Part shown: one piece after another, positions 1 to 64,000 of the stretch
Numbering within the stretch: position 1 is the first letter of the stretch
Layout: every line of letters starts with the position of its first letter
Source of the DNA: Skeletonema tropicum
Taxonomy: Eukaryota > Bacillariophyta > Thalassiosirophyceae > Thalassiosirales > Thalassiosiraceae
NCBI GenBank assembly: GCA_037178625.1
Contig: CM074130.1
Location: forward strand, 4,030,001 to 4,094,000
DNA length: 64,000 bases
Reading direction: 5' to 3'
Translations under genes and position numbers: made by a program
The notes under the pieces: generated by a model
Databases searched by the model: none
The model's input: the letters and a program-made list of their open reading frames with translations, nothing else
Told to the model about the DNA's origin: nothing

Positions 1-34
1 TTTCACGCGCCTACACCATTCCATCTGCTCGGAG

Positions 35-1309
35 ATGATCAAATATGCTTTGCCATTGGCCACACTGGCCTCTTTACTCACTGGCGCAAATGCCTTTACA
101 TCTCCACTTGCATCCTCGCGAAGGAGCTCGTCAACTTTGCTCTACGCAGACTCCGAGAGAGAAAGTGAAATCACAAACCCACTGGATACAATAACTCGGC
201 CTCTATTTACGGCGGTAACGTCAGCTGCATTGGCGACATCAATTCTCTTCTCGAACCCTCTCCTCCCTACAGAAGATGTTCAAGCAGCTACAACTAAAGC
301 AGTATCACCTATTGCAACGTCTATTGATATTGAAATCAAGAACATCCCAGCACTTACTCGTAAAGCAATTGCCAACCGAGATGCACTCACCAACTATGTG
401 ATCGATTCTGCCAAATCAGTCAAACCCATCTTGGAACTTCTCTCTGAAAGTGATACAGTCACAGTCATTCCACCAAAAGATGTCAAAGGAGCCGTAAATG
501 CTCTCTTAACTGCCGGTGATGCACAATTCAATGTCAATGGAGAATCAGTCGATGTTCGCGTTGAATCAGTACCAGGCGTGATTGTCGTGCGCGTCATCAA
601 CCCTAATATTCCTCGATTGCCATTCCTGAGAGATGGAACTGCAGCGTTGAAATTTGTCGACGAGATTGTTGACGTAGCACCCGCGGAACTGAACAAGGTT
701 GCAGAAGAGGCAGAGGCGGTTGAAAAGTTTTTGACTTGGGGAGCTCCTGAAAAGGCGCCTATAACATTCGAGGGATCAACGTTAGATTACTTTTTGAAGA
801 ATAAGTTTACTTTCAATGGCGATACAGTTAGCTTGGGAGCTTTGGGAGACTTGACAAACAGTGAAGTTATTTTTGGGGGTTTAAGTGTTGCAATCGCAGG
901 TGCATATGGGTCGAGTTATGCGTATTACACAAGTGTTAAGGAGGCGGAGGAGAAGGAGGCAGCTGAAAAGAAGGCAAAGGTGGCAGCAAAGAAGAAGGCG
1001 AAGGCCGCAGCAGAGAAAGCCGCGAAAGCAAAAGAACAAGCACAAGTAGCTGAGAAAGAAGAAAAACCTGATGCAACACCAAAAAAGGTGGAAGCACCAA
1101 AGGAAGATACTGCTGAAAAGGTTCCAGAGGAGAAAGAAGAAGTGGCTGCAGTGGCAACTGAGGAAAAGAAAGTAGAGGTTGCAAAAGCAGAACCCGAACC
1201 AGTGTCACCTCCAGCTCCAGCCCCAGCTCCAACAACAGTTGACAAAGAAGAACCGAAGGGAAGAAAACGAGACGCAATCAAGAATCTTTTCCGACGCAAG
1301 AAGGATTGA
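35..1309 (+). CDS. Plastid-targeted protein of unknown function with charged C-terminal tail
   Basis: Single-exon gene of 424 aa starting at the first ATG. Residues 1-21 form a hydrophobic signal peptide ending in GANAF, so the predicted cleavage leaves Phe at +1, followed by a Ser/Arg-rich stretch: the two-part presequence of secondary-plastid algae. A second hydrophobic segment (about residues 58-75) ending near VQA could be a thylakoid signal or a membrane anchor. The middle (about 100-290) is a folded-looking region with no family I recognise. A hydrophobic segment (about 283-300) precedes a long Ala/Lys/Glu-rich coiled-coil-like tail, a Pro-rich stretch and a very basic C-terminus. Plastid location is inferred from the presequence; the function is unknown. 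Confidence 0.8.
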   Translation: MIKYALPLATLASLLTGANAFTSPLASSRRSSSTLLYADSERESEITNPLDTITRPLFTAVTSAALATSILFSNPLLPTEDVQAATTKAVSPIATSIDIEIKNIPALTRKAIANRDALTNYVIDSAKSVKPILELLSESDTVTVIPPKDVKGAVNALLTAGDAQFNVNGESVDVRVESVPGVIVVRVINPNIPRLPFLRDGTAALKFVDEIVDVAPAELNKVAEEAEAVEKFLTWGAPEKAPITFEGSTLDYFLKNKFTFNGDTVSLGALGDLTNSEVIFGGLSVAIAGAYGSSYAYYTSVKEAEEKEAAEKKAKVAAKKKAKAAAEKAAKAKEQAQVAEKEEKPDATPKKVEAPKEDTAEKVPEEKEEVAAVATEEKKVEVAKAEPEPVSPPAPAPAPTTVDKEEPKGRKRDAIKNLFRRKKD

Positions 1310-2064
1310 AAGTAGCATATTAGGTTTCATTCATGATTTCGTTCGTACACTTAGAGGGATCGTAAAAGTAAACGCATGTTTTACATCATTGTGTCTTACC
1401 AGATGAGATGAAGTTTTTTAAGCTTGGTCTTGTAAGCATGTGTGTACTCGAACAAAAGTTCCTCTTTTTCTCCCAATCTTCTTTACAAAATCCTCTACAT
1501 TTGAATTCTTCACTTTCACGACTCAGTTACATATCTTTTAAGCAGCTTGCTTCGGACAAATATCAACAGAACCTTCACATGTGCAACATATATTGAAGAG
1601 ATGCACCTGATTCCGCCTAGCATAGACGCTCTAATCAAGTCCTATAGTCAGGACACAAACCACATACAGCCGCTCCTGAAACAGCTTCAGCCTTTTTCTT
1701 CGCCTTCGCAGTCACGCTTCGATGACCATTGGTGATGATTCGAGATATTCAGGCAAATAGTTTCTGAGAGGATTCGTTGGAGGGAGGCAGGAGTTGATGC
1801 CGTCCTTCATTCTCTCTATATTATATGCATGAAGTACTTATTTATGTATTCGTTGACGGTTGCGTGACGACCTGCCAGCGAGCGGCAGTGCGGTCATGGT
1901 ACAGCCTTACGATACCTCAAATCCAAGAAGACAAAGGAACGTCAGCGCAGGTTCCTTTGAGATGAAATATACACCCAAGGGGATATGTCGTTAGAAAGAT
2001 AGAGAAAATCAATAGGAGTATGAATATCATTACATATCTAATAGAACTACTACTTAACACAACT
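1310..2064. other. Intergenic region, nothing recognised
   Basis: AT-rich 3' flank of the plastid protein gene. Short open frames occur in several phases but none has a coding look. No tRNA or repeat is recognised apart from the inverted-repeat arm that begins at 2065. Confidence 0.5.
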
Positions 2065-2100
2065 CTCTACGTACTTCAGGGAGAGCTAAAAAAGCAAGGC
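2065..2100 (+). repeat. Left arm of a 36-bp perfect inverted repeat
   Basis: The 36 bases here (start CTCTACGTACTTCAGGGAGA, end AAAGCAAGGC) recur as an exact reverse complement at 3554-3589. The pair brackets the unknown gene at 2271-3353, with 1525 bp from end to end. No clear target-site duplication is visible outside the arms. Confidence 0.85.
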
Positions 2101-2270
2101 AAAAAAAACGGTTTATTAGTGTCGTAGAGCAATACTAGTTCCTACCTTGATTTTTTTTATTCTAACTGCCTTTTTGAACACCCCACCATGAGATCCGAAT
2201 GCAACGGTCATATCACATCACAATACACAGTACATCCATCAATATTTGCCGCCCAATCCATCGCATCATC

Positions 2271-3353
2271 ATGCCTCCTCCGTTGTTTGGCCAATTGGTT
2301 CATATTGCACCTCAGAATTTCGTTGGCAGACCGAATAGCGAAGGCGGAAACGGATTCGTTCAAAAAGACCATGCCGACGGATCATTTGATATCAGATATT
2401 GTATGGACGGGACGGTCGAGAAGAATATCAATCGTCTACGCATCACCAGCCTCAATCCACTTGTGACAACCGCGCGGCGAACCAACGGCGCAGATGTATC
2501 TCGTCCATCCATTCTGGCACCATCACACCAACCTCCTCAGCAACGGTCAAGTCCATCAACACAACAGCCAACACCACCTACTTCCCCTCGGGGTATACAA
2601 CACATCATCATTCAAAGCCGAGCTTGGAGCAAATATGATCGTCATCCCAATCCACTGTTGGTACATTTACGTGAGGGGCGATCAAAGCAAAAGGCATGGT
2701 TGAGGATTGACGAAGGCGAATTCAACAAACACGAAAAGGGGACGAAGAAGGGGGAAATGAAATCACACCTCAATGAATTGGAAAACAAAAAACTTGTCAT
2801 CCGATTATCTGGTCTTCAGGGTGTAGTTGCTGGCGGACATTACCTGCATTGTGAAGTATTGTGGCAGCTGGTAAAGAAGGCATGGGACGATTATCCTCTT
2901 GATAGAATTGCACGAACATTTGTGCATCATTCCCAGGTTGCAGCTGCAATCTATGCATGCGATGGTGGAGATGAGTTTGTGCAGGAGAGGAATGGATTGA
3001 GCTTTGGTGTAAGGAAGGCGTGCAGTCTGGATTACGGTGACGGGGAGGTTGGCGGTGATGTGTTAGACTTGACATCTATTGAACCAAGGGAGAGAGTTGC
3101 AAAAGGTGTGATTGTTGAAGAGGTGCAAGATGGGTTAGATCTTGAAGGTCATGCAGATAAAAAGCTGAAATATGATGTTCCAAACATGGAGCAGCATGAT
3201 ATATCAGAATATCTAACCTACGATGAGCTTGCATTCATCGCAGGAGATGTGGCCGACGCAGATTACGACAACTTTGATGATACGACGAAAGCAAGATATG
3301 ACAAATTCGTCGAGGCTTGGTACAAAAAGCAAGACGAGATGGCGACGGAATAG
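2271..3353 (+). CDS. Unknown protein between inverted repeats
   Basis: Single open frame of about 360 aa. I chose the ATG at 2271 (MPPPLFGQLVHIAP) because the 24 codons upstream look non-coding; an in-frame codon at 2199 is also possible. The N-terminal third is Pro/Ser/Gln-rich and probably disordered (about residues 75-110). The rest is mixed alpha/beta with a segment around LVIRLSGLQGVVAGGHYLHC and an acidic C-terminal helix rich in Asp and Tyr. I do not recognise the family. The whole gene lies inside a 36-bp inverted repeat, so it could be cargo of a mobile element or a duplicated gene fragment. Confidence 0.65.
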   Translation: MPPPLFGQLVHIAPQNFVGRPNSEGGNGFVQKDHADGSFDIRYCMDGTVEKNINRLRITSLNPLVTTARRTNGADVSRPSILAPSHQPPQQRSSPSTQQPTPPTSPRGIQHIIIQSRAWSKYDRHPNPLLVHLREGRSKQKAWLRIDEGEFNKHEKGTKKGEMKSHLNELENKKLVIRLSGLQGVVAGGHYLHCEVLWQLVKKAWDDYPLDRIARTFVHHSQVAAAIYACDGGDEFVQERNGLSFGVRKACSLDYGDGEVGGDVLDLTSIEPRERVAKGVIVEEVQDGLDLEGHADKKLKYDVPNMEQHDISEYLTYDELAFIAGDVADADYDNFDDTTKARYDKFVEAWYKKQDEMATE

Positions 3354-3816
3354 ACAAACGCCGCAGCGGTGGTGTAAATAATTAAATATATTAGTTTATT
3401 ATGTTATTTATTATGATATCTCTGTCTTTTACTCATCGTAGTCCGATGTTCTGTGTAAAACATGATGTGATATTTTGTTCATCATCTTATGATCCTCTTC
3501 GGCGAAGTTGTTTTGCTAGCTAATTTGTACGTAAAAGTTTTGTTAGTGGCGGGGCCTTGCTTTTTTAGCTCTCCCTGAAGTACGTAGAGTTCGAGAAGAT
3601 TAAAATTTTGAAAGAGGGTATAGTCCCAACCTTTCCAAATATAACACCCCACGTTCTAAGTTTACCAGAAAGATTTTCATTTGGATTCCTTTTCTGGTTT
3701 TCTAGCGAGATTCAAATAGATCCATCCTGCCAGGTGATAAAAAATTGCGTTGATCTGCCAACAACGGATCAATTCACCAGCATCGTCGAACAGCGCGTCA
3801 AAAAGGACGCGCTTTC
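3354..3816. other. Intergenic region with right arm of inverted repeat
   Basis: AT-rich 3' flank of the unknown gene, then the right inverted-repeat arm at 3554-3589 (reverse complement of 2065-2100), then the 5' flank of the kinase gene. A short open frame from 3608 overlaps the kinase start in another phase and is not considered coding. Confidence 0.6.
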
Positions 3817-6305
3817 ATGGGTTCGTGCAACAGCAAAGCCACCGGTGCACCAACTCAGCCAGGCCCGGTAAATACGGCACCAGTGGCGAAAAGTAGTATT
3901 ACAGTTCCAGATCCAGAGGAAGAGGATGTGAGTTTATTTTTTTATGTCGTTGGCATCGGTGCTCGCATATCATATAAATATATATATATTAAATTCTAAC
4001 ACTGCTGACAATTACATCTCATATCCAATTATTTTGCAGTCTGCCAAGATGAAGGCGGCCAATGTGGAAACCCGCGAAAAAACCATCAACATGCACTCCC
4101 GGGCCAAAGCCAAGCGTGCCCAAAATGTGTTCGCCCAACCCCTCGACATGACCGAGGACTTCGTGGCGCCCAACTACCCCAAGTCCAATGAGGCAATCCA
4201 ATTCATCGATAATTCTCTCGCAGACAACTTCATCTTTGCCAGTTTGAACAGGGATGAGAGGAGGCAGCTCATCAGTGCCATGAAGGCCGACAGTGCCGAG
4301 GCGGGCGCGGTCATTATCCAACAGGGGGATATCGGGGATTACTTCTACGTCGTGGAGGATGGACATATCAGCTTCGCGGTGGATGGCAATCACGTCGGGG
4401 CGTGCTCACGCGGGGCAACCTTTGGGGAATTGGCGCTCTTGTACAATTGTCCTCGTGCGGCGACCTGTCTTGCCAATTCGGATTGTAAATTGTGGAAGGT
4501 GGATCAGAAGACTTTTCGTTATATGTTGGCGAATAATAATGCCTCGCAACAGAAGGATACGGTGGATGTGTTGAAGAAGGTCAAGTTTTTGGCTGATCTG
4601 GATGAGGGTATGCTGATTAAGATTGCGGATGCTCTTACGGCTATCAACTTTGCAGATGGGGATAGGATTATTAATAAGGGTGATGTTGGAGAGGTGTTTT
4701 ACATTGTGAAAGAGGGAACTTGCAAGGTTCACGACATTGGACTTGGGGATAGTCAATATGTGGATCAGATTCTTGGACCTGGAGATTTCTTTGGAGAGAG
4801 GGCCCTTCTTACTGGGGAACCCCGTGCTGCCAATATTACTGCAGAGAAGGCGTGTGTGTGCCTTGCTCTTTCGAGGGAAAACTTTGAAAAGTCTCTTGGT
4901 CCGTTACAGGATTTGATTGACCACGCGATGAAGAAGCGTGTGTTGATGGGAGTGCCCCTTTTTGCCAACTCTCAATTTGAACCGTATGAAATGGCGAGAT
5001 TAACCGACTTGGTCACTGAGGTGAATTTCCTCCAGGGAGAAGTACTCGCGGAGGAGGGACAAGCCGCGAAACCAAACTTGTACATCATCAGCAAGGGTAA
5101 GATTACCGTTGTGAATGAAAATGGAATGATCAACACTCTTTCTCCTGGCGATTATTTTGGTGATAAGTTGATTCAGGCCGAGAATGGGGCAGTGTGCAAA
5201 CAAACTATTACCGCTGAGGAATCTTCCACTTGTGGTGTGTTGACAAGGAGCGCTATTGAGAGTGTTATTGGGGACATTTCTAGACTTGGAAAGCCAGTTC
5301 CCCCTGTTGCATCGAAGTTGGACCGCACTATTAATTTTCCGGATCTTGTCAAGTTCCGTATTTTGGGTGTTGGAACTTTCGGAAAAGTGTGGCTTGTGAG
5401 TCACAAGACGACGGGCAAACCATATGCATTGAAGATGTTGAATAAGAGGGAAATTATTGGGCACCATCAAGTGGAGGGGGTAATCAGGGAAAAGAATATC
5501 ATGACCTCTATTGATCACCCATTCGTCGTCAATCTGAGATGCACCTTCCAAGATGACCGTCATTTGTACATGCTGATTGAACTTGTTCAAGGTGGAGAAC
5601 TCTTCTCTGTCATTCACACGGAAACACGAGATGGTATCCCCAATGCTAACTCTCGCTTCTACGCAGCATGCATCCTTGAATCATTGAGTCACTTGCACCA
5701 CAGGCACATTACTTATCGTGATTTGAAACCCGAAAACATTCTTATTGACGCTGCGGGTTACTGCGTACTTGTGGATTTGGGTTTCGCTAAGATCGTGATG
5801 GATAAGACATACACTCTCTGTGGTACACCTGAGTACCTCGCCCCTGAGATCATTCTCTCCAAGGGTCATGATAAGGGTGTCGATTACTGGGCATTCGGAG
5901 TACTCATTTATGAAATGCTTGTTGGCCGCTCTCCATTCTACTCTTATGGAACTGACCAAGTCAGCCTCTTCAAGCGTATCGTACAAGTGAAGTACTCCTT
6001 CCCACCAGGTGGAGTTGTCAATGAAGTCGCTCAAGACTTAATTCAACGTCTCATCGTTCGTCGTCAATCCAACCGTTTTCGGATGCCTCGCACGTGGTGA
6101 CATGGACATTCGCGACCATGCCTGGTTTGCAGTTATCGGCACAGACAAGCTCTTGAAGAAGACAATTCCTGCTCCTTGGGTCCCCAACATTAAGGATCCG
6201 CTGGATGCACAATACTTTGATTCTTACAGGCATGTGGAGAATGAGCCGCCGTCGAATAAGCCTCAACTTAGTGCTCATCAGCAAGATTTGTTCCGAGACT
6301 TCTAG
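3817..6305 (+). CDS. Cyclic-nucleotide-dependent protein kinase (PKG/PKA-like), three cNMP domains, frameshifted near the C-terminus
   Basis: AGC-family Ser/Thr kinase with its own cyclic-nucleotide sensors. Exon 1 is 3817-3927; the intron 3928-4039 (GTGAGT...TTGCAG) rejoins in phase. The N-terminus MGSCNSK fits N-myristoylation on Gly2 and palmitoylation on Cys4, so membrane attachment is likely. Three cNMP-binding domains follow (about 90-185, 205-310, 325-435). The first two keep the phosphate-binding cassette (FGELALL..PRAAT; FFGERALL..PRAAN); the third has FGDKLI and looks degenerate. The kinase domain (about 476-720) has GVGTFGKV, the ATP lysine in YALK (502), YRDLKPEN (catalytic Asp598), DLGFAK in place of DFG, and TLCGTPEYLAPE. 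At 6076-6079 a TTTT run breaks the frame: the original frame stops at 6100, while the conserved continuation (CLARGDMDIRDHAWF) is one base out of phase and runs to 6305. Reading one T fewer restores the expected sequence, so this is a consensus error or a recent mutation. Confidence 0.92.
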
Positions 6306-6637
6306 AGTGAGTGTCTGTGGCGCAGTTGACGTGTAATTTGGGGGGGAGATCTTTATATACAGAATAAAGAACAGGTTATCAATTTTAGATGTTTGTCTTG
6401 TTATCGTCTCGAATTTTTCTGCATCTATTACTGGTATTGCTTGACAGTATGAAGAAAATTATTTCTGATCTCTCACCCCCCTCCAACTCTACTCCTACTA
6501 AATATGGAAGCAAGTAAATTCCTATGGATCAATAAGAAGTATCATCATCTATTCTATACTTAACGATTGGCTCTTGCGCAGATATTATAATAAGTAACTC
6601 TAGCATACACAAAATTATAAGTATTACGGTCGGGAGG
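6306..6637. other. Convergent intergenic region
   Basis: Short AT-rich spacer between the convergent 3' ends of the kinase gene and the PEX22-like gene. It shows nothing beyond the likely 3' UTRs. Confidence 0.5.
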
Positions 6638-7652
6638 TCATGGAAGTAAGAATTGTCCCAATGTCGAAACATCACCATCCACCTTTTCATCTAGGTAACT
6701 CACCACTCGAAATCCAAACCGTTCCAACTCCACCTTCACCTTATCCTCTTTTGATCCCAACAGTACCAATTTCGCTTCGTGCAGCTGCCGTACAAATGCT
6801 ACTTTACCCTCGGGGGTGGAGGTGAAGATGATTCGATGGGGTGGTAAGATCTGTGGGGTTAGCTTGTCCTTATTGTTGCTGTCATTCGTTTCTGTTGTTG
6901 TTGTTTCTGTTGTAACATTCAACAAGTCATTCCGAAATCGTTTCACTGCATCTCTATCAAACTCTTCTTCTTCTTTATTGTGATCCACCAACAAGAATAA
7001 ATTGTAATAGGTACCCAATAACATTAAACTCTTTTGCAATTTATGACATTTGGCTACACCGCCATCATTATCATGTGTAATTATCACCACTACATTCGAT
7101 CCACGATTGGGTGGACGATCCGCAATCGAGAATAATTTGGCAAATAGTCGAGCTCGTTGTTTACGGTTGATGATGATTAGATCCTCGGATGATAGTGATT
7201 TGGACAATCGAGTTTCATATCCAGAAGCAAATGTCAATTTGAATGGAATGATTCCTCCATTTTCAATGGTCGAGGACATTTTGTTGTTTCGAAGAAGATG
7301 CATTGTAGAGATGGGGAGGATGACGCTTTGGTTGGTGGAAGTTGGCAAAAAATGATGATTCATCCTTTTCAGAATTGTTAGCAGCGCCGTTGCTGTTGTT
7401 ATTCTGTTGCTGTGATGCGTTGTTATTGGCGGTTGCTGCTGCTGATGTAGTACCTGCATCATTCTGGCCGGTGCTGGATGTTGTCGCTCCTCCCCCATTG
7501 GTTGCTGGAGTGGACGATGACGGCGGACGACTTGGAGGCCCAGCATCATCAGCTGCGGTATTGGTGGCCGTCAAGACGTATTTGTACATTGCCCATGATA
7601 TCACGGCGAATAGTATTATCGAGGAGTAAAATAATAGTGGACTCTCTGTCAT
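6638..7652 (-). CDS. PEX22-like peroxisomal membrane anchor, frame change in the linker
   Basis: Reading from 7652, the protein starts MTESPLLFYSSIILFAVISW, a single N-terminal membrane segment (about 5-24), followed by a long Asn/Gln/Ser/Pro-rich linker. That frame ends at 7263. The folded part lies in a second frame (to 6638) and contains a Rossmann-like alpha/beta core ending in RIIFTSTPEGKVAFVRQL, which matches the conserved FCSTxxGRxSFVRQL region of plant PEX22. PEX22 anchors the ubiquitin-conjugating enzyme PEX4 at the peroxisome for PEX5 recycling. Topology (TM, linker, globular domain) and order fit. The two frames overlap between 7263 and 7549, so either a small intron in the low-complexity linker or a one-base indel (an AAAAAA run lies near 7347) joins them; I could not choose. 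Family assignment is by remembered motif only. Confidence 0.6.
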
Positions 7653-8071
7653 TTTGATTGATTGGTTGATTCAATTGTTTACTGATGGAATAATGGGTCG
7701 TCAGTTTGCTGGCAATAATATAGCAACACCAAACAGTCGACATGAAGATGGTTGCAGTGTGCGTGCAGCGTGCAGTGTGCAGTGTGAAGTGTAAGAAGTG
7801 AGCGTGAGAAGATCTGGATGGAGTTGGACGAATTGGGACAAAACTGGACAAAACTGGACAGCCAGGTACATCTAGCGAGATACCTCTCGTTTCTTGCAAT
7901 TTCATTTCGGTCTCCTTTTTCAACAGCTTTTGCCCTGACATGACTGACTTCAGCTCACACTGAAAACAAGCACAAACAGGCTCATAAATTTAGCATCCAG
8001 CCACTTTCAACAACTACATCGTCTACTATCTCCGTTATCATCTTCGTTTTCGTTACACAACAACAACTACC
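7653..8071. other. Divergent intergenic region
   Basis: Spacer between the divergent starts of the PEX22-like gene and the gene at 8072, so it probably holds both promoters. It contains a GCAGTGTG-rich imperfect repeat around 7755-7800 and a short direct repeat of ACAAAACTGG near 7838-7858. No specific site can be named. Confidence 0.4.
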
Positions 8072-8539
8072 ATGGTATTCTCCCTGAAAAAGCTCCAACA
8101 ACGCTCCCGTCGTCACGCAGCAGCGCGCCGCTCTTCCACGGCACCGTCGGCCCACCCTTCGATCCTTCGAAAGGCCGATCACCGTCGTAACAACAACCGA
8201 AAAGTAGTCTTCAGTGCCACCTGCACTGCGAAACTCTTCAACAAGACGGCGCCTTCGGTCGATGTGTCTACTCGTCAAGTAGAGAGAGAGGAGATGATGC
8301 TACCTCACGTGGAGGTGGAGGCGCCGGAGCCTGTAGAAGAGGAGGTTGACGTACGATTTGGTGATGACGCTGGACATGAAGAGCCAGTTGAACCAATTGC
8401 GAGGCGCACGAGGAAGAAGATGGCATCAAGGCGGCGTGAGGTAGCATCTCTTAGGAGCGAGCTTGGAGCTTATTGGAGTGTGACAGCTACGAGAGTGAGG
8501 AGAGAGCCAGAGCGTTTCGTGCCTTCCTTCGATTCATAA
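8072..8539 (+). CDS. Small basic protein of unknown function
   Basis: 155 aa from an ATG in good context (ACCATGG). The N-terminal 55 residues are strongly basic (Arg/Lys/His); the middle is acidic (Glu-rich, about 75-115); the C-terminus is again basic. The stretch RKVVFSATC (about 48-56) fits the RVxF-type docking consensus for protein phosphatase 1, and the gene at 59503 carries a similar motif. That link is only an inference. No catalytic motif is visible. Confidence 0.6.
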   Translation: MVFSLKKLQQRSRRHAAARRSSTAPSAHPSILRKADHRRNNNRKVVFSATCTAKLFNKTAPSVDVSTRQVEREEMMLPHVEVEAPEPVEEEVDVRFGDDAGHEEPVEPIARRTRKKMASRRREVASLRSELGAYWSVTATRVRREPERFVPSFDS

Positions 8540-9446
8540 TATGTGTTCGTTGTTTCATCCTTCACTTCGTTTATAACTGTGCTTTGCTTTGTTTTATCGT
8601 TCGCCCCCTCCGGTGGAGTCTGATCAGCTCTATTGGGGGAAATGTTGGTTGTGGGAAGACGTCATTCAGAAAGTTTCACTAACACTCCTTTGCTTGTTTT
8701 AGTTTCTCTCTACTTTTACAACTCCCGACCTGCCTTCCGTCTTTACCTTCGCACCTTCGACCTACCACCCATCTCCGTCTTCGCAACAAACACTATAACC
8801 AACAACCCTCGTCCGGAATGACTTCATAAACTTCGTAACTCTCGGAAGAGCATAACTTCCCCGTCCGGAAAGACGCTAAATCTTCGTAACTCGGGAGAGG
8901 ATAAAATCCACTATCTGTGGAGGGATGGTGATCTCAGCAGTAACCAGGCTGTATGGCATGTTCTTTCGCCCAACTCTCAATCCAGCGTCGGGCTGGTACT
9001 CCTAGAGACGATCGGCGTCTGGAGGTGGCAGGCATCGGTTCGGAACCGACCTTGGGCAAGGACCGGGCATAGTTCCCAGGCATGTACCTTGGGGGTACCG
9101 CTGAAGTCTAACCTTTTCCCTTCGGGGATCAATGGCCCACCCCCAACTTGTCAGAGGCCTTTTCGCGGCGTTGGGGATAAGTACTCGATTCTCTCTTGAG
9201 AGATTGAGGAAACCAGCAACTGACACCTTTTCATCAACTACCTACCTCGCTTCTCTTGCGGCCGTTCGCAGCAAGTTCAGCTTTAGTTGAAGCCTATCAT
9301 TGTATTTTCAAGATATCACTTGGAGGATGACTCTATTACTGTTCCATCACTGTGCTACAAAGGGAATCTTCTGGGCTACCATCTTCGCTTCGTCTGAGTC
9401 GACTGGAACTCATTTCTCATCGGATAGTCAATTACTTACTTCGATT
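8540..9446. other. Gene-poor spacer with a GC-richer, hairpin-rich block
   Basis: 8810-8915 holds two imperfect copies of a roughly 52-base unit (TCCGGAA...CTTCGTAACTC). 8940-9240 is GC-richer than the surroundings and dense in short inverted repeats, for example GGTTCGGAACC at about 9037 and CCCCAAC...GTTGGGG at about 9141-9177. No open frame here looks coding. An unrecognised structured ncRNA is possible; I could not match it to SRP, RNase P, 5S or tRNA signatures by eye. Confidence 0.35.
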
Positions 9447-9683
9447 ATGAAACTCTTAATTTGCATCACAATACTTCTACTTACATCATGCAAAACCGAA
9501 GTAAAAGCTTCCATGCAATGCTGCAATTCATCTACTTGTCAGCTGTCTCGCGCTGCGAGGAAGACGTGTGCCGATACATCGTGTCCTCGACTGCATTTGA
9601 ATGCGCTGAGAGGACTTTCAGCTTCGAAAGCTTTCTACTGTAAGAACATAATTCACTCATATTTCGTCATCTACAGGATCTAA
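9447..9683 (+). CDS. Possible small secreted Cys-rich protein
   Basis: A 78-aa open frame starting MKLLICITILLLTSC, a convincing signal-peptide-like start, followed by a Cys-containing stretch (CCNSSTCQ...KTCADTSCP). The frame would also allow a very short intron (GTAAGA...CTACAG, 9640-9676). There is no homology evidence and the surroundings are gene-poor, so this may be chance. Confidence 0.25.
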   Translation: MKLLICITILLLTSCKTEVKASMQCCNSSTCQLSRAARKTCADTSCPRLHLNALRGLSASKAFYCKNIIHSYFVIYRI

Positions 9684-9897
9684 ATGACTAGTCGAAGTCT
9701 CAAAGCAAGATACTTCTATCACACCCCACGTGGTACAAACATGTATATTAATTTACGTATAAACAACTACACTACATAAAAACGACTACATATATAGTTT
9801 GACAATGACATATATAGTTTGACAATGCAGGAGATGATGGTAGGTAGTCTTGTGTACATGCATCATTCCTTGATATATGGATGAGAGCAACAAACCA
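9684..9897. other. Intergenic with 20-bp tandem duplication
   Basis: AT-rich 3' flank of the minus-strand gene. A 20-base unit (ACATATATAGTTTGACAATG) is repeated twice in tandem at about 9788-9827. Confidence 0.6.
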
Positions 9898-11220
9898 TTA
9901 ATTGGATCTTACATTTTCCATGGAAGTATCGCCATTATCTTCTGACACAGTCCGATGTTGGCGTCTTGGTGACAATGGAGTGTGATGAAGATGATGATGT
10001 GACTGTGAGAGTACAATGGAAGCTGCATCCGAGAGAATGTCTAGACAATTCGTGGTGGCAGCGGTGGCTTGGAGAGGAGGTCTAGGTGGTGGTGGTGGTG
10101 GTACTACTACTGGAATCAAGTGCCGCCGAGTAGGAACTGGAACTGGTGGTGGTGGTGTCAACTCTTCAGCTTCCTTACTGGCCGTCACTGTCAGTGCAGA
10201 TATTATCTTTGCCTCCCGAATAGTCTTTTCCATCTCCTTCATTGTCAATCCAGTTTCTTTTGCCATGGCTCGTAACTTTTTTCTCCGTTTTTCATTGTAC
10301 TGTCTCGCCTTTTCCTTGTGCTCTTCATACCTTCGTTTGTCTTGCTTGAGCTTATCACGATACGCTCTGTTGTGTTGATTGTGTTTATTCTTCTTTTGTT
10401 TTTCGGAGTTGTAGCTGTCGGTGTGTGTGGCTGCTGCTGCTGCTGCTGGTGTTGCAGTACTGCCGACAGGCCGTGGTGTCGTACTGGGTGTAATGACCTT
10501 GTTCTTTGCTACTGCCGATGGTTTAGGGAGCTTGTTCGTTTCTTTCTTTTTCAATGAAGCTTCAGATAGCTGAGGTGTTTCAGCACAGCGTTTTGCTAAG
10601 TAGGTTTGAGCAGCAGGAATATCCATGGATGACGACGTCGCCGCATTGTTGCTCACGTCAACCTGCTGCTGTAGAGGTGTCCTTGCACTGGGCACGTCGT
10701 TGTTCCGTGCCGCAGTATTATCCTCTGCAACCTTCTTCTTCTTCTTACTTTCATTCTTCAGCTGCTGATCTCCCTCCTTGATCGCAATCGAAAGTAAATC
10801 CACACCCGTAGTCTTCTTCGTCTCTTTCAAGGTCTGCTCCATCTTTCTCACAGATAGGCCGTATGTCTTTGCCATGCTATTCAAAGTTTGCCGCCGCTTG
10901 GCATTGTACATGCGAACTCGCTCCTTGTGCTGTTCGAATTTTCCGTCTTGTTTGAGTTTTTCGAGATGGGTCTTGTTGTATTGACGGATCTTTCGTTTCT
11001 TTCTTTCCTCAGGGCTTGGTTCAGAAGATGGTATTGGTGGAGGAAGAACGGTAGTGGCCGTTATTGGGAGGTGATGTTTGTGTAGGTGGTTGTTGTAGTA
11101 GGGCGATGGTAGATGTGGCGATGGGGTCACTGACGACGATAGAGTAAATAGAAATTGATGCTGCTGCTGCTGCTGTTGTTGTTTCAGCGACTTTGGCTCT
11201 GGTGTAGTTCGAGGAATCAT
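9898..11220 (-). CDS. Protein with two copies of a basic helical domain, unknown function
   Basis: 440 aa in one exon, ATG at 11220. A polyQ tract (about 14-20) and His/Pro-rich segments flank two related basic domains: domain 1 about 71-148 (KLKQDGKFEQHKERVRMYN) and domain 2 about 272-355 (KLKQDKRRYEEHKEKARQYN). Each continues with KRR.. L..MAK..GL....ME.T..E.K, so they arose by internal duplication. The charge pattern suggests nucleic-acid binding or a nuclear role, but I do not recognise a named family. Linkers are Ser/Thr/Pro/Ala-rich and probably disordered; a polyP stretch follows domain 2. Confidence 0.7.
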   Translation of the reverse strand: MIPRTTPEPKSLKQQQQQQQHQFLFTLSSSVTPSPHLPSPYYNNHLHKHHLPITATTVLPPPIPSSEPSPEERKKRKIRQYNKTHLEKLKQDGKFEQHKERVRMYNAKRRQTLNSMAKTYGLSVRKMEQTLKETKKTTGVDLLSIAIKEGDQQLKNESKKKKKVAEDNTAARNNDVPSARTPLQQQVDVSNNAATSSSMDIPAAQTYLAKRCAETPQLSEASLKKKETNKLPKPSAVAKNKVITPSTTPRPVGSTATPAAAAAATHTDSYNSEKQKKNKHNQHNRAYRDKLKQDKRRYEEHKEKARQYNEKRRKKLRAMAKETGLTMKEMEKTIREAKIISALTVTASKEAEELTPPPPVPVPTRRHLIPVVVPPPPPPRPPLQATAATTNCLDILSDAASIVLSQSHHHLHHTPLSPRRQHRTVSEDNGDTSMENVRSN

Positions 11221-11877
11221 TAGATGTGTAGGGAAGGAAGGTTCATGACAAAGGTGTCATTGTTGCGGTTTGAAATGAGAACACTACGCACAAAAGCGCG
11301 TGGGAGGGCAAAAAGAATGCAGAACTTGTACCACCTTCTTGGATAGAAATGACCATTCAAATGGCCAATACTTTCCATAGATATCCACATCAAGTTGGGC
11401 ACTTTCCGATAATTCGAATCTTTTCTACTGGACCTCCTGGAAAGGAATCAGTATCAGAATCAGTATCAGAATCGCATGGGAAAGCGAAGCTCACCCTCAA
11501 CAAGACGAAAAAAATTGCGCGTTCGCCGCCGCATTTTTTTTTGGAGCCAACGCTTCGTTTGCGCCACAATTTCGGCAAGGACATCGCTCTCACGTTCATT
11601 CAATGAACGCGCTCTATCTCCAAAGCAACCTTCTTTGGGAAAGCATCATTGACAATAAACTCACTGGCGCAACGAAAGCGATTGGTAAGTGGAAATGGAA
11701 TGAATTGGAAATGCGCCAGAATCATTTCGAAGATATCTTTCGTTTCGATTGCCTCTTGGTTCATCCTTCATTATTATTTAAAACATCGCATTCCAATGCG
11801 CTCTCACCATCGAGTTGTTCTTCTCAATTCCATTCCCTCTTCGTCCTTTAGAGAGAGCATTCCACTTAACGAACAAA
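11221..11877. other. Divergent intergenic region
   Basis: Spacer between the minus-strand duplicated-domain gene and the E2F gene; it should hold both promoters. A 12-base unit (AGTATCAGAATC) is repeated twice near 11450-11475. Several short overlapping open frames look non-coding. Confidence 0.45.
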
Positions 11878-12512
11878 ATGACTGAAATACTATCGCCCAA
11901 ACCGAACAAATCGCAATCTTTTTCAAAGGATGTAATGGCCTCATCGGTCAATAATAATGACAGCAAAGACAACAACAATAACAACCACAACCCCGTCACT
12001 CTAAGTAATGGGGGCGCACCGATGACTAAAAATGCTGGAAGGGGCGCTGTCGCACCCAATAGTGCACAGAAAAAGGAACAGGGGGCGATAACTTTGGCGG
12101 CTCTCTTCAATGGTCGGGATAATAACGAGGAAGATCATGGAAAGATGGCCGATGTTGAGGTTGAGGCACCCGCCTTGGAACCAATCACCGAGGACTCATC
12201 CAATGCTGGTTCATTTGAGACGGATGATACTCGTGGAAGTGATAATACCAATAATAATTTGGATGCTGGAAATGGCAAAAAACGGAAAGTGGGGGAAATT
12301 AGTGAAGAGCATCATGATCCATTGGAGAAATATGTGGAAACTGAATGTGGTATTGTTCCTCCTCCTCCTATCCCGCAACAGCAGCAACAACAACAACAAC
12401 AACAACAAAGTGCTACTGGTCGTAATGATGACGAAGCCTCACCAAGAAAGAAGATGCGACGATCTGCAGATCCAATGAATGGTTTCAACAATGCTATGTC
12501 TGATCCACGTAG

Positions 12513-12544
<32 letters not shown>

Positions 12545-13853
12545 CTCCCGGTCACTCTGGACAGCAGCAGGTGCACAAGCCCGTCGTGTCGACTCCTCAA
12601 AAAGTGGCGTCCATCCTTGCCTCACAACTTCCAAAGACCAGTGTTCCTCCCGGTGTTCCTATGCCTCGACTTCCTCAGCAGTATCTGCCTCCTTCATCGG
12701 GAAAGACAAGCTTTGAACAATTAATGCAGGTGAGTGACGAGTGTAGTGACTATTTTGTATTATATTCATGACGGCTTGTGTTCTTTCTCACAATTTACTG
12801 ACAAAATCAATCAATTGTCGATCATATCAGGCCACCACAATGACATCCCCCGTGCCATCTTCTGCTGCAGGTCAACCAGTTTACAGACTCCCAACTCAAT
12901 GGTCAGCTCAACGGGCCGCATCCGCATCCATGCCCTACCTTAATGGCCAAGTGCCTCAACAACAACAACAGCTGCAACAGCAGCAAGAGCCCGACTCTGC
13001 CGCAAACTCTCGCAAGGACAAGTCACTTGGTGTCCTTTGCACAAGCTTTATGGAACTTTACAAGGATGCCCCTCCCAACAGGGATGACAATGGAGCAGTA
13101 GTCGAAATTGTGGAGGTTGCCGAACACTTGGGAGTCAAACGTAGGAGAATCTATGACATTATCAATATCTTGGAGAGCATTGACATTGTCGCGCGTGTGA
13201 GGAAGAATACCTACCGTTGGCATGGGACTGGAGACCTTCCCAAATTCTTTGCCAAGCTTCAGAGGGATGCAATTGATGAGCAAACGAGGAAGGCAAATGG
13301 AACATGGGTGGAAGATCCTGATAGGCCCAAGACAAAGGGCATGGCAAGTACATGTCAAAAGCTGCTTCAGATCTTTCTTTCCACTGGAAAATTGGACTTT
13401 ACTTTGGCTTATGCTGCCGATATTATCATGGGACCGGCAGCACAGGCTGCAGAAGAGGCTGCGAGGGCTGCCGCTGCTGCTCAAGCCGCTGCACGCAACC
13501 CTATCCCACTTCCCAATCCACTTGCTCCACCTACCCTTCCGGATGATCCAGTTATTAGTTTGCCTCCAATGGAGGTACCAGCTATCGCTGACAATGATGG
13601 TACCGCCGCTGCCGCTGCTACTACTGCCACGACCAATGGCAAGACTACAGCTCAAAAGGCCATGAAGACCAAGGTCCGACGCATGTATGACATTGCCAAC
13701 GTCCTTCAGGCTCTTGGCGTCTTGACCAAATATAATGTGGGATCAACTAGTCAGAGCAACAAACCCAGTTTGAAGTGGACATTTTACCTCAAACCTGACG
13801 AAATCGCTCAGTATGGTGCAAGTGCTCAACTGAATGAGAGTACCAACATTTAG
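11878..13853 (+). CDS. Atypical E2F transcription factor (E2F7/8, DEL-like) with two DNA-binding domains
   Basis: Two exons, 11878-12729 and 12831-13853, with intron 12730-12830 (GTGAGT...TATCAG) in phase 0, give about 624 aa. The N-terminal half is low complexity: Asn-rich, polyQ (about 170-180) and an Ala run (about 215-225). Winged-helix domain 1 (about 346-425) has the E2F signature RRRIYDIINILESIDIVARV and YRWHG. Domain 2 (about 453-600) has RRMYDIANVLQALGVLTKY and LKWTF, but its first helices are separated from the recognition part by a roughly 70-residue Ala/Pro-rich insertion. Two DNA-binding domains without a dimerisation or marked-box region are typical of atypical E2Fs, which bind DNA without DP and repress cell-cycle genes. 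Upstream ATGs in the leader are out of frame or lack support. Confidence 0.88.
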
Positions 13854-14541
13854 ACTTCATTTTATCAGGGGTGAAAACGAAGCGAGATGGGGGACGACAA
13901 TATAATTCATTATCATTATCTAATATTTGTTTAATTCCAACAATGTCATTGACATCTGAACAGTGTCTTTTTGACTTCCACGGGTCCGTTGCCTTGACCT
14001 TGCTCACGTTGGGTTCAACGTGTCCTTTGAATGAGGGAATTCGAGGCACGCATCCCGTCACAAATCCTACATACTTATGTTTGATCAGTTACTAAATCAT
14101 CATTGACTTCATCGGTTCGCCACACCCTCTGGACGTCTCATCCACTGCTGACTAAACAAATCCAAAATAATGCACATCAGATTCTGGTCTTGGTTTGTAC
14201 ACATCTTGCGTATTCCGACGAATCGCATCAATTTTCTGGCGCCAAAGCCCATCTTATCTCCACTACTCCACCAGTCCAACTCCAATCAACCACCAACTCC
14301 ACTTCTTCCTCCTGCCTCCTACCAGCTCCTACCACACTCACCACGCCACCACCATCGCCATGCTGTGCAATGCTATGCCATCGTCCCATGCAGTAATAAT
14401 TATCACACCTAGGACATCTTCGCAGTAAAGGGATTTGAGACTGGCTGACTGCGGGTTGTTACGGTCGGGACAGGTAAAAGGTAGAAAAATCATTACACCA
14501 CAAATCTTCAATCTACACCTTTCCATCAGACATCATAAAAT
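13854..14541. other. Intergenic region
   Basis: AT-rich region with overlapping short open frames in three plus-strand phases around 14100-14430. None has a family resemblance, and the composition (CCACC/ACTCC-rich) explains them. It probably includes the E2F 3' UTR and the Rsm22 promoter. Confidence 0.45.
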
Positions 14542-17313
14542 ATGTTGTGGAGAGTGGTAACGGCATCATCCCATCGGCGCCAGCTATCATGCCGATGCGC
14601 GCCTACATTATCATCACAATACACTGTGGTCAATAATACAATGCAGCTCAGATATCAATCGTCGCAAGAGAATCCTCCAAAAGAATTGTTCGAACAAATC
14701 TTTGAATCGATTGAGCAACAAGCAATGGAGGATGAGGCGCGTAGAAAACCCGATCCATGGTTTTCGCTATTACATTATCCCAGCAGAGCTGCATGGCGTG
14801 CATCAGATCATTTACTGGGGAACAAGGTCAACAAACAAAAGGATGACAGTGGTGACGCAGTCGGTGGCAATAATGGCAAGTCACCGCTAGAACAAACTCA
14901 ATTCAATTTATTACGTCAATCTGAACGTACCAACAAACAATTGAGACGAACATACAAGCGAATATCCGAAACGCATAAGCAGTTGGCAATAAAGAGGGAG
15001 CGAGAGCGGAGAATGGCTGCCAATTTGGCAGGCCCACCTAAAACGATCGAACAGGCGCCAGATGGGACCATTGAAGATGATAAGGGGAGAGAAGTGGGCA
15101 GCTGGCATGAAAAAAATTTGAAAAGTGCCATTCCAACCTATTATGGTTGCGATGATCCATCCGTATTGTTGGCATTGTCCATGGGAATGGCGAAGTCGGA
15201 TACCAAAATTGGCAAAGTTTCGAAGCTCACGTCAACAAACATGAAAGAAACTGCAGTAGGATATGGATCCGAACAAGCCATGACTAATGTTAGATTCCGA
15301 TTTGAACCTCAGTATGCGATTGCAAGGAGGGTGTTACTCGAGGTCCAAAGTTTACTTGGTGGGACTCCAGTTGATGCAGGTGCCAGGAAGAAAACTTTCC
15401 AACCGAAACGAGTACTTGATTTTGGGTCTGGTATTGGGTCTTCGGCAGCGGCAGCTTTGGATGTCTTTGGTGTGAAGAGATCAGGTAGTGAGGAAAGTCC
15501 TGCTACTGATGGAATTGATTGGATTCATTCAATTGACGCCAGCCAAAGCATGCGTGAGGCAACGGAGAAGATCCTAAAAAGCATATTGGAAAGTCATCCC
15601 TGGGAAAGTGAGCAACAGAAACAACATGTCGATGATGCCTTGTCAGAGGATATTGCAGCTTCAGAAAGAATATTGCAGCAAATCAAGGGAGAAATTGATG
15701 AGAGAGGCAAGGAGCGGCGGCGAAAAAGGCATGCAAAGTGGGAACAGAATTGGACAAAGCAAACCAACTATCGCACTCGTCTAACATTTGGAGAATCAAT
15801 CGTCGATTCTGCTTCCTTTTATTCCAACAGACTTGAAAGAGACGATAGACCATCTCTTCCCTGGCAACGCGAATTGGATGAGCAGCGACAACGAGCAAAA
15901 CAAAAAAAGGCACAGACTTCTCAAAAGGGATCATTTGACTTGATTTTATGCAATTATACTCTTTCTGAGATGTCGAACGTACCATCAAGTTTGACTGCTG
16001 CTGCGTTACTGTGGGAAAAGCTTGCGCCAAACGGTGTCATGGTATTTGTTGAGCCCGGAACGCCTGATGGATTCAGCACGTTGAGGAGTGTCAGGAGTAT
16101 GCTTTTGGAATGCTGTCCTCCTCGAGAGTTGAAAGAGAGACGTAAGCAAGCTCAACAACACTTGTCAGACGATGATGAAATAAACATGGACGTGGATTGG
16201 GAAGAAGAATGTCACGTTATTGCTCCCTGCACACATAATGCCACTTGTCCCATGTCTCGTCATCAAAGAAACCATGTGAAACGCAACACTCGCTTTGGAA
16301 AATATAAGAATACCAATCCAACTGAGGGAGAGGAAAATAGCATGTTTGAACCAGATCATTTGAGTGATGACAGTGACAACGATGCTCTCGCAGAATTGGG
16401 TATTAGTGAATCAGAGAGTGAAGCAGCTCTACGTGAGTTGCTGGGCGATGGTAGTGATATTTCTGAAGAAGACCTGCAATCAATGCTAGACATAATTGAA
16501 AGCATGGAAGATGGAGAAGATTTTTCAGATGAAGATGATGGGGATGAATCTGACGAAGAAGAGTTTGACGGTGATGATTTCTACGATATTGATGAAAGTT
16601 CTTCATCGTCAATAAAATCGACTGCAAGCCAAACCAGTGTCTTCGATACATCCTTTTGCAGTTTTGTCCACAACTTTCCTGGTGGGACAAGTCGAAGAAG
16701 GGGTGAGAAATTTTCATATCTTGTAGTTCAAAAACGCATCGCATCTGACGACGTCGTCAGACAAGAAGAAGAAGAAGAAGAAGATGCTTTGAAAAAAATT
16801 GATGTCGTTGATTTGCTTGTACGATCAGTTCATCATGCCCAGAAACATAAGGAAGAGTATTTGAAGAAGCGTTTATCAAAAGATTCCGATGGCAGTGGCA
16901 CAGAATCCAGTTATCATGAAGATCGCTCTCTACAAATCCTACAACAAGCTCTCGACCTTGAAGATAAATATCTAGACTCAGCTGATGATGACTTGGGCTT
17001 AGAATTGCTACACGGAGAGGAGCGCAGAAAAGGTTGGGGTAGGCTAATAAGAGCGCCATTGAAGAGAAAGGGGCACATCTTGTTGGACTACTGCTCTGCA
17101 GGAGGATGCGGTGAGAGTTGCGGCAACAATGGTGATGTCAATGATGGAAAAGGTAGGATCATTCGTCAAAAAGTTAGTCGTGGCTGGAGTGCGCGGGTAG
17201 CTCCAGGATGCTATAGTGCTGCACGCAAAGCACGATGGGGCGGTTTGTGGCCTGATTTGTCTGATCGCACCAAGGAAGTCGCAAAGAAGGAATCGATGAA
17301 AGATCGGAAATGA
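14542..17313 (+). CDS. Rsm22/METTL17-like mitochondrial small-subunit assembly factor
   Basis: 923 aa in one exon. The N-terminus is rich in Arg/Ser/Thr with few acids, consistent with a mitochondrial presequence. The methyltransferase-like fold has VLDFGSGIGSSAAAALD (SAM motif I, about 292-308), CNYTLSEM (about 470) and VFVEPGTPDGF. Rsm22 hallmarks follow: CHVIAPCTHNATCPM (Cys cluster, about 557-571), FCSFVHNFPGG (about 705), and the C-terminal WGRLIRAPLKRKGH, SRGWS and CYSAARKARWGG. In this family the cysteines bind an iron-sulfur cluster. The protein is much longer than usual, with a long acidic Asp/Glu/Ser insertion (about 605-700) between the cysteine cluster and the FCSFVHNF motif, and charged linkers elsewhere. 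The role, mitoribosome small-subunit assembly, is from family knowledge. Confidence 0.88.
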   Translation: MLWRVVTASSHRRQLSCRCAPTLSSQYTVVNNTMQLRYQSSQENPPKELFEQIFESIEQQAMEDEARRKPDPWFSLLHYPSRAAWRASDHLLGNKVNKQKDDSGDAVGGNNGKSPLEQTQFNLLRQSERTNKQLRRTYKRISETHKQLAIKRERERRMAANLAGPPKTIEQAPDGTIEDDKGREVGSWHEKNLKSAIPTYYGCDDPSVLLALSMGMAKSDTKIGKVSKLTSTNMKETAVGYGSEQAMTNVRFRFEPQYAIARRVLLEVQSLLGGTPVDAGARKKTFQPKRVLDFGSGIGSSAAAALDVFGVKRSGSEESPATDGIDWIHSIDASQSMREATEKILKSILESHPWESEQQKQHVDDALSEDIAASERILQQIKGEIDERGKERRRKRHAKWEQNWTKQTNYRTRLTFGESIVDSASFYSNRLERDDRPSLPWQRELDEQRQRAKQKKAQTSQKGSFDLILCNYTLSEMSNVPSSLTAAALLWEKLAPNGVMVFVEPGTPDGFSTLRSVRSMLLECCPPRELKERRKQAQQHLSDDDEINMDVDWEEECHVIAPCTHNATCPMSRHQRNHVKRNTRFGKYKNTNPTEGEENSMFEPDHLSDDSDNDALAELGISESESEAALRELLGDGSDISEEDLQSMLDIIESMEDGEDFSDEDDGDESDEEEFDGDDFYDIDESSSSSIKSTASQTSVFDTSFCSFVHNFPGGTSRRRGEKFSYLVVQKRIASDDVVRQEEEEEEDALKKIDVVDLLVRSVHHAQKHKEEYLKKRLSKDSDGSGTESSYHEDRSLQILQQALDLEDKYLDSADDDLGLELLHGEERRKGWGRLIRAPLKRKGHILLDYCSAGGCGESCGNNGDVNDGKGRIIRQKVSRGWSARVAPGCYSAARKARWGGLWPDLSDRTKEVAKKESMKDRK

Positions 17314-17602
17314 TGACGCTCAAATAGAGGAGAAGTGAAGCTGTCAGCAAGTATGATCTTCAAATTCGTGGCTGTAGCTGAGGCTGAGAGTGAGTGCAGC
17401 AAGAGCTCGCAAGATAACTAAAGATCTCTGGCGAAGAAAGTATGAAGAAGGAAAATGTAAAAAAAGGGTACATACCTTGGTTTGGTTTTTCTTATTAAAT
17501 TTAGCCCATTTATGAATTTTGACACTAATACTCTTGAGAGAATAGCGACATCTCTAGAACACACAAAACCGTATGGAACATCTCAAAATATGTACAAGTC
17601 AT
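17314..17602. other. Convergent intergenic region
   Basis: Spacer between the convergent 3' ends of the Rsm22-like and HSF-like genes; nothing recognised beyond the 3' UTRs. Confidence 0.45.
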
Positions 17603-19256
17603 CTACACTTCATCTTCTTTATCAGCTTCCTCCGCTTTCCCTTGATTCGCGCCGCGGTTGTTACCACCCTGTGTCACGTATTGGGCAAGGATGGCATTGA
17701 GGTTTCCCTGGCCTCCGGGCCCGTGACCTGCAGGAGCCTGTGCACTACCACCTTGTCCACCGCTAAGCAAATTGGAAAAGGATGCATTGGTTCCACTGCC
17801 GCCGCCGCCACCACCACCCCCACCAGCAGCAGCAGCACCAGGCGGGCTGTTCGTGCCATTCGTTGGTTCTTGATTAGAACCTTTGTTGGACCCTTCACCG
17901 CCGCCTCCCATCTGTTGTTGGAAAGCAAGTCGTTGGCGTTCCTGCTCCATTAACATTGCAAGAGTAGGATTAGTTCCATTGCCACCAGCAGGAGGTTCTC
18001 CACCACCTCCTCCAGACGCATCATTACCAGATGGGTTCTTACCCTCTTCCTTACCATAACCCATTCCTCCTCCACCACCTCCTCCCATCATCATCATGTT
18101 TTGATTCATCATTGGTCCTCCCCCCATCATCATGCCATATCCCATCATGCCCATGTTCATACCCATCATGGGATTCATTCCTCCGTTCATTTGACGGAAT
18201 AGCTCAGCTCGTTCGGTTTCAGACATGCCTGTTTTGAAAAAAGAGATGAAAAGGAGCCCAGAAGACATGACATTAGATGTGAATAAGTTCACAAATACAG
18301 TATAACACGCATCACAAAACCGACTTTAAGACAAAAGTCTACTCACCAGCCATATTCATATTCATGGGCATCATATTACCCTTTACAGCAGCAAGCTTTT
18401 GCTGCTGCATAACCAACCCAGCCCCACTCAACGGACTAGGGTGATTGTATCTCACCCTATGAGCCAACTCCGGTTCACCACGTCGAAAATTGGGATTGTA
18501 GTACGCCCCCATGAACGGACCACTAGGTACACGTGCAAAGGACCATCGTTTCAGTCGTCGAGTGAAGGAAGTGAACTTGGCCGGGCCATAAAACCGAGGT
18601 AGCACATCCCTTGCAAATTTCTTCTTGTCGGATATAATGAATCGAGTGCCGCAGGACAGCCAGTGGATGCAGTCATCGGTGGCGGGGTCAGTGACGACAT
18701 TGTGAAGGAGCAAGGGGAAGGAGGTCTTTTCTCCGTGTTCATCAACGATCATTTGATCGTCGTCGTTCTTTGTTTTCTTTTTGAGTGGACCATCTTCTTC
18801 GGGCAAGGTCGGCAAGGTTGGATTGGTGTTGGTGCCGTTGGCTGGTTCGGAGGCCATTTGATCTTTGATGACACTTAGGGCGGTGACTTGGCCTTTACCG
18901 TCGGCAGTATCAGTAGTAGCCTTGTCTGTAGTAGCCCTGTCAGTAGTAGCCTTGTCAGTAGTAGCCTCCTCCGACTTTCCCTCATCAGAACCTCCCCCAG
19001 GCCCAGAGTTCTTATCAACGGCCTTATCGCTGACATCAGATGGGCCATCCGTCTTCTTGTCAGACGGTTTACTACTACTCTTGCTCTCCTTTATCTCAGT
19101 GCTGTCGGCATTTTTCGTCTCTCCTTGAGCCGCCTCTTCGTCAGCCTTGGAGCCGCCAAGCCCCACCAAATCCGCAGCCGCGTTCAGCTCTGATGGCCTG
19201 CGGTTCGCAGACTGAGTTGACGAGGAAGGGGAAGCTATCATGTTTTCGGAGGGCAT
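17603..19256 (-). CDS. Heat-shock-factor-type transcription factor with Met/Gly-rich tail
   Basis: Exon 1 is 19256-18347 and exon 2 is 18228-17603. The intron 18346-18229 (GTGAGT...AAACAG) rejoins the frame as ...NMAG-MSETERAEL. I took the ATG at 19256 (MPSENMIASP); an in-frame ATG at 19307 is possible. The HSF DNA-binding domain (about 175-272) has FPLLLHNVV, HWLSCGTRFIISD, FARDVLPRFYG, FTSFTRRLKRWSF and PNFRRGEPEL, the diatom form of the HSF wing. The N-terminus is acidic/Ser-rich with a five-residue repeat (TTDKA/TTDRA, four copies near 18900-18965). The C-terminal exon is Met- and Gly-rich (runs of MM, MGM and polyG), then Gly/Gln/Asn-rich, with a clear MSETERAELFRQM helix. No HR-A/B coiled coil is obvious. 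Confidence 0.9.
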
Positions 19257-19307
19257 TGCTAAATGTTGATTCAGGTGGGAAGGTAGGTTAAGGTGTCTGA
19301 TCTTCAC

Positions 19308-19974
19308 TTTTTATGTTGTCACAGTCGCTTTGACTCTTTCATTGTCGCTGACGCTATTGTTATGGTTATTTGTTGTTGTTGCGTAGGTGGACACGTGCAT
19401 TTTGCGGTCTGATCGCCTCTCACTCAAGCAGGAACCTCGTTTCTTTCTCTATTTGCCGTTGTCGTTTGACGACCTGTTGAATGCCGGTAATCTATACAGG
19501 TCCCGGTAATCTGCAGAACCATACAATTAGCCACAAAAACTGCATACAGTACTAGGACTATGAGGAATCCCATTAAAGCTGTTCATATTGGTGACGTGAG
19601 ACAATGAGCCGTGTTTGAGTTAACCCTAATTGGGGCTCTTTACCCCCTCTTTACCCATCCTTCTAAGGTGCTCGAAGAGCATCAATATTCAACCGTTGAG
19701 ACAGTATCACGACCAGAATAACGTTGGGGGCTCTTTACCCATCCTTCTACGGTGTTCGAAGAGCATCATAATTCAACCGTTGAGACAGTATCACGACCAG
19801 AAAAACGTTGGTTGGGAAAAAATTAGGTGAATAGGTACTCCTATTCGATTGAACCTTTTATATTTAGGGTTAACTCGTTGTCGCAGCGGCGGAGGAATCT
19901 TCTGAAATTCTGGGAATCTTCGGGAATCGGAATCTTCAAAATATTTCGAGGCAAGACGCTCTGCCTTGTTACTA
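19308..19974. other. Intergenic region
   Basis: 5' flank and likely promoter of the HSF-like gene, followed by a short tandem duplication (19663-19810). No gene seen. Confidence 0.5.
19663..19810. repeat. 74-bp tandem duplication, two copies
   Basis: ACCCATCCTTCT...AACGTTGG occurs at 19663 and again at 19737 with only a few substitutions (period 74). The unit includes GGGGCTCTTT at the junction. It creates a weak open frame with no coding support. Confidence 0.85.
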
Positions 19975-20828
19975 CTCCCTCTGTCCAAAAAAAATGAGCT
20001 ATCTACTGGCGGGAACTAAATCGTACCGGAAATAAATCGTACCACGGAGAAATCTCCACACAAATCACTAACAAAACACAAAAAAGACGCATTCTACACC
20101 CTAATATCATGGTTCTGAGCCTCCATGTCAACGCCTATCCCAAATAATCGACCATAATATGATAGTATAGACAAGTAGCTTTCGATAGAACCACTGGTCA
20201 ACGTTGTATGTAGTATACTCGCATAGCAGCAGCAGCGCAGGCATGCAGATATGCCGTAGACATGCGTCATTCTAGATCGAAATAGCAGTTATTGGTCCCA
20301 AATTTGTCGATAGGTGCTCAATCTCGACGAACTATAGTCTCTTCTGCATCATATAATGTATATATACTGTTTGGGATTCTATGTTTAGGCTGCTATATGT
20401 ATTTTCGTCGAGTATCATGGCCAAATTTATGACTCTTTTCATGTTGTTAGTGTTTTGTGCGTAAAATTTGATAAATCGTACCGCGGCGAGGTACGATTTA
20501 GTTCCCGCCAGTAGCTATTTGAAGTTAATCGTAGTCCCACAAAAAACTAGCTATTTGACGTACTTATTCCTACGTGAGGTCCTACACAAGTGTCCGAGAG
20601 GCCTCTTCATTTTCACAATAGGGTTAGATATAAGGATATTTTAACGCCTTTTGTCACAATATCATTACAAATACTTGCTTAACAACCTCCAACCTCCATA
20701 TAATCGTAACCGGCGTGAAATAAGCTTTCCAACGATGTGCGATAGCAATTTTTTGGACGGAAATTGACCAAATTTTAACTATTTTAAATTAAAAAGCTCA
20801 TTTTTTGTGGGACAGAGGGAAGAGGGAG
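19975..20828. mobile_element. Stowaway-like MITE (Tc1/mariner type)
   Basis: The ends read TA|CTCCCTCTGTCC on the left and GGACAGAGGGAAGAGGGAG|TA on the right. They are imperfect terminal inverted repeats continuing inward as AAAAATGAGCT / AGCTCATTTTT, flanked by TA dinucleotides. The CTCCCTC start and TA target duplication match the Stowaway class of mariner-derived MITEs. There is no transposase open frame in the 854 bp, so it is non-autonomous. A second inverted-repeat element is nested in it. Further CTCCCTC ends at about 21085 hint at related fragments nearby. Confidence 0.72.
20003..20514. mobile_element. Nested 512-bp inverted-repeat element with 4-bp target duplication
   Basis: The first 25 bases (CTACTGGCGGGAACTAAATC...) are exactly inverted at 20490-20514. 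The flanks carry CTAT on both sides (19999-20002 and 20515-20518), consistent with a 4-bp target-site duplication. It holds no open frame. It sits just inside the left end of the larger MITE, so it inserted after it. Confidence 0.7.
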
Positions 20829-21456
20829 TACTTCTGTAAGTACTAATGATAGATAGATAGATAGATTATTTCTATCATTATGTTTTAGATAGATAGATAC
20901 TTCTTAGATAGATGACCTACAAATGTAATACCGTGATTTTTGGCCGAGACGAAGTCATCTATTATCTCCCTTTCTCCCTTCACTCAATTGATCCGTGGTC
21001 TGAAAGAGAAGATAGCCCCTATCGAATGGAACGATCATCTTGAGAACTATCTATCTATCTAGATAGATAGATTATTTTAGTTGCTACTCCCTCTCTAGGC
21101 ACTACTAGTATGGAGAAAGGAGAACTTAAACCAGGAGGGGCTCAGGCTGGTCCCGAAGACGCCTGTGGGTCCTGCTGGGTACAGGTTGGTCGACGGAAGT
21201 GGATGACACTATTTTCTGTTACTCTGTAAAAGTAAAAGTAAGTTCACGTTATCCTCCTGTGTCAGTCCAACTTTTCAGTTGAAACGGGCGGCGTAGACCT
21301 CATTTGCCAGCAAATGAAAGCCACTATGTATCTACGTATGTACTTGTTCAATTTCGAGGACCATCTGAAAATTTAATTTGTTTTACTATTAGTTCTGCTT
21401 TGGCCCTCTAACGAACGGTGTTCTCTAGAGATCCTTGGCCAACTGGGTGTTCTACT
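20829..21456. repeat. GATA/CTAT microsatellites and unexplained spacer
   Basis: Short (GATA)n tracts lie at about 20848-20868, 20888-20901 and 21046-21073, the last as a CTAT/GATA junction. The interval is bounded by GAGGGAGTAC (20822) and its inverse TACTCCCTC (about 21084), again resembling MITE ends. The remainder up to the carboxylase gene shows nothing recognisable. Confidence 0.55.
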
Positions 21457-23452
21457 TTATAGGGGGATGTTTGAATGCTTTCGCTCAATAGTGGGTACTT
21501 TCTTGCTACGGAATAAACGCAAATCATCACAAATTATCCGTCTTGTATCGTGGGGTTCGATTACATCATCTATGAAGCCACGTTGGGCGGCTACCATTGG
21601 ATTTGCAAACCTGTCAATATATTCCGCCGTGTTTTTCTCCACATCCTGTACCAAAACACAAGAGGTGTATCATTATGAGATTGTGCATTACCATAAGCTC
21701 TCATCACTACGTCATACTCAAACTCACCTTTCCGCGGAAGATAATCTCTACTGCGCCCTTAGCACCCATAACTGCAATCTCTGCACCTGGCCAAGCATAA
21801 TTCGCATCACCATTCAAATGCTTTGACGCCATCACATCGTATGCTCCACCGTATCCCTTTCGCGAAATGACAGTTATCTTCGGTACAGTTGCCTCAGCAT
21901 ACGCAAACAACAACTTTGCACCATTTCGGATGATACCGCCGTGCTCTTGGCCAGTGCCTGGCAGAAATCCTGGGACATCTACAATTGTAATGATGGGAAT
22001 GTTAAAAGCATCACAGAAGCGAACAAATCGCGCTGCCTTTTCGGAAGCACTGATATCGAGACATCCGGCCAGTGTCATTGGATTGTTTCCCACTACTCCG
22101 ACAGTTCGGCCCTCCATTCGTGCAAATGCTGTGACGATATTCTTCGCGTGTTCGGGTTGTAGTTCGAACATTGATCCGTGGTCTACGATCTCACGAATCA
22201 CATCTTTCACGTCATATGGTGAGTTATGGTCGTCAGGTACCAATTGGTCTAACGCAGGCACGCTCCTATTGGGATCATCTGTTGCTGGACGCGTCGGTAA
22301 TGTCGATGCATCATTATTGCTAGGCAAATAGTCAATCAATGTTCGCATTGCACGTAGAGTATCAACATCATTAGGATAGGATCCATGTGCCACACCACTC
22401 TTTCCACCGGCATGGACAGATGCTCCACCCAATTCTTCTTTTGTTACAGACTCATTCGTCACTGTTTTCACCACATCAGGCCCAGTGACAAACATATACG
22501 AGGTGTTTTCCACCATGAAAATGAAATCTGTCATTGCAGGACTATACACTGCTCCTCCCGCACACGGTCCCATAATCACACTAATCTGCGGGATCACACC
22601 AGAACAATCCACATTTCTTTGGAACACATCCGCATATCCTGCCAACGAATCGATACCCTCTTGGATCCGTGCTCCACCGCTATCATTCAATCCGATCACT
22701 GGGCACCCCACTCTCCTTGCCATGTCCATAATGTGTCCAATCTTTTTGGCGTGTGCTTCCCCGAGTGAGCCACCGTAAACAGTGAAGTCTTGTGCGAAGC
22801 AGTAGACTCTTCGACCATTGATCAATCCGTGTCCTGTTTGCATGCATTGAAAAATGACGATGCAAAAAATGACAAAGAAAGGCAGATCAATTTTTTGACA
22901 ACATATTAGCATGATGAAAAGCGAGCAGATCGTAAACAACTACACGTCATACATGGACTTACCAACAACCACCCCATCTCCTGGAATCACATTCTTATCC
23001 ATCTCAAACTCACTACATCTATGTGTCACAAGTGCATCCACCTCCCGAAAGCTCCCCCCATCAAACAATAAACTGATTCTCTCCCGCGCAGTCAATGATC
23101 CCTTGGCATGCTGTTTGTCTATACGAGTGGATCCTCCACCAATTTGGGCTGATTCTTTGGTCTGCGCCAGACGAGTTCGGAAATTACGTTTGACCGTGGA
23201 TGGATCGTTCGTGAGGATATTATGTTCGTCGGCGCTTGGGATTATGTGATGTTGTGTCCCTTCTTGGTTGTTTGATGCGGTTGTGCCGTGATATTGACGA
23301 TGATGCACTAGCTGATGCTGAGAAATATCTAGTAATGGTAGAGTTCTTACTGCCAGCGCTCTTCCGAGGGGACGCAGCAGCATTGTAGATGATGTAGGGT
23401 TTGTTCTGCAGCTAGCAGCTGCTTTTTGGAGGAGCTGATGTGAGATGTTCAT
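21457..23452 (-). CDS. PCCB: Propionyl-CoA carboxylase beta subunit, mitochondrial
   Basis: Carboxyltransferase subunit that moves the carboxyl group from biotin to propionyl-CoA, giving methylmalonyl-CoA in branched-chain and odd-chain breakdown. Three exons: 23452-22963, 22833-21728 and 21645-21457; introns 22962-22834 (GTAAGT...AACAG) and 21727-21646 (GTGAGT...TACAG). All junctions restore family sequence (GDGVVVG-GHGLING; IIFRGK-DVEKN). About 594 aa. The N-terminus is Arg/Ser/Gln-rich with no acids in the first 60 residues, fitting mitochondrial import. Hallmarks include [67 protein letters not shown] and the C-terminal [15 protein letters not shown]. An alternative ATG lies at 23500. The alpha (biotin) subunit is not in this window. 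Confidence 0.96.
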
Positions 23453-23955
23453 CTTGTGGATTGAAATGCTTAGTATCGATCCAATAACAAATTTAGACAA
23501 TCTTTGACGTTTGTTGCGGCATTATCAGCTTTCCGTAATAATGAGAGTACTTATGATGCCTTCCGATCCGTTGCCTCATCAGTACATGACATCTTCATTA
23601 TGATGTTCTTCTCACTGTCACTGGATTCAAAATTCTGATTTGGTTCAGATTTTGGATTTTCATTTTGGGTTCCCGTTCCGTAGGATGTCTGATGGTGTGA
23701 CAATATTTGTTTGTCATTAAGCTTGGTACCTGGACACTGGCCAACAACCACGAATAAAACTCTGTTAGCCGGTTCTTTGTGTGTTATTTTTGGCAAGAAT
23801 CAAGCAATGGAAGCAAGAACAAGTGTCTTGCGTGCAGTTGTGCGTAGTCGTAGAGGTGGTCGTAACACCTTCGCTTCCTTCCTCGCGGTCATAAATTGAA
23901 GCATGAATAGTTGAGCATAGCATTATAAGTATTTGTGCACATACTTCTGGTAACT
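23453..23955. other. Divergent intergenic region
   Basis: Holds the promoters of the carboxylase (minus) and HAD (plus) genes. An 81-codon minus-strand open frame (23551-23796) and a short plus frame ending at 23899 lack recognisable features. Confidence 0.45.
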
Positions 23956-24744
23956 ATGAGGAACATCATACCAAATAGGATTAGCAGCGGCGGCGTCAGC
24001 CCCTGCGGTCAAACACTATCCAAGCAGCAACCTGTCGTAGCTCCTCTGAAGGGAATCATCTTCGACATGGATGGTACCTTAATTCAATTGAATGTCATCA
24101 ACGAATTGATTCAACGAATTTACCAAATTGCCGATGAGGATCCACTCGGCAAATATCATGGGCGCGACGACTTGAACGTAATGGTGACAAAGTTATCTCC
24201 GGAGGGTCAAAGGAAGGCGAAGAAGGCAATTGTGGAGATTCTGCAACATCATGTAGACAACATGATCATTCAAGAAGGGGGGCCAGAACTAGTTGCTTTC
24301 CTTGCCCAAAATGGCGTGAAGAGAGCAGTTTTGACACGAAATCATGAACGAAATGCTTTTGTCATGCAAGAGATGTACAGAGCCGTGTTGAATGAAGCGA
24401 CGTTTGACTTGATCATTGGCAAGGACACCCTTTACTATTCAAGTCATCCACCAGCTCAAGAGATCCCTAAAGCAGATAGAATTCGCCAAATCTGCGACAT
24501 ATGGGGATGTGATACAAGGGATGTCATCATGCTGGGTGACTCGATTGCAGATGACATAGTAGAGGGTAACAGAGCTGGGTGTGGAGGTACCGTGTTGTTG
24601 CAGTCGAAAGATTATAACTTGAACTTGAATCACTACTACGGAACAAGTACAGGAACGTCAATTGAGAGAAAGCCTTCTCTGTGTGTTCAGACATTATCAG
24701 AAGTTACGCGGTTGTTTGAGAAACAAATATGTTCGGATGAATGA
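23956..24744 (+). CDS. HAD-superfamily phosphatase
   Basis: 262 aa from the ATG at 23956. Motif I is DMDGTL (nucleophile Asp37, general acid Asp39), motif II is LTRN (about 116-119), motif III is a lysine near EIPKAD (about 172), and motif IV is MLGDSIADDI (acidic pair, Mg binding, about 193-202). The helical cap between motifs I and II is the size seen in phosphoglycolate-phosphatase or beta-phosphoglucomutase-like C1-cap enzymes. The substrate cannot be told from sequence. The N-terminal 30 residues are basic/Ser-rich and could be a targeting peptide. It lies directly before the satellite array. Confidence 0.85.
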   Translation: MRNIIPNRISSGGVSPCGQTLSKQQPVVAPLKGIIFDMDGTLIQLNVINELIQRIYQIADEDPLGKYHGRDDLNVMVTKLSPEGQRKAKKAIVEILQHHVDNMIIQEGGPELVAFLAQNGVKRAVLTRNHERNAFVMQEMYRAVLNEATFDLIIGKDTLYYSSHPPAQEIPKADRIRQICDIWGCDTRDVIMLGDSIADDIVEGNRAGCGGTVLLQSKDYNLNLNHYYGTSTGTSIERKPSLCVQTLSEVTRLFEKQICSDE

Positions 24745-24989
24745 TATGAAATAACAGAAAACTGAAGAACTAAATATAACCTTATCTTACACAAAATCTT
24801 ATGTATGCAAAATTGTACGGACGAAAACAGTAAAAGGAAAAGAGTATATACTGCTGAAGATTATTTCAGCTATATTACGATCGTTGGCTAAAAGCGAACG
24901 AGCAGAACCAATCAAATAGAATATACATCATACAAAAAAAAACAAAAGTAAGAGGCGAAAAAACAATGCATTAAGAGTTAAACACTCTT
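24745..24989. other. 3' flank of the HAD gene
   Basis: AT-rich, A-rich spacer leading into the degenerate edge of the satellite array; no gene. Confidence 0.5.
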
Positions 24990-27900
24990 CGATTTAGCCG
25001 CTTCTAGTGGCCCATTATACTTGCTGGAGATACTATACAAGCACATTAGCACTGCTCGACTGCTCCGACGGTCAGCTTCGGTAGAAGCGAAGCTACAGCC
25101 TCGTAGCTGATATATGAGAAGTCCAGAGCAGGCTAACCAACAGCACCACATCTATCCAACCAAATCGTATCTATCGTCATCAATTTGCGAATGAGCCGAT
25201 TCTAGTGGCCCATAATACTTGCTAGCGATACTAGACAAGCAGATTATATCTGCCTCAACGGTCAGCTTCCGCAGAAGCGATGCTACAGTCTCGTAGCTGA
25301 TCTCAAAGGTCCAGTGCGGGCTCACAGCCGGCAGCGGCCAATTATAGTCGGCGGTGATACTAGACAAGCCGATTTGTACTGCTCAGACGACTAGCGTCCG
25401 TAGAAGCGATGCTGCAACCTCGTTGCTGATGTGAGAGGTCCAGTATGTTGGCTGGCAAGCAGCAGCACATTTATCCAAATCGTATCTATTGCCGTCGGTA
25501 TGGGCATGAGCCGCTTCTAGAAACCCATTATAGTCGGCGATGATACTAGACAAGCTCATTTGTACTGCTCAGACGACTAGCGTCCGTAGAAGCGGTGCTA
25601 GAACATCGTAGCTGATGTGAGAGGACCAGAGTCTCAGGTGGTGAGGGCATGAGCCGCTTTTAGTGGCCCATTATAGTCGGCAATGATACTTGACCAGCTC
25701 ATTTGTACTGCTCAGACGACTAGCGTCCGAAGAAGCGATGCTACATCCTCGTAGCTGATGTGAGAGGTCCAGTATGTTGGCTGGCCAGCAGCAGCACAAT
25801 TAACCAAATCGTATCTATCGCCGTCGGTATGGGCATGAGCCGCTTCTAGTGGCCCATTAGAGTCGGCGGTGATACTAGGCAAGCTCATTTGTACTGCTCA
25901 GACGACTAGCGTCCGTAGAAGCGATGCTACAACCTCATAGCTGATGTGAGAGGACCAGAGTCTGAGGTGGTTAGCGGCAGCACATTCAATCAAATCGTAT
26001 CTATCGCCGTCGGTATGGGCATGAGCCGCTTTTAGTGGCCCATTATAGTCGGCGATGATACTTGACAAGCTCATTTGTACTGCTCAGACGACTAGCGATC
26101 CTAAAAGCGGTGCTAGAACATCGTAGCTGATGTCAGGGGACCAGAGTCTCAGGTGGTGAGGGCATGAGCCGCTTCTAGTGGCCCATTATAGTCGGCAATG
26201 ATACTAGACAAGCTCATTTGTACTGCTCAGACGACTAGCGTCCGTAGAAGCGATGCTACATCTTCGTAGCTGATGTGAGAGGTCCAGTATGTTGGCTTGC
26301 CAGCAGCAGCACATTCATCCAAATCGTATCCATCTCCGTCGGTATGGGCATGAACCGCTTCTAGTGGCCCATTATAGTCGGCGGTGATACTTGACAAGCT
26401 CATTTGTACTGCTCAGACGACTAGCGTCCGAAAAAGCGATGCTACATCTTCTTAGCCGATGTGAGAGGACCAGTATGTTGGCTGGCAAGCAGCAGCACAT
26501 TTATCCAAATCGTATCTATCGCCGTCGGTATGGGCATGAGCCGCTTCTAGTGGCCCATTATAGTCGGCGATAATACTTGACAAGCTCATTTGTACTGCTC
26601 AGACGACTAGCGTCCGTAGAAGCGATGCTACATCTTCTTAGCCGATGTGAGAGGACCAGTATGTTGGCTGGCCAGCAGCAGCACATTCATCCAAATCGTA
26701 TCTATCGCCGTCGGTATGGGCATGAGCCGCTTTTAGTGGCCCATTATAGTCGGCGGTGATACTAGAGAAGGTCATTTGTACTGCTCAGACGACTAGCGTC
26801 CGTAGAAGCGATGCTACATCTTCGTAGCTGATGTGAGAGGTCCAGTATGTTGGCTGGCCAGCATCAGCAACATTCATCCAAATCGATTTTATTGCCATCG
26901 GAATGGGCATGAGACGCTTCTAGTGGCCCATTATAGTCGTCGGTGATACTTGAAAAGCTCATTTGTACTGCTCAGACGACTAGCGTCCGTAGAAGCGATG
27001 CTACATCTTCTTAGCCGATGTGAGAGGACCAGTATGTTGGCTGGCCAGCAGCAGCACATTCATCCAAATCGTATCTATCGCCGTCGGTATGGGCATGAAC
27101 CGCTTCTAGTGGCCCATTATAGTCTTCTAGTGGCCCATTATAGTCGGCGGTGATACTAGACAAGCTCATTTGTACTGCTCAGACGACTAGCGTCCGTAGA
27201 AGCGATGCTACATCTTCGTAGCTGATGTGAGAGGTCCAGTATGTGGGCTGGCCAGCAGCGGCACATTCATCCAAATCGTATCTATCGCCGTCGGTATGGG
27301 CATGAGCCGCTTCTAGTGGCCCATTATAGTCGGCGATGATACTTGACAAGCTCATTTGTACTGCTCAGACGACTAGCGTCCGTAAAAGCGATGCTACATC
27401 CTCGTAGCTGATGTGAGATGATCACAGTCTGAGGTCGTGAGCGGCAGCACATTCATCCAAATCGTATCTATCGCCGTCGGTATGGGCATGAGCCGCTTTT
27501 AGTGGCCAATTATAGTCGGCGGTGATACTAGACAAGGTCATTTGTACTGCTCAGACGACTAGCGTCCGTAGAAGAGATGCTACATCTTCTTAGCTGATGT
27601 GACAGGACCAGGGTCTGAGGTCGTGAGCGGCAGCACATTCATCCAAATCGTATCTATCTCCGTCGGTATGGGCATGAACCGCTTCTAGTGGCCCATTATA
27701 GTCGGCGGTGATACTTGACAAGCTCATTTGTACTGCTCAGACGACTAGCGTCCGTAGAAGCGATGCTACATCTTCGTAGCTGATGTGAGAGGTCCAGTAT
27801 GTTGGCTTGCCAGCAGCAGCGCATTCATCCAAATCGTATCTATCGCCGACGGTATGGGCATGAGCCGCTTCTAGTGGCCCATTATAGTCTTCTAGTGGCC

Positions 27901-30900
27901 CATTATAGTCTACTTGACAAGCTCATTTGTACTGCTCAGACGACTAGCGTCCGTAGAAGCGATGCTACATCTTCGTAGCTGATGTGAGAGGTCCAGTATG
28001 TTGGCTTGCCAGCAGCAGCACATTCATCCAAATCGTATCCATCTCCGTCGGTATGGGCATGAGCCGCTTTTAGTGGCCAATTATAGTCGGCGGTGATACT
28101 AGACAAGGTCATTTGTACTGCTCAGACGACTAGCGATCCTAGAAGCGATCCTACAAATTCGTAGCTGATGTGAGAGGTTCAGTATGTTGGCTGGCCAACA
28201 GCAGCACATTTAGTCAAATCGTATTTATTGCCGTCGGTATGGGCATGAGACGCTTCTAGTGGCCCATTATAGTCGTCGGTGATACTTGACAAGCTCATTT
28301 GTACTGCTCAGACGACTAGCGTCCGTAGAAGCGATGCTACATCTTCGTAGCTGATGTGAGAGGTCCAGTGTGGGCTGGCCAGCAGCGGCACATTCATCCA
28401 AATCGTATCTATCGCCGTCGGTATGGGCATGAGCCGCGTCTAGTGGCCCATTATAGTCGGCGGTGATACTAGATAAGCTCATTTGTACTGCTCAGACGAC
28501 TAGCGTCCGTAGAAGCGATGCTACATCTTCGTAGCTGATGTGAGAGGACCAGAGTCTGAGCTGGTGAGCAGCAGGGCATCAATCCAAAACGTAAATATTG
28601 CCGTCGGTATGGGCATGAACCGCTTCTAGTGGCCCATTATAGTCGGCGGTGATAGTTGAGAAGCTCATTTGTACTGCTCAGACGACTAGCGTCCGTAGAA
28701 GCGGTGCTACATCTTCGTATCTAATGTGAGAGGTCCAGTATGTTGGCTGGCCAGCAGCAGCACATTCATCCAAATCGTATCTATCGCCGTCGGTTTTGGC
28801 ATGAGCCGCTTCTAGTGGCCCATTATAGTCGGCGGTGATACTAGACAAGCTCATTTGTACTGCTCAGACGACTAGCGTCCGTAGAAGCGATGCTACATCC
28901 TCGTAGCTGATGTGAGATGATCAGAGTCTGAGGTCGTGAGCGGCAGCACATTCATCCAAATCGTATCTATCGCCGTCGGTATGGGCATGAGCCGCTTTTA
29001 GTGGCCAATTATAGTCGGCGGTGATACTAGACAAGCTCATTTGTACTGCTCAGACGACTAGCGTCCTTAGAAGCGATGCTACATCTTCGTAGCTAATGTG
29101 AGAGGTCCAGTGTGGGCTGGCCAGCAGCGGCACATTCATCCAAATCGTATCTATCGCCGTCGGTATGGGCATGAGCCACTTCTAGTGGCCCATTAGAGTC
29201 GGCGATGATACTAGACAAGCTCATTTGTACTGCTCAGACGACTAGCGTCCGTAGAAGCGATGCTACATCTTCTTAGCCGATGTGAGAGGACCAGTATGTT
29301 GGCTGGCCAGCAGCAGCACATTCATCCAAATCGTATCTATCGCCGTCGATGTGGGCATGAGCCGCTTCTAGTGGCCCATTATAGTCTTCTAGTGGCCCAT
29401 TATAGTCGGCGGTGATACTAGACAAGCTCATTTGTACTGCTCAGACGACTAGCGTCCGTAGAAGCGATGCTACATCTTCGTTGCCGATGTGAGAGGTTCA
29501 TTATGTTGGCAGGCCAGCAGCAGCACATTCATCCAAATCGTATCTATCTCCGTCGGTATGGGCATGAGCCGCTTCTAGTGGCCCATTATAGTCGGCGGTG
29601 ATACTAGATAAGCTCATTTGTACTGCTCAGACGACTAGCGTCCGTAGAAGCGATGCTACATCTTCGTAGCTGATGTGAGAGGACCAGAGTCTGAGCTGGT
29701 GAGCAGCAGGGCATCAATCCAAATCGTAAATATTGCCGTCGGTATGGGCATGAACCGCTTCTAGTGGCCCATTATAGTCGGCGGTGATAGTTGAGAAGCT
29801 CATTTGTACTGCTCAGACGACTAGCGTCCGTAGAAGCGGTGCTACATCTTCGTATCTAATGTGAGAGGTCCAGTATGTTGGCTGGCCAGCAGCAGCACAT
29901 TCATCCAAATCGTATCTATCGCCGTCGGTTTTGGCATGAGCCGCTTCTAGTGGCCCATTATAGTCGGCGGTGATACTTGACAAGCTCATTTGTACTGCTC
30001 AGACGACTAGCGTCCGTAGAAGCGATGCTACATCCTCGTAGCTGATGTGAGATGATCAGAGTCTGAGGTCGTGAGCGGCAGCACATTCATCCAAATCGTA
30101 TCTATCGCCGTCGGTATGGGCATGAGCCGCTTCTAGTGGCCAATTATAGTCGGCGATGATACTAGACAAGCTCATTTGTACTGCTCAGACGACTAGCGTC
30201 CGTAGAAGCGATGCTACATCTTCGTAGCTAATGTGAGAGGTCCAGTGTGGGCTGGCCAGCAGCGGCACATTCATCCAAATCGTATCTATCGCCGTCGGTA
30301 TGGGCATGAGCCACTTCTAGTGGCCCATTAGAGTCGGCGATGATACTTGACAAGCTCATTTGTACTGCTCAGACGACTAGCGTCCGTAGAAGCGATGCTA
30401 CATCTTCTTAGCCGATGTGAGAGGACCAGTATGTTGGCTGGCCAGCAGCAGCACATTCATCCAAATCGTATCTATCGCCGTCGATGTGGGCATGAGCCGC
30501 TTCTAGTGGCCCATTATAGTCTTCTAGTGGCCCATTATAGTCGGCGGTGATACTAGACAAGCTCATTTGTACTGCTCAGACGACTAGCGTCCGTAGAAGC
30601 GATGCTACATCTTCGTTGCCGATGTGAGAGGTTCATTATGTTGGCTGGCCAGCAGCAGCACATTCATCCAAATCGTATCTATCTCCGTCGGTATGGGCAT
30701 GAGCCGCTTCTAGTGGCCCATTATAGTCGGCGGTGATACTAGATAAACTCATTTGTACTGCTCAGACGACTAGCGTCCGTAGAAGCGATGCTACATCTTC
30801 GTAGCTGATGTGAGAGGACCAGAGTCTGAGCTGGTGAGCAGCAGGGCATCAATCCAAATCGTAAATATTGCCGTCGGTATGGGCATGAACCGCTTCTAGT

Positions 30901-31393
30901 GGCCCATTATAGTCGGCGGTGATAGTTGAGAAGCTCATTTGTACTGCTCAGACGACTAGCGTCCGTAGAAGCGGTGCTACATCTTCGTATCTAATGTGAG
31001 AGGTCCAGTATGTTGGCTGGCCAGCAGCAGCACATTCATCCAAATCGTATCTATCGCCGTCGGTTTTGGCATGAGCCGCTTCTAGTGGCCCATTATAGTC
31101 GGCGGTGATACTTGACAAGCTCATTTGTACTGCTCAGACGACTAGCGTCCGTAGAAGCGATGCTACATCTTCGTAGCTAATGTGAGAGGTCCAGTGTGGG
31201 CTGGCCAGCAGCGGCACATTCATCCAAATCGTATCTATCGCCGTCGGTATGGGCATGAGCCACTTCTAGTGGCCCATTAGAGTCGTCGATGATACTTGAC
31301 AAGCTCATTTGTACTGCTCAGACGACTAGCGTCCGTAGAAGCGATGCTACATCTTCTTAGCCGATGTGAGAGGACCAGTATGTTGGCTGGCCA
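24990..31393. repeat. Satellite array, left part (about 35 monomers, mode 186 bp)
   Basis: Tandem repeat with the anchor TGTACTGCTCAGACGACTAG. I located 33 anchors from 25375 to 31310; spacings are mostly 186, with variants of 143, 184, 199 and 207. The 207-bp type carries a 21-bp duplication of TCTAGTGGCCCATTATAGTC. From 28484 a six-monomer higher-order unit (186,186,186,184,207,186 = 1135 bp) is repeated to 29619 and 30754, then a third partial copy runs to the retrotransposon. Units before 25560 are diverged, as expected at an array edge. Two alternative inner boxes occur, a CAGTATGTTGGCTGGCCAGC type and a CAGAGTCTGAG type. Each monomer has short dyads (GACG-ACTAG-CGTC; GCTAC...GTAGC). Not coding: stops recur in every monomer. 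Confidence 0.95.
31379..31393 (+). repeat. Left target-site duplication of the retrotransposon
   Basis: TATGTTGGCTGGCCA here and at 40462-40476 are identical (15 bp) and belong to the satellite monomer. Removing the insert plus one copy leaves an anchor spacing of exactly 207 bp (31310 to 40600), the length of the local monomer variant. Confidence 0.93.
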
Positions 31394-31487
31394 CAATCTC
31401 AAGCAGGTTGTCTGGAAAAGATATGAAAAAATGACATAAATACCTACGTAGGAATTAGTACATCGTCTACAGCGATCGACATGAACC

Positions 31488-32882
31488 ATGGCAGCCGACA
31501 CCGCTACCAACTGCACCCTGGGAACAGGGTACGACAACACTATAATGTATAATAACCATATGAATGGCTCCTTAAAAACGAGACTTACTACGGCAAAAAA
31601 GTACGCATCAATTGACACTACACTCACATTGTTTGGGAAGGGCGGCGGCAGGGCCATGTGGCCGGCCGGTTGCAACATCAAACAGGAATGGTGTTTTGGA
31701 GATATCGGAGGAATGAGGGACGGATTACGGGATGGAAGACTCTGCCGGTCAATGGACACAACGCAGGGATGGACGACTTTTAATCTTATAGATGGAGAGG
31801 AGGGAAACTGGAACAACAATTGGGTTGTGACACAATCTGTTGGGAAACAAGGCATGAAGATGAGGAGGGAGGAAGCAGTCCAACAACTTATTACTGCCAG
31901 CAATCTACTACATCAAACAGGTGCAATCCCAGCTCCCCCACCTAAACCACCTTGGCCCCCACCTTGGCATGATGAAGAACCTATATCGGAGCAAATTAGC
32001 ATGGAAGACGCGGCACTTGTACGCCACAAATATAATTGGAGATGTACACAACAAAGTAGACCCTTTGTCGCTCTTTCACATAACAACAACTCTTCTGGCG
32101 ATAGTCCTTTTAGCGTTGTGAATTGGATGACGTCTACAGTCGAAGTTGTGCTACAAAATCATAACAACAGTGACAATATTTTGGAAAATTGTTTTGGAGA
32201 TATCGGAGGAATGAGGGACGGATTACGGGATGGAAGACTCTGCCGGTCAATGGACACAACGCAGGGATGGACGACTTTTAATTTTATAGATGGAGAGGAG
32301 GGAAACTGGAACAACAATTGGGTTGTGACACAATCGGTTGGGAAACAAGGCATGAAGATGAGAAGTGAGGAAGCAGTCCAACAACTTATTACTGCCAACA
32401 TTCTACTACATCAAACAGGTGCAATCCCAGCTCCCCCACCTAAACCACCTTGGCCCCCACCTTGGCATGATGAAGAACCTATATCGGAGCAAATTAGCAT
32501 GGAAGACGCGGCACTTGTACGCCACAAATATAATTGGAGATGTACACAACAAAGTAGACCCTTTGTCGCTCTTTCACATAACAACAACACTTCTGGCTAT
32601 TGTCCTTTTAGCGTTGTGAATTGGATGACGTCTACAGTCGAAGTTGTGCTACAAAATCATAACAACAGTGACAATATTTTGGAAAATGGCAATACGTATT
32701 GCGGTGAGGATTCGGATGTGTGTAGCATCTACACCAAATTTATTCTACACAATCGCGGTAGTGAGTCATTCCTTGTTAGATTGGTATCTAATGACTGCGT
32801 CGACGTCTCGGTCTCACAAGCCGAGGCAGCTCTCTCCCAGGCCCCTCCATCTGATATAGGTGTTGTGGGGCCCATGGTGTAA
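31488..32882 (+). CDS. Retrotransposon ORF1 protein with an internal 166-aa duplication
   Basis: 464 aa from ATG in good context (ACCATGG). It has no RRM, CCHC knuckle or esterase motif that I can see. Residues 69-234 and 235-400 are two almost identical copies: the 498-bp units start at 31693 and 32191 and differ by about nine substitutions counted by eye. Each copy has a WTTFNLIDGEEGNWNNNW segment, a Pro-rich stretch (PAPPPKPPWPPPWHDEEP) and NWRCTQQSRPF. The TAA stop (32880-32882) shares its last A with the ATG of ORF2. By position it should be the RNA-binding/RNP protein, but no sequence motif proves this. Confidence 0.85.
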   Translation: MAADTATNCTLGTGYDNTIMYNNHMNGSLKTRLTTAKKYASIDTTLTLFGKGGGRAMWPAGCNIKQEWCFGDIGGMRDGLRDGRLCRSMDTTQGWTTFNLIDGEEGNWNNNWVVTQSVGKQGMKMRREEAVQQLITASNLLHQTGAIPAPPPKPPWPPPWHDEEPISEQISMEDAALVRHKYNWRCTQQSRPFVALSHNNNSSGDSPFSVVNWMTSTVEVVLQNHNNSDNILENCFGDIGGMRDGLRDGRLCRSMDTTQGWTTFNFIDGEEGNWNNNWVVTQSVGKQGMKMRSEEAVQQLITANILLHQTGAIPAPPPKPPWPPPWHDEEPISEQISMEDAALVRHKYNWRCTQQSRPFVALSHNNNTSGYCPFSVVNWMTSTVEVVLQNHNNSDNILENGNTYCGEDSDVCSIYTKFILHNRGSESFLVRLVSNDCVDVSVSQAEAALSQAPPSDIGVVGPMV

Positions 32883-35800
32883 TGGATAATGGGCAGCCTC
32901 TACGGTATTTTGCCCGATACCCCGAGGTGAGCCAATCCATTCAAGAGAGGCAACGTAAGCAACAACCTCGCCGCAGTACCTCCAATCAGAAGAAATCGGC
33001 CCGGCGTGCACAACAGTACCGACTCTCGAATACACGCAACCACGTCAAATTTAGAGGGAGGTACAGCAGCGAAAAGAATAATACAAGTGATAAGTTAGAT
33101 GCAGATACGATGAGGCAGCTCATAGCAAATAGGCAGCGTTGGTGCGATGATCCGTCAGCAAAGGACCTCAATGAACTGCTTGATGATTATAGGCACAAAG
33201 AGAGGGAGAAACAAGATAGAACCTCCTCGATGAAAGAACTCCGTCCACTTGGCCAGACAGTGGAGAATACGATTGTGCCTATTTACGGGAACTTGAGGGT
33301 GGAGGAGAAGGGCAGTGATGTAGTTCGAATAATGTCGTTGAATATCAACGGGCTCAGTCTGTGGAAGCACAACAACCACAAGGTAGATAGACTCAAGCAC
33401 GTCCTGCGGACGTATGGTGTGGATGTTCTGGGGCTCCAGGAGACCAACACCAACTTCCACCATCTAAAATCATCAGTGACGGTAGCCTCGATGCTAAGAC
33501 ATGGAGATGACAGAATCAAATCAGTACATTCTCAGAACACTCGGGAACTTCAGAACATTGGTAATGTTCAAGCGGGGGGGACAGCAGTTGTGATTAGAGA
33601 CGAGTTGTCGGGCTTACCCATGACCTGCGGCAAAGATTCCACTGAGCTGGGAATGTTCAGCTGGTATAGGACGGAGCCGGTCAATGGCGTGAGAACAGTC
33701 TTCTTAAGTGCCTACGCGCCCTGTAAATCAGAAGGGGTTGGTACATACTATCAACATATTGAGAGATACATCCAATCGCACCAGCTGAAGACCAACCCCA
33801 AGGATCTGTTCCGGAGACACATTGTCGATGCCATCAAACGGTGGCGCAGCAAAGGAGACAGGGTTGTTCTGATGATGGATGCTAATGAGAATGTGTTGGA
33901 CGGAGTCCTCAGTAAACGACTTGCAGAGGATGATATCCGCATGAGGGAAGCAGTGCACCGTATGGTCCCCGGCAGAAGAGGTCCTGCTACACATTTTCGA
34001 GGCAACAGCCAAAAGAATGGGGCCATAGACGGTATTTGGATCTCGGATGACGTTGAACTAACTGGAGCCAGCTACTTACCGTTCGACGGTGATTTGGGAG
34101 ATCACCGGCCAGTGGTTGTCGACCTACAGATGCGGTCGGTTATTGGCACTTCTATCTGTCGTATTGTGCCACCGAAGGCTAGAAAGCTTAACTCCAAGGT
34201 GCCGCGGATTAGAGTGAAGTACCTTGCACAATTAAAAAAAGGCTTCACAGATAGACGCATCCCCCAGAAGCTCAAAGAAGTAATTAGGATAGCCTCATTC
34301 CCGCCCTCGGCTGAAGTGGTGTCCAAGATGGAAATCCTGGACAACATGATTGAAGAGGAGATGCTACACGCAGAGGCGAAATGCAGAGTGATTTACCCGG
34401 CGCATTATGAGTTCTCTCCAGCAATACAATCGTGGATGGATAAATGCCACCTCCTGAAATGGATACTACGACATCACCAAGGAAAAAAGGTCAATTGGGG
34501 CAATTTGAGAAGATTCGCCAGGCGCAAAGGAATGGAGGACGTTCTTCGGTACCCTGTCGATGAAGTGGTTCAGCTGTACAAGGAGACCAAAAAACGCACA
34601 CGAGAACTCATGGCTGAATCACCTTACCTCAGAAAGCATTTTTTACACGAGAAGTTGACCGATGCTGTGATAAATGAACGGGTTGATGAAGCCAAGAGGG
34701 TGGAGCTGATCCTCAAAGGGGAGGCTCAGAGAAAACAGTGGCAGGGGATTAAACGAGCAACAAAGCAGCAAGGAGTGATGAATGTTACAAGAGTGGAAGT
34801 TACACAAGCAGACGGGAAAGTGGTCGAGCACGCAACAAAAGAATCGATTGAAGAGGCACTGAAGTCAGAACTCCGCACAAGGTTTGGAAGGGCTACTTCT
34901 GCCCCAGTTTGCCAAGGGGTACTATTCGACCTCCTGGGAGTCTACGCCGACACGAATGCAGCGGTAGAAATACTTGAAGGATCCTTCGCCCCTCCCCCAG
35001 ACACAGATCAACGCACAATACTGATACTGGACGAAATAGCAGCCATCTGGAAAAAGATTGGCGATGGTGAGATTTCCGTTGTCGTTTCACAGGAAGACTA
35101 CCAATATTACTGGAGGAAAGTGAAAGAAAGAACGTCATCCTCGATATCGGGACTGCATTTTGGTCACTATAAGTCGATAGCTTTCGATGACGACCTGTCC
35201 AGGCTGCTAGCAAAGAAGTTCTCTCTTATGATCCAAACAGGAACCGGCCCAGAACGTTGGGCTCGGGGTCTGTCGGTAATGCTCGAGAAGATTGCAGGTG
35301 TGGCGTTGGTGAATAAATTGAGAGCTATTCTCTTGCTTGAGGCTGACTTCAATTTCTGTAATAAGTTGATTTTTGGACATCGCATGCTGGACCTCGCCCG
35401 AGCAAAGGGGATGGTCCCGGAGGAGATCTACAGTGGGAAGGGACGCACGGCAGAGGATGCAATCCTGCAACAAGTATTGATGTACGACATTGCCCGAATC
35501 ACCAAAAGACCCCTCCTGGTGGCACAGGTTGATGCGGCCCAGTGCTACGACCGGGTTGCTCTTCCTATAGCCAGCCTCACTCTACAGGCGTTTAAAGTGC
35601 CCAAATGTGCGGCACTGTCGATGCTCCGCCCCTTGCATAATATGGAGTTTTTCCTAAGAACTGGTTTTGGCCAATCTTCTTCATATTTTGGTGGGAAAGA
35701 GGACGGGAAACACGGTCTCGCTCAAGGGAACGGTGCAGCTCCTCCGACATGGCAACAGATCAGCACGGTCATGATTAATACCCACAAAACTAATGGGCAT

Positions 35801-38800
35801 GGAGTGGAAGTGAAGTGTCCAATCTCACATAAAAAGATTAATCAGGTGGGAATTCTGTATGTGGATGATACCAATTTGTGGGAAGGTCTTAGAGCTGACG
35901 ATGACATTATCTCGACAAGTGCTAGAGGGCAAGAGTCAATCTCGGATTGGGCAGGTGCCTTGGGGGAAACGGGTGGCGCTTTGAAACCAGACAAATGTGG
36001 AGTTACAATACACGATCAAACACCCGATGGAAAGGGCGGCTGGTGTTACACGGATCAAAAAGCGATGCCCTCAGACGGCGAAGAGGTTGACATGAGTGAA
36101 CTGGATGACTTGATTTTCCACGTCCCCACTACTGACGGGGGTTCTGCGCAAATAGATAGGTTGCCATCGAATAAAGCTGACAACAACTTAGGTCTCTACG
36201 CTAGACCGGATGGGAAACCAGACCAACACTTCGAGCAGATGAGAGAAAAAATGACAACGTGGACGGCTCAGATTAAGAGCGGGCAAATACCAACTCGTTC
36301 GGTGTGGATGAGCTACACCAATCAGCTATGGTCTGGACTCAGGTACGGTCTGGGGGCCTGTTCGGCGTCAATCCCTGAGCTCAAAAAAGGATTGATGTCA
36401 GCAGATTTCTATATGTTAAGCAACCTAGGTGTCAACCGATCAATTACCAAGGAATGGAGATACCTGCCGGCCACGTTTGGTGGAATCGGTCTCTACGACT
36501 TGACGGTGGAAACTGCGGCTGCTACTTTATCTTCATTCTTGCAACACTATGGAACAACTTCAGCCCTAGGGATCACTTTAAGAGCAGCTATGGAACACCT
36601 TCAAGTGGAAATAGGGGTACCGGACTGTCCCTTCAACTATGACTTTGAAGTTTGGGGTCATTTATCAACCAACGCATGGGCGAAAGCCCTATGGGAGAAG
36701 ATAGACGAACTGGGAATCGTGCTGGATCTGCAATATGATGACATCCCCATCCCGAGGAGCAAGGATAGGGCTATTATGGACTGCATGGTTGAACTGGGTC
36801 TACGAGGGACGGAGCTACAGCGAGTCAATAGAGTGAGGAAAGCTCAGGAGGCAATGTTCCTCTCTGACGTGACTACGCCAAATGGACGATATCTAGAGCA
36901 ATATCTGCTTGACGGGCATTGGAAGGACTCACCTGAAGGGCGCCTTGGTAAACAGCGGTCAACTCTGGAATTTGGCACGGAATATCCGACGGAAGCAGAT
37001 TGGAAATTGTGGAAGAGATCCCTGCAACGTTTGACTGATAGCAAATCGTTGTTTCTTAAGGAGCCACTTGGAGATTGGATCAACCCATCTAAACGGATCT
37101 GGCGTCACTTCCTCAACACGGACACACGGACAGTGGAGATACATTCGGATGATACGATTTATGAATACGCTCACGACGTGGAATCGAATGACAGAGTGTC
37201 GATCATGCAGCCAGTCCGAGTGCTGGATGAGCCCGCTTCTTCAGTGGTACCAACGACGATTCTGGAATACGAAGATGGGTCCATCAAACTGCTAGCACAA
37301 GGACCGCCACTGGCCAGTCAGCCAGAAGTCGTCGCCCCTACTACATTTCTTGAGCGTCTCCGCAGTAAAGGGGGGGAATGGATGTGGGATAGTATCAGCT
37401 TCTCATCGGATCCCTCGTGGATTGTGGAAGCTATTCAACGAGGTTCATTGTTCTGTTGTACAGACGGGTCATACATGAAAAAGCTGGCGCCAGAGATCTG
37501 CGGTGCGGCTTGGGTTTTTTACTGCGCAGAGTCTCAACAGTGGCTTAAAGGAGAATTCACGGAGCACTCTAAATGGGCAAATAGCTATCGAGGAGAACAG
37601 CTAGGAATGTTGGCTATCCACCTTATCCTACTGACAATAGAGGAACACTATGGAGTGCCGTTGTCCAATGCAAACATCTTTTGTGACAACAAAGGAACTA
37701 TTCTCACGTTTTCCAGAAAATACGATCGTGTCCCAGGATCGGCGAAGAACAACGACATTCTCCGGGTCCTGCGGAAAATCCAAAGTGTCTCGGCTCTTGC
37801 GCACAAGCTGTCTCATGTGAAAGCACACCAGGACGACAGCTTGGGCTATGCTTGCCTGGCTCTGGAAGCTAGACTGAACGTAGACTGCGATTTCAGGGCA
37901 AAAGCAGCCATAAAGAGAGCAATTGAAAATTTCTCCTCTCTCCCGGTCACTCTGAGCTTACCGCTAGAAGCAGCGGTTGTTATCATCGATGGAATCAAAC
38001 AGACTGCAGACTTAGCAAAGGACCTACGGTATCACGTAGGGAAGGTGAAAGCACGACAGTTCTATGCCGATGAACAACTCCTACACCCTGATATATTCGA
38101 CTCTGTTGCTTGGGAACCATTGCGCCTGCTTCTCGACCGCAGGCCTAAGATGTTCAATCTGTGGTATGCGAAACAATGCTCCGGGTATTGTGGAACTGGT
38201 CAAATGATAACTAGATATGACAAAAATGCCTCCGATAAATGTCCGAACTGCGGTTGCTTTGAAACAGCGGATCACCTGAACCGCTGTAAGAGTAGAATTA
38301 GGAGGGGGCTATTGCTTGACAGTATAAACGATCTACAAGAGTGGATGGAGGGACATTGCACGCATACGTGCATACAGAAGTGGCTACCCCTTTTTATCTC
38401 TCTTCAGGGCAGCACTCTATTTGTGGACATGGTGCATAGTCAGGGATGGAGGATGTCTCAACAGATGCGTAGAGTGGGTAATAGCTTAGATAGGATTGGA
38501 TGGAGAAACGTGATGGAGGGGAAAGTATCCAAGGAGTTTCTCCAGATGCAGAAGGAGCATCTCCTAAAGAACCATTCGTTTCTGACCATCGACAGTTGGA
38601 CAAGCGGCTTCCTGGACAAGCTACTCTCGCTCACGCATACACAGTGGATCTGTAGGAATCTCACGAAACATCATCGAACGCAAGGAACCAAAGCACTTGC
38701 ATCAAGAGAAGAGATTTTGAAAGAGATCGAACATCAGCTTAATCTTGGATCCGATGGGCTCTCAGCTGAAGCACGATGTCTCCTTGAAATTCCGACGGAC

Positions 38801-40249
38801 GAGCTCTATGGGAAACCGACCTCTGAACTACAATACTGGTTGAACGCAGCGGTAGCAAGCAGGCAAGCTGCGGGGGATGAATCAGGCGGGCTTTTAGAGC
38901 CTCCTTCTGGGCAAGTCACGACTGGTGCCAAGCAACGAGAAGATCGCAAATCAAAGCCACAGGGTACTTCAAAGACTGCCGCACCTGCGCGCAACCCAAA
39001 AGCACTCGCTCCCATCTTTCTCCCGAAAAAAGCAAGGCGTCCAGCCCAGCCGAGCGCCCTACCTACCCAGCCTCCTACAACTCTACCACCGGCTGTGAGT
39101 CCACAACAACAGGACCGCATTGGGCTTCTGCAAAGGAACTCGGATGAAGACTTACACCGCTGTCAAGTTGGAGCCCTTTTGCGGGACGTGCCAGCTAATT
39201 TTCAGTTATGCCTCCAAGGAGGGGACAAGGTTCGGCGTGATGCAATGCGGTCTTTGCGACCCCCTCAGTGGCTCAATGATGAAGTTATCAATGGCTATCT
39301 CCTAAGAGTCCTCCTCCCAAAGGTGAATCGGCAATATGTCTACATCTTCAACTCATTCTTCATGTCAACCCTCCTACGTACGGGGGCTGACGGCAGGTCT
39401 GCTCCGTCCTACAACTTTGACGGCGTTAAACGCTGGGGAAATCGTTTAAGGAGGAAGAATAAGATTTTGGGAGTGAAAGAGATCTTCGTGCCGATCAACC
39501 ACTCTAGAACTCACTGGCTATTACTCAGGGCGAATACAGAAACAAAGGTTATTACCCTGTGGGATTCCCAAGGTAGGAAGCCGGGCAATCAATTGTATCT
39601 GACTACAATGTTAAGGTATTTGGGGGACAAATACAGTGAACTTCACGGTGTACCGAGTGACGATTGGAAAGCAGAGTGGTCACTAGTAGATGCCTCCAAC
39701 AATTCTCCGAAACAAACCAATGGACACGACTGTGGATTGTTTGTCCTCGCTAATGCGACTATGCTGGCTCAGCAGATCCCTCTGTCCCCTTCCTCGTACA
39801 ATGAGGGAGATTTCCAGCTGTTAGACACCCGAAGTAGGGTGGCGATGCTGTTGTGGCTAGCGAGTACCAACAGGCCTGTACCACCTGCAGTACGGGCAGT
39901 CCAATCGAGGCGGCGTCAACGCCAAACACAGAGCAATGAGAGGAGCCGAAATGGCCAATCTAAGATCAAACCTCTTCCAGCAAAGAAAGCTTCTGCCGCA
40001 GTCAAGCACTCCAAAGGCAAGGAGCGCGCAAAGCGACGTCGCAACAACAAGCCAATTATCCCGGGAGGTCCCAAAACTCGGGGGAAAATCTTGGTCACAG
40101 ACCCCACGCCATTGCAACAGACACATTCACTATTGAACAAGAAACGCAAAGCAGAGTCCGTAGTTTTTGGGGAGGCCACATTGTTAGCTACCACTCAACG
40201 CCATGCTCCGCCGAAGAGGAAGAAACGGAAACAGCACCACCCTGACTGA
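32882..40249 (+). CDS. Retrotransposon ORF2: APE endonuclease, reverse transcriptase, RNase H, Ulp1-like protease
   Basis: 2455 aa. A basic N-terminus is followed by an exonuclease-endonuclease-phosphatase domain (about 148-415: SLNINGL, LGLQET, YAP, MDANE, DGIWIS, DHRPV). The reverse transcriptase (about 780-1100) has motif A VAQVDAAQCYDR (Asp884), motif B GLAQGNGAAPPTW, motif C YVDD (993-996) and GGALKPDKCG. RNase H (about 1522-1690) has TDGSYM (Asp1528), RGEQLGML, FCDNKGT and HVKAHQDD. A knuckle CPNCGCFETADHLNRC lies at 1787-1802. After a Pro/Lys linker (about 1985-2090) comes a C48 Ulp1/SENP-type domain (about 2125-2310): WLNDEVINGYLL, THWLL (His2211), WDSQG (Asp2228), KQTNGHDCG (Gln2278, Cys2284), the full catalytic set. 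The C-terminus is a basic, NLS-like tail. APE nicks the target, RT copies the RNA by target-primed synthesis; the protease may cleave the polyprotein or remove SUMO/ubiquitin-like proteins (inference). Confidence 0.95.
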   Translation: MDNGQPLRYFARYPEVSQSIQERQRKQQPRRSTSNQKKSARRAQQYRLSNTRNHVKFRGRYSSEKNNTSDKLDADTMRQLIANRQRWCDDPSAKDLNELLDDYRHKEREKQDRTSSMKELRPLGQTVENTIVPIYGNLRVEEKGSDVVRIMSLNINGLSLWKHNNHKVDRLKHVLRTYGVDVLGLQETNTNFHHLKSSVTVASMLRHGDDRIKSVHSQNTRELQNIGNVQAGGTAVVIRDELSGLPMTCGKDSTELGMFSWYRTEPVNGVRTVFLSAYAPCKSEGVGTYYQHIERYIQSHQLKTNPKDLFRRHIVDAIKRWRSKGDRVVLMMDANENVLDGVLSKRLAEDDIRMREAVHRMVPGRRGPATHFRGNSQKNGAIDGIWISDDVELTGASYLPFDGDLGDHRPVVVDLQMRSVIGTSICRIVPPKARKLNSKVPRIRVKYLAQLKKGFTDRRIPQKLKEVIRIASFPPSAEVVSKMEILDNMIEEEMLHAEAKCRVIYPAHYEFSPAIQSWMDKCHLLKWILRHHQGKKVNWGNLRRFARRKGMEDVLRYPVDEVVQLYKETKKRTRELMAESPYLRKHFLHEKLTDAVINERVDEAKRVELILKGEAQRKQWQGIKRATKQQGVMNVTRVEVTQADGKVVEHATKESIEEALKSELRTRFGRATSAPVCQGVLFDLLGVYADTNAAVEILEGSFAPPPDTDQRTILILDEIAAIWKKIGDGEISVVVSQEDYQYYWRKVKERTSSSISGLHFGHYKSIAFDDDLSRLLAKKFSLMIQTGTGPERWARGLSVMLEKIAGVALVNKLRAILLLEADFNFCNKLIFGHRMLDLARAKGMVPEEIYSGKGRTAEDAILQQVLMYDIARITKRPLLVAQVDAAQCYDRVALPIASLTLQAFKVPKCAALSMLRPLHNMEFFLRTGFGQSSSYFGGKEDGKHGLAQGNGAAPPTWQQISTVMINTHKTNGHGVEVKCPISHKKINQVGILYVDDTNLWEGLRADDDIISTSARGQESISDWAGALGETGGALKPDKCGVTIHDQTPDGKGGWCYTDQKAMPSDGEEVDMSELDDLIFHVPTTDGGSAQIDRLPSNKADNNLGLYARPDGKPDQHFEQMREKMTTWTAQIKSGQIPTRSVWMSYTNQLWSGLRYGLGACSASIPELKKGLMSADFYMLSNLGVNRSITKEWRYLPATFGGIGLYDLTVETAAATLSSFLQHYGTTSALGITLRAAMEHLQVEIGVPDCPFNYDFEVWGHLSTNAWAKALWEKIDELGIVLDLQYDDIPIPRSKDRAIMDCMVELGLRGTELQRVNRVRKAQEAMFLSDVTTPNGRYLEQYLLDGHWKDSPEGRLGKQRSTLEFGTEYPTEADWKLWKRSLQRLTDSKSLFLKEPLGDWINPSKRIWRHFLNTDTRTVEIHSDDTIYEYAHDVESNDRVSIMQPVRVLDEPASSVVPTTILEYEDGSIKLLAQGPPLASQPEVVAPTTFLERLRSKGGEWMWDSISFSSDPSWIVEAIQRGSLFCCTDGSYMKKLAPEICGAAWVFYCAESQQWLKGEFTEHSKWANSYRGEQLGMLAIHLILLTIEEHYGVPLSNANIFCDNKGTILTFSRKYDRVPGSAKNNDILRVLRKIQSVSALAHKLSHVKAHQDDSLGYACLALEARLNVDCDFRAKAAIKRAIENFSSLPVTLSLPLEAAVVIIDGIKQTADLAKDLRYHVGKVKARQFYADEQLLHPDIFDSVAWEPLRLLLDRRPKMFNLWYAKQCSGYCGTGQMITRYDKNASDKCPNCGCFETADHLNRCKSRIRRGLLLDSINDLQEWMEGHCTHTCIQKWLPLFISLQGSTLFVDMVHSQGWRMSQQMRRVGNSLDRIGWRNVMEGKVSKEFLQMQKEHLLKNHSFLTIDSWTSGFLDKLLSLTHTQWICRNLTKHHRTQGTKALASREEILKEIEHQLNLGSDGLSAEARCLLEIPTDELYGKPTSELQYWLNAAVASRQAAGDESGGLLEPPSGQVTTGAKQREDRKSKPQGTSKTAAPARNPKALAPIFLPKKARRPAQPSALPTQPPTTLPPAVSPQQQDRIGLLQRNSDEDLHRCQVGALLRDVPANFQLCLQGGDKVRRDAMRSLRPPQWLNDEVINGYLLRVLLPKVNRQYVYIFNSFFMSTLLRTGADGRSAPSYNFDGVKRWGNRLRRKNKILGVKEIFVPINHSRTHWLLLRANTETKVITLWDSQGRKPGNQLYLTTMLRYLGDKYSELHGVPSDDWKAEWSLVDASNNSPKQTNGHDCGLFVLANATMLAQQIPLSPSSYNEGDFQLLDTRSRVAMLLWLASTNRPVPPAVRAVQSRRRQRQTQSNERSRNGQSKIKPLPAKKASAAVKHSKGKERAKRRRNNKPIIPGGPKTRGKILVTDPTPLQQTHSLLNKKRKAESVVFGEATLLATTQRHAPPKRKKRKQHHPD

Positions 40250-40461
40250 AAGAATTGAGTCCCAACTATGTGTCGCAGGAGCACTCTCACCTGGTTACAG
40301 ACGCTTCGGCGTTTAAGAGGAGTCCTTGACTCCTACGGGAAGTTTCCCGTCTTGCTGTCTGGAAAGCCATTCGGCAATAGAAAAGACCGTACAGTTGTAC
40401 CGAAGCAGGTCCCTTTTAGTATCATAGATATCTAATCTGATTAACTTTGTATTTATTTATT
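40250..40461 (+). other. Retrotransposon 3' UTR with hairpins and ATTT tail
   Basis: Contains a run of short perfect hairpins: ACGCTTCGGCGT, GAGTCCTTGACTC and ACGGGAAGTTTCCCGT (about 40301-40360). The element ends in (ATTT)n abutting the target duplication. Structured 3' UTRs and simple-repeat tails are typical for RNA recognition by LINE reverse transcriptases. Confidence 0.7.
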
Positions 40462-42395
40462 TATGTTGGCTGGCCAGCAGCAGCACATTCATCCAAATCG
40501 TATCTATCGCCGTCGATATGGGCATGAGCCGCTTCTAGTGGCCCATTATAGTCTTCTAGTGGCCCATTATAGTCGGCGGTGATACTTGACAAGCTCATTT
40601 GTACTGCTCAGACGACTAGCGTCCGTAGAAGCGATGCTACATCTTCGTAGCTAATGTGAGAGGTCCAGTGTGGGCTGGCCAGCAGCGGCACATTCATCCA
40701 AATCGTATCTATCGCCGTCGCTATGGGCATGAGCCGCTTCTAGTGGCCCATTATAGTCGTCGGTGATACTTGACAAGCTCATTTGTACTGCTCAGACGAC
40801 TAGCGTCCGTAGAAGCGATGCTACATCTTCGTAGCCGATGTGAGAGGTCCAGTATGTTGGCTGGCCAGCAGCAGCACATTTAATCAAATCGTATTTATTG
40901 CCGTCGGTATGGGCATGAGACGCTTCTAGTGGCCCATTATAGTCGGCGGTGATACTGGACAAGCTCATTTGTACTGCTCAGACGACTAGCGTCCGTAGAA
41001 GCGATGCTACATCTTCGTAGCTGATGTGAGAGGTCCAGTATGTTGGCTTGCCAGCAGCAGCACATTCATCCAAATCGTATCTATCTCCGTCGGTATGGGC
41101 ATGAACCGCTTCTAGTGGCCCATTATAGTCGGCGGTGATACTTGACAAGCTCATTCTTACTGCTCAGACGACTAGCGTCCGTAGAAGCGATGCTACATCT
41201 TCTTAGCCGATGTAAGAGGACCAGTATGTTGGCATGGCCAGCATCAGCACATTCATCCAAATCGTATCTATCGCCGTCGGTATGGGCATGAGCCGCTTCG
41301 AGTGGCCCATTATAGTCGGCGATGATACTTGACAAGCTCATTTGTACTGCTCAGACGACTAGCGTCCGTAAAAGCGATGCTACATCTTCTTAGCTGATGT
41401 GAGATGATCAGTATGTCTGAGGTCGTGCAGCAGCAGCACATTCATCCAAATCGTATCTATCGCCGGTCGGTATGGGCATGAAGCCGCTTCTAGTGGCCAA
41501 TTATAGTCGTCGGTGATACTAGACAAGCTCATTCTGTACTGCTCAGACGACTAGCGTCCGTAGAAGCGATGCTACATCTTCGTAGCCTGATGTGAGAGGT
41601 CCAGTATGTTGGCTGGCCAGCATCAGCACATTCATCCAAATCGTATTTATTGCCGTCGGTATGGGCATGAGACGCTTCTAGTGGCCCATTATAGTCGGCG
41701 GTGATACTAGACAAGCTCATTTGTACTGCTCAGACGACTAGCGTCCGAAAAAGCGATGCTACATCTTCGTAGCTGATGTGAGAGGTCCAGTGTGGGCTGG
41801 CCAGCAGCAGCACATTCATCCAAATCGTATCTATTGCTGTCGGTATGGGCATGAGCCGCTTCTAGTGGCCCATTATAGTCGGCGATGATTCTAGACAAGC
41901 TCATTTGTACTGCTCAGACGACTAGCGTCCGTAGAAGCGATGCTACATCTTCGTAGCTGATGTGAGAGGACCAGAGTCTCAGGTGGTGAGCGTCAGCACA
42001 TTCATCCAAATCGTATCTATCTCTGTCGGTATTGGCATGAGCCGCTTCTAGTGGCCCATTATAGTCGGCTATGATACTTAGACAAGCTCATTTGTACTGC
42101 TCAGACGACTAGCGTCCGTAGAAGCGATGCTACATCTTCGTAGCTGATGTGAGAGGTCCAGTATGTTGACTGGCCAGCAGCAGCACATTCATCCAAATCG
42201 TATCTATCTCCGTCGGTATGGACATGAACCGCTTCTAGTGGCCCATTATAGTCGGCGGTGATAGTTGAGAAGCTCATTTGTACTGCTCAGACGACTAGCG
42301 TCCGTAGAAGCGATGCTACATCTTCGTAATTCATGTGAGAGGTCCAGTGTGGGCTGGCCAGCAGCAGCACACCCAACCAAATCGTATCTTTCGTC
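40462..42395. repeat. Satellite array, right part (about 10 monomers)
   Basis: Begins with the right target-site duplication (40462-40476) and continues the interrupted 207-bp monomer. Anchors lie at 40600, 40784, 40970, 41156, 41343, 41535, 41722, 41906, 42093 and 42279. Spacing is 184-187 with one 192. Monomers from about 41150 onward carry small insertions (for example at 41531 and 42070), so homogeneity falls towards the edge. The last monomer breaks off near 42395. Confidence 0.95.
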
Positions 42396-42708
42396 TGTAA
42401 CACGTGTATTTGATTTTGCTTGCTCGGTGAGGAGGCCGCAAACCTTCCTGTAAAGTATATCGAGTACATGTTTCACTTTATAGATGAGGACCATTTTGGG
42501 TGTATTGATTTTCAGTTACTTTCTTGCTAGCATAAAATTTATAAAGTTCAACTTGCGCTGCGCAAGTTTACGGAAGCATTCGAATTTGACGAGGAGGCGT
42601 AGTAGAACAACTCGCCGCTTCCTCGGTGAATAACTCAATCGAACAGCCAACCCATTTTATACACATTATTTAACACACCCTATACATGAACATACATCTA
42701 ATCGTCTC
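42396..42708. other. Spacer between the satellite and the PEP-synthase-like gene
   Basis: Unique sequence, 3' flank of the minus-strand gene. It contains a small inverted repeat AACTTGCGC-TGC-GCAAGTT at about 42549-42570. No gene. Confidence 0.45.
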
Positions 42709-45660
42709 TTATTCAATGATTTTGATTGTTCCTGTGTTTCCATCGACTTCTACCAGCATACCTGTTTTAAGGACATTGTGGACGTCAATGTTCGATACAG
42801 CTGGTAGGCCATACTCTCTAGCACAAAGAGCACCGTGCTGTAGAGCTCCTCCTATTTGAAGTACAACGGCGGAAGCTCCACTAAATAGCGGTGTCCACGC
42901 CGGTGATGTCACAGTTGCTGCAAGAATTTCACCACGTTCGAAACGCTCAGTGGGGCTCCTCATGACTCTCACTCTTCCGGTTGCAGTCCCAGGTGATACT
43001 GCTGCGCCGAGAAGTGTCCCTTCTTCGACATCATCTTGGTTCGGGAGCGTCTGGTCTTAAGATTCTGCAACGAGAGTCAATAAGAAGAGGACACTCGGTA
43101 GCCTTACGAGCTCTTTCATGAACCATCATTCGCGGTCTAACAAGCTGCATCAAGTCGAACGTCTCATCAAGAAGTGCTTTGTCTACTTCCTCCAGGTCCA
43201 GATGAAAGATATCACCTTTGTGAGTAAGTCGTTTTGACTCGATGAGCTCCTCTTCGATCTGAAGTACAGCTTGTCTCAGCACCCCGAATACTTTAGCAAA
43301 ATGAAGTTTAGTTGCATTCCTAATCCACATGAGATGCTCCAGAATGTCGTTGCGTTTTCGAATTTGTGACGGACGGAAAGGTCTGGTGAATCGTCGAGCC
43401 AACGCATTTTCAAGCTGTTGGTTCATTACCTGTCTGCGTTTCAACACTTGCTCATGGTGAATGTCAGCAGGATCTTTGATGCCCATCCCGACATTTTGTC
43501 GGAGCCTTGTCAACAGCAGCTCTGGACTATCTTGATACCTCGGGAGAGCTGATGAACAACTGATCTTCGCCATCGTAACCATGTTTATCCAGAAAAGAAG
43601 ACCACTCCGTGAGAAACTCCTCTGGCAAATCATTCAATTTTCCACTCATATTTTGCTCAATACGATCTGCCAGCTGATGCATCTGATCGTGGTCGTACTG
43701 CTCCCAGATAGTTGGGTCAAGCTTATTGGCTAGGCGGTAGATGTCGATGTTGATTTTTATGAGCTCATCGCCTTCATACCCTGAACACATCGCGTCGTAC
43801 TCTGCACTAAGCTGAGACTTGTCATTGCGCCGCTTCTTATCCAACTCGTTGAAAGTGCCAAGAACGACAAAATAAAGTAACCCCAATTCCTCATTAAATG
43901 AAGACGTGAAGCATTTGCATAAGTCGCTCGAAAGTTGCGTGAGTCCTTCATCCTTCTTGACACCACGTTGCTGCAGCGCCTTGAGCTTTGCCATATCATT
44001 CTCCACCACTTTGATATATGCTTCCTTTGCCCCTTCAGGATCCTTCTTGAACTTCTTTCCGATTTTGTACCACTTTTTCACTGGAATGTTGCGCAGTAGC
44101 CACACGAGATTTTTCATATTGCACTCTTGCGGCCACTTCTTTTTGGATCGATATCGTTTTCGATCGCAATCATTGGATGAAAACAGAGAGGAGAGATATG
44201 GATCCATTACCATTGCCTCCTTGGCACAATATTTTGGCGATATAAACTTGAAACAGAAGGAAAGATTTATGTATTGTCGTGTTTCTCCGTTGAACATTGG
44301 CAAGTTTGGATCCTTCTTGAAGAAGGTAAAGTCGACGTCGTCATTGATTCCATTGATTATGTTGGCCAAACGACAATACATAGCCATATCCATATGAGTG
44401 AATGGCGTGGTAGTCGTAGCTTCCGAGGCAATATTGAAATCATAATACAGAATTCGACGTTCTCCAGGTGCAGTCATCATATTCTCATCTAAGCAAAACA
44501 AGGTGGTGATTGGTCTTGCCTGCAACAACATGAGTTGATTCTTCTCCGTGTAAGCCCATTCTATGTCAATTGGAATCCCATACGCCTTTTCCACAGCCTC
44601 CACCAAATTGACTAATTCCTTCAACTGTTCCATTGACAAGCTGAGCGCACTCTGTCTGGCTACATCCTCAATGGAAATGGTTTGCACACCACCCCCTTCG
44701 ACGAGACGCAAGCGCTCTTCCACCTTTTTGCTCCCAACAATCTGTTGCACTACTTTCTTTGCAACTTTGTCATAGACATACCGATCTGCAGTAACAGAGC
44801 CATCCACAACACTAATCCCAAGTCCATACGAGCTGTCCACTACACATTCGTCTCGATCCGAGTTGAGAGGATTCGCTGGATGGGGATGAATGGAACAAAG
44901 AATAAGATTAATGTCAGTATTGTGCGAAGCGATGACACGAGACATACCTACAATAAATGAGTGACTTACCACTGAATGCTACACCTGCCGTTATGGAATC
45001 CACCATTTCCATTACCACAAGAGCAAAGCCTCCAGCACTTGCATCCAAATCACCATCGCTACCTCCATCATCATCATCATCATCAGCTCTCATGGTATTG
45101 TAAAAGAATACCCGACTATCAAACCGAGAAGCAAAGCACCGACGCACCGCCACCTCCAAATTACGCGACGAAACACCCAACTCAGTCTCAAACATACCCG
45201 CGTAAGACATGTCGGCTCCATCTTCTTCAATGGCACTGGATCGTACTGCTGCGAGGCTGTGTGCAAATTGCGAAGAAATAATGCTGGATAATTCATTGAT
45301 TGCGGTTTGTTGTGCGTTGGTTAGGGGTAGTGTCATGCATTGTGACTTTAAAGTTTGGCATGCTTGTTCGAGTTCGTTCGAGTCGGTAATGAGACCATTT
45401 AGAAGGCGTTGATAGTCATTGTTAGTACTATCCGTTACGATGGCTTCAATCCATGGGTGAAAGAAAGAGGTGGATAAGGCATATGATTTTGGGACATGGT
45501 TTTGCAAGCCAGGGACAGATGAAAGCTTGCTGAGAGATGCAGCCTTGCCGCCAACTGATGCGGTGGTTGCGGCCGTGGATGAGGATGGGTCGGTCAGGGA
45601 GATTAGCATGTTCATGTTCATGTTCATGTTCATGTTCATGTTCATGTTGATGCTGCGCAT
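42709..45660 (-). CDS. PEP synthase / rifampicin phosphotransferase-like enzyme, two frameshifts
   Basis: Three-domain dikinase-type enzyme on the minus strand. Exon 1 is 45660-44971; intron 44970-44876 (GTAAGT...ATCCAG) rejoins as AFSA-NPLNSDRDE. The N-terminal PPDK/PEP-synthase ATP-grasp domain has VGGKAASLSKL, LAAVRSSAIEEDGADMSYAGMFET, VVDSSYGLGISVVDG and LMLLQARPITT. A helical middle follows, then the swivelling phosphohistidine domain with LQIGGALQHGALCAREYGLPAV (phosphoryl-carrier His). The frame breaks twice without intron signals. Near 43540 GEDQLFIS must shift to reach SALPRYQDSPELL; near 43035-43055 PDAPEP must shift to reach DDVEEGTLLGAAVSPGTATGRV. All parts are conserved, so consensus indels or a very young pseudogene are both possible. 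A hexanucleotide repeat encodes (MN)n just after the start codon. Confidence 0.75.
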
Positions 45661-45948
45661 TGATTTGTTCTTTTGAATGTCAGAGCATTGCAATTTGCAA
45701 TTTTTGCGATGTTTTGTTGAACTTTCTCATTTTACAGAATAGAGAGATGTGACATCGAACATAGCGTGCGACAGGAAAGGAGTAAATAGCTCAGCTTGCT
45801 TTGATCTCCAATCACTCCCACAGAATCAGAACATTGGTGCCATGAAACAGCTGCTTCACAGTTGGCTGTAGCGGCGTTGCGAATTATTCTGTGAATATTG
45901 CTTTTGTCTTCTGGTCAAACCACAAATAAGTAGTAAGTATCAACAACA
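45661..45948. other. Divergent intergenic region
   Basis: Short AT-rich spacer between divergent starts; likely shared promoter region, no motif named. Confidence 0.4.
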
Positions 45949-47698
45949 ATGACATCCGTGAGCCGGAGCACCCTCATTTTAATCACTGGCTTCCTCGTCA
46001 GCAGCAGCAGTGCGTTTAGCTCTCCCCGCCTCTCGAATAATTGTCGAGGAGGAGCAGGACCATTATCTTCATCCGAAAATTACTCATCCATAGACGACGT
46101 GACAGCACCCAGTAAGAAATCAAAGGGATCATTATTAGTCACCAATAATTAATAAGAAGCTCGGTCCCTACATTCGAATTCAAAAGCGAGGGCGACATTA
46201 TGATGTTCAAACTGCGGTCATTACCTTTCGAAAAAAGAGTAGCACCAATAATAATAAGGAGAAAACTACAGTGGAATTGCACTCGCAAATACACTTTGGG
46301 GATGAGTCCTACTTCAATTACTTTAATGACGAGAGACAATTTGGCTCCTTGTATGATAAGGTGCTATATGAGCTCATTGTGGAGGATAAATTTCTCCAAA
46401 AATCTAGTAACAAGGATGGGAATCACATCGTGAGAACCTTACTACCGACAGAAGATAATTTGAACCCCATCGCTCCAACGGCAGCAGATAGGAATACTGC
46501 AACTCAATATGGACTGCAGTGTCAAGTGGATGGTATTCAATACTGTCGGGAGAATTGGATTCATGCAGATGTTACGAGGCAGGAGTTTCTAAATCTCTTG
46601 TCGAACGAAGAAGAAAGCCAAACTTCCACCAATGATAACCAGCAGCAGCGACAACAGCAGCCATTGTGGGCATTGGCATCAACAACGTCAACCTATCCCA
46701 ACTCTGAAGCATTCACCGCTCTCCTACGTCCACTCACAACCACCACAAATAGTGCAAGTGTGCAGTTAACTCGACGGTTATTCACACATTTATTTTTACC
46801 AGGTGACGCACTGTCCGGATGGATTCGTGCAATCCTTTGGTTTGGTGTTCCTGCACCAGAATTGTCCATTTTACTTGTGGATTGGAGTAGTTTATCGTAT
46901 ATTGGACGTGGGAAGCGACGTCGTAGTCAAGGGAATGACACACCAACATCAGAGGATAAGGGTATTGCTCCGATAAGCCCCATTGCTGCTCCTGTATTAC
47001 TTTCACTTTTGACAGGGAATTGGGGTACTGCTCGTAGATTAGTCTTTGGGCAGGTCCTCGTCGGGGGGCAATCGAGCGAGGATACAAGTAAAAATGGAGT
47101 ATTGATAGAGAAGCGGAATGAGCATGCCATGAATGTCTTGCGAGAAACATTGCGAATGGAGAGTGAGAAGGATGATATCCATGATGGCTCTCTTGAACGA
47201 CAGAAGCGTATTGCGCTACTATATGGTGCAGGTCATTGCCGTGATTTACATGGACGATTGGAAGAGGAGGGTTACGTGCCGGTACGGACTGAGTGGAGAA
47301 CTGCCTTTCGTGCTTCTGCACCGAAATGGGGTGATTACTTCAATGTGGACAGGGATTTTTCCAACACGAATAAATCTGCAGAGGGTATCGTCTCTGGAGC
47401 GAGCTTTTCTTCGGAATTGAGTCAATTTGGTGAAGGGATTATTAGTTCATTGAGCACACCCGCATTAGAATCAGCCGCAGTAGGTCTTGTTGTGCTGCCG
47501 TTGTACCTTCTCATAGGTGGTCTTGATTGGGTGTCTACTCTTCAAGAGTTGGGATCGGCTTTCGAGAATGGACAGTATCTAGATGGATTGGCAGGTGCTA
47601 TTCTGTATCTCGTTCGACATGTGGCACTCTATGTTGGCTTATCCAAATTTGTGATAGATTGGGGAGGGGATAATGGCATTGTTGAAGAAGAGCAGTAG
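45949..47698 (+). CDS. Plastid-targeted TraB-domain-like protein, one-base frameshift
   Basis: The N-terminus is a signal peptide ending SSSAF|SSPR, with Phe at +1, so plastid import is likely. The first frame stops at 46152 after KGSLLVTNN. The conserved-looking continuation (KKLGPYIRIQKRGRHYDVQT) is one base out of phase and open to 47698. Reading one T fewer in AATTAATAAG (about 46149) gives a smooth junction, and no intron with the right phase was found. About 580 aa in all. The region RIALLYGAGHCRDLHGRL followed by EEGYVPVRTEWRTAFRA resembles the C-terminal signature of TraB/PrgY-type proteins. Two hydrophobic segments near the C-terminus (about 47470-47530 and 47600-47650) suggest membrane anchoring. 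The TraB call is by motif only. Confidence 0.65.
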
Positions 47699-47800
47699 AG
47701 ACTGTTCGTTTGGTGTGAGAGATAATAGCTGTAATCTTACTTTGACTTAAGTATGGTAGTATCATAATATGCATCTCCGCAATTATACATTGTCATATCT

Positions 47801-48460
47801 TTAGTACACATCAGCTCCATTTCTCCATTGGATGTCCATAACGCAACCACTAGCATGCATCATGTTTGCAACTGGACAACGTGCCTCCGTCTGCTGTCCA
47901 AGTACGCGCAGCTGCTCTTCCGTCACTTCCATGCCATCCTTAAAATGAACATCCACACTTCCAGAAACGCTTTGTAGTCGGGCTGGTATCGGTGGTAGCT
48001 CTGTTACAGGGAGCGACAATGCTCCTCTTTCATCTCTATATGCTTGAATATTGAAGTCAATCTTTTCTATAATCAGCCTTGGTTTCATCATCCTTCCAAC
48101 ATACACAGCTGTTGCCTGCGTGCAGCCCACCAAAGCGGCCAATAAGTGCTCAACCGGTTGAGGAGCCTCATCACCACCCCCCATTTTCTTGGGCACATCG
48201 GCCTCAAGTATATGATTTGTATTTGTTTTGCAAGTAACTTTACTTCGATGTCCAACTCCCGATATTGCATAATGCTTTCGATGCATTATATCATGTTCAT
48301 CGTCTGTTGTTGTAGCAAATAAGCATCTTGTGCCGAGAATGGAAGGTGAATTGGATTTGTATAGTGCTGATCTTACCGAAAAGGCAGCACCCACCCGCCC
48401 AAACCCAAAGCTAGCGACGGTGAGCAGGTTGATCATTTGCATCAAATGATGAAGTTGCAT
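47801..48460 (-). CDS. OsmC/Ohr-family protein, probably plastid-targeted
   Basis: 219 aa. Residues 1-27 form a hydrophobic leader ending in GAAF|SVRS, a plastid-type cleavage site. The OsmC fold follows with PVEHLLAALVGCTQATAV (Cys113) and EARCPVANMMHASG (Cys195), the two redox cysteines of thiol peroxidases in this family. The enzyme would reduce organic hydroperoxides, though OsmC-like proteins outside the Ohr and OsmC groups have uncertain substrates. The start at 48460 is the first ATG; another at 48442 is in frame. Confidence 0.85.
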   Translation of the reverse strand: MQLHHLMQMINLLTVASFGFGRVGAAFSVRSALYKSNSPSILGTRCLFATTTDDEHDIMHRKHYAISGVGHRSKVTCKTNTNHILEADVPKKMGGGDEAPQPVEHLLAALVGCTQATAVYVGRMMKPRLIIEKIDFNIQAYRDERGALSLPVTELPPIPARLQSVSGSVDVHFKDGMEVTEEQLRVLGQQTEARCPVANMMHASGCVMDIQWRNGADVY

Positions 48461-48605
48461 CAGGCACCTTTGTAGCGTCTAGCGTTTCCGTGTCACATCC
48501 ACACTACACACCTCTTACATGATACTTGGAGAGAGATAAATAGGAAGTAAGTACTGACATCGTGACCTGTTCTCTAGGAAAAACTCATAATGTCGGCACT
48601 TTCAA

Positions 48606-50087
48606 ATGATATACGACACGGTAATAATTGGTGGGGGCGTAGTAGGTCTCTCCATCCTACACGCCTCCCTTCTCGCAGGCTACAATGCAATTTTACTAGA
48701 GCGAAATTTAGACCTCTGCGATGGAGCAAGCGGCCGAAACAGCGGCGTCATTTGCACAGGAGTTGACGCTCCATCGGGATCACTAGAACGAGCCTTGATT
48801 CGAGATTCGATATCACGTGTGAGAGAGTTTTGTGTTGAGCACAATGTGCCTATGAGAGAGTGTGGTTCTTTGGTGTGTTTGTGGCCGTGGGATGATCATG
48901 ACAATGATGATGATTACTGCGATGAAAAGAAAATAGACGATGATGACGACAATGCGCTGGTAACGAAATCACCAAGCTCCACCAACGACAAACTCGAGCA
49001 TGTCCTACAAGAGTCACACATTGCCGGGGACAATGATGCCTCACTCTTAACGTCGGAAACTGTACTCCAAATTGAACCTTCACTTTCATCACAATGTCGC
49101 GGTGCTGTTCACATTCCGGGTGAAATTGTTGTAGATCCGTGGTTGTTTCCATTGGCATACGCAATGCATGCTCGTGAATTAGGGAAGCAGTCTAAACACG
49201 GAAAAGATTTTGATGTCATCCAAACAGGTAGAGAAGTTGTAATGGATGCCTCCAGTTTTAATGCTGAAGAAGGAATATGGAACTTAGTCACTCGTAGTTG
49301 TGAACAGGATAATGGCGAAGTGACAGTCAAGGCAAAATCAATCATAAATGCCGCTGGTATCAATTCGGATCTAATGCAAAAGAGTGCTTCTTCTGTTGTG
49401 AAAGATATCATCAAACCTCCAACGTTTGCTGCACGGCCAAGGCGAGGTCAATATATAATTTATTCAGCTCCCCAGAATGAGTTTCCCACCCGACCTATCC
49501 AACCAGTTCCAACGGATCGTACGAAAGGTATATTTGTGTATTCTACTCTGTACGATCAAATTGTCGTCGGTCCTACTGCAAAGGATCAAGTATCACGTAC
49601 TGATGACGAAGTAGAGACATCAGTTGCTAAAGAGCTTGCAGCGCACGCGACACGTGTGTTTGATAGACCAATGGGATCTTCTTGTACACCAAATAGTGCA
49701 GATTATGACTCTAGAATAGTAGGCGAGTATGTTGGAATAAGACCAGGAACATCCAAACGAGATTATCAAATACACTTACACTGTCATGCAAACTTTATTA
49801 CTGTGGGGGGCATTCGAAGTACAGGCTTGACGGCAAGTTTGGGAATTGGTCGACATGTAGTCCAATCACTACTTAGTTCCATTGTTTCTCGACCTGAAGA
49901 GGAGGTGAATAATCAGCAGCAATCAAATAGTCTTCCTACACCTCTCCCAGATGTTGAAAGTTTGGTGGAGCAATATCACACTCGTGGGGATGGAACTATC
50001 CACGTAGCCGGACATGATTATCGAGTGACACATCCGCTGACAAGGATGGGATGGGATGCACGCACTGGTCTTGCCTCTGGCAAATGA
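48606..50087 (+). CDS. FAD-dependent oxidoreductase (DAO family; L-2-hydroxyglutarate / glycerol-3-P dehydrogenase-like)
   Basis: 493 aa starting MIYDTVIIGGGVVGLSILHA, with the dinucleotide-binding GGGVVG at 9-14 directly at the N-terminus and the ribose-binding Glu in LLERN. The FAD-contact region GASGRNSGVIC follows. The C-terminal GGIRSTGLTASLGIGRHVV is typical of the FAD-closing motif of DAO-family dehydrogenases. An acidic Asp-rich insertion (about 96-125) is unusual and probably a surface loop. An out-of-frame ATG lies 16 bases upstream (48590), so leaky scanning or a different start is possible. The C-terminal 65 residues after the FAD domain may be a small added module. The substrate is not assignable. 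Confidence 0.78.
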   Translation: MIYDTVIIGGGVVGLSILHASLLAGYNAILLERNLDLCDGASGRNSGVICTGVDAPSGSLERALIRDSISRVREFCVEHNVPMRECGSLVCLWPWDDHDNDDDYCDEKKIDDDDDNALVTKSPSSTNDKLEHVLQESHIAGDNDASLLTSETVLQIEPSLSSQCRGAVHIPGEIVVDPWLFPLAYAMHARELGKQSKHGKDFDVIQTGREVVMDASSFNAEEGIWNLVTRSCEQDNGEVTVKAKSIINAAGINSDLMQKSASSVVKDIIKPPTFAARPRRGQYIIYSAPQNEFPTRPIQPVPTDRTKGIFVYSTLYDQIVVGPTAKDQVSRTDDEVETSVAKELAAHATRVFDRPMGSSCTPNSADYDSRIVGEYVGIRPGTSKRDYQIHLHCHANFITVGGIRSTGLTASLGIGRHVVQSLLSSIVSRPEEEVNNQQQSNSLPTPLPDVESLVEQYHTRGDGTIHVAGHDYRVTHPLTRMGWDARTGLASGK

Positions 50088-50279
50088 AGCGAATTATAAC
50101 TTTTATAATGATGGAATGTGTGACTAAACTTGTCAATAAATGGATATAGAGATGCGTTGGTGTTTGTTTTTGACTGCTATTTTATAAAGTCATTTGAATA
50201 ATAGTATTCCCCAATGCTTCATCACCTCTCTTGTGTTATGTTCATAGCAATTGATACTGATGGCAATGTATCATTGTGT

Positions 50280-50627
50280 CTACTTATCCAGCCCCAAATC
50301 TCGCCGTATTACTTTTCCAAGCGCACTGAAAAATCCCGGTATTCCCTCCAATGGCTTTTGTGGTGGTTGCATCACACCTCCCCCTCCTTTACTCCCCGCT
50401 GCTCCTGCTGCTGCTGCTTTTGTACTAGTCGAATACGCCGCCTTGGTAATCTCCTTGTGCAATTCATCCACATGACTATTCAATTGTTCCACACCTTCCT
50501 TCTTAAATTTTTGAATGTGTCGATCGGTATGGACGGCGAATTTTTGAAGGTTTTGGAATTTGCTAAGTCCCTTCACGAATAGTTCGTTTGCTATGTAGTT
50601 GACTACTCTTTGGACGAATTGATTCAT
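50280..50627 (-). CDS. Small conserved-looking protein of unknown function
   Basis: 115 aa. The N-terminal 65 residues are amphipathic helical (FVQRVVNYIANELFVKGL, FAVHTDRHIQKFKKEG), followed by an Ala/Gly-rich linker and a Pro-rich stretch ending in a short helix (GFFSALGKVIRRDLGLDK). No membrane segment. I do not recognise a family. The absence of acids in the first 14 residues would allow a mitochondrial location. Confidence 0.6.
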   Translation of the reverse strand: MNQFVQRVVNYIANELFVKGLSKFQNLQKFAVHTDRHIQKFKKEGVEQLNSHVDELHKEITKAAYSTSTKAAAAGAAGSKGGGGVMQPPQKPLEGIPGFFSALGKVIRRDLGLDK

Positions 50628-51038
50628 TGTTGCTGATGGTTGTTATATTTAGTTGTGGATGGTTGGTATTGTGTGGTAATAGTGGATCTTCTCTATCTCT
50701 CTTATCGTTTTATGGGTGGTTGGAGGTTGCAGTCGTGGCGATGGACTGCGACCTGCGACTGCGTGGTTCCCGTGACTGCGCGCGTGACACATGCCATGAT
50801 GGTTTTGCAATGCGGGTGTTTTCTGTGTTCTGTGAAGCGGCAGGCGGGTTGATTGGCTGGCTTTAGTTTTAACATCACTTCCAGCACAGCTGACCACAGC
50901 AAGTTCAAGATGGTTTTTGTTCTTCGCCATGGCAGATTGCAGAAGCGTGCACCTTGCCTGTGCTAATATGAACGACAGACAATTCTTACTACAATGGACC
51001 TCGTTACTATAATAACTATTCACTTATAACGATCAATA
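50628..51038. other. Divergent intergenic region
   Basis: Spacer between divergent genes; rich in GTGG/TGCGA-type short repeats around 50730-50790. Overlapping open frames on both strands are not supported. Confidence 0.4.
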
Positions 51039-53164
51039 ATGGTGGCTTATTTCATTGCGATAATAACAGTCGTCTTGGCTGCATCGACCAATGCATCGTT
51101 TGTGTCTCCTGCCAGAAGAACGATAATAACTTCTACTTCCTCCAGAGATATCCAACTACTTCAACTCAACGAACGGCCAAATGGGAACTACCGCAGTAGT
51201 AGTAATAACGACCATGCAGCTCGTGAAGCAGCAGGAATATCACCAGGCATTGGGCTTTGGAAAGATCTCCGTCGGAGCGTCAAACGAAGGCGGCGGTACG
51301 GCTATACTAATATCGTCCAGGTAATACAAACGAAAACTACCGGCAGACGGCGGAGAAGATTATCGTCTCGCTTTCGAAACTATTACTTGAAACGGAGGAG
51401 GCAGCAGGGCGGCGGTGCAAAGGAATGGAAATGAAGATGTAGATAATTATACCAATAACCTGGATGACGAAGACATTGATACCAACTACGGATGTCGACT
51501 CTATGCGTGCTCGATCGGGGGTGTTACGAACACGCATCCGTCTACGGCAGGGGGAACTAACCGACTTGGATCTATTAATGAAGGATATATCAATAGAGTT
51601 GAAGCGGCAACAATGGGAACATAGGGATGAGTCGAATCCGGGGTATAAAAGCGTATTTAGTTATGATCAATTGGGGAAAGAGACGACAAAATCAGATGAT
51701 AATAATTTGGGAAATATCAATGACATTATGAATGAAAATTCTTTGGAGGTGATGAATAAGAAGTGGAAGGAACAGGTGAAGGAAATACAACCCGTTCGAA
51801 GTGACGCTATTGATATTGGATTAGATGCGGACTTGGAAAATTCAGACTTTCTAATGGATGAATTCCAACTTGAACTCATGAAGAAGAGGTCTCTGGAATT
51901 ACAATCTTCCATCCTCCTTGATCGGATAGAACTTCAACGTCTAGAGCGACGCATCCTTTGTTGTGAAAGTACTGAACTTGGCGTCATTGAAAATTTAGTG
52001 GGGAATAGCCTGGAACGAATGAATGAGTTTGACCCATCCAATCCTGTCACAGTGGCGCGGAGACAAGCAAAGAAATTCGCCAATACGTTTGGAGCGTCAA
52101 CTTCGGTCCTACTAAGAAAGTTAGATCGAGTGTCCACCAGGAGTGGCAAGAACAATCGTGACTATAACTCTGTCAGTGACTTTGTTGTTCAAGAGACAGC
52201 GGCGGGAGTACGGATTGTAGGGAATTTACTTTCCAATCCTTCTCAGTTGACGCAGCTCATTGATCCTGAAACGGTAACCTTGGCTCCGCATGTTCCAGCC
52301 AGTGAGTTTTGTGAAGCTTAACTCATTTACGTTCAATTCGCGATCTGCTGAATCTCACTCAAAAACTGTGACTCTCAACTCCCTCTTATTCTAGTTTTGG
52401 CACGTTTGGATAGATTAGAAACTCATGTTTCGCCAATTTTGAGTCAGGTACTGAACAACAAACAGCACCTGAAGACAATTGAACCATACCTGGCTGAGAT
52501 ACTGGAACGGTTTGACGACATTGAGCCTCATTTACCGTGGATCTTGGATCACATTGACATATTAGCCCCTTACACAGGATTGCTTCTGAAACATATAGAC
52601 GAACTTCTCCTATATGCAGAGGTGGACGAATATGAAGCGGACGGCAGCAGCAGCAAGGACAACTATGCCTTTGCCGACCAGTTACTTCCCTACCTCGAAG
52701 TGTATGTGTCGCAGCTCGATCTTGTTGGTCCGCATTTGCCACTGTTGAGACCTCATTTACCTCTGTTACTCAAACACAATCGAATCAAGATATTGAGTCC
52801 TCATGTTGGAGTACTATTTGCAAAGGGATACACAGATTTATCAGGTGAGTTTTAACATAGGATGCTGTGCATTTTGTGCTGAAAGAAAGTTCGTCTTCCC
52901 TCTAACACTGTTCAATCTACTTATCATCTCTTTTTATCTGCAGCATCCGCCAACATGGACATTTTGCTGTTTTACTTCGGCTGGGCACTCCGCATACCCT
53001 TTGTTCCACGTCTCTTCTTTTCACTCCCAAGATGCCCGGGAGTCGTATCCTTCTTGGCCAACAGGTTGCCAAAACGATTAGTTCGAGGACGATGCTGCGA
53101 TGTGAGCTGTTACGTTGATAACAATTACGGTGTTGGTTGGAATAGTGGGAAGGGAAAAGAATGA
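51039..53164 (+). CDS. Plastid-targeted helical-repeat protein of unknown function
   Basis: Multi-exon gene. The leader MVAYFIAIITVVLAASTNASF|VSPARR has Phe at +1 (plastid type). Exon 1 is 51039-51320. A probable intron starts with GTAATA at 51321 and ends at AG 51442 or AG 51472, both restoring the next frame. Exon 2 runs to 52301; intron 52302-52394 (GTGAGT...TTCTAG). Exon 3 is 52395-52844; intron 52845-52943 (GTGAGT...CTGCAG). Exon 4 is 52944-53164. Exon 2 encodes a coiled-coil-rich segment. Exon 3 carries a repeated pattern (EPHLPWILDHIDILAPY, GPHLPLLRPHLPLLLKH) suggesting short helical repeats. Exon 4 encodes a hydrophobic segment (ILLFYFGWALRIPFVP), perhaps membrane-associated. I do not recognise the family. 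Confidence 0.75.
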
Positions 53165-53586
53165 TGCCAAATAATAATGATTGATTAGCTTGGGTAGAGT
53201 GTTTAATTTAGAAAAGTAGTTAGGAAACTTGATACTCTTCAATCGGTCATCAGTATGCATTGCGATTGTTGTGTTGGTGAAAGACACATTTGTCAGCTCT
53301 TCTCGCTCTCTGGATGTATAGGTCACGAGGATGTTTCTCTTTCTTTCCAGCAATCAGCAGAAACAAGTTGATGAGTGCCTCCAAGATCGAGTGATATCAT
53401 TTTGCAACCTGCCGTGCTATTGACATATCCTTCCTAACATTGCTTTCTCATCTACACATGTCTCATCGGAGCTCAAGTCTGTTGTACTTTCTTCACCTAA
53501 GTATGCTGAGGCATGAGCTTTCTCTGCATTACAAATACAAATAGGTACACACGATAGAGATTTCACATCATGTGCTCGTAACAAGA
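53165..53586. other. Convergent intergenic region
   Basis: AT-rich spacer between the plastid protein gene and DPH3; no gene or repeat recognised. Confidence 0.45.
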
Positions 53587-53931
53587 TCATTTCACCGTCA
53601 AGCTCTTTTGCAGAACACTTGCAATATCATGATGATCGACTTCCTCCTTCTTTCCCTCTCCCTCTTCATCTTGCTTCTTTTTCTCCTGCTCCTCTTCACC
53701 GCCACTCTCATCATCATCTTCATCATCCTCCCTCAACGGAGGTAAATCTTCTTCATCATAAATAATCTCTATCCGCAATGTGCAACTGGGACAGGTGGCA
53801 ATGTCTTCCCCATCCCACAATGCATCTAATGTGATGGAGAACTTGTCTCCGCACGGGCACGGATAGGTGTAGACTTGTGCGACTGGGTCATAGTCCAGAT
53901 CTTCGATTTCCACTTCTTCGTAGATTGACAT
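53587..53931 (-). CDS. DPH3: Diphthamide biosynthesis protein 3 (CSL zinc finger)
   Basis: 114 aa. The CSL-type zinc ribbon shows [25 protein letters not shown] and [10 protein letters not shown], with zinc ligands Cys25, Cys27, Cys47 and Cys50. DPH3 donates electrons to the DPH1-DPH2 radical enzyme in diphthamide synthesis on eEF2 and also serves tRNA wobble modification through Elongator. The acidic Glu/Lys-rich C-terminal tail (about 68-100) is longer than in yeast or human. It is divergent from the eIF5A gene 286 bp away. Confidence 0.96.
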
Positions 53932-54217
53932 GGCGATTTGCTACAGCATGTACTTCGGGATTTGTAGTTGAGTACACGCAGGATGCCACTGCCCACTGCC
54001 AGAAGCCTTTTTACACCATTCGTGTTCAGGATTCAGGATGATTGATTGGATTCGAGAGGTGGTGGCGGCTACGACATCAATAATACTGATTCCTTCGTGC
54101 GGACAGACTAATCGAGCATTGCCTCATGAATTTTCAACTCCTCACCAAACCGTACACTTCGCCTCGGCATTCTACAACCCTCCTATCCTCTAATAATACC
54201 CCAAACCTTACCCAACC
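53932..54217. promoter_or_regulatory. Divergent promoter region between DPH3 and eIF5A
   Basis: 286 bp separate the two start codons, so it must hold both promoters and 5' UTRs. It is CT-rich toward the eIF5A start. No specific element is claimed. Confidence 0.5.
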
Positions 54218-54871
54218 ATGTCTGATAACGAATACAACATCGAGAGCGCCGACGCCGGTGCCTCTGCCACCATTCCTATGGAAGCTGGTCAGATCAAGAA
54301 GGGAGGGTAAGTTGATTATATTAGGAGTTCATATGATGTGCTCACGCAATTTTTTTGTTCCGCTACTTTTTATGTGGCTGTACAATTTTCCAATTCCTTT
54401 GATGCTAACGCTGTAAATTTTATTCTACCCGCATATCAATTCTGCTCTCGACACAAATGATTAATAATACGAATATGTAGATTTATCATGATCAAGGGAA
54501 AGCCCTGCAAGGTCCTCAACATCTCCGTTTCCAAGACTGGAAAGCACGGCCACGCCAAATGTAACTTTACCGCCGTCGATATCTTCACCGGAAAGAAGCT
54601 TGAAGATATGGTTCCCTCCTCCCACGGAACTACCGTCCCTGTCGTTGTCCGTACCGAGTGGGAGATCATCGATATTGGAGATGATGGCGAGCTTACCCTT
54701 ATGGATGAGGGGGGAGATCAAAAGACTGATGTTAATCTTCCTAGTTTCCCTGAGACCATGGCGGACGAAATTCGTGACGCTTGGGCTGAGGGAGAGAACC
54801 AAGTTGGTGTTACTGTCCAGGCTGCTGTTGGAATTGAGCAGGTCATTGCTTGGAAGAAGATTTCTGAGTAA
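54218..54871 (+). CDS. EIF5A: Translation factor eIF5A
   Basis: Exon 1 is 54218-54306; intron 54307-54480 (GTAAGT...ATGTAG, 174 bp); exon 2 is 54481-54871, giving 159 aa, the usual size. The hypusination loop reads SKTGKHGHAK with the modified lysine at residue 51. IKGKPCKV, DIFTGKKLED and the OB-fold C-terminal half are all conserved. eIF5A relieves ribosome stalling and aids termination after hypusine modification. The splice join gives IKKGG-FIMIKG, matching the family exactly. Confidence 0.97.
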
Positions 54872-55859
54872 ATATAACACTTTCTTTCCTGGATGTTGGA
54901 TACTATTATTTTGAGGGTTGGTGGGGGGTCATACTTATTTATTTTGGGAAGGATCCACTATTTGATCTGTCACTTTTTGTGTGACTCTACTGCACATCTC
55001 ACACCTACACCACACAACGTGCATAGAATTAACTTTTGGAAGATTATTGGGGTAGTAAGTATTTGGTGGACCAAGTTGGTCCATGTTGAAAGGGAGGAAT
55101 GTCAAGCTTGTTTAGTGTTATAGTTTGACTATTTGGTGCTAAAGATTGTTTGCGTTATTGTAACATCTTAGTGAATCATTATTTTTATGGTAGTTTGTGC
55201 CATTATCTATAGATCTAAAGACTTTCTACGTGAAATCTCAAATCTCACGTTGCCCACACACACTCCCTGCTGTATATAGAGAGGGAGAGGTCACAGAGCT
55301 GGCCTTTCTCTAGAGAGATGCAGGAATTGAACTACAGAGTATCAGTTCGTCCAATCTCCTGATGAGTCTCGCTCTGGCTCTACCACTCCCTCTTTCGGCT
55401 CGTTCGAGCTACGATACTCCTTTGTACTTTTAGCTTCAGGTGAAATCCCCCAAACTGAACCCCAAGGGATATGAATTTTGGCTGGGCTTGAATCGAGCGG
55501 GGTACGAGTCGAAAGTGTCAGAAAGTTAGCTTTTTATCTCTACAAAGTTAGCTGTTAAAAGGAAGGGGGTATATAAGCTGAGATTTTGAGGGGGGATACA
55601 GGCAACGTTGGGGGATACAGTTAGTTCGAGGGATCAACCACTCAAGCTTGCTTTGTTGTCTGATTGACCTCTTCCAACTCAAACCTCTCACAACATACAT
55701 CTATCATGCCTGAAATACTCCAGATATACTGAGAGAGAAGGCTTGAATTTTTCTCAAGGTGCCTGCTCCTTTCAACATTCGAGGCAGAAGAAAAGTGGTG
55801 CTTTCCTAGAAGCTCAAGCAGTGGTAAAAGCAGAGTAAAACGCCCAGTCCAGAGACAGA
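54872..55859. other. Gene-free region of about 1 kb
   Basis: 3' UTR of eIF5A followed by unexplained sequence. Features seen: a short palindrome-like TCTCTAGAGAGA at 55307-55318 and repeats of GGGGGATACAG at about 55592-55621. An open frame on the minus strand (55642-55896) overlaps the panB start and is not supported. Confidence 0.45.
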
Positions 55860-57272
55860 ATGATGATAGCATCGCACTTTCGCCGAAGCTTTTCAATTGG
55901 CACTTTCAGACGATGTTGTGCAGTGTGCCAAGCAGATGGAGGCAAATTATTGGATAGATCCTACAGCAACAATCAAATGCCAAGCGTACTTGATACAATA
56001 CAGAGAAACAATTTTATACTTCCATACAGATCAAGCACACACAACAAAACTGAAACTACATTACGCTACGCAAGCAGCAACACTAACGGGAATACACCAA
56101 TCAAAGACGCAGACAAGCCTGTAAAGAAACCAAAAAAGGTTACAACTTTGTCTATGGCAGCTATGAAAAGGCGTGGTGAGAAAATTACAATGGTTACTGC
56201 ATATGACTTTCCATCAGCTGTACATGTAGATAGGGCTGGGGTTGACGTTCTTCTTGTCGGAGATTCGTGTGCAATGGTAGAATTAGGATTTGAGACTACT
56301 CAGGTGTGTACAAACCGAATAATGGTATCGTGTCTTGCGTTGTATTCGTACTTGTTCTTATTCAATCTGTGCTCTCGCTCTTCTTACTCAAAAAGCCAAT
56401 AACGTTGGATCAAATGATTCACCACTGTCAAGCAGTGAAACGTGGCGCACCCAACAGACCTCTTCTTGTGGGAGACATGCCATTTGGTTCTTACGAATAC
56501 AAAGATGTAGATATTGCACTTAAGAATGCTTACAGAATGGTGAAAGAGGGAGGAATGGATGCTGTTAAATTTGAAGGAGGAAGTGAGGCTCGTGCAAACA
56601 TTGTCAGACATGTTGTGGAAGGAGGAGGTGAGTTTGTATGATATGGTGTTGATTTGAAGCATTCTTGAATCTTATTTACTAATGAAATGCACTGGTGAAC
56701 AATCCGTAGTGGCTGTCTTGGGTCATGTTGGTCTGACACCACAGGCAATCAGTGTCTTGGGTGGATTTCGTGCACAAGGCCGTACAGCAGCCAACGCTCG
56801 TTCGTTGTTAGATGACGCCCTCAGATTACAAGATGCAGGCGCATTCGCTGTAGTTCTCGAATGCGTCCCTGCCAATGTCGCCACTGCAATCACGGAAGCG
56901 TTGGAAATACCAACTATTGGCATCGGGGCAGGCGGGGGAACATCTGGTCAAGTGCTCGTATTTCATGATTTGTTGGGTATGTTAAGCCACCCCCACCACG
57001 AGGAATTTGTTCCTAGATTCTGCAAGCAGTATGCAAGAGTAGGTATGGAGATTACAAATGGACTGGCGCAGTTCAAGGAAGAAGTTAAGAATGGGGCATT
57101 TCCCGGCAACGATTATTCTCCGTATAAAATGAACAAGACGGAGGAGGAGATATTTAACGAATTGTTGGAGAATGGTGCAAAAGAGGATGGAGCTTCAGCA
57201 TCGTCATTAGAAGATACAGATGAATCGGAGCAGTTGAATCTGTATGGTAACAGCAAAACAGACTCGAGATGA
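55860..57272 (+). CDS. panB: 3-methyl-2-oxobutanoate hydroxymethyltransferase (ketopantoate hydroxymethyltransferase)
   Basis: First enzyme of pantothenate synthesis: adds a hydroxymethyl group from methylene-THF to 2-oxoisovalerate. Three exons: 55860-56303, 56396-56627 and 56710-57272; introns 56304-56395 (GTGTGT...AAAAAG) and 56628-56709 (GTGAGT...CCGTAG). The joins restore family sequence ([28 protein letters not shown]). Motifs: [16 protein letters not shown] (metal Asp), [11 protein letters not shown] (Asp), VKFEGG (Glu), VLECVP (catalytic Glu) and [22 protein letters not shown]. The N-terminal 95 residues are a Ser/Arg/Asn-rich extension, probably organelle targeting, most likely mitochondrial. 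The C-terminal 40 residues are acidic and extra to bacterial PanB. About 412 aa. Confidence 0.96.
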
Positions 57273-57530
57273 ATGCATTCTTTGGGATATATGTCCATCG
57301 AGTGTCATAATAATAATAATCCCTCCTATTATTTTTGTAATTCTAACGCTGAATGTAGTAAGATTTTGTTTACATTTCACCTTCCCCCCCTCCCAATCTT
57401 GATTCTTCGCAGCTGCTCGTCTTCATTCCAAGTGAATGATGTTCTATTCCCTAATAATAAAATATTTCCCCCCCGCTGCCATCAAGCACAGACCTCCATA
57501 TTTTGACCATCATATATAATTATTCCACAC
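57273..57530. other. Convergent spacer
   Basis: AT- and poly-C-containing spacer (runs of CCCCCC at about 57385 and 57470) between panB and the minus-strand small gene; nothing recognised. Confidence 0.4.
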
Positions 57531-57713
57531 TTAATGTCCACCCTTCTTCGTCGAGGGAGCCAACATTTGATAATTCAACCATTTATACGCATATTCTCCA
57601 ACCATGTAGGCACCAAACACCATCACAGCGGGACGGAATCCAGGTAGGGGGTCCTTCCATAAATTAAGAAAGAGGGGATGACGACGCCAGGCGTCTTGAC
57701 CGTGGAAAGGCAT
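57531..57713 (-). CDS. Complex I B12-like small subunit (NDUFB3 family)
   Basis: 60 aa, one exon. DAWRRHPLF near the N-terminus corresponds to the R/DxAWR motif of NDUFB3 (B12), followed by a single membrane segment (about 28-46, AVMVFGAYMVGEYAYKWL) and a short tail ending KKGGH. Such one-helix subunits sit in the membrane arm of mitochondrial complex I. Assignment rests on size, topology and a short motif. Confidence 0.62.
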   Translation of the reverse strand: MPFHGQDAWRRHPLFLNLWKDPLPGFRPAVMVFGAYMVGEYAYKWLNYQMLAPSTKKGGH

Positions 57714-58094
57714 TATTTAAACAATGAGATGTTTTGAAAGGAGTGAGCCTCGATCGTGTGAGGAGCGCCGAACAAATTATAATGGGAGACAACTTGTGAG
57801 CTCAGTGGCTAGGTGGTATTGTTGCTGTTGGCTAGGAGGGGTGGCCTCGTACGTAGAACCATACTAATTCCGCTAAGTAACCAAGTTGTCAGCCACGAGA
57901 CATCGGACAGTTACTCCTGTAACCATTTTTGCTAATAGTGTGGCAGCCACGAGACATCTGAGAGTTACACATGTAACGATTTGGCTGACAAGTTTCCCGA
58001 GCCACCACCACCGACCATCAAATAAAAATAATAGTGTCCATGAGAGAGAGATTCACCATGGAACATTAAATAGACAACATAGATCATCAACAAT
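57714..58094. repeat. Spacer with 54-bp imperfect tandem repeat
   Basis: GTCAGCCACGAGACATC...GTAACCATTT (about 57887-57930) and GGCAGCCACGAGACATC...GTAACGATTT (about 57942-57982) are two copies about 54 bp apart. Twenty bases of the second (AGTTACACATGTAACGATTT, 57963-57982) recur at 59107-59126 on the far side of the next gene. Confidence 0.7.
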
Positions 58095-58968
58095 ATGTCG
58101 TCAAACAAAATGAAGTATGATGAATGGGCTGACAAGCAGCGTAAAGAGAGAGGGGACACAGTAGAAGTAGGCTCGAAACGATTGAGGAAGGTAAATCCAA
58201 AATATGTCGACAACCAAAAAAGTTGATGAAGGTAAGGATGATTTTGCTGAGCTGATAGAAGATCGCATTAAGCGCTTCGGTGAAGAAATGACGAAGGCTA
58301 ATGACAGTGGGAAGAAGGGAAAGGATGATAATGATATTATTGTACTGGGGGGTGATGATGAATTGACAGCTGAGGATCAAACGCCCTTCACTTCTACAAT
58401 CGCAGGTTCAAAGAGCCACGCAGAAAAGTTGATGTCGAGCTTCCGCAGTATGATTGTTTCCACTTCAATAGAAGAGTTGCAGGATTGTGTACTGACTGCA
58501 AGTGCAAGCCTTGCTTGCACAGAACATGTTATGGGTTCTACAAGCAAAGAAAGGAAAGTGAAATCATTGGTGCAGCGTTGGATAGCTTCTCCGCCCGAAC
58601 GTATTAAATCAAATGAAGATGGTGAAGTAGTTGCTGAGGATATTCTCATCGAGAGGGATGTTGTTATTATTGCAAACGTGAAGATTGGAAATGGAGCAAA
58701 CGCTACTACGGTGCAACGACCATTTCGTGTCATGGTGATTCATGATAAACATTACAACAAGTGGATGATAAGTCAATCGTCTAGTAAGAAGTGGGGGAAA
58801 GAAGCAAAGCCATACAAGGTAGACATTCGAATGCTCCGGAAGAATGAAGTTGGTGAGTATGAAGATGTCGAATTATATGATGCAGATTACAACAAGGAAG
58901 AGGTTGCAAAGCGTATTGGAGAGAATTTGATTCTCGATGTAGTTGGAAAGTTGCATGTAATTGGTTGA
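58095..58968 (+). CDS. Unknown charged protein, probable one-base frameshift near the start
   Basis: An ATG at 58095 opens a frame (MSSNKMKYDEWADKQRKERG...) that stops at about 58226 just after KYVDNQKS. The main frame from 58204 (254 codons) is one base out of phase. Reading one A fewer in the AAAAAA run at about 58218 joins NPKYVDNQK to VDEGKDDFAELIEDRI smoothly, which I think is the real protein (about 290 aa). The alternative is a start at 58204. The C-terminal 150 residues look like a compact alpha+beta domain (VQRPFRVMVIHDKHYNKWMI). Family not recognised. Confidence 0.65.
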
Positions 58969-59502
58969 GTTCATTAATAATGGGGTTATTTCATGTTAGA
59001 CTTTTCGTAGAGGTTCAGCCTCCCTACCCATGTAACCCGATGTTACAGATCCTAGTACAAGTTTACGTAGGAATTAAATTCCTACGTCATCAGCGAGGAA
59101 GCCAGCAGTTACACATGTAACGATTTCGCGGACAGGTTGAGGCCACCCCTCCTTGTTGGCTGTTGGCTTGAGCTTTGGCTTTTCATTTGGGAGATTCATC
59201 GGGGGATCCCCGTTTTTTTCGTCCATCGCACTTTCATCAAATGAAAATTGTTGTAAATGTCATTACGACTTCTCAACCTTCTCGCCGTTTCCCAAATTTG
59301 TTGAAGCCAACGCACTGTTGGCGAGGCTGCGAAAAGAGCAGCCCTTCTCGAACGAAGTGGACACAGGAGCCTCTTGCCTGCCTCTTCCAAAAATAGCAAC
59401 GCATTTGTGCCATTTGTGTGTCTATCAGTTGGAGATCAGTTGGTCTCATAAAGTTTCCTCCAAGCTATCATATAGTATTATACATATCTCTATAGAGCAG
59501 CG
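58969..59502. other. Intergenic with a 23-bp palindrome
   Basis: ACGTAGGAATT-A-AATTCCTACGT (59065-59087) is a perfect palindrome with 11-bp arms. The TTACACATGTAA-containing 20-mer shared with 57963 lies at 59107-59126. A plus-strand open frame (59153-59506) runs into the next gene's start in another phase and is not supported. Confidence 0.6.
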
Positions 59503-60180
59503 ATGAACCATGAAACTACTATCGTCCAACAACCACAGTCGATGGAATGTACTGCTGATAGCAAGGGGACGGATTTTATCGCCACATCTATTCTCGTCAT
59601 GACAGCACATGACGCGAAGAAGAATTATGTTCACACCGTACACGATGAAGAGTTTTCAGCCGACACAACTGGCAACAGTAGTACCAGCGAGATGGAGATG
59701 AGTCGGCTGCCCACTTGGAGCTCTACAGCTGTCATGACGGCATCTCCACCTCACTTCAATGCTGTTGGAGGACTACCTACACACATTGTGGATGACTTAC
59801 CAGGTATGATCCGTTCCGTATCGGACGCAAACTCTTGCGTCGACGATGATACCGACACATCAGCCGACGGAGAAGACGACACGATGGACACAGCATCGGA
59901 TGATGATCAATCTTCCTCATCCTCTTCAACTGCGTCATCCAAAGTAAAGGGAGTTAGCTTCAACGAATCCGTCCGGGTGCTACCCATACCCCCACTATCT
60001 CATTACACTCTCGAACAGCGACGCAATATGTACACTAATAGATTCGAGGTGAGAGAGAACAAGCTCAGGAATAAGAAGGAATATGCATTCGACAATTATG
60101 ATTGGAAGAATTGCACAGAGGAGAGCTCCATGGTGATTTGCCCCATGAGTGGTAATCTGATGCATCCTGCTCACTTTTAA
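59503..60180 (+). CDS. Unknown protein with acidic/Ser-rich middle and conserved-looking C-terminus
   Basis: 225 aa. Residues about 105-148 are Asp/Ser/Thr-rich (disordered). The C-terminal part KVKGVSFNESVRVLPIPPLS followed by HYTLEQRRNMY, LRNKKEYAFDNYDW and EESSMVIC looks folded or motif-bearing. KGVSF fits the RVxF consensus for protein phosphatase 1 binding. No known family recognised. The 5' UTR contains no in-frame upstream ATG. Confidence 0.6.
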   Translation: MNHETTIVQQPQSMECTADSKGTDFIATSILVMTAHDAKKNYVHTVHDEEFSADTTGNSSTSEMEMSRLPTWSSTAVMTASPPHFNAVGGLPTHIVDDLPGMIRSVSDANSCVDDDTDTSADGEDDTMDTASDDDQSSSSSSTASSKVKGVSFNESVRVLPIPPLSHYTLEQRRNMYTNRFEVRENKLRNKKEYAFDNYDWKNCTEESSMVICPMSGNLMHPAHF

Positions 60181-60520
60181 GCCATATGCCATATTTGATA
60201 GAGAACTGTTGATACATTATTATAGAACGATAGACTCAAAATAGACCACAATGATAAATAAATAACGCAAGCAAATTATTGTCAGTTACTGATGTATCTC
60301 ATGTTGCAGATTGTGAAGTTATGAATACCACACGAGAAGGAAATGTTTGGCAAGTTTGTACAGAGGTACAGCTCATGACTACGGGGTAGGATTGTTGCAT
60401 AGCTCTTTCGACATTTTCTTGTCCCACAACACGCCCTTAGCCTATCGTATCAATCATATCTTTTCAGCTGCCTCTGAATTGTTACTATAGATGAATATGA
60501 ATTGTTTAGACGAACGCCAA
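60181..60520. other. Convergent intergenic region
   Basis: AT-rich spacer between the unknown gene and archease; 3' UTRs only. Confidence 0.45.
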
Positions 60521-61078
60521 TCATATGTCTACAACCACATAAATGTCCACTCGTCCCTCCTTCTCATCAATCCTCATTCCACTGTACGTGATAGCTTTCA
60601 CTTCCGTCCCCTGCGGATGGCGACTAATATCCATTACTTCTCCCCTTCCAGAGCTGACGACTCTCCATTTGTCCAGATTGATCTCCTCCAGCGTGATCGT
60701 ATTTGCGACAAAGTCGGTGTCATGAAAATTGAATAGCCATTCATCCAAAAATGAATAGATGAGACTACGCAAGTCGTGACCTTCTGCTACCATGTGTGAT
60801 CCATACTCACAGCTTTCCACTTCATTAGTGGATATGGATTCAAGTGATGTGATGTAACCAAACATGCATAACGCAATATTGCTTAGAGATGATGGAAGAT
60901 CGGTACCCCATGAGTGAAGAATGATATCTGCTGGATGGTTTAGATATTCAAATTGAGCCCCTGGTGGAGGAACGCCTGGTGTTTGTTGATGAATTTTGGT
61001 TGTTGCGTTTGCCGTGGTCTGTGGAGGAATGCATTCATCAATGTGGCGCTGCTGATCGGATGTTGATGATGGCTCCAT
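60521..61078 (-). CDS. Archease (tRNA ligase RtcB activator)
   Basis: 185 aa. An N-terminal Ser/Thr/Gln-rich extension of about 38 residues precedes the archease domain: FEYLNHPADIILHSWG (conserved Asp), ALCMFGYIT, GHDLRSLIYSFLDEWLF, GEVMDISRHPQGTEVKAITY and a C-terminal YVVVDI ending with Asp at the penultimate position. Archease promotes guanylylation and turnover of the RtcB-type tRNA ligase, needed for tRNA splicing and, in animals, XBP1 mRNA splicing. Length and termini match the family. Its presence suggests an RtcB ligase in this organism. Confidence 0.96.
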   Translation of the reverse strand: MEPSSTSDQQRHIDECIPPQTTANATTKIHQQTPGVPPPGAQFEYLNHPADIILHSWGTDLPSSLSNIALCMFGYITSLESISTNEVESCEYGSHMVAEGHDLRSLIYSFLDEWLFNFHDTDFVANTITLEEINLDKWRVVSSGRGEVMDISRHPQGTEVKAITYSGMRIDEKEGRVDIYVVVDI

Positions 61079-61609
61079 CCTACCAGATCCTAACTTTCCT
61101 TTTAGCTATGCCAAATGCCAAACGCCAAGACAACCGCCGCTTTCCAGTTGACAACTAACTCCCCAGTCCACAGCAATAGCCATTCGCACCTACTAACAGC
61201 CCAGTTTGTCCACAATTAATCATAATCACACGGATAAAATTACGAGAGATGGATTGTGCTGAGTGCTGCGAGCTCAACAGCTCAACACTCAAAAAGAGAT
61301 ACATTAGAGCTTCCGGAGCAGTCGGAAGATGTTCTGGATCTTGACGGGCAGAACTGTTTTTTGCCCCAAGAAATCCCCCAAGACAAGTTGTTTGGATACC
61401 AGAGGGAGCTCTGGTGTTCATTATTGATGATTGTACACCAGAGTCGGTGATAATAGTTTGGCTCAAAGGCAGGGGGTCCCTCCTTTTTCACAGGAAGTGA
61501 AAGTGGAAAGCACTCCCAATTTATTTTTAAATTTTTTAGAGCTATCGCATCTCACTCTTCTGCATTAATATTGACTTTGCGCTTTGCTCCACCTCTTGCA
61601 TCGAACAAT
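61079..61609. other. Divergent intergenic region
   Basis: Promoter region for archease and the gene at 61610. Contains the near repeat GCTCAACAGCTCAACACTC at about 61271-61289. Open frames on both strands around 61155-61490 are not supported. Confidence 0.45.
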
Positions 61610-62632
61610 ATGGCTAGATATGGTGGCATGTATGGCTTTGCGTTTATTGAGGGTGATATCTTCGGAGTTAGGAGTAGCTCAAATGGGAAATCTGCCTCTC
61701 AAAACAGAGAGTACGAAGCGAGGAAGAAATTCGATGCCATGAAGAAGACAATGGAGGTAAGCAACCCGATAGCGCCTTTACTTTCCATCCTAAACATCTC
61801 CATATGCTCGGAACCTAACACTACTCTCTGTATGCTGCAGGCAAAGATGATCGAATCTACTATCAATGAAGCACGCGAGGAAGGATCCAATTCACATCTC
61901 CAAAAACTCCCGAATGACGCCCTCAATAACGTCTTTGGCTATTTGCTTGGCAAAGAATTCGAAAATGACGAGAATGCAAAAATTTCCAAGCAAATCTCCG
62001 AGTCTATTCCAAGGATTGGTCGTCGATATCGAGGTCTTGGAGTCAAAAACGTCAGCGACAAGGCTCTCCAATACGGGGTGGATTTCTCAGATCTTTCTCT
62101 TTTTGAGCCTGCTAACAAAATTACGATTTCTTTGACCTTGCCTAGCTTCCATCTTACGCAGACCTGTTTTCGTGATCTGAAAAAACATGTTAAACAGAGC
62201 CGCGGCTGGGATCTCAAACAAGTTGTCTGCACTCCGGCAGAGAAAGAGCTTTACGGCGTAAGACGCAAGAGCAATGCTTACTTCGTTAATGCAATCTACA
62301 CGGTCCCTGGTACTGCCAAAAAGAAGGCAGAGAAGAAGGCTTCTACATCCAATAATAACGTGTCTACATCAGCTGCATTTGCCTCCGCATCTGTGCCTAG
62401 TACCAAGAAAAGAGCTGCTCCTGCGACCAAAGCACCATACAAAGCAAATCCCGCGGCAACAGCAGCACTTCAAGCCGCCCTGTCTTCCGCGCAGGACGGG
62501 GACGGAGTTGTCGATCCTGAGTGTTTGAAAAAAGCGCTGTCTTTTGGGTTCTCCAAGGCGTTCATTGATGCCAAAGTTGATGAGCAGGAGGCATTGAATG
62601 TCAAACCTGCAGCGAAGAAGACGAAGAACTAG
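61610..62632 (+). CDS. Unknown protein, one intron
   Basis: Start ATG 61610 (MARYGGMYGFAFIEGDIFG). Exon 1 is 61610-61756; intron 61757-61840 (GTAAGC...CTGCAG, 84 bp); exon 2 is 61841-62632, about 312 aa. The intron is a multiple of three and has no in-frame stop, so a retained form would add 28 residues. The middle (about 50-200) is mixed helical with a segment KITISLTLPSFHLTQTCF. A Lys/Ala/Ser/Thr-rich linker (about 220-270) precedes a short C-terminal domain (VDPECLKKALSFGFSKAFID). I do not recognise the family; the basic linker suggests a nuclear protein. Confidence 0.68.
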   Translation: MARYGGMYGFAFIEGDIFGVRSSSNGKSASQNREYEARKKFDAMKKTMEVSNPIAPLLSILNISICSEPNTTLCMLQAKMIESTINEAREEGSNSHLQKLPNDALNNVFGYLLGKEFENDENAKISKQISESIPRIGRRYRGLGVKNVSDKALQYGVDFSDLSLFEPANKITISLTLPSFHLTQTCFRDLKKHVKQSRGWDLKQVVCTPAEKELYGVRRKSNAYFVNAIYTVPGTAKKKAEKKASTSNNNVSTSAAFASASVPSTKKRAAPATKAPYKANPAATAALQAALSSAQDGDGVVDPECLKKALSFGFSKAFIDAKVDEQEALNVKPAAKKTKN

Positions 62633-63093
62633 AGCAGTCAAGGGCTTCAGACGGATTACCGAAAATGTGTATGAGACGGCCACTCTTGGAGAGTGATTCG
62701 AAAACATCATATGCTCCACTTTTTACATAAATATAAATTTACATCTACGTCCCAGGAACTTGCAACCATTGGAAATGTGGTACCAACGGCATCGCAAGTT
62801 GTTGAATTTGTCAGTCCAGTCCCAAAAGTTTTGATTGCAGTGCTTAGAGATGCTCTAGCATTTTTGAGTCTATTCCCTTGACCTGGTTTAGTTCTTTGAT
62901 GCTGCCGCCGTTGCAACTTCGCCATACACCGAGTTGAACTTGTCAGAGAATGATTGCGTTTGTGTATTACTTCCGACTCGGCTTGACTCTGACTCGCTTC
63001 GTCAAGAATATTTATATTATTCCATGAAGACAACGAAATGTATGCGGACTTTCACTTGTAGGCGGTTCTTGACGGGTGCTGCGAAAGATGTCC
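62633..63093. other. Gene-poor spacer
   Basis: Contains a 108-codon minus-strand open frame (62707-63033) and a shorter plus frame (62693-62881) that overlap. Neither resembles a known protein, so I do not call either. Confidence 0.4.
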
Positions 63094-63437
63094 TTAATCT
63101 TCTAGCAAAGATGAAGTGTTTTCCTCATCACCATCGTTGTCAGAATCATTCGATATCTCATCATCCATAAGTGAAGATGTGATGCGCAGCTTATCGCGCT
63201 TTTCTTCTGCATCTATAATTTGATTTTTTGTGTGATAATAAGTTATATCATTTGCTCAGGTTTTTTGGTATTGATACAGTGGCCACTGTCCACTGTCAGT
63301 ATTGGTAAAAACGTTCGTCCAGGACTTCATCTTACCGTCAACGTCTTCACCAATAAAACTATCACGACTCTCTCGAGTACCCGTCGAGCCTCCTTCATGC
63401 TGCTGCTGCTATCGGTTCGCCATTCGCCATCGCCCAT
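63094..63437 (-). CDS. Small acidic protein gene, two exons, unclear 5' part
   Basis: Reading the minus strand, exon 2 (63212-63094) encodes DAEEKRDKLRITSSLMDD and an acidic, Ser-rich end (NDSDNDGDEENTSSLLED, stop). It is preceded by an acceptor (AATTATAG) and a donor GTAAGATG at 63335, giving a 123-bp intron. Exon 1 ends GTRESRDSFIGEDVD in the matching phase. Upstream, this phase is closed by TAG, while the neighbouring phase starts MGDGEWRTDSSSS (ATG 63437), so a one-base indel or another intron is needed. It is too short and spliced to appear as one long frame. Function unknown. Confidence 0.4.
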
Positions 63438-63805
63438 CTTACTGCCGGCCGGCCAGCGTCATCATCTTTTCCATCACATCTCGCCGATCGGGTCGGCATC
63501 AAGTTTACTTCTGAATCCTTTCTCGTCCGAAGGGATCTAGTCTTTCTTGCACGACCACAACTTCTTATTGAATAATATTGAACGATCCCGAACGAAGCTT
63601 CATTTTTTCACCATCCAGCTGATGGCCAGCTAAGAACTATAATATGAATATACTGTACTTCTTATCACGCCTGAAACTTTCCAATTTCCAATGCCGTTGA
63701 TGAGAAACTAAAAGACCGCCCCCACCCTTACCGTGCTTGCAGAGCGAAACACGTCAAAATCTTCTCCATCATCCTTGCAACACACAAGCTTTTACTAGTT
63801 CCATC
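63438..63805. other. Divergent intergenic region
   Basis: Lies between the small minus-strand gene and the LRR gene. A GCCGGCCGGC palindromic stretch occurs at about 63444-63453. No other feature. Confidence 0.4.
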
Positions 63806-64000
63806 ATGGCGGCCGAGGGCGGTATCGTATGGTTCACTTACACCGGCGAGCAAGATATTCCTCAAGATGTAACTCACGTCAACATAGTTAACGTCAGAGA
63901 CGTCCGTCGTGAGCCATTCATTCGTCATCTTAACATTGTTGAAGTCATTTGTCATGAGGATGTCGAAAAGATTGAAGCATTCGTATTCTATGGCTACGAT
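63806..64000 (+). CDS. BspA-type leucine-rich-repeat protein, N-terminal part (runs off the window)
   Basis: The frame from the ATG at 63806 is open to the window end (65 codons): MAAEGGIVWFTYTGEQDIP, then DVTHVNIVNVRDV and FIRHLNIVEVICHEDVEKIE. The pattern (a VWFTYTGE-type opening, then units of I..V....I....F..HLN.VEV....GVEKIE..AF) is that of the BspA-like/LRR_5 families that are highly expanded in diatoms. The C-terminal repeats lie beyond 64000, so partner and function cannot be read. Partial gene. Confidence 0.65.
   Translation, partial: MAAEGGIVWFTYTGEQDIPQDVTHVNIVNVRDVRREPFIRHLNIVEVICHEDVEKIEAFVFYGYD

Follow-up and report, generated by a model that had tools for sequence, protein, structure and literature searches.

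A C48 protease of the Ulp1/SENP type at the C-terminus of an APE-type LINE in the diatom Skeletonema tropicum

The window analyzed here, a stretch of 64,000 nucleotides on contig C4 of a Skeletonema tropicum assembly (78.4 Mb, 125 contigs), contains a LINE whose second open reading frame runs on into a domain resembling the Ulp1/SENP cysteine proteases. This raises the question of whether the domain belongs to the working equipment of the element or was caught there by accident and, if it belongs, what such an enzyme might do for a retrotransposon. LINEs account for 5.18% of this genome, according to its published description (PMC11032307).

The element is an APE-type non-LTR retrotransposon of S. 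tropicum and has been recently active. An APE-type endonuclease and a reverse transcriptase (RT) are encoded in a single open reading frame, and the element is multicopy, is flanked by target-site duplications and has a defined 3' end, the ATTTATTTAT tail. Comparison of the first and last 1 kb revealed no mutual match, and hence no LTRs. The window copy lies within an array of a ~186-bp satellite that is found on either side of it (Table 1). The 5' copy of its candidate duplication overlaps the element start and the motif is also part of the satellite unit, leaving the boundary ambiguous. Both ends of the element were visible in 7 of 20 fetched 10-kb loci (L010, L014, L016, L017, L018, L020 and L022); short duplications flank all seven, and the flanking sequences are unrelated. 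One copy, L028, likewise adjoins the satellite and is the sole match to the window copy in this respect among the 20 loci.

Table 1. Positions, in the window, of the LINE, its parts and its surroundings.
Feature	Position	Strand	Remarks
~186-bp satellite array flanking the LINE	25336-31393 and 40553-42393		
Candidate target-site duplication, 5' copy	31379..31393	.	at most 15 bp
Whole LINE, ~9.07 kb	31392..40464	+	ends common to other copies
ORF1, 464 aa	31488..32882	+	
ORF1 498-bp in-frame tandem unit, two copies in window element	31692-32687		
TAATG, one-base overlap of ORF1 stop and ORF2 start	32880..32884	+	same in family B
ORF2, 2455 aa	32882..40249	+	
APE-type endonuclease (Exo_endo_phos), aa 151-408	33332..34105	+	Pfam E 2.1e-8, above cut-off
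Reverse transcriptase, aa 841-1042	35402..36007	+	Pfam RVT_1 E 5.2e-5, below cut-off
RNase H-like region, motif only	37424..37921	+	D1528, E1572, D1602, H1649, D1670 invariant in A, B, E
CCHC-type cysteine/histidine motif, C1787-C1802	38240..38287	+	C1787, C1790, H1798, C1802 invariant in A, B, E
Gly2002-Gly2003 of AAGDx[ST]GG, junction of LINE core and protease arm	38885..38890	+	kept in A, B, B2, B4
Peptidase_C48 domain, aa 2129-2317	39266..39832	+	Pfam 79.3 bits, cut-off 20.7
Trp2130 (WLND)	39269..39271	+	aligned with Ulp1/SENP Trp
His2211, predicted catalytic	39512..39514	+	alignment
Asp2228, predicted catalytic	39563..39565	+	alignment
Gln2278, predicted oxyanion hole	39713..39715	+	alignment
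Cys2284, predicted nucleophile	39731..39733	+	alignment
Gly2395-Gly2396 of IIPGGPKTRGK in basic tail	40064..40069	+	conserved A vs B
ATTQRHAPPKRKKRK, basic C-terminal motif	40187..40231	+	identical in family B
3' UTR with predicted hairpins	about 40250..40464	+	hairpins kept in family B
Candidate target-site duplication, 3' copy	40462..40476	.	

Three related LINE families, which we call A (that of the window copy), B and E, are present in this genome, each multicopy and near-identical within itself. The ORF2 of A is 66% identical to that of B and 33% identical to that of E. The RT region is conserved in B and E, with the YVDD of A at aa 993-996; although its Pfam score is below the cut-off in E as in A and B, an RT bearing Y/FVDD recurs in all three families. 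The endonuclease region of E aligns with that of A, had no Pfam match and is named by alignment only. Only certain LINE clades possess an RNase H domain. A profile search with the RNase H-like region found no match, a PDB sequence search for RNase H and RT returned nothing usable, nor did AlphaFold2 runs on the RT-RNase H part of three sequences, and because of this we limit the RNase H claim to the motif. A Pfam scan of ORF2 found neither a nuclease other than APE nor a Ub-like domain, and a search of ORF1 gave nothing above the cut-off. The fetched family-A copies differ in how many 498-bp units their ORF1 contains: L016-L018 and L020-L022 have one, L010, L014 and L023 have two, and L025 and L027 have three or more. 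Families A and B have a strongly conserved 3' UTR, its hairpins possibly being a structure recognized by the RT; in this comparison of just two sequences, 2 of 48 predicted pairs were changed on both sides.

The families differ in their C-terminal ends. The family E frame, read in locus L032, is 2030 aa long and is collinear with A and B until about residue 1996 of A, where it stops. The ORF2 of A and B continues for some 455 aa past the end of this core, with a fast-changing linker, the C48 domain and a basic tail. When full or nearly full RT matches were paired with the C48 matches listed (the best 150 of 176 candidates scored), a C48 domain lay on the same strand no more than 9 kb downstream in 31 of 32 cases for A, 18 of 20 for B and none of 26 for E. 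The 9 kb of L032, the sole E copy read, likewise gave no C48 match at E 1. In one of the B exceptions, at C5:167836, an A copy intervenes before the B-type C48 at C5:181410; judged by coordinates (C5:167836-182120), this A copy sits inside a B copy, and A therefore transposed later than that B insertion. When the 735-bp protease part was used as a DNA query, at least 40 matches with 96-100% identity were obtained (the best 40 of 80 candidates scored). ORF2 is open in many copies: among the 32 RT matches of family A that are full-length, 17 fall within frames of 2462-2466 aa. In the family-A copy L021 (C7:3838368), the match to the element ends at the equivalent of window position 40042 and the frame reaches 3474 aa, roughly 1000 more than usual.

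The earlier note, made from the letters alone, had read the arm as a complete-looking Ulp1/SENP-type domain fused C-terminally to an APE-type LINE. This reading was borne out by the profile search, in which Peptidase_C48 was matched well above its cut-off, by the predicted structure, which has the papain-like Ulp1 fold and aligns with SENP1, SENP2, SENP5 and yeast Ulp1, and by the alignment, in which a His-Asp-Gln-Cys set appears in the order and with the spacing of the C48 family. The four putative catalytic positions are intact in 42 of 42 copies read. Trp2130 aligns with a residue of Ulp1/SENP that we take to be the tryptophan at the Gly-Gly tunnel. As modeled, the fold, together with these residues, matches enzymes that cut after the Gly-Gly of SUMO-like proteins. 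The cellular enzymes in the PDB are 22-29% identical to the LINE domain in the structural alignments, and the predicted fold is closer to SENPs than to viral polyprotein proteases.

The earlier note also held that survival of the catalytic set implies selection. Intact residues in one recent copy are not proof of this, and the support comes instead from divergence between A and B and from counts within family A. Over 2434 aligned codons of A and B, the C48 domain gave pN 0.236 and pS 0.839, a pN/pS of 0.281 (bootstrap 0.210-0.345) that overstates dN/dS because pS is saturated (0.70-0.87). The pN of the domain may be compared with those of the core parts of ORF2 (RT 0.167, APE 0.167, RNase H-like 0.226, thumb 0.240) and with those of the linker (0.470), the tail (0.307) and the N-terminus (0.406); the linkers of A and B are only 37% identical, and their C48 domains are about 35% apart. 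Among 21 close loci of family A, the nonsynonymous to synonymous counts in C48 were 3:3 for variants confined to a single copy and 0:5 for those shared by copies; numbers this small carry little weight. With six more diverged loci added, making 27, the counts were 10:28 and 7:15, with two stops, and the corresponding per-site ratios were 0.11 and 0.14; L050 and L051, which differ in length, were excluded. These ratios indicate that the protease arm is under purifying selection. Copies lacking the domain had been named as the sign of a one-off fusion; families A and B do not show this pattern, while the related family E does lack C48. A one-off fusion is ruled out by the two families and by catalytic sets that are intact in all copies read. 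Gain of the domain by A and B is more economical than its loss by E, if other LINEs are without it.

It was of interest to compare the element with other mobile elements that carry such domains. NeSL-1 reportedly goes back to Malik and Eickbush in 2000. The earlier statement that well-known LINE clades lack the domain was too broad, because NeSL elements of nematodes and Utopia-1_TSP likewise combine an RT with an Ulp1-like cysteine protease (PMC4640811). According to that source, however, their protease is N-terminal and they are RLE-type and mostly site-specific, whereas the Skeletonema element is APE-type, inserts at varied flanks and has its protease near the end of its 2455 residues. The APE endonuclease and the position of the protease at the opposite end speak against membership in the NeSL/Utopia group. 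Ginger1 DNA transposons also bear an Ulp1 domain at the C-terminus of a protein, but with a DDE integrase and no RT, and their authors propose a tie to SUMO- and ubiquitin-regulated DNA repair (PMC2836005); CryptonF and CryptonS of oomycetes (PMC3212892) and Mutator (PMC2836005) carry C48/Ulp1 peptidases but are DNA transposons. In the open-access literature, insofar as its text was accessible, no LINE of the APE type was found described as carrying C48. Within the searches made, an APE-type LINE that bears C48 in a C-terminal arm and shares its genome with a related family lacking the arm is new.

What might the protease do? The earlier note proposed either processing of the polyprotein or removal of SUMO-like modifiers. 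We give about an even chance to an accessory role in which the ORF2 protein would carry the C48 domain into the nucleus and to the target site; its basic motif ATTQRHAPPKRKKRK is a putative NLS. At the target site the protease would free proteins, whether of the host or of the element, of SUMO or a related Gly-Gly modifier, which would ease integration or blunt SUMO-dependent silencing. Such an isopeptidase would stand outside the core copying reaction; it is taken to be accessory because family E, a related one, became multicopy with no such domain, which is therefore not needed by every LINE of this type.

A self-cleaving polyprotein is a less probable alternative, and we consider it unlikely. 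The protease would free itself, possibly with the basic tail, at AAGDx[ST]GG and perhaps at IIPGG, leaving an E-like core. The Gly2002-Gly2003 pair is a candidate site, since AAGDx[ST]GG, located at the very point at which the protein of family E stops, is shared by four lineages although the surrounding sequence changes fast; in the otherwise variable tail, A and B have exactly the same IIPGGPKTRGK. Ulp1-fold viral proteases do cleave polyproteins at Gly-Gly sites. However, Ulp1/SENP enzymes require a folded Ub-like partner, of which Pfam found none in ORF2, and the SENP-like character of the fold points the same way. AAGDx[ST]GG may also simply mark the end of the conserved core. A and B share nine GG pairs along ORF2, mostly within the core, and conservation of GG alone is therefore weak evidence for cleavage.

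More doubtful still is the notion that C48 came as a passenger from another mobile element and serves not for cleavage but for binding, as a reader of Ub-like proteins, or for stability. The closest C48 relatives in the genome do belong to other apparent repeats (L030, 36% identical to the LINE domain; L033, 37%; L037, a fragment, 43%), as compared with 35% for the host-like SENP gene L036 (Pfam E 1.5e-24) and 31% for the Ginger-like L031, but L036 was compared over a stretch ending before the Cys and plain identity separates the groups poorly. In a 12-row tree, with few rows, long branches and a program warning about them, the LINE domains together with L030 and L033 were set apart from L036 and L031 with support of 100/99, and the LINE domains grouped together with 90/98. 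Exchange of C48 among mobile elements, in either direction, is plausible. A mere passenger is nevertheless hard to reconcile with a catalytic set intact in every copy read of two families so far apart in the domain, including a Cys with which a pure binding module could dispense.

The other C48 carriers are of several kinds. L030, L033 and L034 had Pfam matches to C48 alone, apart from one weak match below the cut-off in L033. The element L031:1122-4717 has an rve integrase core (below the Pfam cut-off) and C48 in adjacent frames, and 1044-aa frames of this kind number at least seven among the C48 matches listed. L034:1-1632 and L035 encode C48 proteins with a long common upstream region, for which L034 gave no Pfam match; they are possibly an undescribed DNA transposon. 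Outside this genome, viral contigs scanned with three queries (ORF2 and the alignments of RT and C48) yielded no relatives, and genome contigs yielded a single weak bacterial match (L064), which covers 53 residues of the query and was set aside.

That a fragment of a host SENP gene was caught once next to a LINE is scarcely credible: the host does encode such an enzyme (L036), but the same arm, in the same frame, is found in two diverged multicopy families with signs of purifying selection.

A more elaborate reading joins several of these elements: an undescribed group of APE-type diatom LINEs would possess its own deSUMOylase, taken from another element, which would release itself at the SUMO-tail-like [ST]GG and strip SUMO at the integration site, with the protease-free family as a natural control. 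As a whole we regard this as a long shot. Four host Ub-like loci, fetched in search of the host SUMO tail for comparison, resemble ubiquitin or NEDD8.

To return to the proposed accessory deSUMOylating protease, the role of Ulp1-type domains in unrelated mobile elements is, to our knowledge, unsettled. Here it is open to test, because two C48-bearing families and one C48-free family share one small genome. Comparison of their integration sites and transcripts, and of protease-dead copies, could show how the protease serves the element.
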